Shown: positions 1 to 43,435 of the stretch, piece by piece
Layout: each line of letters begins with the position of its first letter
Numbering within the stretch: position 1 is the first letter of the stretch
Virus record (IMG/VR): IMGVR_UViG_3300033143_002372
Coordinates: 1 to 43,435 of that record
Direction: 5' to 3' (one strand)
DNA: 43,435 bases
Source: a virus
Translations under genes and position numbers: made by a program
Notes under the pieces: model-generated
Database searches by the model: none
What the model saw: the letters and a program-made list of their open reading frames with translations, nothing else
What the model was told of the DNA's origin: nothing

Positions 1-114
1 GCCATCTCTAATCCTTCTTATTATGCATACATACCTTACACACTTCCCATGTAAAGTTACTCATTATAATTTGGCTCATACATTTCTCAACTGTGCAAGT
101 TTTGGGTTTTTTAA
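1..114. repeat. Terminal direct repeat, left copy
   Basis: These bases are identical to 43322-43435, so the window is one full 43,321-bp circle plus a 114-base overlap. Genes run through the junction: a 38-aa ORF (8-124) lies almost wholly inside it, and the start codon of the gene at 42823-43326 lies at 3-5 of this copy. It is either the overlap of a circular assembly or a true short terminal redundancy; the sequence cannot tell which. Confidence 0.95.
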
Positions 115-124
115 TTTCTCCCAT
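8..124 (-). CDS. Small cysteine-rich protein across the circle junction (38 aa)
   Basis: ORF of 38 codons from ATG at 122-124 to TAG at 8-10. It has four cysteines at residues 10, 15, 29 and 32, the last two as CKVC, suggesting a small zinc-binding knuckle. It ends 3 bases before the ATG of the next gene (43326 in the other copy), and its last codons supply that gene's SD (AAGAAGGATTAG). Its own SD is weak. Function unknown. An overlapping 36-aa ORF in another frame (76-186) is less convincing. Confidence 0.5.
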   Translation of the reverse strand: MGEIKKPKTCTVEKCMSQIIMSNFTWEVCKVCMHNKKD

Positions 125-143
125 GCTTTCCGCTTTGCCTCTC

Positions 144-344
144 TTAGTTTGTGTTTAGCTTGTATAATTTTATCTTTGCTTTCCATGATTCAATCCGTTT
201 CCTTGCTCGTTCAGGCTCTTGATATTTCTTTTGGCTATCTAGGTATCCATTTTTAGAATATGGCAATATATTAAAGTGTTTTTCATAGTCTTTTTTATAT
301 AAATAACTACACGCACCTTTGACAGATTTATATGTACTAATCAT
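144..344 (-). CDS. Hypothetical basic protein (66 aa)
   Basis: Starts at an ATGA overlap with the preceding gene (stop 341-343), a sign of translational coupling. The product is rich in Lys, Tyr and Arg, with a predicted basic helix near residues 46-64 (ERARKRIESWKAKIKLYK). I recognise no domain. It belongs to the small-gene tail of the early operon. Confidence 0.6.
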   Translation of the reverse strand: MISTYKSVKGACSYLYKKDYEKHFNILPYSKNGYLDSQKKYQEPERARKRIESWKAKIKLYKLNTN

Positions 345-571
345 TTCTTTAGTGCCTCTATCTCTTCTACAATGGCATTATTAAATACTTCTTGACTACC
401 ATCAATAACATGCCTATTTGCTCTATTACATTTTACTCTAAGATCACTAATAGGTTCTTTGTAGTGTTTGCAGTAGTCAAATATCGTCGCAAAACCAATT
501 CTGCCTCTCACCTCGCAGTTGCCTTCATTGTCTACACTGTAAAAATCACAGGCTTTATTATCGCATTTCAT
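341..571 (-). CDS. Small cysteine-rich phage protein (76 aa)
   Basis: Begins MKCDNKACDFYS, followed by a Cys at residue 19 and further Cys residues near 34 and 48. The CxxxxC start followed by a Cys resembles a widespread type of small phage protein of unknown function that probably binds zinc. Good SD (AGGAGTGTGAT) before the ATG at 569-571. It overlaps the next gene by ATGA. Confidence 0.65.
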   Translation of the reverse strand: MKCDNKACDFYSVDNEGNCEVRGRIGFATIFDYCKHYKEPISDLRVKCNRANRHVIDGSQEVFNNAIVEEIEALKK

Positions 572-646
572 ATCACACTCCTATAAATCTCCGGTCTTTT
601 AAAGCCTTACCGAGGGCTACTAAGTAGGACACAAAGTCAATATTTT

Positions 647-865
647 TTAGCCATCGCCATCGCCATAGCCATCGCCAGAGCCATAGCCATAGCCAGAGCC
701 ATCGCCAGAGCCATAGCCAGAGCCAGAGCCATAGCCATAGCCATCGCCAGAGCCAGAGCCAGAGCCAGAGCCATCGCCAGAGCCATAGCCAGAGCCAGAG
801 CCATAGCCATAGCCATCGCCAGAGCCAGAGCCAGAGCTTTTATGTATTTTATCTATTTCTTCCAT
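647..865 (-). CDS. Gly-X dipeptide repeat protein (72 aa)
   Basis: After a 10-residue head (MEEIDKIHKS) the protein is 31 consecutive dipeptides, each Ser-Gly, Asp-Gly or Tyr-Gly, to the stop. Every Gly is GGC, every Ser TCT, every Asp GAT and every Tyr TAT, so the DNA is a hexanucleotide microsatellite. A block of 12 dipeptides is repeated exactly twice in tandem. The ATG lies inside the last codons of the upstream gene (overlap 853-865) and has no good SD, so translation probably depends on coupling. Likely disordered or a glycine-rich adhesive/low-complexity protein; function unknown. Confidence 0.6.
   Translation of the reverse strand: MEEIDKIHKSSGSGSGDGYGYGSGSGYGSGDGSGSGSGSGDGYGYGSGSGYGSGDGSGYGYGSGDGYGDGDG
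650..835 (-). repeat. Hexanucleotide microsatellite with a 72-bp tandem duplication
   Basis: Thirty-one uninterrupted GGC-containing hexamers of three kinds (plus strand gccaga, gccata, gccatc). On the minus strand the first 12 hexamers (S S S D Y Y S S Y S D S) are followed by an identical set of 12, an exact 72-bp duplication, then seven more. Much more GC-rich than its surroundings. Length changes in units of 6 keep the reading frame. Confidence 0.9.
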
Positions 866-1221
866 GTCTCTATACTATTAAGATTTTCCAATGCATCACT
901 TGACATAGGTATAACCTCAATTGCCTCAGTTAAAATAATACTAGGTACCTCCATTGCTATTTTACAATTTTCTTTACATTTAGAACCTTCAACAGCTAAT
1001 TGTGATAATGAACAAGCCCCTGACCAACTAAATACCCTTTTAGACTTTAGTAATTCAACTTCTTTACCATCACGCCTTTTAAGGTATCCGTAATGTACCC
1101 CTGCTGAATAGGTACGTATCATAACGCAATCCATACCATCAATACTCTCTGCCTTACTTGATATTGAGTCCTTTCTTACATACTCTACATCATCTATCTT
1201 CATTGTTTTTGGTTTACTCAT
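853..1221 (-). CDS. DUF6948-type phage protein (122 aa)
   Basis: Contains the pattern I associate with the DUF6948 family: MKIDDVEYVRKDS near the start, then VMIRTYSAGVHYGYL, WSGACSLSQLAVEG and VPSIILTEAIEVIP. The family is common next to small early phage genes and has no known function. Strong SD (AGGAGG) before the ATG at 1219-1221. The 194 bases before it (1222-1415) hold no gene I can support; they contain short inverted repeats around GGCTTT. Confidence 0.75.
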   Translation of the reverse strand: MSKPKTMKIDDVEYVRKDSISSKAESIDGMDCVMIRTYSAGVHYGYLKRRDGKEVELLKSKRVFSWSGACSLSQLAVEGSKCKENCKIAMEVPSIILTEAIEVIPMSSDALENLNSIETWKK

Positions 1222-1415
1222 TTATGCCTCCTAATTATTTTAAAACAAAGCCAGTTAAAGCCGTGGCAAGGCTACCATTTTATATGTTTCGACTTTGGTA
1301 AAGCCTCCAACTGTTATTTATATAGCGTACCAGTCCTATAACGCTTATTGTATTCCACCAATCTAATACTATTTATCCTTGCTTACCCATCGTTTAAGAT
1401 AGGCAGATATAATGG

Positions 1416-1676
1416 TTACTTTTTTATAATCCACTCGCTGACCTTTATAGTCTTTTCATACTCTTTTAACTCTACCTCTTCTGTTTCTTGCTCTTCAAAG
1501 TAATTTTCTTGTGATTCTGTTAATCCTTGCTCCCAATATAATTTATAGAACTTTCCGTCAACCTTAACTACAGTTTCATTAGTTCTTGACCATCTTCTAC
1601 TACCACCTCTATAAGTGTGAACATCATTCAAAAATACGTGCTCTTCGACTTCCTCTTTTGTAAATACTCTTTTCAT
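1416..1676 (-). CDS. Hypothetical acidic phage protein (86 aa)
   Basis: Strong SD (AAGGAG) and the leader AAGGAGTAAGTAATG, identical to that of the preceding 49-aa gene. The middle and C-terminal part contain WEQGLTESQENYFEEQETEE, an acidic stretch seen in other small phage proteins. No catalytic motif. Function unknown. Confidence 0.65.
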   Translation of the reverse strand: MKRVFTKEEVEEHVFLNDVHTYRGGSRRWSRTNETVVKVDGKFYKLYWEQGLTESQENYFEEQETEEVELKEYEKTIKVSEWIIKK

Positions 1677-1679
1677 TAC

Positions 1680-1829
1680 TTACTCCTTATCATTTGGTGT
1701 TTCGTCTACTCTGTCACAGCAATCTTTACACCATACTTCGGTTCCCATTTCCCACATATACTCACCATCCTCTTCTACCTTACCACATACATCACATTCA
1801 AGTATGCGTTGTGTTAGTCTATGTCCCAT
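1680..1829 (-). CDS. Small zinc-ribbon protein (49 aa)
   Basis: Forty-nine codons with two CxxC-type knuckles, CDVC near residue 12 and CKDCC near residue 36, separated by an acidic linker (EYMWEMGTEVW). This fits a two-knuckle zinc ribbon, a frequent class of tiny phage proteins of unknown role. SD and start lie in AAGGAGTAAGTAATG, repeated exactly before the next gene. Confidence 0.7.
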   Translation of the reverse strand: MGHRLTQRILECDVCGKVEEDGEYMWEMGTEVWCKDCCDRVDETPNDKE

Positions 1830-1853
1830 TACTTACTCCTTAATTCCTAATTC

Positions 1854-1922
1854 TTATATTTTATTTTCATACGCAAACTCACCAAAGAGGGTACGTGGTG
1901 TACTTATATTAATCTTTTTCAT
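1854..1922 (-). CDS. Possible 22-aa micro-ORF
   Basis: ATG overlaps the stop of the ribbon-helix-helix gene (ATGA at 1919-1922); the frame ends at TAA 1854-1856. The product begins MKKINISTPRTLFGEF. Only the coupled start supports it, so it may be chance. Confidence 0.3.
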   Translation of the reverse strand: MKKINISTPRTLFGEFAYENKI

Positions 1923-2053
1923 TTAGATATCCATAGCCTCAAATGATCGCTTATTATTTTAGATACTGTGGTACCTTTTTTAATAGCTTTTATCATAGCT
2001 TGTCTCCATAATTTAAGGTCAATTGATATGCTTTTAATCACTGTGTTTTTCAT
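1919..2053 (-). CDS. Ribbon-helix-helix DNA-binding protein, leaderless (44 aa)
   Basis: Forty-four residues with an N-terminal strand-like segment (TVIKSISIDLKLW) and two helices ending VSKIISDHLRLWI, the layout of Arc/MetJ/CopG-type ribbon-helix-helix proteins. There is no SD. The -10 box of a good promoter ends 6 bases before the ATG, so the transcript probably starts at the A of the start codon. A 20-bp palindrome over the -10 suggests autorepression (inference). Probably the local regulator of genes from 2053 to the junction. Confidence 0.75.
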   Translation of the reverse strand: MKNTVIKSISIDLKLWRQAMIKAIKKGTTVSKIISDHLRLWISK

Positions 2054-2054
2054 A

Positions 2055-2074
2055 TATTAATTATATAATTAATA
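2055..2074. promoter_or_regulatory. 20-bp palindrome over the -10 box (operator candidate)
   Basis: Perfect inverted repeat with half-site TATTAATTAT, covering the -10 box at 2060-2065 and ending two bases before the ribbon-helix-helix start codon. Such proteins bind short palindromes as paired dimers, so this is the obvious autoregulatory site (inference). Confidence 0.6.
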
Positions 2075-2088
2075 ATGCCAAAAGTCAA
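2060..2088 (-). promoter_or_regulatory. Sigma-70-type promoter of the leaderless regulator
   Basis: Minus strand reads TTGACT (2088-2083), a 17-base spacer, then TATAAT (2065-2060). Predicted +1 is 2053, the A of the ATG. The -35 overlaps the last codons of the HNH gene upstream. Confidence 0.75.
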
Positions 2089-2369
2089 GCATTTTTTATC
2101 TTATCCATAATTTTTTCTAAATGTACCCTAATTAACTCATCTGCAAATCCTAAATCTACTTTGCTATTGCAGGTCAATCCACATACTACCTTTATATTAT
2201 CGGGGTGGTGTATCACTTCTTTGGTATATCTCTTGATATTATATTTAGACTGTTTAACGATATGAGCTAATTGTGGTATAGCTTTCTCATTGACTAAAGG
2301 CAAACCGCATATTTCACACCGCCATTTGGCTCGTTTAAAGCATTGTAATCTTATCTCTTGACTGTCCAT
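2085..2369 (-). CDS. HNH endonuclease (94 aa)
   Basis: Small HNH nuclease: CEIC near residue 18, LAHIV near 34 as the first His, IHHPDNIKVVCG near 53-64, and a CNS that completes the zinc site with the earlier cysteines. Phage HNH proteins nick or cut DNA in packaging, homing or recombination; this one is far from the terminase on the map, so packaging is less certain. Expressed with the early operon. Confidence 0.75.
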   Translation of the reverse strand: MDSQEIRLQCFKRAKWRCEICGLPLVNEKAIPQLAHIVKQSKYNIKRYTKEVIHHPDNIKVVCGLTCNSKVDLGFADELIRVHLEKIMDKIKNA

Positions 2370-2376
2370 TATTTAC

Positions 2377-2646
2377 TCACTTATTAACTGTAAAATATGC
2401 ATTATCCCTGACTGATAGATATACAGGCTGTTCGTATATTGTCGTTTCATCACGTTCAAACTTTACGTCAAAAACAGCATGGTCTGCTATCTGATATATA
2501 TTTTGCATTGCTCTCTTGGCTGTTTTGGTAGAACATTCCAAAAACTCTTTGACGTCGTATATACTCATTCTATCACGCTTGTAGCACTCACAGAATAATA
2601 CAAGGCTTTGCTCTGTAGGTTTATATTTCTGTTGTTTGCCAGTCAT
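2377..2646 (-). CDS. Putative helix-turn-helix protein (89 aa)
   Basis: Residues about 28-50 (MSIYDVKEFLECSTKTAKRA) read as a helix-turn-helix with the recognition helix at STKTAKRAMQN. The C-terminal part is predicted strand-rich. Start ATG overlaps the end of the preceding 54-aa gene. May be a small regulator or replication accessory; no specific family recognised. Confidence 0.55.
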   Translation of the reverse strand: MTGKQQKYKPTEQSLVLFCECYKRDRMSIYDVKEFLECSTKTAKRAMQNIYQIADHAVFDVKFERDETTIYEQPVYLSVRDNAYFTVNK

Positions 2647-2785
2647 ATTCTATCCTTACCTTACAATTTATTTTCCCGTCAGTTAGCTTTTTAATATCAT
2701 CTGGTAAGCTATCAAGTTCTTTTTGAAGTAAAACCATGTTTCTTTGGTTCTCACGTAGTATTTTTAGTACTTTCTTTTTATTCAT
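2621..2785 (-). CDS. Hypothetical coiled-coil protein (54 aa)
   Basis: ATG overlaps the VRR-NUC stop (ATGA at 2782-2785). The N-terminal 30 residues (KKKVLKILRENQRNMVLLQK) suit an amphipathic helix or coiled coil. The frame overlaps the next gene by 26 bases. Function unknown. Confidence 0.55.
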   Translation of the reverse strand: MNKKKVLKILRENQRNMVLLQKELDSLPDDIKKLTDGKINCKVRIEYDWQTTEI

Positions 2786-3120
2786 TTGATTACTCCTATC
2801 ACATTTTTAACAAACTCCCAGTCATCCCAGTCCCACGCTCTAAAACATCTATATCCTAGCTTACTAAAATGGTCTATAAAATTGTTTTGCTCTTCGCTTG
2901 GTTTACCTCTGCCATGCTTTAACTCACAAAATACCGTCTCTCCGTCTGGTAGGTATATTATAAGATCAAGCCAGGCCATCCTTACACCGTTGATAGTAAA
3001 TACATTCTTTGCCTGGCCTTTTAAACTTTTTGACTTTGACCTATGGCGAAATGGTATATTAAGTTTTCTAAGGTCCGCGTTTACAGCCAGTTGAAATAAA
3101 TCTTCATTATCGAATATCAT
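2782..3120 (-). CDS. VRR-NUC domain nuclease (112 aa)
   Basis: Single-domain PD-(D/E)XK nuclease of the VRR-NUC type: WLDLIIYLPDG (Asp52), FCELKHGRG (Glu66-x-Lys68), then a Gln near 78 in SEEQNNF. The family includes phage and FAN1-type structure-specific nucleases acting on branched DNA. Here it may process replication or recombination intermediates. Starts at an ATGA overlap with the preceding transglycosylase-like gene. Confidence 0.85.
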   Translation of the reverse strand: MIFDNEDLFQLAVNADLRKLNIPFRHRSKSKSLKGQAKNVFTINGVRMAWLDLIIYLPDGETVFCELKHGRGKPSEEQNNFIDHFSKLGYRCFRAWDWDDWEFVKNVIGVIK

Positions 3121-3656
3121 TTATTCACCTCATTCCACCTTGCCTCAAATTTCGCAAATATTTTCTTATAATTAGTTATACATTTACTATAAGGGGTATA
3201 CCTCAAAAGTAAATAATCTAGTACATTATCAACATCCTGCTTTTCTCCATCGTTAACAGACATGCTTACAAGTTTATATTTTTTTCGTTCCCATCTGTCT
3301 ATACTCTTCCTCAATGCTTTTATACCGCTATGGCATTGTACCGTAAAGAACCCGAATTGATAATATTTTCCCGTGGATGTCCATGTAGATGCTATTAGGT
3401 TATAACCAAACGCACGATGATGTCTGAAATTATACCTACCCATACCAACAGGATTAGTGACTAGACTACTTTCTTTCTCCAGTATTGTAAGTGCCATAAG
3501 TGGGTGAATAGTAAAAGCCTTGCATTGCCATACGAAGAAATAAACCTCCTCAGCCGTCAACTTATTATTTGGATATGACAGGATAAACCTGGATACATCA
3601 TTTAATGTGTAACTGTATAGGTTACAGGCTAGTATAAGTATTGTTATTGCTTTCAT
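3117..3656 (-). CDS. Secreted lysozyme/transglycosylase-like protein (179 aa)
   Basis: N-terminal hydrophobic segment (ITILILACNLYSYT) looks like a signal peptide or membrane anchor. The core resembles the SLT/lysozyme fold: PLMALTILEKESSLV has the expected catalytic Glu-Ser (Glu62). Downstream GYNLIAST and FGFFTVQCHSGIKAL resemble the second half of the goose-lysozyme/SLT core. It is encoded among nuclease genes in the early arm, far from the M15 lysis gene. Could be an entry or wall-remodelling enzyme; the assignment is by motif only. Confidence 0.55.
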   Translation of the reverse strand: MKAITILILACNLYSYTLNDVSRFILSYPNNKLTAEEVYFFVWQCKAFTIHPLMALTILEKESSLVTNPVGMGRYNFRHHRAFGYNLIASTWTSTGKYYQFGFFTVQCHSGIKALRKSIDRWERKKYKLVSMSVNDGEKQDVDNVLDYLLLRYTPYSKCITNYKKIFAKFEARWNEVNK

Positions 3657-4105
3657 GGAGTTTCCTTGACTATTATTTTTTTAATTACATATTTCTCTAC
3701 TTCATTATTTATTAACAAATACCCTTTAGAAGTACCTCCTTTAATTTCAAATATCTTTTTAGTATTACCTATAAGGCATAATTGCTTTTTAGAAAATACA
3801 TATATAGTGCTATAATCTCCTATCAGATATAACCATGTATTATCTGATCTCATAATACCACTATCTACATAATTAGGATTATTTTTATTTGTTTTTTCTG
3901 CTACCTCTATGTATATATTACCTGTTTCCTTGTGCTTATCATCATACTTTATTTCAATACCCTGTTTGTTTTCACCTACATTATATTGATATTTTTTACT
4001 TGAATAATTACTTAGAGAGATTCCTATTTCTTTAATTAAAACGTCCATGACAAAATCTTGATACTGCAATCCTTTTTCATTGCAATGTTCGTAATATGGT
4101 GTCAT
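3653..4105 (-). CDS. Putative restriction-endonuclease-like protein (150 aa)
   Basis: Resembles small phage nuclease-fold proteins: YQDFVMDVL near the start, then GIEIKYDD and, across a turn, NIYIEVAEK, which together could form the acidic/Lys core of a PD-(D/E)XK fold (Glu51, Asp55/56, Glu67, Lys71). Later WLYLIGDYSTIYVFSK is strand-rich. It is coupled (ATGA) to the MT-A70 methyltransferase just upstream, an arrangement that suggests a restriction-modification pair or a methyl-sensitive nuclease (inference). Confidence 0.5.
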   Translation of the reverse strand: MTPYYEHCNEKGLQYQDFVMDVLIKEIGISLSNYSSKKYQYNVGENKQGIEIKYDDKHKETGNIYIEVAEKTNKNNPNYVDSGIMRSDNTWLYLIGDYSTIYVFSKKQLCLIGNTKKIFEIKGGTSKGYLLINNEVEKYVIKKIIVKETP

Positions 4106-5064
4106 ACTTCATTACCCCATATTGTCCATTTATCATCATGGAAATCTTTTTTATCTCTGCAAAACATTTCAACTTTCTTTGATGATGGATATAAAGTATT
4201 TATTATATTTCCAAACTCTGGTGGCTTTTCACTATGTTTTTTGGTTTTTTCTATGGTCTGCACACTATCAAATAATTTAATATTTTCTGGTGTCTTACTA
4301 CCTTTAGTACATATTAATAACAATTCATGCCTTACGGAATTATAATGCCCCATGTTGTGTTTTACTTTATCCCATATAAAGGATGTTTTATATTTAAATC
4401 CCCACCCGTTTATTAATTCAAACCCTTCTTCTAGTAATGGTGAAGTTACCCACATAAATAATACAGCATTATCATCTATTTTTGGTTTATCCATGTATAT
4501 CATTTCTTGTATTGACATTGTAGGGTAATGTTTATCTGCTCCACCTGACTGTATAGCACCACTTTCACATTTGTCATTATACGACCATGGAGGATCTACA
4601 TACAAAACAGAAAATATATCATTCGGTATTTCTACTTCTTTGGAAAACTGCTCTTTTCGTTTTTCTTCTTTTATTTCATTTGCTAATTCTCTTACTGTAA
4701 GTTTATCCTCTACTGCTTTTTCAAGAAACTCTTTTTGTTTTTCAGGTTCTAAAGATGCAGCTTTTTGATGATGCGACCATGATAAATTGTCCGTACGTTC
4801 GGACTCTTTTACACTATCAGCAACATACTTATAATCTTTTAATGTTTTTAATGGTATTCCTGTTTCCTCTGCTACATCCTCATACATGCCCCACTTCTGA
4901 TCTCTATATTTTAATAAGTCACCTATCCAAAACTGTATACATCCCTCTATATGGTTACAGGCATTAAACACCTGTTGCCATTCTTTTTTTGTAACATCTC
5001 TTTTAAATGTTAGGCTTGTTTGTGATACTTTGCAATATCCGTCTATAGTTGTAAGTTCATTCAT
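4102..5064 (-). CDS. MT-A70 family N6-adenine DNA methyltransferase (320 aa)
   Basis: C-terminal half is an MT-A70 methyltransferase with the DPPW catalytic motif (LYVDPPWSY, residues 157-160) and downstream WVTSPLLEEGF, WGFKYKTSFIW and HELLLICTKG. The N-terminal about 140 residues are helical (YEDVAEETGIPLKTLKDY suggests a helix-turn-helix) and probably bind DNA. It would methylate adenine in phage DNA, shielding it from host restriction or marking it for regulation. It has its own promoter and a structured leader that can hide its SD (GAGG, 8 nt from ATG). Coupled to a nuclease-like gene downstream. Confidence 0.85.
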   Translation of the reverse strand: MNELTTIDGYCKVSQTSLTFKRDVTKKEWQQVFNACNHIEGCIQFWIGDLLKYRDQKWGMYEDVAEETGIPLKTLKDYKYVADSVKESERTDNLSWSHHQKAASLEPEKQKEFLEKAVEDKLTVRELANEIKEEKRKEQFSKEVEIPNDIFSVLYVDPPWSYNDKCESGAIQSGGADKHYPTMSIQEMIYMDKPKIDDNAVLFMWVTSPLLEEGFELINGWGFKYKTSFIWDKVKHNMGHYNSVRHELLLICTKGSKTPENIKLFDSVQTIEKTKKHSEKPPEFGNIINTLYPSSKKVEMFCRDKKDFHDDKWTIWGNEV

Positions 5065-5135
5065 TATGTTATCCTCAATATATTTATTTACTCAACTAAT
5101 GGGGGGAGTGTTGCGCTCCCCCTATATATATTGAG
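5065..5135 (-). promoter_or_regulatory. Structured 5' leader C (SD-occluding switch candidate)
   Basis: Leader of the MT-A70 gene. The 5' arm CTCAATATAT (5135-5126) can pair over 10 bp with ATATATTGAG (5083-5074), which contains most of the SD. Inside is a GC-rich hairpin GGGGGAG/CTCCCCC with a 7-nt loop (5122-5102). The same 5' arm can instead pair with TTGAGT (5095-5090), which would leave the SD free, so two exclusive folds exist on paper. The predicted +1 is 5135, the first base of the 5' arm. Confidence 0.6.
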
Positions 5136-5141
5136 TTACTT

Positions 5142-5170
5142 ATTATACTATGTTTCAATGCTTATGTATA
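5142..5170 (-). promoter_or_regulatory. Promoter of leader C / MT-A70 gene
   Basis: Minus strand TATACA (5170-5165), 17-base spacer, TATAAT (5147-5142). The predicted start (5135) coincides with the 5' end of the outer stem. The -35 lies inside the end of the 97-aa gene upstream. Confidence 0.6.
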
Positions 5171-5455
5171 TAAATGTTTTTTAAATCTCGGAACTGCTCT
5201 ATGAGTTTCCCGGTATATCCTGTCACGCTCTATAACTTCCTGCTCTTTATCTACCACCCAGTTATCACCGATTGATTTCTTATAACCAATACCTGCATAG
5301 CGGCTTATAGATAGCGTTGCAATTATATCTGGAGGTACATTAAAGTATCCGTTTTTCTTAGATAGCTTTATACCTAATTTCACTAACCTATAATATAGAT
5401 TTGCTGTGCGTATGCCTATATGTTCGGCTAATGCCTTCTTACTTTTGAACTTCAT
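5162..5455 (-). CDS. Small helix-turn-helix protein (97 aa)
   Basis: N-terminal KKALAEHIGIRTANLYYRL reads as a helix-turn-helix (residues about 6-26) with IRTANLYYRLVKLG as recognition helix. The C-terminal half is basic with no known domain. Starts 17 bases inside the C5-methyltransferase gene with SD GGAT. Might regulate the methyltransferase region; unproven. Confidence 0.6.
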   Translation of the reverse strand: MKFKSKKALAEHIGIRTANLYYRLVKLGIKLSKKNGYFNVPPDIIATLSISRYAGIGYKKSIGDNWVVDKEQEVIERDRIYRETHRAVPRFKKHLYT

Positions 5456-6299
5456 GCTTTAATCCTTTAAATATATGTGCTATCACATCAACTGTCCAGC
5501 CGTCACCTAATAAACACACTTGATTTTTCCAATTTTTAAGTATATCGGTATACCCGATTGGTACGGTTTGTAGTTTTTCAATTTCAATAGTACTTAATGT
5601 TCTTATATTATTACTTTCTATTTCTTTTGTTATAAATACAATTTGAAACATATATTTGTTATGGCGCCTTAACATATATGGTTTATTAGTTAATACCATT
5701 TGTCTTGACCACCCCTCAAGAACACAAGGACTTTTTTCTCTTTTGACATAGCCACTTTCTAAAATATCTTGTAATTTTATTTTCTTGTTTTTTGGTTGTG
5801 CTATTGACCTACTAAACATATCCGGTATATCATCCCCTGGGATATTTGTCCAATATAGTCTATCTCTTAATTGAGCTGATACTAAGGAACTATTAATCCT
5901 GACTGGATACACACCCATTTCATTACTAATTATCTCAGCCTGCTTTTTGTCCATTATCACATTTTCTAATAAAAAGTATTTAGGTTTACACAAATCTAAT
6001 GCTTTTAGATAATAATAAAATAAACCTGATTTATCACCTCTTAGCCCTAACCTATTTTTATTTGCTCTACTAAAGTCCTGGCATGGGCTACCCCCTATTA
6101 ATAAATCAATTTTAGGCAATCCGGAAAAGTCTATTTTAGTAACATCACCCAAATGTATTGTATCCGGGTAATTATGCTTAGTAACTTTTATACCATGTTC
6201 CTTTATTTCACTAGCATAATACTTGTCATATTTAATCCCTGCTCTATTGAGTGCAATTTGCCCACAGGACATCCCATCAAACAAACTTAATACATTCAT
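5439..6299 (-). CDS. C5-cytosine DNA methyltransferase (286 aa)
   Basis: Has the ordered motifs of a C5-cytosine methyltransferase: motif I LSLFDGMSCGQIAL (about 4-17), motif IV GGSPCQDFS with catalytic Cys73, motif VI LLENV (111-114), motif VIII QLRDRLYWTN (about 143-152), then a short recognition region, motif IX near IEIEKLQTVPIGYT and motif X LLGDGWTVDVIAHIF. At 286 aa it is compact, with a recognition domain of only about 60 residues. It probably protects phage DNA against host restriction. SD AGGGT before the ATG. Confidence 0.92.
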   Translation of the reverse strand: MNVLSLFDGMSCGQIALNRAGIKYDKYYASEIKEHGIKVTKHNYPDTIHLGDVTKIDFSGLPKIDLLIGGSPCQDFSRANKNRLGLRGDKSGLFYYYLKALDLCKPKYFLLENVIMDKKQAEIISNEMGVYPVRINSSLVSAQLRDRLYWTNIPGDDIPDMFSRSIAQPKNKKIKLQDILESGYVKREKSPCVLEGWSRQMVLTNKPYMLRRHNKYMFQIVFITKEIESNNIRTLSTIEIEKLQTVPIGYTDILKNWKNQVCLLGDGWTVDVIAHIFKGLKHEVQK

Positions 6300-6305
6300 A
6301 ATACC

Positions 6306-6590
6306 CTATCCTTGGCCGATTGTAGCCGATCTAAGAGACTTTTCGGATTTTCGGATACTATCAGTCTTATCTTGCTTAATAAGCTCTAAGGCTCGATCTA
6401 TTATATCTCTTGATTCCTTGTAATCGCCTAAATCCCCAGTGGCGTTAAAGGCTTCTACAATGTCCTCAAGTTCGTTAGTGACTGCTTTTAATGATTGCAT
6501 AATAAGCTTATCTTTATCTTCTGACCACCCACGCCCCCATACAAAGCCTACGGCAAACATGGTTATTATCAATATTATTATTTCTAACAT
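6306..6590 (-). CDS. Single-pass membrane protein with coiled coil (94 aa)
   Basis: Residues 2-19 (LEIIILIITMFAVGFVWG) form one transmembrane helix, followed by a charged predicted coiled coil (DKLIMQSLKAVTNELEDIVE). The topology recalls inner-membrane spanins (Rz), but it lies in the early arm with no Rz1-like partner. SD GGAGAG. Function unknown. Confidence 0.6.
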   Translation of the reverse strand: MLEIIILIITMFAVGFVWGRGWSEDKDKLIMQSLKAVTNELEDIVEAFNATGDLGDYKESRDIIDRALELIKQDKTDSIRKSEKSLRSATIGQG

Positions 6591-6591
6591 A

Positions 6592-6816
6592 TCACTCTCC
6601 TTTTATCTCGCCTAATAGTTCCCTCGCCTTTTTACCGCCGTCGTATGTATGCTGCTTTGTGTATGATATTATATCGCTATTTTCTACCACATCTGTTATC
6701 TTAATATTTGTAGCATAAAACTTTATACACTCTATAGCTTTCTGTAATCTCTCACATGTACCACTTAGCCCTAAATGGTCAAGGTGATCAACTCCACATT
6801 CATTACATATACTCAT
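6592..6816 (-). CDS. Small protein with N-terminal Cys/His cluster (74 aa)
   Basis: Starts MSICNECGVDHLDHLGLSGT with CNEC followed by two His and a later Cys, a plausible zinc site. The rest is helical (RLQKAIECIKFYA). Its ATG overlaps the stop of the preceding zinc-ribbon gene (ATGA, 6813-6816). Function unknown. Confidence 0.6.
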   Translation of the reverse strand: MSICNECGVDHLDHLGLSGTCERLQKAIECIKFYATNIKITDVVENSDIISYTKQHTYDGGKKARELLGEIKGE

Positions 6817-6944
6817 TTTGCCTCCTCAATTATTACGTCCCTATCAAAGCTTAATACTACAAGCCTACATTTAAGACATATAATATCTCCGAAGGATACC
6901 TCAAACTCTTTCATACTCTTACATACTTCACAATATACTTTCAT
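6813..6944 (-). CDS. Small zinc-ribbon protein (43 aa)
   Basis: ORF of 43 codons from ATG 6942-6944 with a strong SD (GAGGAGATAAT). Two CxxC knuckles, CEVC at residues 5-8 and CLKC at 23-26, 14 residues apart, form a minimal zinc ribbon. Ends in an ATGA overlap with the next gene. One of several tiny zinc-ribbon proteins in this arm. Confidence 0.65.
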   Translation of the reverse strand: MKVYCEVCKSMKEFEVSFGDIICLKCRLVVLSFDRDVIIEEAK

Positions 6945-6953
6945 ATTATCTCC

Positions 6954-7196
6954 TCATATTAACTTTAATTGGTCGGGATGTTTTCCCTTGTATTTTTTCA
7001 TAAACTCTTTCATTGCGCATTTACCGTCATCTTTCACAAATTCATTAAGTATTTTGCTAGCTACTTCATTATTGCAAGCGTCATAATTATATACCCTCTG
7101 TACCCACGCAATAGGGCATGGGTCTTGACCATATTTGCATGTGCTGCATTCTTCATCGAATACCATCCCTTCACTTCCATTACTAAAATATGCCAT
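6954..7196 (-). CDS. Conserved cysteine-rich phage protein (80 aa)
   Basis: Contains MAYFSNGSEGMVFDEECSTC, then CKYGQDPCPIAWVQ and YNYDACNN, a cysteine-rich pattern I recognise from many small phage proteins of unknown function. Five cysteines in the first 42 residues suggest a metal site. The start lies in the leader AAAGGAAATAATATAATGG, nearly identical to those of the next two upstream genes. Confidence 0.7.
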   Translation of the reverse strand: MAYFSNGSEGMVFDEECSTCKYGQDPCPIAWVQRVYNYDACNNEVASKILNEFVKDDGKCAMKEFMKKYKGKHPDQLKLI

Positions 7197-7486
7197 TATA
7201 TTATTTCCTTTGTTTCTAGTGCGTAAACATCATCTTGATTTAAATAAATATTAAAATATTTATCATCCCATCCCTCATATGGACAACTTGTTTTATGTAT
7301 TCTATCAACTCTAACTGTAATTGTTGTCATTGTATAGCCACGATGAAACCTTACATGTGTTATTTTATCCCTGTTATTCCATATTCTTTTAATCCATATG
7401 TCTTTTATTTCACGGTATTCATTTGTCTTTCTACCGCTTAATATTTCGTCATACCAGTAATATGTTAAAACTAAATCTAGTACCAT
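7196..7486 (-). CDS. ASCH/PUA-like domain protein (96 aa)
   Basis: The pattern DEILSGRKTNEYREIKDIW, then HVRFHRGYTMTTITVRVDRI fits the small ASCH fold (PUA-like), whose members bind RNA or modified bases and in some cases hydrolyse modified nucleosides. The TNEYRE segment corresponds to the family's K-T-x-E-x-R core. Strong SD in AAAGGAGATAATATAATGG. The specific activity is not predictable. Confidence 0.6.
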   Translation of the reverse strand: MVLDLVLTYYWYDEILSGRKTNEYREIKDIWIKRIWNNRDKITHVRFHRGYTMTTITVRVDRIHKTSCPYEGWDDKYFNIYLNQDDVYALETKEII

Positions 7487-7686
7487 TATATTATCTCCTT
7501 TGTTAGTATTTTAATTGCCTTATTTGTATCGGCTATCTCATTCGCCATCTTAGCCATAAATTTTATTTGACGTTTAAGCTCTGCAATTTCTATGTCTTTT
7601 AGTTCTAGCTGTTTATGGTAATTAACTAAAGTTTCATGTTTTACAAAATATAACTCTTGGGGTTGTGGGTTTGTGTATGCAACCAT
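7486..7686 (-). CDS. Coiled-coil protein (66 aa)
   Basis: Residues about 15-62 are a heptad-like helix (LELKDIEIAELKRQIKFMAK). SD AAAGGAG and a leader nearly identical to the neighbours'. Its last residues (LTKEII) match the end of the next protein (ETKEII), because both coding ends run through the same repeated leader sequence. Function unknown. Confidence 0.55.
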   Translation of the reverse strand: MVAYTNPQPQELYFVKHETLVNYHKQLELKDIEIAELKRQIKFMAKMANEIADTNKAIKILTKEII

Positions 7687-7690
7687 TATA

Positions 7691-7909
7691 TTATCTCCTT
7701 TTATCTCTAATAACTATCATTTGGTTGTATCCGTCAGTTATTCCGCAAGCACAATATTTAGCGTTCCATACTTGCATTATACTTGCCCGGCTTAGTTGCA
7801 TTTCATCGGGTTCAGTATTCCATAGTGAGTCTGTTATATCCGCCCATATATTATCATGTTCAGCTATCCAGTTAGATACCTGGTTAAGGGTTATATGTGA
7901 TTCAATCAT
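7691..7909 (-). CDS. Hypothetical protein (72 aa)
   Basis: Trp-rich small protein (VSNWIAEHDNIWADITDSLW), with YCACGITDGYNQ near the C-terminus. ATG overlaps the preceding gene's stop (7906-7909). No family recognised. Confidence 0.55.
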   Translation of the reverse strand: MIESHITLNQVSNWIAEHDNIWADITDSLWNTEPDEMQLSRASIMQVWNAKYCACGITDGYNQMIVIRDKRR

Positions 7910-8301
7910 ACCATGCTCCCTTTTATAAACTCTATGTGGTAACCTAGTAGCATTTCAGCAGTCATTGGAAGCTTAATCTCACCTTGCAGATTTGCTTCTA
8001 TGACTTTGACATCAACTACAAGATAATATTGACCTTTATGGAGAATGATGCAGAAGTCTTTTTTAGTTTGACCTTTAAGCCATTCTTTAAAAGCCTTGTT
8101 ATACTTATCACTCGTTTCAAGGGTGGGGATTAGGTTGTATTTGGGATTAAGCATTAATTCATAAATGGTTATTGATTTCCCTACTGTTGAATCCTTTGAA
8201 ATATGATAATGCCATACACCATGACTCAAGCCTATCAATATTGAGTCACCTATTTTATACTTACTCTGCCCTTCGTTATATATTTTAATTATGTCTATCA
8301 T
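7906..8301 (-). CDS. Hypothetical protein (131 aa)
   Basis: Mixed alpha/beta protein without a motif I recognise. It has a probable strand-rich C-terminus (FCIILHKGQYYLVVDVKVIE). Coupled by ATGA overlaps at both ends, so it is a normal member of the operon. Function unknown. Confidence 0.6.
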   Translation of the reverse strand: MIDIIKIYNEGQSKYKIGDSILIGLSHGVWHYHISKDSTVGKSITIYELMLNPKYNLIPTLETSDKYNKAFKEWLKGQTKKDFCIILHKGQYYLVVDVKVIEANLQGEIKLPMTAEMLLGYHIEFIKGSMV

Positions 8302-8480
8302 TTTAATTCTCCTTTTACTGCCATGTATGATTTTTTAAATGCTTCTACCAGGTCAGGTGTTAAGGCTAGCTCTATATTAGCGTCTTCCCAGTATCCGTCT
8401 ATACATATCTTTTCAAGTTCGCCATCGTTTAAAGTGGCTACTAGATCATAGTCTTTATAGTGAAAGTCATGTGTTTCCAT
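8298..8480 (-). CDS. Hypothetical acidic protein (60 aa)
   Basis: I place the start at ATG 8478-8480 because GGAGAG lies 7-8 bases before it. A longer frame to 8507 would need a TTG start with no SD inside the helicase-loader gene. The product begins METHDFHYKDYDLV and has no recognised domain. It follows the DnaC-like gene by 4 bases. Confidence 0.6.
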   Translation of the reverse strand: METHDFHYKDYDLVATLNDGELEKICIDGYWEDANIELALTPDLVEAFKKSYMAVKGELK

Positions 8481-8484
8481 TATT

Positions 8485-9120
8485 TTATACTCTCCAATCT
8501 TTGCCAATCAAGGCAAGTGATATACCGACTTCTTTTAGTCTACTTTCATCAATATAACCAGTTACGGTTTTATCATTAGTAATTAAAATAGCACTACCAC
8601 CGTTTAGATATAATCTATCCATAACTTCAAAGATAAAATCTTTTAGTGCCTCTGTTGATTGTCTCCTTCCAATTTCATCAATTATCAGCATTTTAGAATT
8701 ACCTAAAGAGTCTAGCATTGATCCTGTTTTGCCATCTCTTAAAGCATCTAAGTAATCAATATATAAAGTATAAAGGGTTGTATTGTATGACTTGATTTTA
8801 TATCGTAAATACAACTCTCTCATAATGATATTTTTAAGCATTGTTTTACCAGTCCCCTGGTTGCCTTTAATCACTAACCATTTACCATGTTTGTAGTTAT
8901 CAAGCCATGATTTAATATTATCAATAGTCTTTTGGTTTTCGGGCAGGATGCTAAAATCATCAAATGTTATATCTTTGTATTTAGCATCTAGTATGCCGTT
9001 AAGGTTTACTTCAATACGTTTCTTTTCATCCTCTTTTTGTTGTAGCTCAAAATCATCAATTATTCTAGGTTCTTGGTTGCTATTAGCCTGCATTTGTAAT
9101 ATTGTATCTTTAATGTTCAT
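8485..9120 (-). CDS. DnaC-like replicative helicase loader (211 aa)
   Basis: AAA+ ATPase of the DnaC/IstB group: Walker A GNQGTGKT (residues 86-93), Walker B MLIIDEIGR (Asp148-Glu149), and a helical N-terminus that would contact the helicase. Such proteins open and load the host DnaB hexamer on phage DNA. It follows the replication protein, the usual pairing in phages that borrow the host helicase and polymerase. Start ATG with SD GGAGG; the ATG overlaps the TAA that ends the out-of-frame tail of the replication gene. Confidence 0.85.
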   Translation of the reverse strand: MNIKDTILQMQANSNQEPRIIDDFELQQKEDEKKRIEVNLNGILDAKYKDITFDDFSILPENQKTIDNIKSWLDNYKHGKWLVIKGNQGTGKTMLKNIIMRELYLRYKIKSYNTTLYTLYIDYLDALRDGKTGSMLDSLGNSKMLIIDEIGRRQSTEALKDFIFEVMDRLYLNGGSAILITNDKTVTGYIDESRLKEVGISLALIGKDWRV

Positions 9121-9236
9121 TAAAATCCTCCGTTTTGGTATTCTTCTTTTGATATGGTTTCTATCTTATCTTGGAAGCCTTGTTTGCTGTCTGTTATAAT
9201 TTCACTTTCCCAAGTTCTTTTATTTAAAAATGTACA
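9120..9236 (-). pseudogene. Orphaned C-terminal tail of the replication protein
   Basis: In the +1 frame relative to the replication gene, 38 codons run from about 9236 to TAA 9120-9122 and read CTFLNKRTWESEI and onward. This is the usual last block of phage replication proteins (xTFLNxRxWE). It ends in a TAATG overlap with the helicase-loader start, as a real operon gene would. A frameshift or small deletion near 9225-9240 has cut it off from the main frame. The roughly 30-40 residues normally found between the WxKLxxxERKE segment and this block are also missing. Confidence 0.65.
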
Positions 9237-10054
9237 CGGCATTCTTCTTTACGTTCTTTATCATTTAACTTTTCCCACTTGACGAATGCTCCTTTTTTAT
9301 CGTCTTTTCTAGGATATAATTTCCAGAATATTTCAAAGGTTTCTTTATCTTTATCCTTAACCTTAACCTTATCTTTTTCTTTATCCTTATCTTTATCTTT
9401 AACCCCTACTGTAGGGGCTATATAAGCACCTTGAATATTTAATCTTTTAATAATTGACTCTTTATTTAGATCATACTTTTTAATAAAATCATCTAATAAT
9501 AAGTCAGATTTTTGTTGATTACACGTTGAACATGATACTGCATAGTTGTCATCCCTATTTTTACCACCTTTATTTCTTGGAAGTACATGGTCAATTTGAA
9601 GAAAATGAGGCTCACATTCTCTACCACAATACGTGCATGTAAAGTTAGTTGCTACTAAAAGCCTTTGTTTCGTCTTTGATTTTACACCGTTATTTACAGT
9701 TGCATTTACTTTTATTGTGTGATCTTCTAACTTATGTTTTTTAATTAGATTGATTACTGATAAATGTGCCTTATTATTATCTCTTAACTCGCCATATTGG
9801 AACTCGATAAACTTAGGGATAAACCATTTGTTTCCATCATCGAATACAACTATTTTTTCCCCTAATATATTTAAGCATTCTGTTTCATCTAATTCTACTT
9901 TAAATAAAAAATTAAATAAATCGAAGTCTACCTCCCATATGCCTGCATGATTACATGAATCTAATAGGTATATCCAAAATATTTTATGTTTTAATGACAG
10001 TTTTCTTAACCATCTTTTAGACCATTTGTCTGTGTCTGTGAATCTTTTTGCCAT
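9224..10054 (-). CDS. Phage replication protein with embedded HNH domain, C-terminally truncated (276 aa)
   Basis: Residues 1-110 match the N-terminal domain of phage replisome organisers (AKRFTDTDKW, FWIYLLDSCNHAGIW, KWFIPKFIEFQYGEL). Residues about 130-190 are an HNH module (CTYCGREC at 140, IDHVLPRNKGG at 154, CSTCNQQKSD at 175). A Lys-Asp repeat linker (220-238) follows, then the start of the conserved C-terminal block (FEIFWKLYPRKDDKKGAFVK). The frame then stops early while the expected tail continues in the +1 frame. It should recruit the DnaC-like loader to the origin. It has its own promoter and structured leader A; SD GGAG is 8 nt from the ATG. Confidence 0.75.
   Translation of the reverse strand: MAKRFTDTDKWSKRWLRKLSLKHKIFWIYLLDSCNHAGIWEVDFDLFNFLFKVELDETECLNILGEKIVVFDDGNKWFIPKFIEFQYGELRDNNKAHLSVINLIKKHKLEDHTIKVNATVNNGVKSKTKQRLLVATNFTCTYCGRECEPHFLQIDHVLPRNKGGKNRDDNYAVSCSTCNQQKSDLLLDDFIKKYDLNKESIIKRLNIQGAYIAPTVGVKDKDKDKEKDKVKVKDKDKETFEIFWKLYPRKDDKKGAFVKWEKLNDKERKEECRVHF
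9341..9402 (-). repeat. Lys-Asp hexamer repeat in the replication gene
   Basis: Degenerate AARGAT/AARGTT hexamers encode the charged linker between the HNH module and the C-terminal block of the replication protein. It is the second six-base coding repeat of this genome. Confidence 0.7.
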
Positions 10055-10132
10055 TGATTTTTCTCCAGTAATTTTAGTTATCCAATAATATGTGAACGGC
10101 TAGGAGCGATCAACCCCTAGCCAATTACTGGA
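10055..10132 (-). promoter_or_regulatory. Structured 5' leader A (SD-occluding)
   Basis: Leader of the replication/HNH gene. Outer stem TCCAGTAATT (10132-10123) with AATTACTGGA (10073-10064), 10 perfect pairs whose 3' strand contains most of the SD GGAG (10066-10063). Inner hairpin GGCTAGGGG/CTCCTAGCC, 9 pairs including one G-U, loop of 7 (10122-10098). Then GTTCA and an AU-rich linker of 24 nt in total. Leader B has the same layout, the same 25-nt hairpin length, the same GTTCA and a similar tail before the start codon. Confidence 0.75.
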
Positions 10133-10137
10133 ATATA

Positions 10138-10166
10138 AGTATAGCATCTATCCTGTAATATTACAA
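10138..10166 (-). promoter_or_regulatory. Promoter of leader A / replication gene
   Basis: Minus strand TTGTAA (10166-10161), 17-base spacer ending TGC (extended -10), TATACT (10143-10138). The predicted +1 is 10131, within one base of the 5' end of the outer stem. Confidence 0.65.
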
Positions 10167-10175
10167 GGCTAATAG

Positions 10176-10316
10176 TCATATTAAATCGTCAAGACTACAC
10201 TCATTATCTGTATAATACTTAACTATATTTTTTAATCCTTGCCTTGTCTTAGCACCTGTTATTTTATAAAGTAACCAAAATAAAAAGTATAATATTTTAT
10301 TTCTTAGCCATTTCAT
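10176..10316 (-). CDS. Small membrane protein (46 aa)
   Basis: ORF from ATG 10314-10316, overlapping the previous stop (TAATG), with SD GGAGAG. Residues about 6-19 (NKILYFLFWLLYKI) form a short hydrophobic helix; the rest is charged. Function unknown. Confidence 0.55.
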   Translation of the reverse strand: MKWLRNKILYFLFWLLYKITGAKTRQGLKNIVKYYTDNECSLDDLI

Positions 10317-10528
10317 TATTCTCTCCTTCTCATGTAATAGTCAATGTGTTGGCTTTTTAAATGCTTTTCGGGTTCGTATAATTTAATCTTACCACCCTTA
10401 GTTATTCTTAATGTCGTATGCTCTTTATCTGTACATAGATATAAATATATACCGCCTTTCTCTTCTGATACCCTTTCGACGTGTAGGTTATTCCAGATAA
10501 AACCGTATCTTGTATTTTCTACCTTCAT
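10316..10528 (-). CDS. Hypothetical small basic protein (70 aa)
   Basis: Strand-rich pattern (RYGFIWNNLHVERVSEEKGG, IYLYLCTDKEHTTLRIT) with basic C-terminus YYMRRRE. Strong SD (AAGGAGTAAGG). Function unknown. Confidence 0.6.
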   Translation of the reverse strand: MKVENTRYGFIWNNLHVERVSEEKGGIYLYLCTDKEHTTLRITKGGKIKLYEPEKHLKSQHIDYYMRRRE

Positions 10529-10531
10529 TCC

Positions 10532-10642
10532 TTACTCCTTATTTACTCTTACTACAATGATGTATCCGTCTATAGCCCATGATGTTAGGCCAGTGTCATA
10601 CTCGGTGTAGTCATCGGTTTCTATTGTGTTTTCGTTGTACAT
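10532..10642 (-). CDS. Hypothetical acidic protein (36 aa)
   Basis: ORF from ATG 10640-10642 overlapping the upstream stop (TAATG), SD AAGGAG in the leader AAGGAGTAAATAATG. Acidic (ETDDYTEYD) with a strand-like end (GYIIVVRV). Small but well supported by its initiation signals. Confidence 0.5.
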   Translation of the reverse strand: MYNENTIETDDYTEYDTGLTSWAIDGYIIVVRVNKE

Positions 10643-10833
10643 TATTTACTCCTTATTGCTTTTTTAACTGCGTCTATCTCTGCTATGGCTACCTTGTAAC
10701 AGTTTTGGCAATATCCGTGACTGATCTTGTAGTTATCGCTTTTATAATGTACTGGTTGTATGCTCCATGAGTCGTCAATAAGTTTTATCCGGCTGCAGAC
10801 ACAGCATTGGGTTATGAGTTCTTGCTTAGTCAT
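10642..10833 (-). CDS. Small zinc-finger-like protein (63 aa)
   Basis: CCVC near residue 10 and, after a 30-residue linker, SHGYCQNCYK near 38-47, giving a two-knuckle zinc site with a His. The GYCxxCY signature is common in small phage proteins. Overlaps the preceding gene. Function unknown. Confidence 0.65.
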   Translation of the reverse strand: MTKQELITQCCVCSRIKLIDDSWSIQPVHYKSDNYKISHGYCQNCYKVAIAEIDAVKKAIRSK

Positions 10834-11032
10834 TATTATTATCCTCTTTCTGTTCGCTTGTGTAGTAATAATCTATAAGTTCTTTTATAGCACTTTTGGG
10901 ATAGTCTTTCTCTAACATTTCGCATATAATGGCGACTACATCATATGACCTATACATACTTTCATGCACTTTGTTGCGTACTGTTGGTTTAGATAACATA
11001 TATTTTATTTTATCGTATATTGTGAGGCTCAT
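10826..11032 (-). CDS. Hypothetical helical protein (68 aa)
   Basis: Mostly helical with an acidic Asn/Asp-rich tail (EQKEDNNND). RSYDVVAIICEMLEKDY and PKSAIKELIDYYY could form a short helical bundle. Coupled at both ends. No family recognised. Confidence 0.55.
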   Translation of the reverse strand: MSLTIYDKIKYMLSKPTVRNKVHESMYRSYDVVAIICEMLEKDYPKSAIKELIDYYYTSEQKEDNNND

Positions 11033-11271
11033 TAGAATTTCCTTCCCATCATGTATACCTTAAAATACTTGCCGGTCTTTGGGTTCTTTCTCTCGCAGTC
11101 GTATATGCTATGGTTCTTTTTAAGGTCACGTATAACACTGGTTCCATGGTTGCCATTAGTCAGCTCATGTATCTTTTTGATTGTTAAAAACCCATGTGGC
11201 TTGCTTAGTTCTTTAAATGCGATTTGTTCGTATGTCATTATTTTAGCCTTATTCATTATATATTTTGTCAT
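11032..11271 (-). CDS. Winged-helix-like DNA-binding protein (79 aa)
   Basis: I start it at ATG 11269-11271 (ATGA with the preceding stop) rather than at 11325, which would overlap that gene deeply. The core ITELTN-like helices (KKIHELTNGNHGTSVIRDLK) and the following hairpin (NPKTGKYFKVYMMG) suggest a winged helix. Probably a small regulator. Confidence 0.55.
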   Translation of the reverse strand: MTKYIMNKAKIMTYEQIAFKELSKPHGFLTIKKIHELTNGNHGTSVIRDLKKNHSIYDCERKNPKTGKYFKVYMMGRKF

Positions 11272-11522
11272 ACTATAACACCTAGTACAATATCTATATC
11301 TTTTTGATATTTTTTTATCTCCCATTTTTCTTTAAAGTAATATATAAATGATTCAAAACTATTACTATTACTTAAATTAATTATTAATGAGTATGACAAA
11401 GATGTCCATTTGTCATATTCTTCATTGTATCCAATACAATTAGTTAGATCAATAATACTTGATGCTTTTTGGCCGTCGTCTGTATAACTAATTATTCTAA
11501 TAATTTTACTTACATGACTCAT
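11268..11522 (-). CDS. Hypothetical protein (84 aa)
   Basis: Ser- and Ile-rich protein with no recognised motif (YTDDGQKASSIIDLTNCIGY). It has the expected codon and spacing pattern and couples to the next gene by ATGA. Function unknown. Confidence 0.5.
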   Translation of the reverse strand: MSHVSKIIRIISYTDDGQKASSIIDLTNCIGYNEEYDKWTSLSYSLIINLSNSNSFESFIYYFKEKWEIKKYQKDIDIVLGVIV

Positions 11523-11527
11523 TTGTT

Positions 11528-11983
11528 TTATCCTATTAAATGTGGGTTGGTTTCATATTCCGATAGCCATTTATCGAAGTCTATCTGATATTTAGCATTA
11601 GCGAATGATTGAAGTTTATTGAAAAAGTCTTGATGCTTTTTTTGTGTGCAGGATCCGAAAGACAGCGACCAGGGAAGAAACTTTTTAAATATGACTTTCT
11701 CGCCATTAATAACCGTCTCCGTTACATTTATATCTGCAAACTTCAGCTTACATTTAACCCATGATACAAAGCCGTTTCTATCTTGATAGTTTCCGTCATG
11801 TTGCCATAGGTAAGTAAGGAAGGCTTGTGCTGTTCTATGTTGTACTATGTATCGGTTAGATACAAGCCATTCTTTTAAGGCTTCTATGCCCTGTATAGCA
11901 TCATCTATTAGATAACCTTCCTTAACTTTGGTTTCTAGATCAATTACTTTCTTTAAGAATAGGCTTGTATTGTCGTCACTCAT
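11528..11983 (-). CDS. Hypothetical phage protein (151 aa)
   Basis: Helical N-terminus (LIDDAIQGIEALKEWLV) and an aromatic C-terminal half (FLPWSLSFGSC, FDKWLSEYETNPH). No known family recognised. It lies between the metallopeptidase-like gene and the winged-helix gene in the replication half of the early operon. Confidence 0.6.
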   Translation of the reverse strand: MSDDNTSLFLKKVIDLETKVKEGYLIDDAIQGIEALKEWLVSNRYIVQHRTAQAFLTYLWQHDGNYQDRNGFVSWVKCKLKFADINVTETVINGEKVIFKKFLPWSLSFGSCTQKKHQDFFNKLQSFANAKYQIDFDKWLSEYETNPHLIG

Positions 11984-11984
11984 T

Positions 11985-12284
11985 TTATTCCTCTACCTGT
12001 TGTATTACTTGAAATAGCAATTCACTTAATGGGTTTACATATGTTTCATTATCATTAGATGAGTCATCAAGGTTTAACACTGCATTTATATAGTGAATTA
12101 CCTCATGTATTAAAGTTTGCTTAATTTTATCTTTCGCGAATCCAGACTTCTTATAATCATCCAGTATAATAATATTCTTATCGTACAATGAACATCCATA
12201 ATATTTATTTTCAATACAATGCTTATGGTCTATTACTATCTCTACACGCTTTCCAGCTATGTCAATATATTTTGGTATCTTCAT
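11985..12284 (-). CDS. HExxH metallopeptidase-like protein (99 aa)
   Basis: The motif TLIHEVIHYIN gives a zinc-binding HExxH at residues 60-64; an acidic region follows near 77-88 (NETYVNPLSELL) that could supply the third ligand. The layout resembles ImmA/IrrE- or SprT-like small peptidases. ImmA-like proteins cleave repressors, so a regulatory role is possible, but no repressor gene is visible here. Confidence 0.65.
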   Translation of the reverse strand: MKIPKYIDIAGKRVEIVIDHKHCIENKYYGCSLYDKNIIILDDYKKSGFAKDKIKQTLIHEVIHYINAVLNLDDSSNDNETYVNPLSELLFQVIQQVEE

Positions 12285-12564
12285 TTTTTATCCTTTCGAA
12301 ATAGTCTATTGCCTCTTGGCCTTTTATACATTTATAATCTTTAAATTGAACATAAGCATCATTAATATCACCATGACCACAACAGGCATTTAACACATTA
12401 GATAAATTAATAATACATGAGTCATGTTCATTATCAATATTGCTCTTCATGCACCGGCCACATATTCTGTGGGGGTTATCATATACCTTTTGTCTTGTAT
12501 CTAGGTAATACCATATATCATTACTTTCGTATATATTATGGCCTCGCCATTTTGATGTTTTCAT
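12262..12564 (-). CDS. Conserved GHG-motif phage protein (100 aa)
   Basis: Has a recognisable conserved pattern: WRGHNIYESNDIWYYLDT, then ICGRC, CIINLSNVLNACCGHG and NDAYVQFKDYKCIKGQEAI. This cysteine-rich protein recurs in many phages and bacteria; its role is unknown. It overlaps the metallopeptidase-like gene by 23 bases. Confidence 0.7.
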   Translation of the reverse strand: MKTSKWRGHNIYESNDIWYYLDTRQKVYDNPHRICGRCMKSNIDNEHDSCIINLSNVLNACCGHGDINDAYVQFKDYKCIKGQEAIDYFERIKNEDTKIY

Positions 12565-12785
12565 TTAACCATCCTTTTATAATCAGAATAATTTTTAACT
12601 AATCCTTCTAAATCTTCTGATTTATATATTCCAAAATAGAAACACGCGGTTAATAATTCCACCTGAGATTTATTAAGATTGCATTTAAATTGTTTCTCTT
12701 TTGGTTTAAATGCTTTTTGAAACTTACTAAATGTCATAGCCTCATTGGTACATGCAGATATAGCTTTCTTGATTAGGTTAATCAT
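12561..12785 (-). CDS. Hypothetical helical protein (74 aa)
   Basis: Small basic helical protein (FSKFQKAFKPKEKQFKCNLN). Coupled by ATGA at both ends. No domain recognised. Confidence 0.55.
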   Translation of the reverse strand: MINLIKKAISACTNEAMTFSKFQKAFKPKEKQFKCNLNKSQVELLTACFYFGIYKSEDLEGLVKNYSDYKRMVK

Positions 12786-12901
12786 TTTAGTGGCACTCTC
12801 TTTTCATAGTTTGGTTTGTCTTTATCATTAATGCAAGAAACACAGGGAGCGGAATTGCTCTCTGTGCTGTGGTACTTGCATTCAGCGCAAGTGCTATCCA
12901 T
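12782..12901 (-). CDS. Small zinc-knuckle protein (39 aa)
   Basis: ORF of 39 codons from ATG 12899-12901, overlapping the stop of the preceding gene (TGATG). CAEC at residues 5-8 and CVSC at 20-23, with a His between them, form a compact zinc site. Ends in an ATGA overlap with the next gene. Confidence 0.65.
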   Translation of the reverse strand: MDSTCAECKYHSTESNSAPCVSCINDKDKPNYEKRVPLK

Positions 12902-13509
12902 CAGAATGTAACTTGTCCAGTTGGCATGTCACTAAAAGGATCAACTACTTGATCGAGTTCGGCTTTCGCCTGTTCGTCCATTCCAATATCATCAGGGCTA
13001 CCTGTCATAACCGGAACCGCTTTAGCCTGAACTTTCTGTACCCATTCAGGCATAACGCTAGGATTCTGTGCTGTCATTTCTGGCATTCCTTTCATAAGAC
13101 TTGATATGCTAGAAATATTTGAATAGGTTTTACCATTACTCTCGTTATGAATAATACCTAACTGGCAATTAACACCAAGAATAGTCTCAAGGTCAAATCC
13201 TCTTAACTCTTCTTCAGTGAAAGGTTTACCTCTCCATGATTGTAGGTCTTTTGTGAGGTTGGCTTTATCACCTAATGATTTAGTATAACGCTTGCTAATT
13301 GTAAAGCGCTTACCTGCATTATCACCCTCTTTCATATTCTCATTTAGTTCCCATGCTATCACAATTTTAGGCTGTTGTTTTTCTTGGCCTTCCCATGTGG
13401 TAATCTGTACGCCTATATCCCATATACCATAGCATACGGCTTGATATGTACCGGGCTGTATTTGTTCAAATGAACCTTCGTTTTCTGGTTTACTAACTAT
13501 TATTGACAT
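12901..13509 (-). CDS. Probable ssDNA-binding/recombination-associated protein (202 aa)
   Basis: Matches a common early phage protein: SIIVSKPENEGSFEQIQPG, YQAVCYGIWDIG, KIVIAWELNEN, FTISKRYTKSL, ADLQSWRGKPF-like segment, then FDLETILGVNCQLGIIH. The strand-rich first 150 residues suggest an OB-like fold and the tail is acidic (DEQAKAELDQVVDPFSDMP), as in SSB proteins. It probably coats or handles phage DNA during replication; this is inference from pattern and position. Confidence 0.6.
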   Translation of the reverse strand: MSIIVSKPENEGSFEQIQPGTYQAVCYGIWDIGVQITTWEGQEKQQPKIVIAWELNENMKEGDNAGKRFTISKRYTKSLGDKANLTKDLQSWRGKPFTEEELRGFDLETILGVNCQLGIIHNESNGKTYSNISSISSLMKGMPEMTAQNPSVMPEWVQKVQAKAVPVMTGSPDDIGMDEQAKAELDQVVDPFSDMPTGQVTF

Positions 13510-13724
13510 TTTGTCTCCTTTGACTTTTCGTCTTTTATATTTTTATTTACTGTTTGTAAATCTGTCACCTCGTGTACCATATAACCAGGGCAATGCAATG
13601 ATCTCTTTTCTTTGTAAGACATGCTATCCTCTATTGATTTCATTTTGGCATCGGCCTCTTCTTTCGTGTCGAAAGTGTGGATGGCTTGTCCGTTTGGGTA
13701 TTCTCTTACTTCGTATTTAGTCAT
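13500..13724 (-). CDS. Hypothetical small protein (74 aa)
   Basis: N-terminal part KYEVREYPNGQAIHTFDTKE reads as strand-turn-strand, followed by a helix (EADAKMKSIEDSM). Overlaps neighbours on both sides. Function unknown. Confidence 0.55.
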   Translation of the reverse strand: MTKYEVREYPNGQAIHTFDTKEEADAKMKSIEDSMSYKEKRSLHCPGYMVHEVTDLQTVNKNIKDEKSKETKCQ

Positions 13725-13909
13725 ATTCTTTTATCCTTAATTTCTTCATTATCTATTATCTTTAGGTTATTAATATCATTGCTAAATAGCTCAATTATTA
13801 CTTTATCTCCCTCATCATTTGTTATCATGAGTTCATACAAATTAGTATTACTGCTTAACAATTCCTTTTTAATAACCTGAACTTTCTTAACATTATGTAT
13901 TGCTATCAT
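13721..13909 (-). CDS. Hypothetical small protein (62 aa)
   Basis: Strand-rich and acidic (YELMITNDEGDKVIIELFSN). Starts in TAATG overlap after leader AAGGAGTAAATAATG. Function unknown. Confidence 0.5.
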   Translation of the reverse strand: MIAIHNVKKVQVIKKELLSSNTNLYELMITNDEGDKVIIELFSNDINNLKIIDNEEIKDKRI

Positions 13910-14037
13910 TATTTACTCCTTACTTTCACTCTTGTTATTTTTTGGCCTTTACGGATAATGGCTGTTATTCTCTCGTTACGTTCTTCGCAGTCTTTGACTA
14001 TTTTGTCAAGGTCGGCGGATATGGATTGGCGGGTCAT
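13909..14037 (-). CDS. Hypothetical basic peptide (42 aa)
   Basis: ORF from ATG 14035-14037 with a strong SD (AGGAGGG). The product is helical and basic (LDKIVKDCEERNERITAI, then KKGQKIT-like basic tail). Overlaps both neighbours as TAATG/ATGA. Function unknown. Confidence 0.5.
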   Translation of the reverse strand: MTRQSISADLDKIVKDCEERNERITAIIRKGQKITRVKVRSK

Positions 14038-14156
14038 TTGGAATCCCTCCTATCTTGTTTACTGCACCTAATGCAATATCTTACTTGGTATTTTCCAAGA
14101 GGACTTAACCATGAATCCCATTTGTGAAAACCTAGTTTGCATAATAGTCTGGTCAT
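14034..14156 (-). CDS. Small zinc-ribbon protein (40 aa)
   Basis: MTRLLCKLGFHKWDSW at the start and YCIRCSKQ near residue 28-35 give a C..H...CxxC site typical of tiny phage zinc-ribbon proteins (DUF1660-like pattern). ATGA overlap with the ribbon-helix-helix gene. Confidence 0.6.
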   Translation of the reverse strand: MTRLLCKLGFHKWDSWLSPLGKYQVRYCIRCSKQDRRDSK

Positions 14157-14287
14157 TTGGTTTTACCTTTGAGATATTTGTTAATAAGCGAAAGTATTAC
14201 CTCACTCATAGTCTTTTTTTCTTTTAATGTTTCAATCTTAAATTGTTGATGTTTATCATCTTCAATGTCTGCTATTATTCTTTTCAT
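14153..14287 (-). CDS. Ribbon-helix-helix protein (44 aa)
   Basis: MKRIIADIEDDKHQQFKIET, then KKTMSEVILSLINKYLK: an N-terminal strand, a short first helix and a second helix with the VSEVI-type turn seen in ParD/CopG-like proteins. SD AAGGAG. It is the third gene of the arm, so it may adjust the main early promoter (inference). Confidence 0.65.
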   Translation of the reverse strand: MKRIIADIEDDKHQQFKIETLKEKKTMSEVILSLINKYLKGKTK

Positions 14288-14445
14288 TTTATCTCCTTAT
14301 TTGGTGTATAATATATTTTATATTCATGTGGGTTAGCAAAAAATATCTGTGATCTCTTTTTGCCATTATCCAACCAATTAATAAAAAAACGTACCCTACC
14401 GAGATTGTCTGGCTCGGTAAGATATTCAATACTTGTTACTTTCAT
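14284..14445 (-). CDS. Hypothetical small protein (53 aa)
   Basis: ORF from ATG 14443-14445 (TAATG overlap) to TGA 14284-14286. Strand-rich (KVTSIEYLTEPDNLGRVRFF). Second gene of the arm. Function unknown. Confidence 0.5.
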   Translation of the reverse strand: MKVTSIEYLTEPDNLGRVRFFINWLDNGKKRSQIFFANPHEYKIYYTPNKEIK

Positions 14446-14588
14446 TATTTAACCACTATATCGTATATTTTTTTAAATGCTGTAGAATTTGTTAATGCTT
14501 TAGTTGCACATGCTTTCTCTTTAGCAGTACCGTTTTCAATGTCGTTGAGTAGTTGGTTAATGATTGCTTCAGCTATTGTTTTGTTCAT
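14445..14588 (-). CDS. First gene of the early operon, hypothetical (47 aa)
   Basis: ORF from ATG 14586-14588 with SD GGAG and a short leader of about 20 nt after the consensus promoter. Helical (IAEAIINQLLNDIENG, KEKACATKALTNS). Function unknown, but as the promoter-proximal gene it should be made first and most strongly. Confidence 0.6.
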   Translation of the reverse strand: MNKTIAEAIINQLLNDIENGTAKEKACATKALTNSTAFKKIYDIVVK

Positions 14589-14614
14589 GTTATCTCCAAG
14601 TTGTTTATAATAAT

Positions 14615-14643
14615 ATTATAACCTACATTTATACATTTGTCAA
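14615..14643 (-). promoter_or_regulatory. Main early promoter (perfect sigma-70 consensus)
   Basis: Minus strand TTGACA (14643-14638), 17-base spacer, TATAAT (14620-14615). Both boxes match consensus exactly and spacing is ideal. Predicted +1 about 14608, 20 bases before the first ATG. It faces the whole early arm, which can run about 15.4 kb to the terminator at 42512-42558. Confidence 0.9.
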
Positions 14644-14789
14644 TAGCAAAAGGGGAAAAAATAAAAAAAGTTACGTTTTTTTAAGAAAAGTTTGCGTTTC
14701 TGAATAAGCCGCTTTAAGGCCTCTAAGTAATGAGTTGGTATGAATAGACCTTTTGAGGGTATAAAGTCTTTAAAACGTGCAGTATGTCG
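14644..14789. other. Intergenic region between late and early arms
   Basis: No ORF I can support. On the minus strand it holds a loosely repeated pair (AACGCAAACTTTT and AACGTAACTTTTT, about 14665-14701), a weak GGCCTTAAAGCGGC dyad and T-rich tracts. It is the natural place for a late-transcript terminator and for upstream elements of the early promoter, but no strong hairpin is present. Confidence 0.45.
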
Positions 14790-15161
14790 CTATTTTATGG
14801 CTATTATGATGGTTTCTATGACAACTATTATGGCAAGTGATACTATACCGTAGTCTTTTATTTTCTGTTTTAGTGTTTTATTTTTTAATTTAGTTTCTAG
14901 GAGAAATAAATTACCCGCCAATACTTCATTATTGAAAATGAGATTGCTGTAAATGCAGTTAGTCGAAGGTAGGAAAAGGTTAGTTATCATACTGTGTTTT
15001 GCTTTTAATATTTTAGCGTTGTATTCATCGAATGTATAAAACCTTTCACCGTTTATTTTTTTAAAATCAAACTGTGGTTTTAATAAAAATAGTTTACTTC
15101 TCGGCTCGGCATTAACCGAAAAGATCATGCTCATTGCTATCATTAATATCAATTTCAACAT
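14790..15161 (-). CDS. Signal-peptide and C-terminal-membrane protein, spanin-like topology (123 aa)
   Basis: Start at ATG 15159-15161 is preferred over 15179 because GGAGG lies just upstream. N-terminal signal (MLKLILMIAMSMIFSVNAEP), a periplasm-like middle, and a C-terminal membrane helix (IVSLAIIVVIETIIIAIK). This topology recalls unimolecular spanins, which join inner and outer membranes in lysis, but no lipobox Cys is visible. It is the last gene of the late arm and overlaps a 55-aa membrane gene, as spanin genes often do. Confidence 0.5.
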   Translation of the reverse strand: MLKLILMIAMSMIFSVNAEPRSKLFLLKPQFDFKKINGERFYTFDEYNAKILKAKHSMITNLFLPSTNCIYSNLIFNNEVLAGNLFLLETKLKNKTLKQKIKDYGIVSLAIIVVIETIIIAIK

Positions 15162-15279
15162 CTGGTACACCTCCCACAACTTTGGTTTTTCTTAGCTTCT
15201 TTTTCTTCATGCTCTTAATAATCAGTAACATTATTATAGCAAGTATTAGCAAGATCATGCCTGCAACCATATATCGCAT
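15112..15279 (-). CDS. Single-pass membrane protein (55 aa)
   Basis: ATG 15277-15279 to TAA 15112-15114. Residues 4-22 (MVAGMILLILAIIMLLII) form one helix followed by a basic stretch (KKKKLRK) and an acidic tail, so the N-terminus is probably outside. It overlaps the spanin-like gene by 50 bases in another frame. A lysis or membrane accessory is likely. Confidence 0.55.
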   Translation of the reverse strand: MRYMVAGMILLILAIIMLLIIKSMKKKKLRKTKVVGGVPDVEIDINDSNEHDLFG

Positions 15280-15284
15280 GTTAT

Positions 15285-15533
15285 TTATTCCTTTACAACT
15301 TCATAAGTTTTTTTAAATATATCTGGCTTGCATGGATAAAACTCCCCTGCAATACCCTTGATAATATAGTCTCCTCCTATAGCAGTAATACTTCCCTCTA
15401 AAGTTCTTATATCTAAAAAATTAAAACCTTTACTCATTATTTCACCTACAAAATCTAATACATCATCATAATTATTCCCGTTGAAAATCATAGCCTCAAT
15501 AACTACTGGTTTTTTTCTATATTTTTTAATCAT
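15285..15533 (-). CDS. PGDYG-type conserved phage protein (82 aa)
   Basis: Shows the common pattern KKPVVIEAMIFNGNN, then IRTLEGSITAIGGDYIIKG and GEFYPCKPDIFKKTYE, a small protein family widespread in phages and prophages with no defined role. Located between the HNH-AP2 gene and the membrane genes. Confidence 0.8.
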   Translation of the reverse strand: MIKKYRKKPVVIEAMIFNGNNYDDVLDFVGEIMSKGFNFLDIRTLEGSITAIGGDYIIKGIAGEFYPCKPDIFKKTYEVVKE

Positions 15534-15534
15534 T

Positions 15535-16002
15535 TTACACCTCGTTTAAATATGCGTATTCGCCATGCAATATCCTTGCACAGCAATTATACGATTTTAC
15601 TGCATCTTTAATATTTTTATATCTCTTATATACTATACGTTTTCCTTTATAGCTTATTTGCATTTCATATTTTCCATCCTTACCTATACTAATTCCTCGG
15701 TATCCTGTCGTATTGCCTTTTCTTAACTTTGAATTACAATTGTTTTCACTTCTTGTGCATATTCTTAAATTAGATTTTCTATTATCTAGTTTATTTTGGT
15801 TTATGTGGTCTGTATCATATCCTTTTGGAGTATCTGTAATATACCTATGCATTAATATTGTTTTGTAGTTTCCTTTGTTAGCCAATCCCCTGACGGCATA
15901 ACCATTCTTGGTCATTCTCCATTTATAAATATTTATAGAATCGTAAATACTATCATCCACTATGGCTTTCTTTTTTGTATTTGTTAAATTAATTGCCTTC
16001 AT
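15535..16002 (-). CDS. HNH-AP2 homing-type endonuclease (155 aa)
   Basis: I start it at ATG 16000-16002 (AAGG 8 nt upstream); the longer frame to 16164 merely translates its leader. HNH core: MHRYI (His52), YDTDHINQNKLDNRKSNLR (His66, Asn70/74). The C-terminal AP2-like DNA-binding domain (about 100-150) reads TTGYRGISIGKDGKYEMQI then YKNIKDAVKSYN. This is the architecture of mobile phage HNH-AP2 endonucleases. It sits as a late insertion between the holin-like and PGDYG genes, with its own promoter and leader B. Confidence 0.85.
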   Translation of the reverse strand: MKAINLTNTKKKAIVDDSIYDSINIYKWRMTKNGYAVRGLANKGNYKTILMHRYITDTPKGYDTDHINQNKLDNRKSNLRICTRSENNCNSKLRKGNTTGYRGISIGKDGKYEMQISYKGKRIVYKRYKNIKDAVKSYNCCARILHGEYAYLNEV

Positions 16003-16081
16003 TTGATTTTCCTTAGTAATAATTTGCCCTGTAATAATTGAACGATGGGGGGTAATTAATCCCCCACCAATTACTAAGGCT
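16003..16081 (-). promoter_or_regulatory. Structured 5' leader B (SD-occluding)
   Basis: Outer stem CCTTAGTAAT (16079-16070) with ATTACTAAGG (16020-16011), 10 perfect pairs; the 3' strand is the SD (AAGG, 8 nt before ATG). Inner 25-nt hairpin (16068-16044) pairs GGTGGGGG with CCCCCATC, again with 8-9 pairs and a 7-9 nt loop. Then GTTCA and an AU-rich 23-nt linker. Compared with leader A the hairpin pairs differ but stay paired, so structure rather than sequence is kept. Confidence 0.75.
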
Positions 16082-16087
16082 AATGTA

Positions 16088-16096
16088 ATTATAACA
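16088..16096 (-). promoter_or_regulatory. Extended -10 promoter of leader B
   Basis: Minus strand TGTTATAAT: TATAAT (16093-16088) preceded by the TGn extension. The -35 is weak (TGATTA-like). Predicted +1 at 16081, two bases before the outer stem. Confidence 0.55.
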
Positions 16097-16108
16097 TTAA
16101 ATTGTAAT

Positions 16109-16339
16109 TTAATCACTTTTTTTCTTACTAAAGAATTCAAAAACACCGATACCAAGTAAACCACTACCCGCTATTAATATCATTTGAACTACCTTTATTG
16201 CTGTTTCACTATCGCCAACCTTCTTAAATAATGAAAAGATAAATAGTGTTAAGGCCATGCAACCACCACCGCTTAAAAGACTAATTCCGGTTATACGCTT
16301 GCTTGATTTATTCCCGTTTTGATCTGTTGTTATACTCAT
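16109..16339 (-). CDS. Putative holin, two membrane helices (76 aa)
   Basis: Two hydrophobic segments, about 18-39 (GISLLSGGGCMALTLFIFSL) and 48-70 (VVQMILIAGSGLLGIGVFEF), then a basic/acidic tail. Size, helices and position after the M15 peptidase fit a holin. Strong SD (AGGAGATAATT). Confidence 0.65.
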   Translation of the reverse strand: MSITTDQNGNKSSKRITGISLLSGGGCMALTLFIFSLFKKVGDSETAIKVVQMILIAGSGLLGIGVFEFFSKKKSD

Positions 16340-16341
16340 AA

Positions 16342-16431
16342 TTATCTCCTGTGATTATCTCTCATTATAAAATATATTACTATAACGACTAATGTCATAA
16401 ATATAAGGTTTATTATTCTTAGTTCTATCAT
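16342..16431 (-). CDS. Membrane microprotein (29 aa)
   Basis: ATG overlaps the stop of the preceding gene (ATGA 16428-16431). Nearly all of it is one hydrophobic helix (INLIFMTLVVIVIYFIM) with a basic end (RDNHRR). Likely a lysis accessory; its stop region carries the SD of the holin gene. Confidence 0.5.
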   Translation of the reverse strand: MIELRIINLIFMTLVVIVIYFIMRDNHRR

Positions 16432-16595
16432 TTCTTTACAAAGTCCATCAGCATTACAATTCCATCTGAACCTAAAAAGGCGGTTACTACTAAGGCTATT
16501 ATAAGGGCTACTATAAACTTTTGATGGTTCTTAACTCCTTTTAATAATGCCTTGATACGTTTGTCTTTTTCTTTACATCCCTTGCATTCACTCAT
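16428..16595 (-). CDS. Small membrane protein of the lysis cassette (55 aa)
   Basis: Start at ATG 16593-16595 with SD AGGAGGG; a longer frame to 16703 would run through the peptidase gene without an SD. N-terminal CKGCKEKDKR, then one membrane helix (FIVALIIALVVTAFLG, about 27-43). It overlaps the M15 stop by 8 bases. Holin or antiholin candidate. Confidence 0.6.
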   Translation of the reverse strand: MSECKGCKEKDKRIKALLKGVKNHQKFIVALIIALVVTAFLGSDGIVMLMDFVKK

Positions 16596-16962
16596 TTGTA
16601 TCCCTCCTATCCCATCTAGCAATAGAGCCTCTGCAATCAAGATGTATCCCCCAGTTATAAATACCAAGTCCACATACTTCGATATATTTATGTATGTAGT
16701 CATAGACCTCTTGATGCTCTACACCTTTGACATGGAAGTCAATAGCCTTGCATTTGGGGTGCTGTGATGAATCTTTAGAGCCTATCTCTCTATTATGTTT
16801 AAGGCATCTACATGCACAATGTACTTTAATAGGTCTACCAAAATGCTCCCTTACCTTTTCTGCCATTTCGAGCAATTTAACATCTACAGGGTCAAGCCCG
16901 CACCCACAAGAGCAGGCGAACTCACTACGATTGAAATGCCTTGAAACTTTGTCCATTGTCAT
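16588..16962 (-). CDS. M15 family peptidase, endolysin (124 aa)
   Basis: Compact zinc D-Ala-D-Ala carboxypeptidase/endopeptidase of the M15A (YcbK-like) type: SSQHPKCKAIDFHV holds His68 and Asp75 and WGIHLD holds His107, the usual zinc ligands. N-terminal SRHFNRSEFACSCGCG is the common start of these phage peptidases. No cell-wall-binding domain and no signal peptide, so it needs a holin. It would cut peptide bonds in peptidoglycan at lysis. Confidence 0.85.
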   Translation of the reverse strand: MTMDKVSRHFNRSEFACSCGCGLDPVDVKLLEMAEKVREHFGRPIKVHCACRCLKHNREIGSKDSSQHPKCKAIDFHVKGVEHQEVYDYIHKYIEVCGLGIYNWGIHLDCRGSIARWDRRDTNE

Positions 16963-17183
16963 TTCCCTATAAATAATTTAATTACGGCGGTTATAAAGGC
17001 GACTAGCATGATACTACTAACAGTTGTTAGATATATTAACTGTGGCCTAATACCTGCTATAACTGTTTTGATATCTGTTATATCCGATAAAATACCAGGC
17101 TTCCCGTTTCCTTCAACTTGATTAACTAGTCTATCGACTGCTTTTTGATATAGTGGACATTTTTCTCTTCTTTCTGGTTGCAT
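16959..17183 (-). CDS. C-terminal membrane protein of the lysis cassette (74 aa)
   Basis: N-terminal soluble part with CPLYQKAVDRLVNQVEG and a C-terminal membrane helix (LIYLTTVSSIMLVAFITAVI). The layout resembles XhlA-like or holin-associated proteins. ATGA overlap with the M15 gene. Confidence 0.6.
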   Translation of the reverse strand: MQPERREKCPLYQKAVDRLVNQVEGNGKPGILSDITDIKTVIAGIRPQLIYLTTVSSIMLVAFITAVIKLFIGK

Positions 17184-17207
17184 ATACGTTCCTTAGTCGT
17201 TTGTATT

Positions 17208-17552
17208 TTATGTAATTATTAGCCACTCAGTGCCGGTGCATTTTAAAGTAGTATAATTATATTGTGTTGTGATTGCTGTAGTTGTTACTCCGTTTATTGT
17301 TTCGGCTCCGTTGCCGTCTATTAACATTTTCCCAGCTGCTATGTTCTGAAAAATTGTTATTTCCCTGTTCTTGTTATTAGCTACTGTGGGTAGTGTCACG
17401 GTCATGGTTGTTGTTGATGTTACTCCTATAAATACATTGAATCTCTCGTTATTACTTACAGTATGATCCGCTGTTATATTTAGCGACTTTTGCCAAGATT
17501 GAATTATATTTAATTCGTGTTTAATGTCAAGTAAATCCTTTCCTTCGATCAT
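17208..17552 (-). CDS. Small tail-fibre-like beta protein (114 aa)
   Basis: After a helical start (DLLDIKHELNIIQSWQKSLN) the protein is strand-rich: TMTVTLPTVANNKNREITI, then GNGAETINGVTTT and LKCTGTEWLIIT. This is the repeated strand-turn pattern of fibre or capping segments. It follows the hub-like gene, so it is probably a tail-tip component. Confidence 0.6.
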   Translation of the reverse strand: MIEGKDLLDIKHELNIIQSWQKSLNITADHTVSNNERFNVFIGVTSTTTMTVTLPTVANNKNREITIFQNIAAGKMLIDGNGAETINGVTTTAITTQYNYTTLKCTGTEWLIIT

Positions 17553-18643
17553 GTCTGAGCCTCGATTGCCAGTAATTTTATTGAATTGTCATTATAATTA
17601 ATTTCAGTTTTAAATATCTCAAATACTTTTTGACTCCATGATTCAGCGCTTAATGTCAAAGTTATATATGTTTGAAGGTCTAGCCAATCGGCGCTTGTAC
17701 CTTTCAAGCTAAAATCTATTTTCCACGGTGGACGGGGTTGTGTATTGACATTTATATGTGTTCGCTTAATATAGCTTTCACCGATGTATTGAGCCCCTGC
17801 TTTAGTAGTGAAATATATTTGTGCGTCCTCACCAGCGTCACTCATACCTGGTAAATTATGCGCACCGAAATAACTGTCTTGCCTACTAATAGCTCCGATA
17901 TTATTAGTGTCTGTAATTGGTACGCCTTCGTCGCCATCGTAGGAAATTGAAAATTGATTAATTAATTCCGTTTCGGTATCACTTACATTAGGTGATGTTT
18001 TCAGATCCTTATCTATTAGGTTTACTTTAACGCCCCCAGCAAATTGTGTCCAATGCTTAAAATATACTTTACCGACACTAGAAAAAGCGTCTGCACATGC
18101 ATATTCACTTAGCTTTTCAATAGCGGCCATAATTGTTATTCCGTCGTCGGCTGTAAAGTTTGCTTTAATATAGCACCCAGCCGCGTCTAATGTATTGATA
18201 GAGTTTTGGATTGTGGCCGCATCATATGAAACATCGTAATTATCCATGATGTTTTTGGCAGCACTGGCAGGGGTTTCGGCGGATGAACTTGTATAGGTTA
18301 TCTTTTCATTAAACTTTTTATGTAATTTTGAGATAGTCACTATTCTAGCAAGTCCGCTTTTATGTAGCCTTTCAATACGCCTTATCATTCCATCCCATAT
18401 CAAGTCGCCATCGGGATTATATATTTTTAAATCACCATATCGCCAATTAGTATTTTTAAAATATGATGTATTGTTATCGACTGAATAAAAGTTATCATAA
18501 TTTTTAACCGTTATAGAGAACTGACTATTAACCAATTTGTCACGGGCAAATGTTTTTTCTTCAATGACATTTACAATCTTTTCAACGTCGCCCCTTGCAT
18601 AGATGTCGACGTCGTTTAATATTACAACTCTTGGATCCGCCAT
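17549..18643 (-). CDS. Tail-tip/baseplate hub-like protein (364 aa)
   Basis: Mixed beta protein: DKLVNSQFSITVKNYDNFYS, YGDLKIYNPDGDLIWDGMIR, later TFTADDGITIMAAIEKLSEY-like segment and LQTYITLTLSAESWSQKVF. The first part resembles hub/tail-associated proteins that define a coordinate and local tilt of the tail tip. It lies between the long fibre and the small fibre-like gene. Assignment is from position and general pattern. Confidence 0.55.
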   Translation of the reverse strand: MADPRVVILNDVDIYARGDVEKIVNVIEEKTFARDKLVNSQFSITVKNYDNFYSVDNNTSYFKNTNWRYGDLKIYNPDGDLIWDGMIRRIERLHKSGLARIVTISKLHKKFNEKITYTSSSAETPASAAKNIMDNYDVSYDAATIQNSINTLDAAGCYIKANFTADDGITIMAAIEKLSEYACADAFSSVGKVYFKHWTQFAGGVKVNLIDKDLKTSPNVSDTETELINQFSISYDGDEGVPITDTNNIGAISRQDSYFGAHNLPGMSDAGEDAQIYFTTKAGAQYIGESYIKRTHINVNTQPRPPWKIDFSLKGTSADWLDLQTYITLTLSAESWSQKVFEIFKTEINYNDNSIKLLAIEAQT

Positions 18644-21600
18644 TAAATCTCCTCAAGCATAATATTATAGCCTGTTTTCCATTCTTCTTTCTGAAAATAG
18701 TATCTTGGCTGTGAGTACTTCATATTAGGGCTTAATATATGACATTCAATAAACCGTATAACCCAATCATAAGAACCGGCTACCAGTTCACTGTCATCGT
18801 CGTCAACTGTTAAAACTGTTCCGGTATTTTTGGTTATTTTAAAGTATTTTTCAATACTCCACGTTGTTTGTGTTCCGCTTACTAGTGTTCCGTCTGGGTC
18901 GGATAGTGTTAGTTGGTTGGCGTCGTTATCGGTTATATAATAATAATATCCGTTTAGTGGCAACGCGTATCCTATCCATTCATCAACCGTCCAGGCTACA
19001 CTTGCAACCATAGCTGTTTTGTGAGTGGCATCTATTAGCATAGAATCGCCCTCAATAAAGTATAATTCATCTGTTTTCAAATCGCCAGTGGTTCCCGCGT
19101 CAATGCCTGTGAATGCTCCTAAAAATATACTTGATGCTGATTGAAACACATCATAATTATCTTTTCCTGTTAATGAAGCACCTAGAACTCCATTAACATA
19201 TAAATATAATTCGCCATCTGTTGATACTGCGCTAGCCGGTCTTTTTGCTATTACTTGAATAAGATTATCGGCTGTTTTTGATATTTCAACTGTCGACGTC
19301 GTATTGTTTCCTGATGCATCGTCTTTAAGTCTGGCTGATATATAATAAGACGCTCCTGTCCTTGTTAGTATATTTACAAAATAACTTGATGTTACAGATT
19401 GTACAAAAAAAGTATCACCACTAGTCATTGTTAAGCTATTAATATTTAAATAATAACTATACATAAAATAATTTTCTGATATTGTCAAACCTGACTTACT
19501 ACCATATGCCCTATCAGCTGCGGCCGATAAATTACTATTTAAGCACCCAGTAGTTGAATCTAATCCTGGGGTAGCTCTTGTTAAAACTCCGGTTCCGTCC
19601 GTTTCTTGACTTGTCCATTCTGATAAATCGGTTTCCATCCCTGCATAAAATAACTCACTACCGGCACTTGCATCGTTGTCGTATTTTACTCCTACATGGT
19701 ACCCACGAAATTCGTCTTCAACTAAACTCTTTGCCGTGTCGGTGATTGTTTTACCCGTCGCGCTAACTGTGGCAGCCGTTCCGCTGTCTATCTGTTGGCT
19801 AGGTAATGGGTTAAACCTTACAATTACTTTGTCATCATTAACCTGGCTATCATCTCTTTGGTATATGCTATTAAAATATTCCGCTTTTAATCTATCGGTT
19901 TCGTTGCTATACTGTCCAGTTTTCCAATTAAGTGCAAAGCCTCGCCGTCTGGCCTTTGACCAATTCCAGGTAGTGCCATGAGCATTGGTAAATGTTTTAT
20001 TACTTTTAGATGCAATATTATATTCTACGTTTCGGGGGTTATAGGTGAATTGATATTTCTGCCAATAATCAGAACTGATAGTACGCGTTATTAAATACGC
20101 TCCTATGTCGTCGCCGTCGCTTGCTGCGTCAATACATGCTGAATCGTAACTATACCCACCTTTAATTGATTTAATATTAAAGTTTTCACTTTCCGATGTT
20201 GTGCTAATAAATAGCGGGTTGTTAGTAACATTTGTTGTCGCTGTCGTGTCAACATTTGCGGTGGTGGCGTCTGTTATACAACAATATGTTATAGTAATTG
20301 AAGTATTTGAGTAAATACCATAAATACTATTTAAATTAAATATAGAATCCTTAATAATAATTGAACTTGAATTCCCAGCCAAATAAATACCATATTGATT
20401 ATTATAAAAAGCATTATGGTTAAATGAATTTACGGTATAATTTGAATATATACCGTAAATAGTATTGCCATGTATTATATTTTGATTGGATTCGTTCCCT
20501 CCATAGCTTAATTTAAGTCCGTTCCCATTATTTTCGATTATATTATTATTAATAAATGCGTCGGTGTCTGTTCCATCGTCGTATAAATCTATTGCAATTC
20601 CTTGCGCGTCAAATATATTAGACCATTTAATAATCGCGCCTGTGTGGTTGGCCGTATCTCTAATAAATATATTATTATTAATTTGGTTTTGACCATCTAT
20701 TTTAACACCATTTATAATAATGTCGGCTGCGTCTATTTCTACAATTCTCAAAAGTACGCCTATGTCGTCATTTGTTGAACCTGTTCTATAACATGGGCTG
20801 TCTGATGATATACCAAGTTTATATGATAATGTATTTTTACAAAACTTTGGATCGGTTGTTATATTGCCGGCTCCAAGTGTTACTAATTCTTGGGTTTCAT
20901 ATGCTGTATAAGATACCGGCAAACTCGTTGCTGATAAATCATAAGTTGTATTGCTATTTGTGATATTATTTATACACGACGCTGCCGCATAATTATTTGT
21001 TCCTGTTCCTTGTATTCCATAATTATTATTAAACAATGTATTATTACTTAGTGTTGCTGTAACTGTTGTTGTTCCCCCACTTAATAACCCCGCGATATTT
21101 ATTCCCGCGTCGGTGTTATCATAACAAATATTATTATTTATGGTCGTTGATATAGTTGACGCGCCCAATGAATATAATAATTCTAATAAATAAATTCCGT
21201 TCGCCCCGTTACTATGTACGATATTATTTGATATTGTACCCCCAACTATTCCCGTTCTATTCGTACGAATACGAATCCCCGAACTACCATTATTATATAT
21301 AAGATTTTTTGATATTGTACCCGTAAAATTTAATTGACTTGCAACTATATATATGCCGTATGTAGTTGAATTTTTTATAGTACATTCACTTATAGTCCCC
21401 GCATGTGCGCCGGTTTTTTGGATTATACCTTCAACGGTTAATCCTACTACATTATTTCCTGATAAATTAAATATGCCTGTTAATGTTGGCGTGTACCCGT
21501 ATTCAACGTCAACATGGCCGGCTGTGCTGGTGTATGTTTCTGTGGTGCCTCCTGTAACTGTACCACCCGAACCTCCATATACAACATATGTTTGAGCGGC

Positions 21601-22464
21601 TAACGCACTATCGGCGGCGGTTATTGTTAACTTTGGATCTTGCCATGTCCCATCGTTTGCATCACTTCCATTCTCATTCCAAAAAATAGCATTGATGTTT
21701 GTAAATACTGCGGTCTGCTCTCTCGTTACCCTCGCACCAATACCCCGCGTAATTGTCGGACTTTGGCTTGCGGCTGCATAAATAATTGTATCAGCGCTGT
21801 CTAATGCTTGGTTGTCCGTTGTTAAGTCTTCATCGTATGTTTCACTATCAAGTATTTCAACTCCGTCGTTATTGGAGGCGGCTAATGTTCCGTAGGCTGT
21901 CGCTATGTCAAAGTATGATAACGATGCATCATTTAAGGCCGGTGTATGGCGTGCTCCTCCGTATTTCATAGAGCTGTCATAATAACTGCTCCCATTTGAA
22001 GAAACATAGAAAGTAAAAACGTCCAAGTTAACCAAAGTTTCAGCACTGAATTTCAAACTAACTACTCCGGCGGTCGGGAAAGTTGCACTTAATGAAGTAT
22101 CAATAGTGGCCGCTCCACTTGCTGTAAATGTAACATATATACCTTGCGCTGTTGACGCTGTACTCTCTGACACAAATGCGCCACCGTTTGCCCTTGATCC
22201 TATTAAAGTCCCGTCTAATGCATATACCTTAACGGTTAAATTAGCACTGGGAGCCGCGATTGCCGTAATGTCAGTTTCACTAAAAGCAACCCCGAACTTT
22301 CTCACATATGCAATATCACCTGTCGGCGTTGGCACTGTTCTTAGTGGTGTATCACTAGGATAAAGGCTTAAAAAATCAGCGTCCGTCCCTACTTGGTTAG
22401 TCGGTGTGATTGTGTAATTAGTTTCGTGGTTATAATTAAGTAAAATCTTTTCATTAGTCGTCAT
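18643..22464 (-). CDS. Large tail fibre/receptor-binding protein with beta-helix and lectin-like domain (1273 aa)
   Basis: The largest gene. Residues about 330-780 carry right-handed beta-helix repeats (for example ENNGNGLKLSYGGN and ISNNIVHSNGANGIYLL), as in tailspikes and pectate-lyase-like proteins. Residues about 900-1130 resemble a concanavalin/LamG-like fold (NYFMYSYYLNINSLT, ELYLYVNGVLGAS). The C-terminus is a short strand-rich tip. It probably binds or cleaves a surface polysaccharide. Catalytic residues cannot be assigned by eye. Confidence 0.7.
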   Translation of the reverse strand: MTTNEKILLNYNHETNYTITPTNQVGTDADFLSLYPSDTPLRTVPTPTGDIAYVRKFGVAFSETDITAIAAPSANLTVKVYALDGTLIGSRANGGAFVSESTASTAQGIYVTFTASGAATIDTSLSATFPTAGVVSLKFSAETLVNLDVFTFYVSSNGSSYYDSSMKYGGARHTPALNDASLSYFDIATAYGTLAASNNDGVEILDSETYDEDLTTDNQALDSADTIIYAAASQSPTITRGIGARVTREQTAVFTNINAIFWNENGSDANDGTWQDPKLTITAADSALAAQTYVVYGGSGGTVTGGTTETYTSTAGHVDVEYGYTPTLTGIFNLSGNNVVGLTVEGIIQKTGAHAGTISECTIKNSTTYGIYIVASQLNFTGTISKNLIYNNGSSGIRIRTNRTGIVGGTISNNIVHSNGANGIYLLELLYSLGASTISTTINNNICYDNTDAGINIAGLLSGGTTTVTATLSNNTLFNNNYGIQGTGTNNYAAASCINNITNSNTTYDLSATSLPVSYTAYETQELVTLGAGNITTDPKFCKNTLSYKLGISSDSPCYRTGSTNDDIGVLLRIVEIDAADIIINGVKIDGQNQINNNIFIRDTANHTGAIIKWSNIFDAQGIAIDLYDDGTDTDAFINNNIIENNGNGLKLSYGGNESNQNIIHGNTIYGIYSNYTVNSFNHNAFYNNQYGIYLAGNSSSIIIKDSIFNLNSIYGIYSNTSITITYCCITDATTANVDTTATTNVTNNPLFISTTSESENFNIKSIKGGYSYDSACIDAASDGDDIGAYLITRTISSDYWQKYQFTYNPRNVEYNIASKSNKTFTNAHGTTWNWSKARRRGFALNWKTGQYSNETDRLKAEYFNSIYQRDDSQVNDDKVIVRFNPLPSQQIDSGTAATVSATGKTITDTAKSLVEDEFRGYHVGVKYDNDASAGSELFYAGMETDLSEWTSQETDGTGVLTRATPGLDSTTGCLNSNLSAAADRAYGSKSGLTISENYFMYSYYLNINSLTMTSGDTFFVQSVTSSYFVNILTRTGASYYISARLKDDASGNNTTSTVEISKTADNLIQVIAKRPASAVSTDGELYLYVNGVLGASLTGKDNYDVFQSASSIFLGAFTGIDAGTTGDLKTDELYFIEGDSMLIDATHKTAMVASVAWTVDEWIGYALPLNGYYYYITDNDANQLTLSDPDGTLVSGTQTTWSIEKYFKITKNTGTVLTVDDDDSELVAGSYDWVIRFIECHILSPNMKYSQPRYYFQKEEWKTGYNIMLEEI

Positions 22465-22465
22465 A

Positions 22466-24526
22466 TTATGCTCTCCGGGCTGTTACTATTCCAAACTCTT
22501 TCATTTGTTCGCCGAACTCTTCGGGGTTATTGGCCACTACGGTTATATTATCAATATAATAAATATTTCCCCCACCTTGTATGTCGTCTTCTTCTGGAGT
22601 TACTGTCACACGTTCACGGCCTGAGGGGTTATCACCAACGGTCAAAGTCTGTTGTCCGTCAGTTGTAAAGTCGGCACCGTGTGGGGCTGAAATATCTGCT
22701 ATTGATGGGATAGGTGTTGATGCTATTTTTGCAACCTGTATGGCTCCGGCCACACCAACTGCAATAGAAAGAGGTATATTTGGCAATGTCTTTGCCACCG
22801 CCGCAGCCGTATCAATAATAGCACTCGCAATATTTGCAGCCTTTTCGAACTTCATTAAACTCTTTATTCTTTTTGCTTGTTTTCTTTTGGCTTTTTCGTC
22901 TTCATCTCCCATCGTTGCTAATTTATTTTTTTCAATATCTATTAACCCAGAAGCTATTGACTTTGTAATATCAACATATTTTTGGGCGGCCTCGGCTCGA
23001 TCAGACCACATCTTTAAATTTTTTGCTTTTAATTCTTTTTGTTGTTTTTCCCATGTGGCCTTGATCCTTGCTGCGGCGTCTTCATTATCTAATACTATTT
23101 TGTCCATGCCATCTATTGTGGCGGCTCCGTTTGCGTCCATCATGGCTTTCCACGCCTCTTGAACGTCTGCAAATCCTCCTGTTAAAATACCTTTATTTTC
23201 TTCCCAGTATGAGGATATTAAACCAAATCCAATTTTTGCGGTTTCACTAACGGTATTAAGCGCGGGATTTACTACATCTTTTATTGTTGTACCTATTGAA
23301 CTAAGCGCAGGATTTACTGTATTATTAATCACATTCCCTGCGACCTCGGCAATCTTACTGAATTTATCACCTAATCCAGGAATTAAACTAATCAATTTAG
23401 CTATCTTTTGTACTCCGGCTTTGGCACCGTCAACAACCTTATTAAATACTTTTATAATGTTGCTTGTTAGGGTTTCTTTTATACTTTTTGCGAATCCTAT
23501 CACTATGTCTTTAACGGCGCCCAAACTCTTGGCAAATGAAACTAGTTTTTTTGCTAACTTTAGCCATAACCCCAATAATGGCCAAATTGCTGTCCATGCT
23601 ATTTTACCGAAAAATATAAATGGTCTTATTATAGAACCTATGGCCTCCTTAACAACTGTCATATAAAACCACATACCCTTAATAGCTTTATTAGCGGCCG
23701 TTAGTCCTTCAGTAGATTTTATCCACTTTTTAAAGTTAACAATAGATGGTTGTATTACTGCGTTTATATCTTGACCAATTACTGTGGCCATATCTTGACC
23801 CGCAGCTGTTATAGTCTTCATGCTGTTAGCTAATGAATCTTGTGTACGTATATAATCGCCTTGTGCGTCAGAAGTATCGGCAATTGTTTTTTGTAATATT
23901 AATGATGCTTTTTCTTGCGTGGTCATATCTTTTGTGGCTGTCGTTATCCCTTGCGCCAATGCAAAGTTGGCTAATGCTGCATCATTAATATCAACACCAT
24001 ACTTTTTCATAGGAATTTTAATTCCACTAATAGCACCGGTTAAATCTTTGAGCGCTTGATCTGTTGTAATTCCCATACCCTGATTAAATGACGCTAAATC
24101 GCGAGCTAGTATTACTAGGTCTCCACTCATACTAGTCGCTTCTTTCCTGGCGAATCCCATAGGAACTAGAAAATCCTGTACAGTTCCCAAAAATTCAGTT
24201 GCGGCCGCCGCAGATAATCCGTAAGAATCGACTAGCTCTTGTCGCATTCTATTTGCTTCTCTACTATTGCCACGGAATACGGTTCCAAACTTTGCGTTTG
24301 CCTCTTCAAGATCTGACGCCAAACCAATAACTTTTTTGAATCCTTGTGCGACTACACCAGTTAACACAGCGGCCACGGCTGCAAATGCAACCTTCATTCC
24401 GGGGTTCGCGGCCTTTGCTGTTTTTTTTGTTTGCTTTTCTGTCTTTTTTAATGACGCGTTTGTATTTTTAAGCGCCTTTTGTACACTTGCGCTATCGCCT
24501 TTTATTACAATCGTCAAATCAGCCAT
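22466..24526 (-). CDS. Tape measure protein (686 aa)
   Basis: Long helical, Ala/Lys-rich protein typical of tail tape measures: KALKNTNASLKKTEKQTKKT at the start, a central TMP core (TDQALKDLTGAISGIKIPMK, then QDSLANSMKTITAAGQDMAT), several hydrophobic stretches near 290-400, and a helical C-terminus. At about 0.15 nm per residue this suggests a tail near 100 nm (family rule, inference). It directly follows the frameshifted chaperone, the canonical order. Confidence 0.85.
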   Translation of the reverse strand: MADLTIVIKGDSASVQKALKNTNASLKKTEKQTKKTAKAANPGMKVAFAAVAAVLTGVVAQGFKKVIGLASDLEEANAKFGTVFRGNSREANRMRQELVDSYGLSAAAATEFLGTVQDFLVPMGFARKEATSMSGDLVILARDLASFNQGMGITTDQALKDLTGAISGIKIPMKKYGVDINDAALANFALAQGITTATKDMTTQEKASLILQKTIADTSDAQGDYIRTQDSLANSMKTITAAGQDMATVIGQDINAVIQPSIVNFKKWIKSTEGLTAANKAIKGMWFYMTVVKEAIGSIIRPFIFFGKIAWTAIWPLLGLWLKLAKKLVSFAKSLGAVKDIVIGFAKSIKETLTSNIIKVFNKVVDGAKAGVQKIAKLISLIPGLGDKFSKIAEVAGNVINNTVNPALSSIGTTIKDVVNPALNTVSETAKIGFGLISSYWEENKGILTGGFADVQEAWKAMMDANGAATIDGMDKIVLDNEDAAARIKATWEKQQKELKAKNLKMWSDRAEAAQKYVDITKSIASGLIDIEKNKLATMGDEDEKAKRKQAKRIKSLMKFEKAANIASAIIDTAAAVAKTLPNIPLSIAVGVAGAIQVAKIASTPIPSIADISAPHGADFTTDGQQTLTVGDNPSGRERVTVTPEEDDIQGGGNIYYIDNITVVANNPEEFGEQMKEFGIVTARRA

Positions 24527-24527
24527 T

Positions 24528-25054
24528 TTATTTTCCTTTCATTTCTTGTATAACCCGTTGGGCTTGTTGTTGTCTGATTTTCTTGTTTTCGTTTCTTACG
24601 TCATTATTAATATCGTCTATACAGGATGTTATAACATATTGGGGGGCGTTACTTAGATATTCCAATGTTATACCCCCCTTATAATGTTTGACAATCTGTA
24701 AATATTCATTTAGTCGTTTTTTTTTTCTTCGGGTTCGTCGTTTATATATTCATTTAGAAATATAAATATTTTATTGGTAGCTTTTAAACCTAAATTATTA
24801 ACAAACTTTTCGACTTCCTTTTGTTTATTGCATTTAGTTAATATCCCGATAATTACTTTTTTCATTATATCAAATGCTTTCTTTTGGTTTTCTGTGGACT
24901 CTACATCTTTACTAAGATTTGATATTTCCGTATAGTCTTTTAAAACACTATCCGGAATATCGGCCTCTACCATAAACTCAATTTTCTTTTTAAATATTCC
25001 TAATACTTTGGTTTCTCCAAATTGTATCATTTCTTTTCTTGTTGTTAGATTCAT
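24528..25054 (-). CDS. Tail assembly chaperone GT, by -1 frameshift (about 175 aa)
   Basis: The short product (24710-25054) contains the slippery heptamer A AAA AAC at 24722-24716, in frame, two codons before its stop. In the -1 frame a further 62 codons are open (RLNEYLQIVKHYKG and onward, ending VIQEMKGK) to TAA 24528-24530, two bases before the tape-measure ATG. This is the classic G/GT arrangement: the short form coats the tape measure and the long form recruits tail-tube protein. Confidence 0.85.
24641..24678 (-). other. GGGGGG/CCCCCC stem downstream of the slippery site
   Basis: GGGGGG (24678-24673) can pair with CCCCCC (24646-24641), loop of 26, 37 bases after the slippery heptamer. 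A possible but distant frameshift stimulator, farther than the usual 5-9 nt. Confidence 0.35.
24710..25054 (-). CDS. Tail assembly chaperone G, short form (114 aa)
   Basis: Small helical, acidic-ended protein (KDYTEISNLSKDVEST, IFLNEYINDEPEEKKND) between the tail-tube-like genes and the tape measure, the place of gpG-type chaperones. Its last codons hold ten consecutive A and the A AAA AAC slip site at 24722-24716. See the GT entry for the fused form. Confidence 0.8.
   Translation of the reverse strand: MNLTTRKEMIQFGETKVLGIFKKKIEFMVEADIPDSVLKDYTEISNLSKDVESTENQKKAFDIMKKVIIGILTKCNKQKEVEKFVNNLGLKATNKIFIFLNEYINDEPEEKKND
24716..24722 (-). promoter_or_regulatory. Programmed -1 frameshift site (A AAA AAC)
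   Basis: Slippery heptamer in frame with gene G (codons GAA AAA AAA AAC GAC TAA). A slip of one base leads into the 62-codon T extension. The ten-A run could also allow other slippage or transcriptional slippage. Confidence 0.8.
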
Positions 25055-25063
25055 ATTATTTTC

Positions 25064-26026
25064 CTATATTATTGTTGTTGATATTGAGTTCCGACATACT
25101 ATTGTCATTAACTCTGTTGTACTTTGTTTTAATCCTACACCCGCTATTGATTCGGTCATTGTCGTACCTTCGGGGCTTAATGTTACATTACCGATACTTT
25201 TGTAATATATTTCCGGTATAGTTAACTTAATTTGCCTGGTTGTTGTTGCTACATTTTGTAAATCTATTTCAAGAGCACCTGTCGATACGGTCTCTTGTGG
25301 TGTAGTGCTTGCATTATATGTTATTTTCTGCCATCGGTCGAAATTAGTTGTATTCAGTTCAGCGCTACATTCTACGCTATAATTAAAATCAGGTAAATCA
25401 ACTATTAAGAATTGATCATCACGTAATCCACCGCCGGAGTTTACATTTACTTTTATTTCAAAAGATTTTATGTTTTCGTCTATTGTGGTATCTATTTTAA
25501 ACCGTCCGGAACCATCATAAAACATTAACGGGCTTTCAGTATCACATGCCGGAGTTAATGCGGTAGTTCTTATTTGTGCGGTTAGTGCGTTACCGTCAAT
25601 AGTAAGTTTTACAGGTTGGCCAGATTCTCCTGATAATGTATAGTTTTCAATCTTAGCATCTGTTAATCGTTGCGTTACGGTTGAGTTTAGTTTCCTTTCT
25701 ACTGTTAACCATGGCCTTTCACCACGTGTGATAGTATGCGTATAGGGATCACCTGCGCCTGATATGGCCGCAGTTCCTAATATATACCCGCTTAAATATG
25801 TGACTATATCCGGACGGGCATTTACTGTGAAGCTAAAGTTTTCCCGGTGTTCCATTTTGACAGTATCAAGATGATATTCGTTATCACCTCCACTTTTCAA
25901 ACTGTTTATTTGTTGACCTGTATTAAATCCGTCGTCCAGGAATGCTATTGTAATATTAGGCGTGGCGGTGGTTCCTTTCCCGCTTTGCTTTCCTATCATA
26001 ATATATCCCTGGTTTGACGGTATCAT
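25064..26026 (-). CDS. Tail tube-like protein, paralogue 2 (320 aa)
   Basis: Shares a clear pattern with the next gene upstream: NQGYIMIGKQ near the start, then ARPDIVTYLSG, RPWLTVERKLNS, SGQPVKLTIDGNALT, FYDGSGRF, ITYNASTTPQE and IKLTIPEIYY. This is the strand-rich layout of siphophage tail tube proteins. It directly precedes the chaperone, the usual place of the major tail protein, so it is the likelier main tube protein of the two. Confidence 0.65.
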   Translation of the reverse strand: MIPSNQGYIMIGKQSGKGTTATPNITIAFLDDGFNTGQQINSLKSGGDNEYHLDTVKMEHRENFSFTVNARPDIVTYLSGYILGTAAISGAGDPYTHTITRGERPWLTVERKLNSTVTQRLTDAKIENYTLSGESGQPVKLTIDGNALTAQIRTTALTPACDTESPLMFYDGSGRFKIDTTIDENIKSFEIKVNVNSGGGLRDDQFLIVDLPDFNYSVECSAELNTTNFDRWQKITYNASTTPQETVSTGALEIDLQNVATTTRQIKLTIPEIYYKSIGNVTLSPEGTTMTESIAGVGLKQSTTELMTIVCRNSISTTII

Positions 26027-26043
26027 TTTACTTTTTCATCACC

Positions 26044-27051
26044 CTATAGAGGCATTGTAGTTGCAACGGTGTTGTAACATAACACGGTCACAAGGTCGGT
26101 ACTTGCTAATTTAAAACCCATGCCGGCCATTGTCATTTCAAGCGTTGCAACTTCCGCATTTAATGGGATGTTAATCGGCTGTAATCTAACTTTAGGTATA
26201 GTTAATTGTAAACGTCTTTGACTGGTTCCTGATCCTGTTGACAAATTAACGGTTAATGAACCGTCGGAAAAGTCCGGAGATGGTGTAGTCGATGCGTTGT
26301 AATTAGCTTTTGCATAGAGTTGATAATCAGTATAGTTAATACCTATTGTAACTTCGGCCTCGAATCTATGATTAATAATATCTTGTCTGGTAATAGCAGT
26401 CGTTTGGTTTTCTTCGTCGTTAATCGCTCTTAGTGATATATTAAATGATTTGATGTCAAAGTTTGTTGTTGATGTAGCGTTCACCATATATACACCGTTA
26501 TAAAATGAAAATGGATTCCCGCTTTCATATGTTGGTGTATTTTCGGTTGTTTTAAGCTGTGATGTTAGCCCGGTGCCCTCTACGCTAAATTGTACAGGTT
26601 GTCCGGCCTCAGCTTCTAATGTAACCGCCGATAACTTAACACCTTTGATACTTTCAACTCTCGAATTAGTTGAACTAACTAGCATTCTTTCAACTGTTAA
26701 CCACGGCTGTACTTGTGTAGTAACAAGAAACGCTTTGGGTACAATAGTGTGATAAAAGGGTGTCGTACTTAAATGAGACGGAGTATCGTCCCCCAGTAAA
26801 GCGCCTAATAAATTAGCAGATTCAATCGGGCGAGCATAGCAAGAAAAAGAAATATTATTTGTATATTTCGTTTTAACGCTTGTCTTATCCCATTGCCCGT
26901 CGCAACCTTCTCTGAGTGTTTCAGCCTCAAATGTAACGCCGGATTCATCTGATAAATACTTGATGAAACGTTGCGGTGTTGCCGCTGTAGTTTTTTGTGT
27001 TCCCTGACTACCTATTCCTATGTAGCCCTGATTTGATGGAAAATAAGCCAT
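26044..27051 (-). CDS. Tail tube-like protein, paralogue 1 (335 aa)
   Basis: Paralogue of the downstream 320-aa protein: SNQGYIGIGSQGTQK, CYARPIESANLLG, PWLTVERMLVSS, AGQPVQFSVEGTGLT, FYNGVYMV, NYNASTTPSPDFSDGSL, RLQLTIPKVRL. Such tandem pairs may give two tube subunits or one tube and one tail-adaptor or decorated form. The shared blocks keep their order along the whole length, so this is a gene duplication. Confidence 0.65.
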   Translation of the reverse strand: MAYFPSNQGYIGIGSQGTQKTTAATPQRFIKYLSDESGVTFEAETLREGCDGQWDKTSVKTKYTNNISFSCYARPIESANLLGALLGDDTPSHLSTTPFYHTIVPKAFLVTTQVQPWLTVERMLVSSTNSRVESIKGVKLSAVTLEAEAGQPVQFSVEGTGLTSQLKTTENTPTYESGNPFSFYNGVYMVNATSTTNFDIKSFNISLRAINDEENQTTAITRQDIINHRFEAEVTIGINYTDYQLYAKANYNASTTPSPDFSDGSLTVNLSTGSGTSQRRLQLTIPKVRLQPINIPLNAEVATLEMTMAGMGFKLASTDLVTVLCYNTVATTMPL

Positions 27052-27054
27052 AAT

Positions 27055-27276
27055 TTAATACCATTCCTTTTTAGATTTTTTTGTATTTTCTTTTTTCTTA
27101 ATATTATTACCAGATAAGGTTTTTTTTTCTTTTTTGTAAACAGGCTCGAATTGGTTATCATTCATTGCGGCCTCTTCGCTCAAAAAGTCGGTAACTTCAC
27201 CGTTTAAAATAAGATTCCCGTTTGGCAAGTGTATCGGATCATTACCAATATACTGCGCTCCTATAAAATTACTCAT
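27055..27276 (-). CDS. Small tail-region protein, paralogue of the preceding gene (73 aa)
   Basis: Starts MSNFIGAQYIGNDPIHLPNG; the N-terminal part (YIGxxPIxLxNGxxIxN) parallels the 59-aa protein at 27269-27448 (YTGVEPIIMQNGKVIKN). The C-terminus is Lys-rich (KKKENTKKSKKEWY). This small N-terminal beta motif is common next to phage tail genes. SD AAGGAAT; overlaps the upstream stop. Confidence 0.6.
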   Translation of the reverse strand: MSNFIGAQYIGNDPIHLPNGNLILNGEVTDFLSEEAAMNDNQFEPVYKKEKKTLSGNNIKKKENTKKSKKEWY

Positions 27277-27448
27277 GTTGATTCCTTTGTTTAGATTCTT
27301 TTATTTCTGTTTTCTTTTCGGTTACAACTTCAAAACCTTTTCGGCTCTTGCCTTCGGTGTCGCTCATGCTTGGTACGATCTCATTGTTTTTAATTACTTT
27401 CCCGTTCTGCATGATAATGGGTTCTACCCCTGTATATTTTACGCTCAT
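27269..27448 (-). CDS. Small tail-region protein (59 aa)
   Basis: ORF from ATG 27446-27448 to TAA 27269-27271. Begins MSVKYTGVEPIIMQNGKVIK, similar to the next protein, then a charged Lys/Glu tail. It and its neighbour form a tandem pair before the tail-tube pair. Function unknown. Confidence 0.6.
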   Translation of the reverse strand: MSVKYTGVEPIIMQNGKVIKNNEIVPSMSDTEGKSRKGFEVVTEKKTEIKESKQRNQHE

Positions 27449-27460
27449 TGTCTTCCCCTT

Positions 27461-27952
27461 TTAGCTAAATGTACCATGATGTTTCACAACTGCATTTACC
27501 CATATCTCTTGTTTAAATGTGTTGCCATCTGACATCATTGGTGTGTAGTTTATATTTGTTATTTTAATCCCGATGACTTGATCACCCAATGTCCTGTTAT
27601 CAATTACTATCTCACTTATTGCCCTTGCAAATCTATAAGAGCGTACCGCGCAATCGTGCGTTGATCCTTCTTTGGTTACGTTATGGGCTTTAATAATAAT
27701 TCTATGATCAGTTTCATCCCATGTTCCCCCATTTATTATATTATCTGATACGTCTGGCACCAGGTTAATAAATGGAAAGTTTGGTATTGCATCTATTTCA
27801 CTTATAATATAATCGGTAGCCTGTGGTGCTGTCAATGTCCGGCCGTCAGCTTTCTCAACGTTAATGGCTGTTAAATATGTTTGCAAGTTAGTGCTTATAT
27901 ATGATTTAACTAAGTTTAGAGTTTCTTCTATGTGTTTTAGTGCTGTAGCCAT
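27461..27952 (-). CDS. Tail terminator-like protein (163 aa)
   Basis: Order and size match tail terminators. Sequence has the alpha/beta pattern (ALKHIEETLNLVKSYI, FINLVPDVSDNIINGG, HRIIIKAHNVT, DQVIGIKITNINYTPMM). These proteins close the tail tube and join it to the head. ATG overlaps the preceding stop. Confidence 0.55.
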   Translation of the reverse strand: MATALKHIEETLNLVKSYISTNLQTYLTAINVEKADGRTLTAPQATDYIISEIDAIPNFPFINLVPDVSDNIINGGTWDETDHRIIIKAHNVTKEGSTHDCAVRSYRFARAISEIVIDNRTLGDQVIGIKITNINYTPMMSDGNTFKQEIWVNAVVKHHGTFS

Positions 27953-28413
27953 TATCTATTTTTTCCTATAACAGTATTTAAATAACTTTTCATTATTGTT
28001 TTGAATCTATTTAAATCAGAACTAATTAACGCTATCAATGGCCGTGCTGGTATTTTACCCCGGCCGTGTTGATGTGTTAGAGCATATTTTTTAGATGTTC
28101 CTAGTGTTAAAGAATTGGGTGTAGGATTATATATACTACCACTTGTTAAACTAGTTAGCGTTCGTTTTAAATCTCCGGTTAGTACCATGATTGGCTTCCC
28201 AGGATGGTTGGCTTCTTTCCATGATGCATATCTTGGACTTAATGGTTTCCATCTACCCTTATTTTGTGAATCAAATCTTTTTTGTTCTATACGATAAAAC
28301 TCATCCCTTATCTGTGGCCACGCTCCCTTTAGATTTTTGACTTTAGCACGGATTCTATTCAAGGCTTTCTTTACCCTGTCAATCCCTTTAACTTGATATA
28401 CTATATTAGTCAT
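27952..28413 (-). CDS. Mu gpG-like virion morphogenesis (tail completion) protein (153 aa)
   Basis: Matches the phage virion morphogenesis family (Mu gpG type): IRDEFYRIEQKRFDSQNKGR, WKPLSPRYASWKEA, PIMVLTGDLKRTLTS and KKYALTHQHGRGKIPARP. It contributes to head-tail joining and lies beside the tail terminator-like gene. Start overlaps the epimerase gene end. Confidence 0.75.
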   Translation of the reverse strand: MTNIVYQVKGIDRVKKALNRIRAKVKNLKGAWPQIRDEFYRIEQKRFDSQNKGRWKPLSPRYASWKEANHPGKPIMVLTGDLKRTLTSLTSGSIYNPTPNSLTLGTSKKYALTHQHGRGKIPARPLIALISSDLNRFKTIMKSYLNTVIGKNR

Positions 28414-29416
28414 TTATCAAATCCGCTATTTTTTGGGCTGTATGACCGTCACCGTACATGTCCATATCTCTTATGGTAAACTCACTTTCTACTTTCTTAA
28501 TAATATCGTCTTTTTTAATGTCTGCTAATTTATTAGCACCATACATAACACTCTCTATCCATTCGGTTTCATTGCGTAAAGTTACACATGGTACACCTAA
28601 TATATGAGCCTCTTTTTGTAGCCCCCCACTGTCTGTGATTATTTTCACAGCACTTACAGCCAATTCCATCATTTTCATATATCCAACTGGATTAGTTAAT
28701 ATAACATTATCTGGTATGATTAAATCTTTTATATTCTTTTCGGTGCGCGGGTGTATAGGAAAAATAACATCATGTTTTAATTCTCTGAAAGCATCAAATA
28801 TCACTTTCATTTTGTCCAGGTTGTCAACATTAGCAGGGCGGTGTAAAGTACACAAATAATACTCACCTCGTTTAGGATCTTTTTTAAAGTTCTTTTCAAC
28901 TATTAGATCCTTCATAGTGTCACCTAATACGTACGCCTTTTGATGTAAACTTTCTTTTATTAAATTACCATAAGAATTGGTTGTAGGACATACTAAAACA
29001 TCTGCTATCTTATCGGTAATAGTACGGTTTATTTCTTCTGGCATTTCCATATTGTAAGACCTTAACCCTGCTTCAATATGTATTAGTCTAATATTCTTTT
29101 GTTTCGCTATATAAGCCCCCGCAAGGGTGCTATTTGTATCACCATATACAATGATTGTATTGGGTTTCTCTATGTCCACTATAGGCGCTAATTTACGCAT
29201 GATTTCAGTCACTTGCCATATATGTTCCCCAGAGCCAACACCCAGATTGTAATTAGCCTCTTTTATATCAAGATCCTTAAAAAATATACTAGACATTTCA
29301 CGGTCGTAGTGTTGCCCTGTATTGACTAGGACATCATTTTTAAGTAACTTTAAAACCGGAGCGGCCTTTATAAACTGTGGCCGCGCTCCTATGATAGTGA
29401 GTGTTTTACCAGTCAT
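28406..29416 (-). CDS. wecB: UDP-GlcNAc 2-epimerase, non-hydrolysing (336 aa)
   Basis: Clear family match: TIIGARPQFIKAAPVLK at the N-terminus, NTGQHYDREMS, VYGDTNSTLAGA, HIEAGLRSYNMEMPEEINR, LCTLHRPANVDN and PIHPRTEKNI, in the right order at the right length. It interconverts UDP-GlcNAc and UDP-ManNAc in the host cytoplasm. It sits inside the head-tail genes, so it should be made late with the virion proteins. With the glycosyltransferase and acyltransferase it implies sugar modification of virion, DNA or host surface. Confidence 0.9.
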   Translation of the reverse strand: MTGKTLTIIGARPQFIKAAPVLKLLKNDVLVNTGQHYDREMSSIFFKDLDIKEANYNLGVGSGEHIWQVTEIMRKLAPIVDIEKPNTIIVYGDTNSTLAGAYIAKQKNIRLIHIEAGLRSYNMEMPEEINRTITDKIADVLVCPTTNSYGNLIKESLHQKAYVLGDTMKDLIVEKNFKKDPKRGEYYLCTLHRPANVDNLDKMKVIFDAFRELKHDVIFPIHPRTEKNIKDLIIPDNVILTNPVGYMKMMELAVSAVKIITDSGGLQKEAHILGVPCVTLRNETEWIESVMYGANKLADIKKDDIIKKVESEFTIRDMDMYGDGHTAQKIADLIND

Positions 29417-29867
29417 CTTCGCCCCTGTTAAAAGGTTCTTCGTCTCTTTGCTCCGCAGTATTTGCGTATTCGTAACTATCCATATTAGCGCCGTTAGTAC
29501 CGTTTATAATAGCGTTTAGTATATCGGGGTTTTTCTCAATAGCTTTCATTTTCTTTTCATACTCTGTGCAATACATACCAGCATGAGGGGATTCGCTATC
29601 GTTACCCCCCATGAAAGTAGCATTTTCGGCTATGCAAGCAACTTTCATACTCGCTAAACGATTAACAAACAAATAAGCACCGTGCGTAGGTGAAGTAGTA
29701 ATAGGTGTACTTATCCCAGCAGATTGAAACCGTGAGTTCATTTCCCCGGTTACTGATGGGATAAAAACGCTTAATACTTGTGCTGCTTTCGGTGTAGACG
29801 TTGTATTATATGTCCTGTGTGCGTTTAACGCGTATACGTGTGTAGTGGTTGCATAATCAGTAGCCAA
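29406..29867 (-). CDS. Head-tail connector-like protein, TTG start (153 aa)
   Basis: TTG at 29865-29867 follows a strong SD (AAAAGGAGATAAAA) and is the only sensible start. N-terminal ATDYATTTHVYALNAHRTYN, then VLSVFIPSVTGEMNSRFQSA, HGAYLFVNRLASMK, and an acidic tail; this fits small head-completion/connector proteins near portal and tail-completion genes. Confidence 0.6.
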   Translation of the reverse strand: MATDYATTTHVYALNAHRTYNTTSTPKAAQVLSVFIPSVTGEMNSRFQSAGISTPITTSPTHGAYLFVNRLASMKVACIAENATFMGGNDSESPHAGMYCTEYEKKMKAIEKNPDILNAIINGTNGANMDSYEYANTAEQRDEEPFNRGEDDW

Positions 29868-29925
29868 TTTTATCTCCTTTTCTTATATTATCGATAGCCC
29901 ATAATTAAGTTCTATTCTCATTTTA

Positions 29926-30054
29926 TTACTCCGCATTTTCATTAAAAAATATCTCATAGAATAACTTTTTAAGATATGGTTCTTTTGTACTGATATATAC
30001 GGGTAAAATTAAACAAATTAAAAATAGTATTACAGCGATCAATTCATTATTCAT
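29926..30054 (-). CDS. Small membrane protein (42 aa)
   Basis: ATG overlaps the methyltransferase stop (ATGA), with SD GGAG in its last codons. One hydrophobic helix (LIAVILFLICLILPVYIS) and a charged tail. A still shorter ORF (29883-29921, 12 aa, SD GGAG) follows and may be only a relay for translation. Confidence 0.55.
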   Translation of the reverse strand: MNNELIAVILFLICLILPVYISTKEPYLKKLFYEIFFNENAE

Positions 30055-30878
30055 TTTATTACTCCGCGAATAATTATGTATTGCTCAAACTTTTCGCATG
30101 TTGTAAACTCCATTACTTTACGGTAACGTTCCATAGTGGAATTAATATCATATTCCCGGACGTGGGTTATATCCATCCTTTCTTTTCCAAATGGTACGGT
30201 CGCATATACAATGCATCCTTTAGGTAGTTTACCAAGTAACTCTAAATCACGTTCACTATGTTCCAGAACCTCAGTTAATATTGCAACCTCATAGTCTTTA
30301 TAATCATAAGTATACATATCGGCTATCTCAAAATCAATAGCGGGATACATTCTACGTGCATGAAATAAAATTGCATGTTTGGAGAAGTCAATTCCTTTAA
30401 TGTTACGAGATATATTAAAATATGTCATATCACTAAACCAACCTACGCCGGATCCTATGTCAATAAACTTTTTATGATGTTCTTTATTCTCGGCCATTAT
30501 CTGGATTAATTTAGTGGCTAGGTTTTGATAGCATGACCAGTTATACCCGTATTTGTAGCGGATAGAATAAATAGTAGAATCGAATTCTTTGGTTAATTTT
30601 GGGTCATCTGACCATTTTATTATAGTCCCTTCACCTTTCTTGCTATGTCCTTCACAATTACCTTTTTCATCTTCTTTGCAGTATGCACAAGTACCTGGAC
30701 ATTTGATAGGGTCTATTTTGCCATTTGATAGCTCTTCTCTTTTAGCTTCTTTATATCTTTCAACTATCTTAGATTCTAATTGATCTATTTTGCTAATGGT
30801 AGCCACATCATCTGGACTGACTAAAGTTCCTTTTTCTATTTTATTACCGCTTATGTTTTTAACTAATTTAGTTTCCAT
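30051..30878 (-). CDS. Class I SAM-dependent methyltransferase (275 aa)
   Basis: Core motif FIDIGSGVGWFSDMTYF (about residues 140-156) is motif I; IKGIDFSKHAILFHARR and VAILTEVLEHSERDLELLG follow as motifs II and IV, as in small-molecule or sugar methyltransferases. The N-terminal part carries cysteines (CPGTCAYCKEDEKGNC), which may bind metal. Coupled to the glycosyltransferase upstream. Target unknown, possibly the attached sugar (inference). Confidence 0.75.
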   Translation of the reverse strand: METKLVKNISGNKIEKGTLVSPDDVATISKIDQLESKIVERYKEAKREELSNGKIDPIKCPGTCAYCKEDEKGNCEGHSKKGEGTIIKWSDDPKLTKEFDSTIYSIRYKYGYNWSCYQNLATKLIQIMAENKEHHKKFIDIGSGVGWFSDMTYFNISRNIKGIDFSKHAILFHARRMYPAIDFEIADMYTYDYKDYEVAILTEVLEHSERDLELLGKLPKGCIVYATVPFGKERMDITHVREYDINSTMERYRKVMEFTTCEKFEQYIIIRGVIK

Positions 30879-31948
30879 TAGTTCACCCCCACTTCGGATA
30901 GTACCCGCTCAAGTTCGTTTTCCATTGTGTATTTATAACGCTCTTTCAATACATTAGCTTTACACTTAGCCCAAAACTCACCATCACGCCACGGGACTTT
31001 ATCAAGATTTTCAGTTCCTTGTATTGATACGCCGAAACCATTTTCTTCTACCCATTCACCGGCTGTCTTAGCGTTTAAAACGATAACAGGAATTCCGGCG
31101 GCTATGCAATCAAATAGTTTGTTTGGCATACACATTTGTATTTCTGGGGTGTCTACATTAGAACCTACAAATCCATAGTCGTAGCGGGTGTATTGGTCAA
31201 TGGCTGCATACATTCTCATAGTTCCATAAGTACAGGCACCGGCCATTGTGTAACTCATTAAGTTAGCACCCGGAGTCGTGTTAAATATATGGCTTGCTAT
31301 TCCTAAATCCGTAAACTTTTGGAATAACGGAACGCAATTCCTATAATGTAATTTACTATTCATCTCTGGGGTGTTGACCTGACCACAATATAAAATACCA
31401 TTCACGCGGGGGAGTTCCTTTAATGGAAAATACATATCCGGAGCACAACTAAATAAAACCTTTGTTTTGCCTTCATTACCGGGATATTTCTTTTTCACTA
31501 TATCAACATAGTCAGTAGTGGGTACAAAAACAACGTCACTATTCTCAATGGCGGCTCGTTCTTGATCCTTCATATCTTGATTATCTTCAAAACCTGGGTG
31601 TAGTGTTGGAAGGTCATGGCAATCATGCCATACTTGACGATCTCTTTTCACTGACGGCTCATTTGCTAACATGGCCATTAAATCTGGCTCATTATGACAC
31701 CAAATTATATCAGCGTCACTGTCTCTCATGGCTTTCTCTAATTGGCTTGGTGTGTCCCATATTTTCACATGGTTAAAGATGTGGCCTATTTGCAATTCAT
31801 TTGCAAGTTGCCAACCGCCTTGTTTAGTTACAAGCTCTAATTCGTAACCAAGGTTTTTTGCTGCTATGCTTGATTTGATGTTTCTCAAGCAACAAAACCA
31901 TGTTGCTATTAGTATTTTAGGTTTTTTCTTTTGTGTTGTTGTTGTCAT
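30878..31948 (-). CDS. GT-B glycosyltransferase, group 4-like (356 aa)
   Basis: N-terminal KILIATWFCCLRNIKSS (nucleotide-fold strand), HNEPDLMAMLANEPSVK, WHDCHDLPTLHPGFEDN and, in the second domain, GILYCGQVNTPEMNSK then CMPNKLFDCIAAGIPVIVLN, the E/N-x7-E type donor-binding block of GT4-like enzymes. It would transfer a sugar from a nucleotide donor. Located among head genes, which suggests virion or DNA decoration. Confidence 0.75.
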   Translation of the reverse strand: MTTTTQKKKPKILIATWFCCLRNIKSSIAAKNLGYELELVTKQGGWQLANELQIGHIFNHVKIWDTPSQLEKAMRDSDADIIWCHNEPDLMAMLANEPSVKRDRQVWHDCHDLPTLHPGFEDNQDMKDQERAAIENSDVVFVPTTDYVDIVKKKYPGNEGKTKVLFSCAPDMYFPLKELPRVNGILYCGQVNTPEMNSKLHYRNCVPLFQKFTDLGIASHIFNTTPGANLMSYTMAGACTYGTMRMYAAIDQYTRYDYGFVGSNVDTPEIQMCMPNKLFDCIAAGIPVIVLNAKTAGEWVEENGFGVSIQGTENLDKVPWRDGEFWAKCKANVLKERYKYTMENELERVLSEVGVN

Positions 31949-32171
31949 TGTTGTTTGCTCCTGTTTGGTATTGTAAAACTGCGTCTAAAAATGTATCCTT
32001 GTCGAATACTATATATTTACCTTTGATGTTCTTACTCTCGACGCATATTTTATTTTCATATTCTTTTATATATTCTACTATGAGAGGTAACTTATAAGAA
32101 GTCGCATTTTGACCTATTACGAAAAAATCTAGTTTCTCATTTATCTCTGATAGTAGTTTATTATTAATCAT
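31917..32171 (-). CDS. Hypothetical protein (84 aa)
   Basis: Small acidic protein with Asn-rich tail (TGANNNDNNNTKEKT) that overlaps the start of the glycosyltransferase by 32 bases. Middle strands (KYIVFDKDTFLDAV). Coupled to the upstream gene by ATGA. Function unknown. Confidence 0.55.
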   Translation of the reverse strand: MINNKLLSEINEKLDFFVIGQNATSYKLPLIVEYIKEYENKICVESKNIKGKYIVFDKDTFLDAVLQYQTGANNNDNNNTKEKT

Positions 32172-32530
32172 TTCGCGAATACTTCGGCCTTGACACTAAA
32201 CTTCATATAGGAAGTTGTTGTTATCGGGTTAACTCTTACTCTTACAGCATTAGCAAAATTGCTGACATTAACCAAGTTAAGGTTTGCTGTAGTTGTCATA
32301 TCCGGATGTAAAGTTGCATATTGAACCCAATTTGTAGTATCTACTCTAGTGTCAAGATATACGGATGGAGTCACAGTGCTATTAATAATAACATTTGTTA
32401 CAAATACGCCCGTCATATATCCGGTTACATCTATAGCATCACCTGTAATTGATGTACTTAAATGAGTAGCGGCCGCACTGTTTTCGTATAGTGTTACGCG
32501 TTCGGTTTTTATTGATCTATTATCTGACAT
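32168..32530 (-). CDS. Head-region beta protein, paralogue B (120 aa)
   Basis: Strand-rich protein (ERVTLYENSAAATH, DVTGYMTGVFVTN, DMTTTANLNLVNVSNFANAVRVRVNP) that parallels the 122-aa neighbour upstream (DMTTTANNTYASVTNFGDTVRVMGVP). Likely a small decoration or head-completion protein. An 11-bp hairpin lies in the leader between the two genes. Confidence 0.6.
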   Translation of the reverse strand: MSDNRSIKTERVTLYENSAAATHLSTSITGDAIDVTGYMTGVFVTNVIINSTVTPSVYLDTRVDTTNWVQYATLHPDMTTTANLNLVNVSNFANAVRVRVNPITTTSYMKFSVKAEVFAK

Positions 32531-32547
32531 TTCTTTCTCCTTAAATA

Positions 32548-32573
32548 TAGGGAAGAGGTTTCCCCCCTCCCTA
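32548..32573 (-). other. Hairpin between paralogous head genes
   Basis: Minus strand TAGGGAGGGGG pairs with CCTCTTCCCTA, 11 pairs with two G-U, loop of about 4. It sits between the stop of the 122-aa gene and the SD (AAGGAG) of the 120-aa gene, so it may tune their ratio or stabilise the upstream mRNA. There is no T-tract after it, so it is not a terminator. Confidence 0.5.
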
Positions 32574-32581
32574 GTAAAAAA

Positions 32582-32950
32582 TTATCTTTTCATTACAGCG
32601 CTTACGCTGTATGAGCAAATAGTTGAGGTCGTACTTGGTACTCCCATTACTCTGACGGTGTCGCCAAAATTGGTAACACTTGCATAAGTATTATTTGCTG
32701 TGGTGGTCATATCGGCATCAATAGTAATGCCAGTTCCCCATGTTGTTCCGCCGTCAGGGGAAACTTGCAATGCAATCCCCACACCGGAACTCGCAGCGGC
32801 TGTTACCTTAGCAACTGCGGCCATTTCGTAATAGTCACCAACTGAAACGGCGGCGCCGAAAACAGAGGTTGTTATTTTAATGGTCGTAGTAACTGCGGAA
32901 AGTAATGTTATACGTTTGGTTCGATAGTCTCTTGTGTTTTGATTAATCAT
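32582..32950 (-). CDS. Head-region beta protein, paralogue A (122 aa)
   Basis: Strand-rich; YRTKRITLLSAVTTTIKI, then VGIALQVSPDGGTTWGTG and DADMTTTANNTYASVTNFGD. Similar to the next gene (see above). Lies directly after the major capsid gene, a usual place for decoration or head-stabilising proteins. SD GGAGTT. Confidence 0.6.
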   Translation of the reverse strand: MINQNTRDYRTKRITLLSAVTTTIKITTSVFGAAVSVGDYYEMAAVAKVTAAASSGVGIALQVSPDGGTTWGTGITIDADMTTTANNTYASVTNFGDTVRVMGVPSTTSTICSYSVSAVMKR

Positions 32951-32961
32951 ATTCTAACTCC

Positions 32962-33903
32962 TTAAGAAATTAGAGTAGTGATTAAATAACCACAATCGGG
33001 CGCTACAATTTTAGGCACTTCGTTCACAGAAACGCGGGCTACTGTAGAGTCAATTTTCTCTTCGTAATAAGATTTGGCTTGGATGCCGTTAACCTGTAGA
33101 GTATACCCTACTGACGGCCTCATAATGCCAGGTGATGGGTTAATGTAACCAAGAAAGGCTTTTTTACTCATCATGTCAGCAAGAGATACTGTTTGTCCTT
33201 CTTCTGAGCTGTTATATTTAGCAAATGATAAAAGGATTCTATCAAGGCCGAATAGTTTTGCTACTAGGTCAAGAGTTACAACAGTGTCAACAGTAGTCTT
33301 AATGCGGGCTTGAATTGAAGGATGTTCTTTCAATTTTAACCATGCATCATAGGCCATTACGTAGGTATTTGGGTTACGACCAATATTACCACGGATAACT
33401 TCTTTCCAAGTATCCATAAGTTTTACAGGCTCAGAGTTGTCATTATCATAACGATCATTAACACCAAGGGCAGTTGTATAACTTGCAAATGTGGTTGCGT
33501 TAGTGATAGCATCGATAATAGTTTTTTCCCTTCTTAGCATTACGACCTGTGCTGCACTTTCGGCGGCGGTTCGTTTTGGATCAAAAGGAGGCAATGCATT
33601 AGCTTGCACTCTATCGTCAACAGGAATTTCCCAACCATCTTGGACAGTTTGGTATGTAGCTGTTCCGACGCCTAAATTACCACGACCATAAGCAGTGCCA
33701 GGTGCGCGAACTGTTTTATCTGGTAATGTAAAAAAGTCTTTACTTGATGTAAAGGTGTAGTATGTTCCAGATTCTCCGCTTGGTGCGGGTAGTTCTGGAA
33801 ATACTTTTCCGGCTATAAAGCCTTCTTGTTCTTGGCTATATTGAATAGCGAATTGTGTCAATAACGGATTGACGGGGTGTACGTTGTGTTTATTTAATCC
33901 CAT
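32962..33903 (-). CDS. Major capsid protein (313 aa)
   Basis: N-terminal HPVNPLLTQFAIQYSQEQEG and FPELPAPSGESGTYYTF, later RREKTIIDAITNATTFASY, MDTWKEVIRGNIGRNPNTYV and KAFLGYINPSPGIMRPSVGY, a pattern seen in major capsid proteins next to Mu-like portal genes. It follows the protease/scaffold and a small decoration-like gene in the standard order. Strong SD (AAGGAG). Confidence 0.8.
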   Translation of the reverse strand: MGLNKHNVHPVNPLLTQFAIQYSQEQEGFIAGKVFPELPAPSGESGTYYTFTSSKDFFTLPDKTVRAPGTAYGRGNLGVGTATYQTVQDGWEIPVDDRVQANALPPFDPKRTAAESAAQVVMLRREKTIIDAITNATTFASYTTALGVNDRYDNDNSEPVKLMDTWKEVIRGNIGRNPNTYVMAYDAWLKLKEHPSIQARIKTTVDTVVTLDLVAKLFGLDRILLSFAKYNSSEEGQTVSLADMMSKKAFLGYINPSPGIMRPSVGYTLQVNGIQAKSYYEEKIDSTVARVSVNEVPKIVAPDCGYLITTLIS

Positions 33904-33914
33904 TATATTACTCC

Positions 33915-34322
33915 TTATAAGATATGGACGATGCCATGTGCAATTTTAACAGTCGCTATGTCTGAAGCTGCGTAAGTTGCTAAACCACGGCCACCAAAGA
34001 AAACAGAGCCTGTAGTTGTTAATACTACACCATTACCAGAGGCATTAGCGCCTATCTGCATAGGCGTGGTCACATACATGGTACTAAATGCGGTTGATCC
34101 CATTTTTAATCTAGAAAAACCGTCGGTGCCAACTTTGCCCGTATCTGATGGGTTAATTGCTACCTGGGTAATTCCAATTGAAGGAACGGTTCCACGGGTT
34201 GTTATAATGTCTACTGAATTGTTAGTTGTGCATAACCTGACAAATGTATAAGCGGGGATAGTAGTTGTAGCCTCGTTTTTCATTGTCATGGTATCTAAAT
34301 GCATTTCATATGCTTTACTCAT
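33915..34322 (-). CDS. DUF2190-like capsid cement/decoration protein (135 aa)
   Basis: Small beta protein between scaffold and major capsid: NEATTTIPAYTFVRLCTT, IGITQVAINPSDTGKVGTDG, then ANASGNGVVLTTTGSVFFGG. This matches the DUF2190-like cement protein pattern. Strong SD (AAAGGAG). Confidence 0.65.
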   Translation of the reverse strand: MSKAYEMHLDTMTMKNEATTTIPAYTFVRLCTTNNSVDIITTRGTVPSIGITQVAINPSDTGKVGTDGFSRLKMGSTAFSTMYVTTPMQIGANASGNGVVLTTTGSVFFGGRGLATYAASDIATVKIAHGIVHIL

Positions 34323-34334
34323 TTCTATACTCCT

Positions 34335-34874
34335 TTAGTATGCTAGCTGATAAGCTGCGCCAAGTTTTGGGTTTTCATTTAATACCATTTGCACAGCAAT
34401 TTCAAACGTATCGGCTTTCTTTTCACTTAACATTTTATTTGCTGAGTCAACGATTTGTTGCCCTGGATCGTCACTTAGTTGTTTGTTTTCACCTTCACCA
34501 CCTTTCCCAGTTTCGGAAAAATCAACGGCTTTAGGCATTTTTTCAAGATCATTCTTCACGTTATCAGGATCAGATAAAAATCTTTTCTCCCAATACTCAC
34601 GATCTGCTGGTAGTAATTTACCTTCGCTTAATGCTTTTTCAATAGCATCGTCACGATCTTTTAATGTCAATTTTGTTTCAACATCGCTCAATTTCTTTTT
34701 AGTATTATTGAGTTCGTCGGATAGTGTTTTTTCACCATCTACTTTCTTTTCCAGTTCTTCGAACTTAGTCGCGAAGTCTGCATTTGATTTAACCATTTCA
34801 TCAATCTTTGAAAAAATAGTCTCTTCGGTTGCGTCCGCGGATAGGCCGAATTTCTCTTTTAATTTATCAATCAT
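34335..34874 (-). CDS. Nested scaffold protein, internal start (179 aa)
   Basis: In-frame ATG 34872-34874 is preceded by AAAAAGGAGCAAGC, a near-ideal SD with 5-base spacing, although it lies inside the protease gene. The product begins MIDKLKEKFGLSADATEETI and is the scaffold part alone. This mirrors Mu I/Z and lambda C/Nu3, where a free scaffold is made in excess from an internal start. Confidence 0.75.
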   Translation of the reverse strand: MIDKLKEKFGLSADATEETIFSKIDEMVKSNADFATKFEELEKKVDGEKTLSDELNNTKKKLSDVETKLTLKDRDDAIEKALSEGKLLPADREYWEKRFLSDPDNVKNDLEKMPKAVDFSETGKGGEGENKQLSDDPGQQIVDSANKMLSEKKADTFEIAVQMVLNENPKLGAAYQLAY

Positions 34875-35486
34875 GCTTGCTCCTTTTTGATTTGATAGGT
34901 TTTTATTAACTACCTCTGATTTCCGCGGCTCTTGACCTTCGTCGGGTTTAACCCCTCCAATCTGGCTGCTATCTTTAGCTGTTAAATCGTTTAGTTTTAT
35001 ATGTATCGGTTTTGCGTTTAAAACTGATATTTCATCAATGATGGCAGGCATGGTCTTTAGAAATGGGATGTTAGTGGCCGCGCCTCCCATTAATACATTT
35101 TTAAACTCACTCCCACTCTGGGGATCTTTGTATTTACCCCATGAAGGAGAAAAATATCTATAAGTTTTATTTTGTAGAACCATTTTACCGAGTTTAGTAT
35201 AATCGGGTTTTATGAATAGTCCCATGCCTGGCCTAATATATGGTGATTCGTCAAACCATGCCAACGCTTGATCTTCGTCATGTTGCTTATCCATAAATGG
35301 CTTCACATGTAATACATTATTCTGATAGTTGTCGATTATCTCATTAAAAAAGTCGTTGTCGAACTTTAGCTTTCCATAACTAGGATGCTCAAACTCTCCA
35401 AATGGAAAAAGCATAATATCCTTTTTAGGTTCAGCGTTGTTGTCGGCTAATGTAAGGCCTTCATGCCATTGGTTGATAATATTCAT
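34335..35486 (-). CDS. Prohead protease fused to scaffold, Mu I/Z type (383 aa)
   Basis: Residues 1-180 resemble the Mu gpI-type protease: DIMLFPFGEFEHPSYGKLKF, VLHVKPFMDKQHDEDQALAW, RYFSPSWGKYKDPQSGSEFK and GAATNIPFLKTMPAI, which is typical of this family. The C-terminal half is a coiled-coil scaffold (KIDEMVKSNADFATKFEELE, DELNNTKKKLSDVETKL). A strong internal start separates the scaffold (see next entry). It would assemble and mature the prohead. Confidence 0.75.
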   Translation of the reverse strand: MNIINQWHEGLTLADNNAEPKKDIMLFPFGEFEHPSYGKLKFDNDFFNEIIDNYQNNVLHVKPFMDKQHDEDQALAWFDESPYIRPGMGLFIKPDYTKLGKMVLQNKTYRYFSPSWGKYKDPQSGSEFKNVLMGGAATNIPFLKTMPAIIDEISVLNAKPIHIKLNDLTAKDSSQIGGVKPDEGQEPRKSEVVNKNLSNQKGASMIDKLKEKFGLSADATEETIFSKIDEMVKSNADFATKFEELEKKVDGEKTLSDELNNTKKKLSDVETKLTLKDRDDAIEKALSEGKLLPADREYWEKRFLSDPDNVKNDLEKMPKAVDFSETGKGGEGENKQLSDDPGQQIVDSANKMLSEKKADTFEIAVQMVLNENPKLGAAYQLAY

Positions 35487-36289
35487 TATGTTACTCCCTC
35501 TGTTTCGTGTCCTTGTGCTGACACCTTCAAGCTACCTAATGCGCTTAAATCGTCTTGTACTATAATTTGTAAAACATCGTCATCAGCTACCCTCAATACA
35601 ACACCGTGTTTTTCTGTACCCGCGAATGTTATTCTTGAAATAAATGATTCTGTACCTAATGGCCCCGATACTCCCGTTTGATAATTCCCATCAAATGCCA
35701 TTTGCTTAATCTCACCATTTGTCTTAAAGCAAAAAATTGTCTTTTGGTATGAGTTTAATATCCTAAATACTATCCCTTTCGGTAAGGCAGCTATACCACC
35801 AAATTTTCCGTCGTCCATTGCTGTAGAGTCTGTTATGGCAATTATAATACGTGTTATATCTACAGGAACACGACCTGCGCGAACTGTATATATTTGAGGC
35901 GTTGTAGTGCCCACAACAGCCATATTTGTGCTTACTCTACGACCTAAAGACGCAACAGGGAATGAATGATCTATCGGCCTGTCAACTGTGATAGTACTTG
36001 TTGTTGCGGTGACAACTCCCGCGAAAAATGATCTATTGGCTGCGGTGTCTAATAATAGGACTTCGCTAGTTGATGTTATATTGTGGCCGGCTGCGGCTGT
36101 TAATTGATATGATAAAGTAGTTTTAAGACTTACCGACGTAGATGCGGTTAAACTAAATGAACTAACCTCTTTTGCAAATAATGAATCAATAGGGGGGGTG
36201 TGTTGGTCACCTAACTGGACATCTACATTCCCGTTGGTTTGCGTAAAATTACATTGCTCACCATTAATTATTGCTTTTCCTGTACTCAT
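35486..36289 (-). CDS. Hypothetical head-region beta protein (267 aa)
   Basis: Strand-rich protein (SSFSLTASTSVSLKTTLSYQ, ITVDRPIDHSFPVASLGRR, VPVDITRIIIAITDSTAMDD) between portal and protease. Overlaps both neighbours by a few bases (ATGA). It may be a head fibre or head-completion component; no family recognised. Confidence 0.5.
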   Translation of the reverse strand: MSTGKAIINGEQCNFTQTNGNVDVQLGDQHTPPIDSLFAKEVSSFSLTASTSVSLKTTLSYQLTAAAGHNITSTSEVLLLDTAANRSFFAGVVTATTSTITVDRPIDHSFPVASLGRRVSTNMAVVGTTTPQIYTVRAGRVPVDITRIIIAITDSTAMDDGKFGGIAALPKGIVFRILNSYQKTIFCFKTNGEIKQMAFDGNYQTGVSGPLGTESFISRITFAGTEKHGVVLRVADDDVLQIIVQDDLSALGSLKVSAQGHETEGVT

Positions 36290-38574
36290 TTAAACTCCCT
36301 CCGCTTTTTTAGCACATCTTTTGTGCTTATTTTACCCGAATTAATTAATGTTTTTTCCCTCTTCCAATCGGCCGGGGACCTGAGCTCTTGTGTTATTTCT
36401 AAATCATCGGTTGCGTATATATTGATACATCGACACCGACTCCCACCTTGACATGATGGATTAGGTGCTTGGAAATTAGGATCGTCGGCGGCATGTTTTA
36501 CACCATCTTTAGGCAGACAATTCTCACAAGTGTTACCGTCTAATACAGCGCTATATACAGCATAATTAATCTGTTCACCATATACACCGGCCTGTACTTC
36601 TCGTCCTAGTCCATAAGCCTTGTTACTACTCGCGGCTGCAATACCGGCTAGGGTTGTATTACCACTACCCATAATTGAATCAAATAAGAATTCTGATTTA
36701 TTCTCTTCGTCAGCGGGTATATTGTAAAGGAAAAATAGCCCTGTACCTAATGTACTATTACTGATAACCTCCGCATCTGCTTTAGCTTTATCTTTAAGGA
36801 AATCATCAACATTATCTTGGTCTTGGAAGTCATCGTCCTCTAATAACTCAGGATCCTTAAGCTCCTTAATCTTACCAATCTCTTTTTGTCTGGCAAACTC
36901 TTCACGCAAATGGCGCTTGCCTTTCTGCATTTGCCTTTGTTGTTCCTTATATAGCCTATCCGCTAATTTCTCAATAAATGGCATTTGTATTTCATCGGCT
37001 GTTTGCGTAAGTAGGGCTTTGGATAAATATTCCGCTTGTTGTTTCTTAATTTTTAATATCTGTTTAATGTATTTATCGGATCCGGTGTTTAGTGCCGCCT
37101 CTACTTCGTCAAAGTTACATATTTGTTTCTCAATATCGGATAATTCGCGCATTCTCTCTCGGTCGTTAAGTTGTATAGAGTCCGGTGATAGTATAGCGGC
37201 CTTTCCTTTGTCATCTGGTTGTGCTTTATCGGGTGTCACCTTATTATCTTTTTTAGGCTTAACTTCTTTCTCATCATCCGGCAATAGATCCTTTTTGGCA
37301 TGGTCTGTTATCTCTTGACGCTCTTTTATAGTTTCTTCACTTAACTTTGGAAGTCCTAGAGCCTCGCGCATGACCTGCTCTATTGCATTATCTCTAGTAA
37401 TTGCCTGCGATAATCCTATCTTACTCATACTCTCTAGCCAACGGCCTGTGTTAAGTACAATCCTGTTGTGCTTTAATTTTGGGTAGTCTTTTACTTTCCA
37501 ATTCATATCAACTAATTGTTTAATAACAAATCTATTCATTTTATCGGTTATATACGCCCCGATTGCATTTAAAGACTGCATAAATAGCTCTTCGAATGAT
37601 TCCCCTAGGCTACGTGATCCGCTGGAGGTTGTACCAAGGTTTATAAATTGTGCTAAAATGTTTTTACTTATTTCTTCGTTATGGTGCTGGATAGATTTAA
37701 TAATACTGTCATTAGATCCACTTTTTTCTTTTATATCGAACTCCCATCCGTGAGGGTTATGTATATAACTCTTTTCCCTGGAATGTAGATTCTTTAATAT
37801 GGTTGCTACCCTAGCTCTATCACCATCATTAACATTTTCTGGCTCTGTCATAACAGGGATACCAGACGCCCATCTGTCGTGGCCTATAGCGTCAATCTTG
37901 TATAGCTTGTCTTTGATATACCAATGCTTATACGCTGACCTTAGTACGCTTATACCTTCGTAGTTATTGCCTTCCTGGTCATTCGTGAATACAACTAACT
38001 TTTCACGCCATATATCAATGTAATCATAGTCGCCTGAGTCTCCACGTTGTACATACTGTTGGATACCGGCAAAGTTATCATCTTTATCATTATACCAACG
38101 GTATATAGTAGCCTGTTGTCGTGGCGCTAGCTTTCTAAGCATGATCTTACCATCGTCATATAGCTTAAACACTTTCTCAAATACTGAATAACCGAATGTT
38201 AGATAATTAAGTGATTGCCGTAGAAAGTCATCCCATGTAATAGACATCTCATTAAATAAGTTATCTTGGATACGTTGTGCGATCTCTATATCTTCGGGTT
38301 TTTCACTGGCTGGCTCAATATACCATTTGGCCTGGCGTATTGGTAGCATAACGGCGTATAGTGTACCACGAATCTGAGCATCATTACGACGCATCTTGTC
38401 ATAGACACCAATTGCATTAACGCCGGTTAGTTCGTCTAGGTATTCCTCGTTAGATATAAAACCCGAAAAGAATTGCGTCCCTGTAGCACCGTATGTTTTA
38501 AAGGGGTTCTGTTTCTTTGGTTTTGGATTGAATATGGATGGTAAACTTAACTTAAAAAAATCTCTAATGGCCAA
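36286..38574 (-). CDS. Portal protein fused to a MuF-like domain (762 aa)
   Basis: First about 450 residues match DUF935/Mu gp29-type portals: FFSGFISNEEYLDELTG, YDKMRRNDAQIRGTLYAVML, PIRQAKWYIEPAS, YGYSVFEKVFKLYDD-like segment, and WYIKDKLYKIDAIGHDRWAS. The last about 270 residues are MuF-like (Mu gp30 type), with VLDGNTCENCLPKDGVKH and CQGGSRCRC near the end. In Mu these are two proteins. The start must be TTG 38572-38574 (an in-frame stop lies just upstream) and has no SD. A promoter lies 56 bases before it. Confidence 0.8.
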   Translation of the reverse strand: MAIRDFFKLSLPSIFNPKPKKQNPFKTYGATGTQFFSGFISNEEYLDELTGVNAIGVYDKMRRNDAQIRGTLYAVMLPIRQAKWYIEPASEKPEDIEIAQRIQDNLFNEMSITWDDFLRQSLNYLTFGYSVFEKVFKLYDDGKIMLRKLAPRQQATIYRWYNDKDDNFAGIQQYVQRGDSGDYDYIDIWREKLVVFTNDQEGNNYEGISVLRSAYKHWYIKDKLYKIDAIGHDRWASGIPVMTEPENVNDGDRARVATILKNLHSREKSYIHNPHGWEFDIKEKSGSNDSIIKSIQHHNEEISKNILAQFINLGTTSSGSRSLGESFEELFMQSLNAIGAYITDKMNRFVIKQLVDMNWKVKDYPKLKHNRIVLNTGRWLESMSKIGLSQAITRDNAIEQVMREALGLPKLSEETIKERQEITDHAKKDLLPDDEKEVKPKKDNKVTPDKAQPDDKGKAAILSPDSIQLNDRERMRELSDIEKQICNFDEVEAALNTGSDKYIKQILKIKKQQAEYLSKALLTQTADEIQMPFIEKLADRLYKEQQRQMQKGKRHLREEFARQKEIGKIKELKDPELLEDDDFQDQDNVDDFLKDKAKADAEVISNSTLGTGLFFLYNIPADEENKSEFLFDSIMGSGNTTLAGIAAASSNKAYGLGREVQAGVYGEQINYAVYSAVLDGNTCENCLPKDGVKHAADDPNFQAPNPSCQGGSRCRCINIYATDDLEITQELRSPADWKREKTLINSGKISTKDVLKKRREFK

Positions 38575-38629
38575 ACTATTGATTTAACTACTAGCCTAAT
38601 GTCGCCCATTAACGTTAGCAATTAAATGT

Positions 38630-38658
38630 ATTGTAAACTATTTATTATTATTTGTCAA
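38630..38658 (-). promoter_or_regulatory. Promoter upstream of the portal gene
   Basis: Minus strand TTGACA (38658-38653), 17-base spacer AATAATAATAAATAGTT, TACAAT (38635-38630). The spacer end TAAATAGTT is shared with the promoter at 40629-40657. Predicted +1 about 38623, in the gap after the large terminase gene. Confidence 0.8.
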
Positions 38659-38661
38659 GTA

Positions 38662-39960
38662 TTAAAATTGTTTATCCCGAAAACCTTGTGTAATGGTTCC
38701 CGCTTTGTCCTCTTTAGCTATGTCCTCAAATGTACCGGATTGCCTATTGTAAAAGCATAACAAACATGCATCGGCATAATCTGGAGACTTAAACCCACGC
38801 TTTTTATAATCGTCCTTACTCTCTATACAACGCTTACTCTTTGAATCAATCTTAAAGAACCTCGATGTAAGTTCCATTTTCAGTCTATCATTACTTGGTA
38901 ATACTATCTTATCTATCTGTTTAGCTAACTCAAACCATTGCTCGCTAATGGCATTAGGATATTTATCTTTATTCTTAGCACACTGCCCGTTATTAATCGG
39001 GATGGCCTTATACTTGTTTTCTCTTAGTATATCAGTAACGCCACCACCGAGGCCACTATCATCTATCTTAATCGGTATAGTGAATGGGTTAGTGTGTTGG
39101 CTAGCAAAGGCCATTAGTTGTCGTGCTGTTTCTGGGATACTCTGTTTCTTGTATTCCTTGACATCAATAACCGTGAGTCCTTTACGCTTAAAGAATACCG
39201 TCATATCATCACCGTATCTAGCAATATCGGCACCTATTTCTATTCCACCTTCCTTATCAGGCTTTCTACCCATGGCGGCCATGACTTTTACCCGGGATAG
39301 TATAGCCTGTGATGCTTGAGCCATTGGCTCGCCTTTATATATGTGTAACCAAAAATCATTATCGTTATCTTTTAATCTCTCGGCTTCTTCGTACTCTTCT
39401 TTAGGGCAAAAGGGGTTCTCATCATAGTCTATATGTATATGCTCGGTTGTTTTCTTATTAATATTGGACACGAACATCCTATGGACTGGGTCACTATCAA
39501 GATATCTGTTATATGTGTATATCTGTTGGCTACCTGTTTTCCTAATAGTACGCTTATATATGTTTAATACTTCTTCGGTTGCGCTTTCGGCCTCTTCCAA
39601 CCACGCCCACATAATACCCTCTAGACCTTTAATACGTGTCCTCGTTTCTAGTTTGCTACCACCCTTTAGACCCATAGTGTAAATAGAACCGCCTGAACTA
39701 TGTGTAAACTCTCTTTGCTTATCACGCCATCCAATGATTCCCATTCTCTCGATTGTATCACCTATTAGAGTATATATTGATTTATCCATGCTGGATGCTA
39801 TATCTCTACAACATACACACGGTAAACCTTGACTACCTTTTAGAACTGTAGCCATTGCAACACCCCACGACTTTCCAGAACACCTACCACCCTCTATGGC
39901 TATAAATCTCTTCTTTGTTTTGAATAGGGGTTCTAGTTTATCTGGAGATTCTAATATCAC
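38662..39960 (-). CDS. Terminase large subunit (432 aa)
   Basis: Terminase_3-type packaging motor: Walker A GGRCSGKS (24-31), Walker B/catalytic WAWLEEAES (about 118-126), then the RNase H-like nuclease with IGADIARYGDD, VIDVKEYKKQ, IKIDDSGLGGGVTD and YADACLLCF. GTG start (39958-39960) overlaps the small-subunit stop (GTGA). Couples ATP hydrolysis to packaging of the concatemer into the prohead. Confidence 0.93.
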   Translation of the reverse strand: MILESPDKLEPLFKTKKRFIAIEGGRCSGKSWGVAMATVLKGSQGLPCVCCRDIASSMDKSIYTLIGDTIERMGIIGWRDKQREFTHSSGGSIYTMGLKGGSKLETRTRIKGLEGIMWAWLEEAESATEEVLNIYKRTIRKTGSQQIYTYNRYLDSDPVHRMFVSNINKKTTEHIHIDYDENPFCPKEEYEEAERLKDNDNDFWLHIYKGEPMAQASQAILSRVKVMAAMGRKPDKEGGIEIGADIARYGDDMTVFFKRKGLTVIDVKEYKKQSIPETARQLMAFASQHTNPFTIPIKIDDSGLGGGVTDILRENKYKAIPINNGQCAKNKDKYPNAISEQWFELAKQIDKIVLPSNDRLKMELTSRFFKIDSKSKRCIESKDDYKKRGFKSPDYADACLLCFYNRQSGTFEDIAKEDKAGTITQGFRDKQF

Positions 39961-40328
39961 TTTTTCTTTGGTTTTACGAACTTTATTGTTATCTCGTTTT
40001 GGATGGGTTCGCCGTCTTGACCTGTGAGTTCCATTTTATCGGGTACTTTGCCGGACTCATTCTCTATTATCAATTTTGCGTATGCTGCGTTAGTTTTAGA
40101 TTGCTCTATCCATTCCTTTATGACTTCCCCACGGTCACATTCAGCATCATTAAACTGTCTTATGATCTCATGGCGTAATGACTTCCCACGTTTTGACTTC
40201 TTTCCCATCTCTCTTGCTTGCTCACTACTTGATATTGTTGTTTTAGTCCGTGCCATTGCCGTTATCTCGCCGTTATCCTTAAATCTTGCGCAGTAACATT
40301 CTCCCCAGTTGAGGTGTGTTTCTTCCAT
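39957..40328 (-). CDS. Terminase small subunit (123 aa)
   Basis: Position just before the large terminase, with helical DNA-binding-like middle (SEQAREMGKKSKRGKSLRHE, IIRQFNDAECDRGEVIKEWI) and the C-terminal pattern ESGKVPDKMELTGQDG seen in phage small terminases. ATG 40326-40328 has a weak SD; an internal Met in AMARTKTTISS is an alternative start. Confidence 0.75.
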   Translation of the reverse strand: MEETHLNWGECYCARFKDNGEITAMARTKTTISSSEQAREMGKKSKRGKSLRHEIIRQFNDAECDRGEVIKEWIEQSKTNAAYAKLIIENESGKVPDKMELTGQDGEPIQNEITIKFVKPKKK

Positions 40329-40378
40329 AGCCCCGCGCCACTGACCATCATATATATATTAGCTAATAAATAATTCAT

Positions 40379-40552
40379 TTATTTTAACTTGGCCTCTATA
40401 GTTGTTTTATGCATTTGATAGTCATTTGCTACAGACACTACTTCAAATACACTTACAGGAACTATTAGTTCATCTCCTAATTTTATACTAGAATCTAATT
40501 CTAGGCATTGTTCAATTTTGACTATCATACCTTTCTCAATTGTTAGTTTCAT
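40379..40552 (-). CDS. Hypothetical small protein (57 aa)
   Basis: ORF from ATG 40550-40552 with SD AGGA. Strand-rich (LTIEKGMIVKIEQCLELDSS, GDELIVPVSVFEVVSVANDY). First gene after the late promoter and leader hairpin, ahead of the terminase pair. Function unknown. Confidence 0.6.
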   Translation of the reverse strand: MKLTIEKGMIVKIEQCLELDSSIKLGDELIVPVSVFEVVSVANDYQMHKTTIEAKLK

Positions 40553-40570
40553 TTCTTGTTCCTATTAATG

Positions 40571-40613
40571 TGAGAGGTGGGCTCAACCAAACCGTTATGG
40601 CTAGCCCGCCCCT
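40571..40613 (-). promoter_or_regulatory. Strong leader hairpin before the terminase operon
   Basis: Minus strand GGGGCGGGCT pairs with AGCCCACCTC (9 of 10), core arms 40607-40603 and 40583-40579. It lies between the promoter at 40629 and the SD of the 57-aa gene, about 20 bases before that SD. Probably stabilises the mRNA or blocks exonucleases. It does not cover the SD, unlike leaders A-C. Confidence 0.6.
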
Positions 40614-40628
40614 ATTACGTATACCTAC

Positions 40629-40657
40629 ATTATAAACTATTTAGTTGTATTATGCAA
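40629..40657 (-). promoter_or_regulatory. Promoter upstream of the terminase operon
   Basis: Minus strand TTGCAT (40657-40652), 17-base spacer AATACAACTAAATAGTT, TATAAT (40634-40629). Weak -35, perfect -10. The spacer ends in TAAATAGTT, as in the portal promoter, so the two are related and probably of one late class. Predicted +1 about 40622. Confidence 0.7.
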
Positions 40658-40667
40658 GTATTATTTA

Positions 40668-40898
40668 TTACCCATTATTGCCACCATAGTCCATCAAACA
40701 TTCTATTTCAATAATAGCTTTTTCGGCTGCGGCACGGCTTTCACATTTGAAGGTCATACTACCTGCTTTTAATAAAATTATATTGACGCCCCATTTGTCC
40801 GATACTTTTTCAAATTCCATGTACCTCATTGGTTTCATTGTTAAATAAACTATATGTTCAATTCTTATTTTGCAATTATCTAATGTTATTGTTTTCAT
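40668..40898 (-). CDS. Hypothetical small protein (76 aa)
   Basis: Strand-rich middle (VNIILLKAGSMTFKCES) and a helical C-terminal part (AAAEKAIIEIECLMDYGG). Ends just before the promoter at 40629-40657. SD GGGG. Function unknown. Confidence 0.6.
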   Translation of the reverse strand: MKTITLDNCKIRIEHIVYLTMKPMRYMEFEKVSDKWGVNIILLKAGSMTFKCESRAAAEKAIIEIECLMDYGGNNG

Positions 40899-41063
40899 TC
40901 ATTTCCCCTTATTACCTAATAAACACCGCTTTGGTATTAGTATCTTGAATAATAGCCTCAGTATAAAGCTATCTTTATGGTCTTCTCTTAACGCCCTTGT
41001 AAGGGTATATGTTTGGCGTTGGCTTAATCGTTGGCTGGTTAGCTTACTAAATGGTATTATCAT
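40899..41063 (-). CDS. Hypothetical basic protein (54 aa)
   Basis: ORF of 54 codons from ATG 41061-41063, overlapping the preceding gene by 17 bases. Basic, Arg/Lys-rich (LTSQRLSQRQTYTLTRALRE) with a hydrophobic end (FILRLLFKILIPKRC). It may bind nucleic acid or the membrane surface. No family recognised. Confidence 0.5.
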   Translation of the reverse strand: MIIPFSKLTSQRLSQRQTYTLTRALREDHKDSFILRLLFKILIPKRCLLGNKGK

Positions 41064-41247
41064 GATATATATACTCTATCATTAAGCCTTCAATATCTTT
41101 AATAGCTGATTTAGTATCAATTTTATTACTGTCCATTCTTTTTAATATTCTTAATACATCATTAAGTGACATATACTGCGCTCCTTCATGTATTAATAAG
41201 AATATGTTATTGTCTAGATTGTTAAAATTTTTTGAAACAGTTTTCAT
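41047..41247 (-). CDS. Hypothetical helical protein (66 aa)
   Basis: Helical, acidic (LRILKRMDSNKIDTKSAIKD). ATG overlaps the acyltransferase stop (41244-41247). Function unknown. Confidence 0.55.
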   Translation of the reverse strand: MKTVSKNFNNLDNNIFLLIHEGAQYMSLNDVLRILKRMDSNKIDTKSAIKDIEGLMIEYIYHDNTI

Positions 41248-41756
41248 TTCTTCTTACGCCTTGCTACTTTCTTTTTAGAAGTTTCTTGCTTTCCCCGCTT
41301 CTTGATAAGGCCATTCTTTTGCTCTTTAGCTAGTATACCCGTTAGTACAACGGACGCAGCTCCTATCCTGGCACCCTCACCTATTACACAAGGTGCTATT
41401 ATAGTGGCATTAGCGCATATGGTTGCGTTATCCTCTACGATTATTTTATCTGGGATAAACTCATCTGTTTCCTTGCGTGTTAGCCTATCCTGTGGGTTGT
41501 GGTGGTTAGTAAAACATACCTTTGGAGCTATAAATACATTCTTACCTATCTCTACGCCGTCAAATACTGAGACATGATTTTGTATCCTTGAGTTATCACC
41601 TATTATGGCAGAGCCACCGATATAACAATGTTCTGCTATCATTACGTTTTCGCCAATCTCGGCACCCTTTACAACATGGCTATATCTATGGATTATAGAT
41701 CCGTTTTCAAGTCTCTTGATGTTTTGTCCTGTTATTATCTCATATTCTGTTTTCAT
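41244..41756 (-). CDS. Left-handed beta-helix acyltransferase (170 aa)
   Basis: Hexapeptide repeats run through residues about 20-140: GAEIGENVMIAEHCYIGGSA, then GVEIGKNVFIAPKVCF, TNHHNPQDR and EDNATICANATIIAPCVIG. This resembles WbpD/WlbB-like N-acetyltransferases that acylate amino groups of UDP-sugars. The Lys/Arg-rich tail (residues about 152-170, KKRGKQETSKKKVARRKKK) is unusual for the family and may anchor it to nucleic acid or a virion. Follows the sugar dehydrogenase gene. Confidence 0.8.
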   Translation of the reverse strand: MKTEYEIITGQNIKRLENGSIIHRYSHVVKGAEIGENVMIAEHCYIGGSAIIGDNSRIQNHVSVFDGVEIGKNVFIAPKVCFTNHHNPQDRLTRKETDEFIPDKIIVEDNATICANATIIAPCVIGEGARIGAASVVLTGILAKEQKNGLIKKRGKQETSKKKVARRKKK

Positions 41757-42494
41757 TTATTCCCCTGTTGTTGTTTTTTTGCTCACAATGTAAGCTATAT
41801 CTTTTTCCCATGCCTTAATTATCATGGTAATTTCGTTATCTGCTAGATGTATATTCGGGCGGAGACAGTGTCCACCGGGAAATTTGTCTATCATTTCTGT
41901 ATATATTGGCCGTTTCCAATTCCAATGTTTTAGCTCAATACCTGCATTATAATTATCTGTCCATCTTGCATAAACATTATTAAACTCAAAACCGTATTTT
42001 TTACATTCACGGGCAATTTCTTTATTAAATATCAGATCCCAGTACATGCGAGTAGTTGACATTACTTTTGAATACTCTAGCTCAGATGTATTTTCATTCC
42101 AGTATTCGCACTCTAGTTTAAATTGACCTTTTATCTCATTGTACTGCTTTTTATCACCGGCAAACATTTTGCGATACACACGAACATTATTTATAAAATC
42201 GTCTTCATGTCTACCCATTACCGGAGAAAATAAGCACTGTAAATCTTTTGAAGTACCTGGTTTAACTGTTGAGTGAATAACTATAATATCTGGTGAAAAT
42301 ATCTTTTCAGCTTCTTCGTATATTCTCTTAAAGTTTTCAGTATATGGTATAGCTATATGTAGGTAATCACATTCAATATGTGTTTCACCTTCCCATTGAC
42401 CTTTATCATATGTTTTAGGTGCTCCATGAAGGCTTTCTTTTAAAACTGATCCAACTTCTCCGGCACCTAATATAATATTTATTTTATCGTTCAT
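41757..42494 (-). CDS. UDP-sugar dehydrogenase-like protein, single domain (245 aa)
   Basis: Start at ATG 42492-42494 preferred over 42506 because GAGGG lies 5-6 bases upstream. N-terminal NAD-binding motif LGAGEVGS (10-15), then VIHSTVKPGTS and a C-terminal PGGHCLRPN with a Cys at 210, which matches the GGHC active-site block of UDP-glucose/GDP-mannose dehydrogenases. At 245 aa it lacks the second nucleotide-binding domain of about 180 residues. May oxidise a nucleotide sugar or be a shortened, non-catalytic relative. Confidence 0.65.
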   Translation of the reverse strand: MNDKINIILGAGEVGSVLKESLHGAPKTYDKGQWEGETHIECDYLHIAIPYTENFKRIYEEAEKIFSPDIIVIHSTVKPGTSKDLQCLFSPVMGRHEDDFINNVRVYRKMFAGDKKQYNEIKGQFKLECEYWNENTSELEYSKVMSTTRMYWDLIFNKEIARECKKYGFEFNNVYARWTDNYNAGIELKHWNWKRPIYTEMIDKFPGGHCLRPNIHLADNEITMIIKAWEKDIAYIVSKKTTTGE

Positions 42495-42511
42495 GTCTAC
42501 CCTCATCCCTT

Positions 42512-42558
42512 AAAAAAACCGTACTACCAATCATTGCTGATAGGAGGAGGCAGTACGG
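42512..42558 (-). terminator. Rho-independent terminator at the end of the early arm
   Basis: Minus strand CCGTACTGCC (42558-42549) pairs with GGTAGTACGG (42528-42519), 10 pairs with one G-U, loop of 20, then TTTTTTT (42518-42512). It lies 18 bases before the start of the dehydrogenase-like gene, so it closes the transcript that began at 14608, or works as an attenuator ahead of the sugar genes. The loop holds CCTCCTCC, complementary to a SD. Confidence 0.8.
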
Positions 42559-42680
42559 CTTCCGTTTTTTGTGTTAATTTTTTCTCCCAGACCTATTTTA
42601 CAAAGTATGGTTTATAGCCTACAATCTAGGCAGGATTTTTTTTAAAACCTATTTATAATGCTTTTTCATATCATTCACCC
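42559..42680. other. Non-coding stretch between early and late arms
   Basis: No ORF supported. On the minus strand it has a short hairpin (GCCTA/TAGGC, loop GATTG) inside a GGTTT/AAACC pair, and A/T tracts. I see no convincing promoter, so the sugar genes downstream may depend on readthrough of the terminator. Confidence 0.4.
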
Positions 42681-42806
42681 TTACTGACTAACTTTGTAAA
42701 AACATCTACTTACTAACCTTATAAAAATATCTACTGTGATTTCTTGTTTACCAACATAGTATTTCTTTTTGGTACAGTCATATATAAGATTAATCTGAGC
42801 ATTCAT
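42681..42806 (-). CDS. Hypothetical small protein (41 aa)
   Basis: ORF from ATG 42804-42806 with a strong SD (GGGAGGATGAT). Strand-rich, basic (NLIYDCTKKKYYVGKQEI). The last gene of the early arm before the terminator. Function unknown. Confidence 0.5.
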   Translation of the reverse strand: MNAQINLIYDCTKKKYYVGKQEITVDIFIRLVSRCFYKVSQ

Positions 42807-42822
42807 ATCATCCTCCCTTACT

Positions 42823-43326
42823 TTATAAATCATCACTAAATATAACGTTACCACCTCTATTGTGGTCTAAGCATACACCGTCTTTGTATATAGAGCCGTC
42901 AAGGTGTATACCGTCACTTGGTTCTAACTTAGATTTATTAAGCTTTAGATTTAGCTTTTTAGATGTTGTTTTCATATCAACTACTAATCCGTCGAAATCT
43001 TTATCACTAATTTTCTTAATATCTTTAGGTATATCATCACTTGTCTTGTGTTTATATATTACGTCGTAAGCATGACATTCAAAACTATCGTACTTTTCGC
43101 ACTTGTCTTTCACATAATGACCACATATATTACATTCATGGGTTTTGATAAAGTCCACCAAATCCGCTTTATCTGACTGGAGTTTGGATAGTTTAGCATC
43201 CATCCAGTTAATATATTCCAATGTGTGCATACGAATAGAAGTACCACTCTTTAGTGGTATTTCCTTTGTTTCGTTATAATACACTATTTCATTACCAAAT
43301 AAATTATAACCACATATTGTTGCCAT
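42823..43326 (-). CDS. Zinc-binding hypothetical protein (167 aa)
   Basis: ATG at 43324-43326 lies inside the terminal repeat (3-5 in the left copy) and is preceded by SD AAGAAGG. Cysteines cluster at about 80-103 (THECNICGHYVKDKC, then FECHAYD), probably a zinc site. An NKSKLEPSDGIHLD-like turn and GGNVIF end follow. Near the close of the early arm. Function unknown. Confidence 0.65.
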   Translation of the reverse strand: MATICGYNLFGNEIVYYNETKEIPLKSGTSIRMHTLEYINWMDAKLSKLQSDKADLVDFIKTHECNICGHYVKDKCEKYDSFECHAYDVIYKHKTSDDIPKDIKKISDKDFDGLVVDMKTTSKKLNLKLNKSKLEPSDGIHLDGSIYKDGVCLDHNRGGNVIFSDDL

Positions 43327-43435
43327 CTCTAATCCTTCTTATTATGCATACATACCTTACACACTTCCCATGTAAAGTTACTCATTATAATTTGGCTCAT
43401 ACATTTCTCAACTGTGCAAGTTTTGGGTTTTTTAA
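43322..43435. repeat. Terminal direct repeat, right copy
   Basis: Exact copy of 1-114; see the left copy. It includes the start codon and SD of the gene at 42823-43326 and part of the 38-aa ORF. Confidence 0.95.

Follow-up and report, generated by a model that had tools for sequence, protein, structure and literature searches.

The window analyzed here is the whole 43,435-nucleotide stretch of the IMG/VR virus record IMGVR_UViG_3300033143_002372. Three minus-strand genes in this window lie downstream of structured leaders: an HNH endonuclease gene of 155 amino acids (HNH_3, PHROG 99; 15535..16002) behind leader B, a replication protein gene of 276 amino acids with an HNH between its N-terminal and C-terminal parts (9224..10054) behind leader A, and an MT-A70 DNA adenine methyltransferase gene of 320 amino acids (4102..5064) behind leader C. 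An initial sequence-only reading had described the first of these as an HNH-AP2 endonuclease; Pfam identified the HNH_3 domain but not AP2, which rests on the annotation of relatives. The replication protein belongs to the MAKRFTDTDKW family, with the HNH inserted ahead of the C-terminal part.

Leader B (16079-16011, minus strand) precedes the HNH endonuclease gene, which starts at the ATG at 16002. Its elements can be read directly in the sequence. The 5' arm of the outer stem P1, CCTTAGTAAT (16070..16079), and the 3' arm, ATTACTAAGG (16011..16020), which includes the SD AAGG, were located from the sequence, from the predicted fold, and from a scan of SD-bearing starts. In the predicted fold, P1 comprises 10 bp and encloses P2, a 25-nt hairpin (GGTGGGGG..CCCCCATC; 16044..16068) with a G-rich 5' side and a C-rich 3' side, followed by GTTCA and a 23-nt linker. 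This layout, including the sequestration of the SD within the P1 3' arm, recovers what had been proposed from the sequence alone. The predicted MFE is -25.7 kcal/mol (z of -2.9 against shuffles). The gene upstream of leader B stops only a few tens of bases ahead of the leader, so RNA reading through from that gene may fold differently. An open stretch in frame with the HNH gene also spans leader B (16003-16116), with a GTG at 16116 that overlaps the stop codon of the upstream gene, and the encoded segment would be hydrophobic. We rejected leader B as coding sequence since relatives of the HNH protein begin at an MK motif matching 16002, leader A contains an in-frame stop, and the segment has no family match; the opening is probably due to chance.

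Leader A (10063..10131, minus strand) has P1 at 10131-10123/10073-10065, P2 at 10122-10098, and the SD GGAG at 10066-10063, and its fold has a z of -3.9 against shuffles. The two leaders had been suggested to be homologous, and a local alignment of A and B bears this out, with a score of 49, compared to 18.8 on average for shuffles, and none of 2,000 shuffles scoring as high. When the whole genome was compared, A and B were reciprocal best non-self matches. The compensatory changes reported earlier are also present, as three P2 base pairs differ on both sides between A and B and still pair, two more differ on one side, and P1 of leader B has two additional pairs. This covariation is modest, being equaled by 59 of 500 shuffles in a comparison of only two sequences.

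A covariance model built from the alignment of A and B, the check that the sequence-only reading had proposed, was run across the window with filters off. The top match after A and B themselves (20.7 bits, E value of 0.068; match at 5136-5065) was a third copy, leader C (5072..5135, minus strand), directly preceding the methyltransferase gene at 4102-5064. Leader C has P1 at 5135-5126/5083-5074, P2 at 5122-5102, and the SD GAGGA at 5076-5072, and its fold has a z of -3.7, with none of 200 shuffles equally stable. A model-free scan for SD-bearing starts with a long-range stem holding the SD in its 3' arm also ranked A, B, and C as its top three; weaker candidates depend on several G-U pairs or have weak interiors. 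Under a strict threshold of at least 10 pairs with at most one G-U pair, 3 of 249 SD-bearing starts passed, again A, B, and C, compared to a mean of 0.33 and a maximum of 2 in 60 runs on shuffled upstream regions. In all three leaders, the SD lies within the P1 3' arm, and at the predicted equilibrium the SD bases inside P1 are paired with a probability near 1. The arms of C are unrelated to those of A and B, and we used a model-guided alignment of the three sequences because MAFFT misplaced the arms. All three have a G-rich P2 with loops and junctions that are not conserved, and the GUUCA common to A and B is absent from C. We infer that A, B, and C are predicted copies of a single type of cis-acting RNA with which three phage mRNAs begin; what is said of the leaders is prediction throughout, drawn from three sequences of one phage species.

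Each leader also has a candidate promoter on the minus strand. For leader A, the sequence and a promoter scan gave an extended -10 box, TGCTATACT (10138..10146; TTGTAA-17-TATACT), with a predicted +1 at about 10131. For leader C, the scan gave a -10 box TATAAT (5142..5147; TATACA-17-TATAAT) with a predicted +1 at about 5135. The extended -10 box of leader B, TGTTATAAT (16088..16096), was read from the sequence and supports the earlier prediction of a start near 16081; the strict promoter scan lists A and C but not B, which has a weak -35 region. Because the scan overall yields no more sites than shuffled sequence does, support for the promoters comes instead from a repeated spacing: P1 starts 7 (A), 9 (B), and 7 (C) nt past the -10 box, placing the predicted +1 at the start of P1 or 2 nt ahead of it in all three leaders. 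The predicted RNA therefore starts with the 5' arm.

The earlier account captured the layout of the leaders and the sequestration of the SD but missed a further element. In each leader, the stretch from P2 to the SD arm contains another complement of that leader's 5' arm, here called the decoy: ATTATTGG in A (10089-10082), CAATTATTACAGG in B (16028..16040, overlapping the GUUCA), and GTTGAG in C (5096-5091), all on the minus strand. Compared to shuffled linkers, the energies of the arm-decoy duplexes gave P values of 0.0032 (A), 0.018 (B), and 0.032 (C), which are not three fully independent tests because A and B are homologous. A full-energy version of the linker-shuffle test was weaker, at about 0.04 to 0.11 for each leader (152 of 2,000 shuffles for C). 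In a matrix of all arm pairings, the own decoy and own SD arm were the strongest partners in every row and column. We consider the presence of the decoy well supported, although not proven.

The decoy provides an alternative fold in which the SD is free. The best SD-open folds are predicted to lie above the SD-closed folds by 4.2 (A), 4.4 (B), and 3.3 (C) kcal/mol. When growing 5' prefixes of each leader were folded in silico, the decoy-paired, SD-free form appeared first in all three, and the SD-closed form appeared only once the SD arm was complete. Path searches gave barriers of 9 to 11 kcal/mol for closing and 12 to 15 kcal/mol for opening, all rough estimates. The reading that we find best, held with about even confidence, is that A, B, and C are cis-acting translational repressor leaders with an intrinsic delay in folding. 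Once a leader is complete, its SD-bearing 3' arm would be paired with the 5' arm and translation would be off. During transcription, the P2 hairpin would form first, and the 5' arm would then zip onto the internal decoy, which is made ahead of the SD arm. The SD would thus be unpaired when it emerges, and ribosomes could load until the SD arm displaced the decoy. The outcome would be a brief burst of translation from each new transcript, with old transcripts remaining silent; the closed form would be the resting state, and the decoy would slow closing. It is the kinetics, the regulation, and any benefit to the phage that we infer in this scheme. Such a timer would need no ligand or protein partner, although one that stabilizes either state may exist.

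The main competitor to a leader with a folding delay, appreciably less probable in our view, is static repression, in which P1 simply hides the SD, the decoy is incidental, and an outside opener is needed, such as a phage or host protein, a helicase, a small RNA, or initiation of transcripts at another site. The near-complete equilibrium pairing of the SD within P1 fits this explanation, as does precedent among T4-type homing endonucleases, several of which (I-TevI, I-TevII, I-TevIII, segB, and the HNH gene mobE) are controlled by leader hairpins that sequester the ribosome-binding site (PMC2988022). The likeness extends to a phage nuclease gene, an SD hidden in a leader stem, and a nearby promoter. 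However, the late promoter of I-TevI yields a transcript without the length needed for the hairpin, and this late RNA is therefore translated (PMC2988022), whereas the RNA predicted from the promoters of A, B, and C includes the whole stem, with no transcript class predicted to escape it. Static repression would also leave as coincidence that the decoy fits its own arm in three of three leaders, even in C with its unrelated arms. Unlike the T4-type hairpins, moreover, A, B, and C are branched, contain a decoy, and include one copy before a methyltransferase gene. The element is best placed among the SD-sequestering phage leaders, as a variant with a plausible, predicted kinetic switch.

An improbable alternative is that P2 and the junction form a recognition site, bound either by a ligand, as in a riboswitch, or by a protein, as in an operator. 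The G-rich P2 of every copy, the GUUCA of A and B, and a pair of folds that exclude each other would suit such a function, but a recognition site is hard to reconcile with the loss of GUUCA from C, with P2 loops and junctions that are not conserved, and with the lack of an Rfam match. The Rfam search of the window and the leader returned nothing at the gathering score, with the best weak matches near B far below threshold, in agreement with the earlier statement that no described RNA matches. The HEARO/omega RNAs of IscB are similar in being RNAs beside an HNH gene; A, B, and C differ from them in having no Rfam match and in neighboring an HNH_3 nuclease, an HNH-bearing replication protein, and a methyltransferase rather than IscB.

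The sequence-only reading had suggested an RNA linked to HNH genes and perhaps traveling with them, which we now regard as very unlikely. Two of the three copies do precede genes with an HNH domain, but leader C, before the MT-A70 gene, breaks the link to HNH genes. The searches described next found nothing related outside the same phage species and hence no sign of movement together with HNH genes. The model of A and B found no credible new copy at 170 loci, including about 80 HNH_3-family genes and 80 replication-protein homologues. Across 50 whole contigs, the model of A, B, and C gave a strong match only in the same species and none in 49 unrelated contigs; its weak matches were not leader-like. 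An exact A/B pattern in IMG/VR recovered only the phage's own species, in a contig with 99.8% identity, and the remaining matches fold differently. A looser pattern gave 21 other matches in IMG/VR, most belonging to one lake-phage structural-gene family and the rest due to chance, and a stricter pattern gave a single chance match in genome contigs. The lake-phage loci (L301, L305, L318, and related loci) carry a hairpin that fits the core A/B pattern, TAATTGG..CGTTCA, before a MANPGPA structural gene; we rejected them as copies because the hairpin is similar but the closing stem over the SD is absent. Fast divergence of a short element may explain the absence of copies elsewhere. An RNA thermometer is the least credible explanation, since the SD does lie in an A+U-rich stem but its predicted pairing stays nearly flat from 20 to 55°C.

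The folding delay proposed for A, B, and C resembles known RNAs in which timing is set by transient structure. In the leader of the MS2 maturation gene, a transient structure permits translation until a stable fold closes (PMC6733600), and the predicted order of open and closed states is the same here. Unlike the MS2 leader, an unrelated cloverleaf of an RNA phage, A, B, and C are compact 70-nt leaders present in three copies in a DNA phage. The type I toxin mRNAs hok and aapA3 also time translation through metastable cotranscriptional folds (PMC6733600), as predicted for A, B, and C. However, their transient structures block early translation or guide the RNA to an inert fold, whereas the transient state of A, B, and C would allow translation, and hok and aapA3 additionally involve antisense RNAs and 3' processing. 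If the proposal is correct, the MS2 principle that only new RNA is translated would extend to DNA phages, and a phage could limit, with no regulatory protein, how much of its DNA-damaging or DNA-marking enzymes is made. The leaders would also provide a test set of three, with concerted changes in arm, decoy, and SD arm. More tentatively, the three genes may constitute a phage regulon timed by a shared, self-contained 70-nt bistable RNA with a decoy of the SD arm, used repeatedly, ahead of the nuclease, replication protein, and methyltransferase genes, so that each is translated only just after transcription. Such a timer may be one form of a broader tendency of phage DNA-metabolism genes to begin their mRNAs with long-stem structures.

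A wider survey bears on this tendency. It took genes with 60 nt or more of free sequence upstream and looked for long-range stems (at least 8 net pairs and a loop of 28 to 75 nt). Such stems preceded 8 of the 23 replication genes, 4 of the 23 HNH genes, and 9 of the 33 MT-A70 genes, compared to 26 of 528 other genes on the same contigs. Pooled, the focal genes come to 21 of 79 (P = 1.7e-8 compared to these controls), an approximately 5-fold enrichment that we treat only as a lead because gene calling was simple and some of the loci are related to one another. The surveyed structures are unlike A, B, and C. Several of them have a T-tract at the end, and an Rfam search of 20 of the loci matched only a tRNA.

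Unrelated long stems, often branched, immediately precede a replication, HNH, or MT-A70 gene in other phages, namely, in L043 (2920-2991), L098 (2868-2935), L105 (2909-2979), and L069 (2921-2986) and, just ahead of a gene start near 1501, in L138, L140, and L210. Structured leaders are also present in front of two relatives of the replication protein behind leader A, in L043 and L072, both of which carry an HNH insertion. A second unrelated element is common to two phage contigs, upstream of the ATG at 2998 in L072 (and L073) and upstream of the ATG at 278 in L137. Its stem changes in a compensatory manner (CCTGCCCAC/GTGGGCAGG versus CCTCCCCAC/GTGGGGAGG), and in one case it precedes an HNH-bearing replication protein. 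By eye, a terminator-like hairpin is also visible just upstream of the gene in L149, L169, and L194 (HNH start near 1501) and in L234 (MT-A70, ATG at 2968), and in all four its loop appears to pair with an upstream stretch as a pseudoknot or kissing loop.
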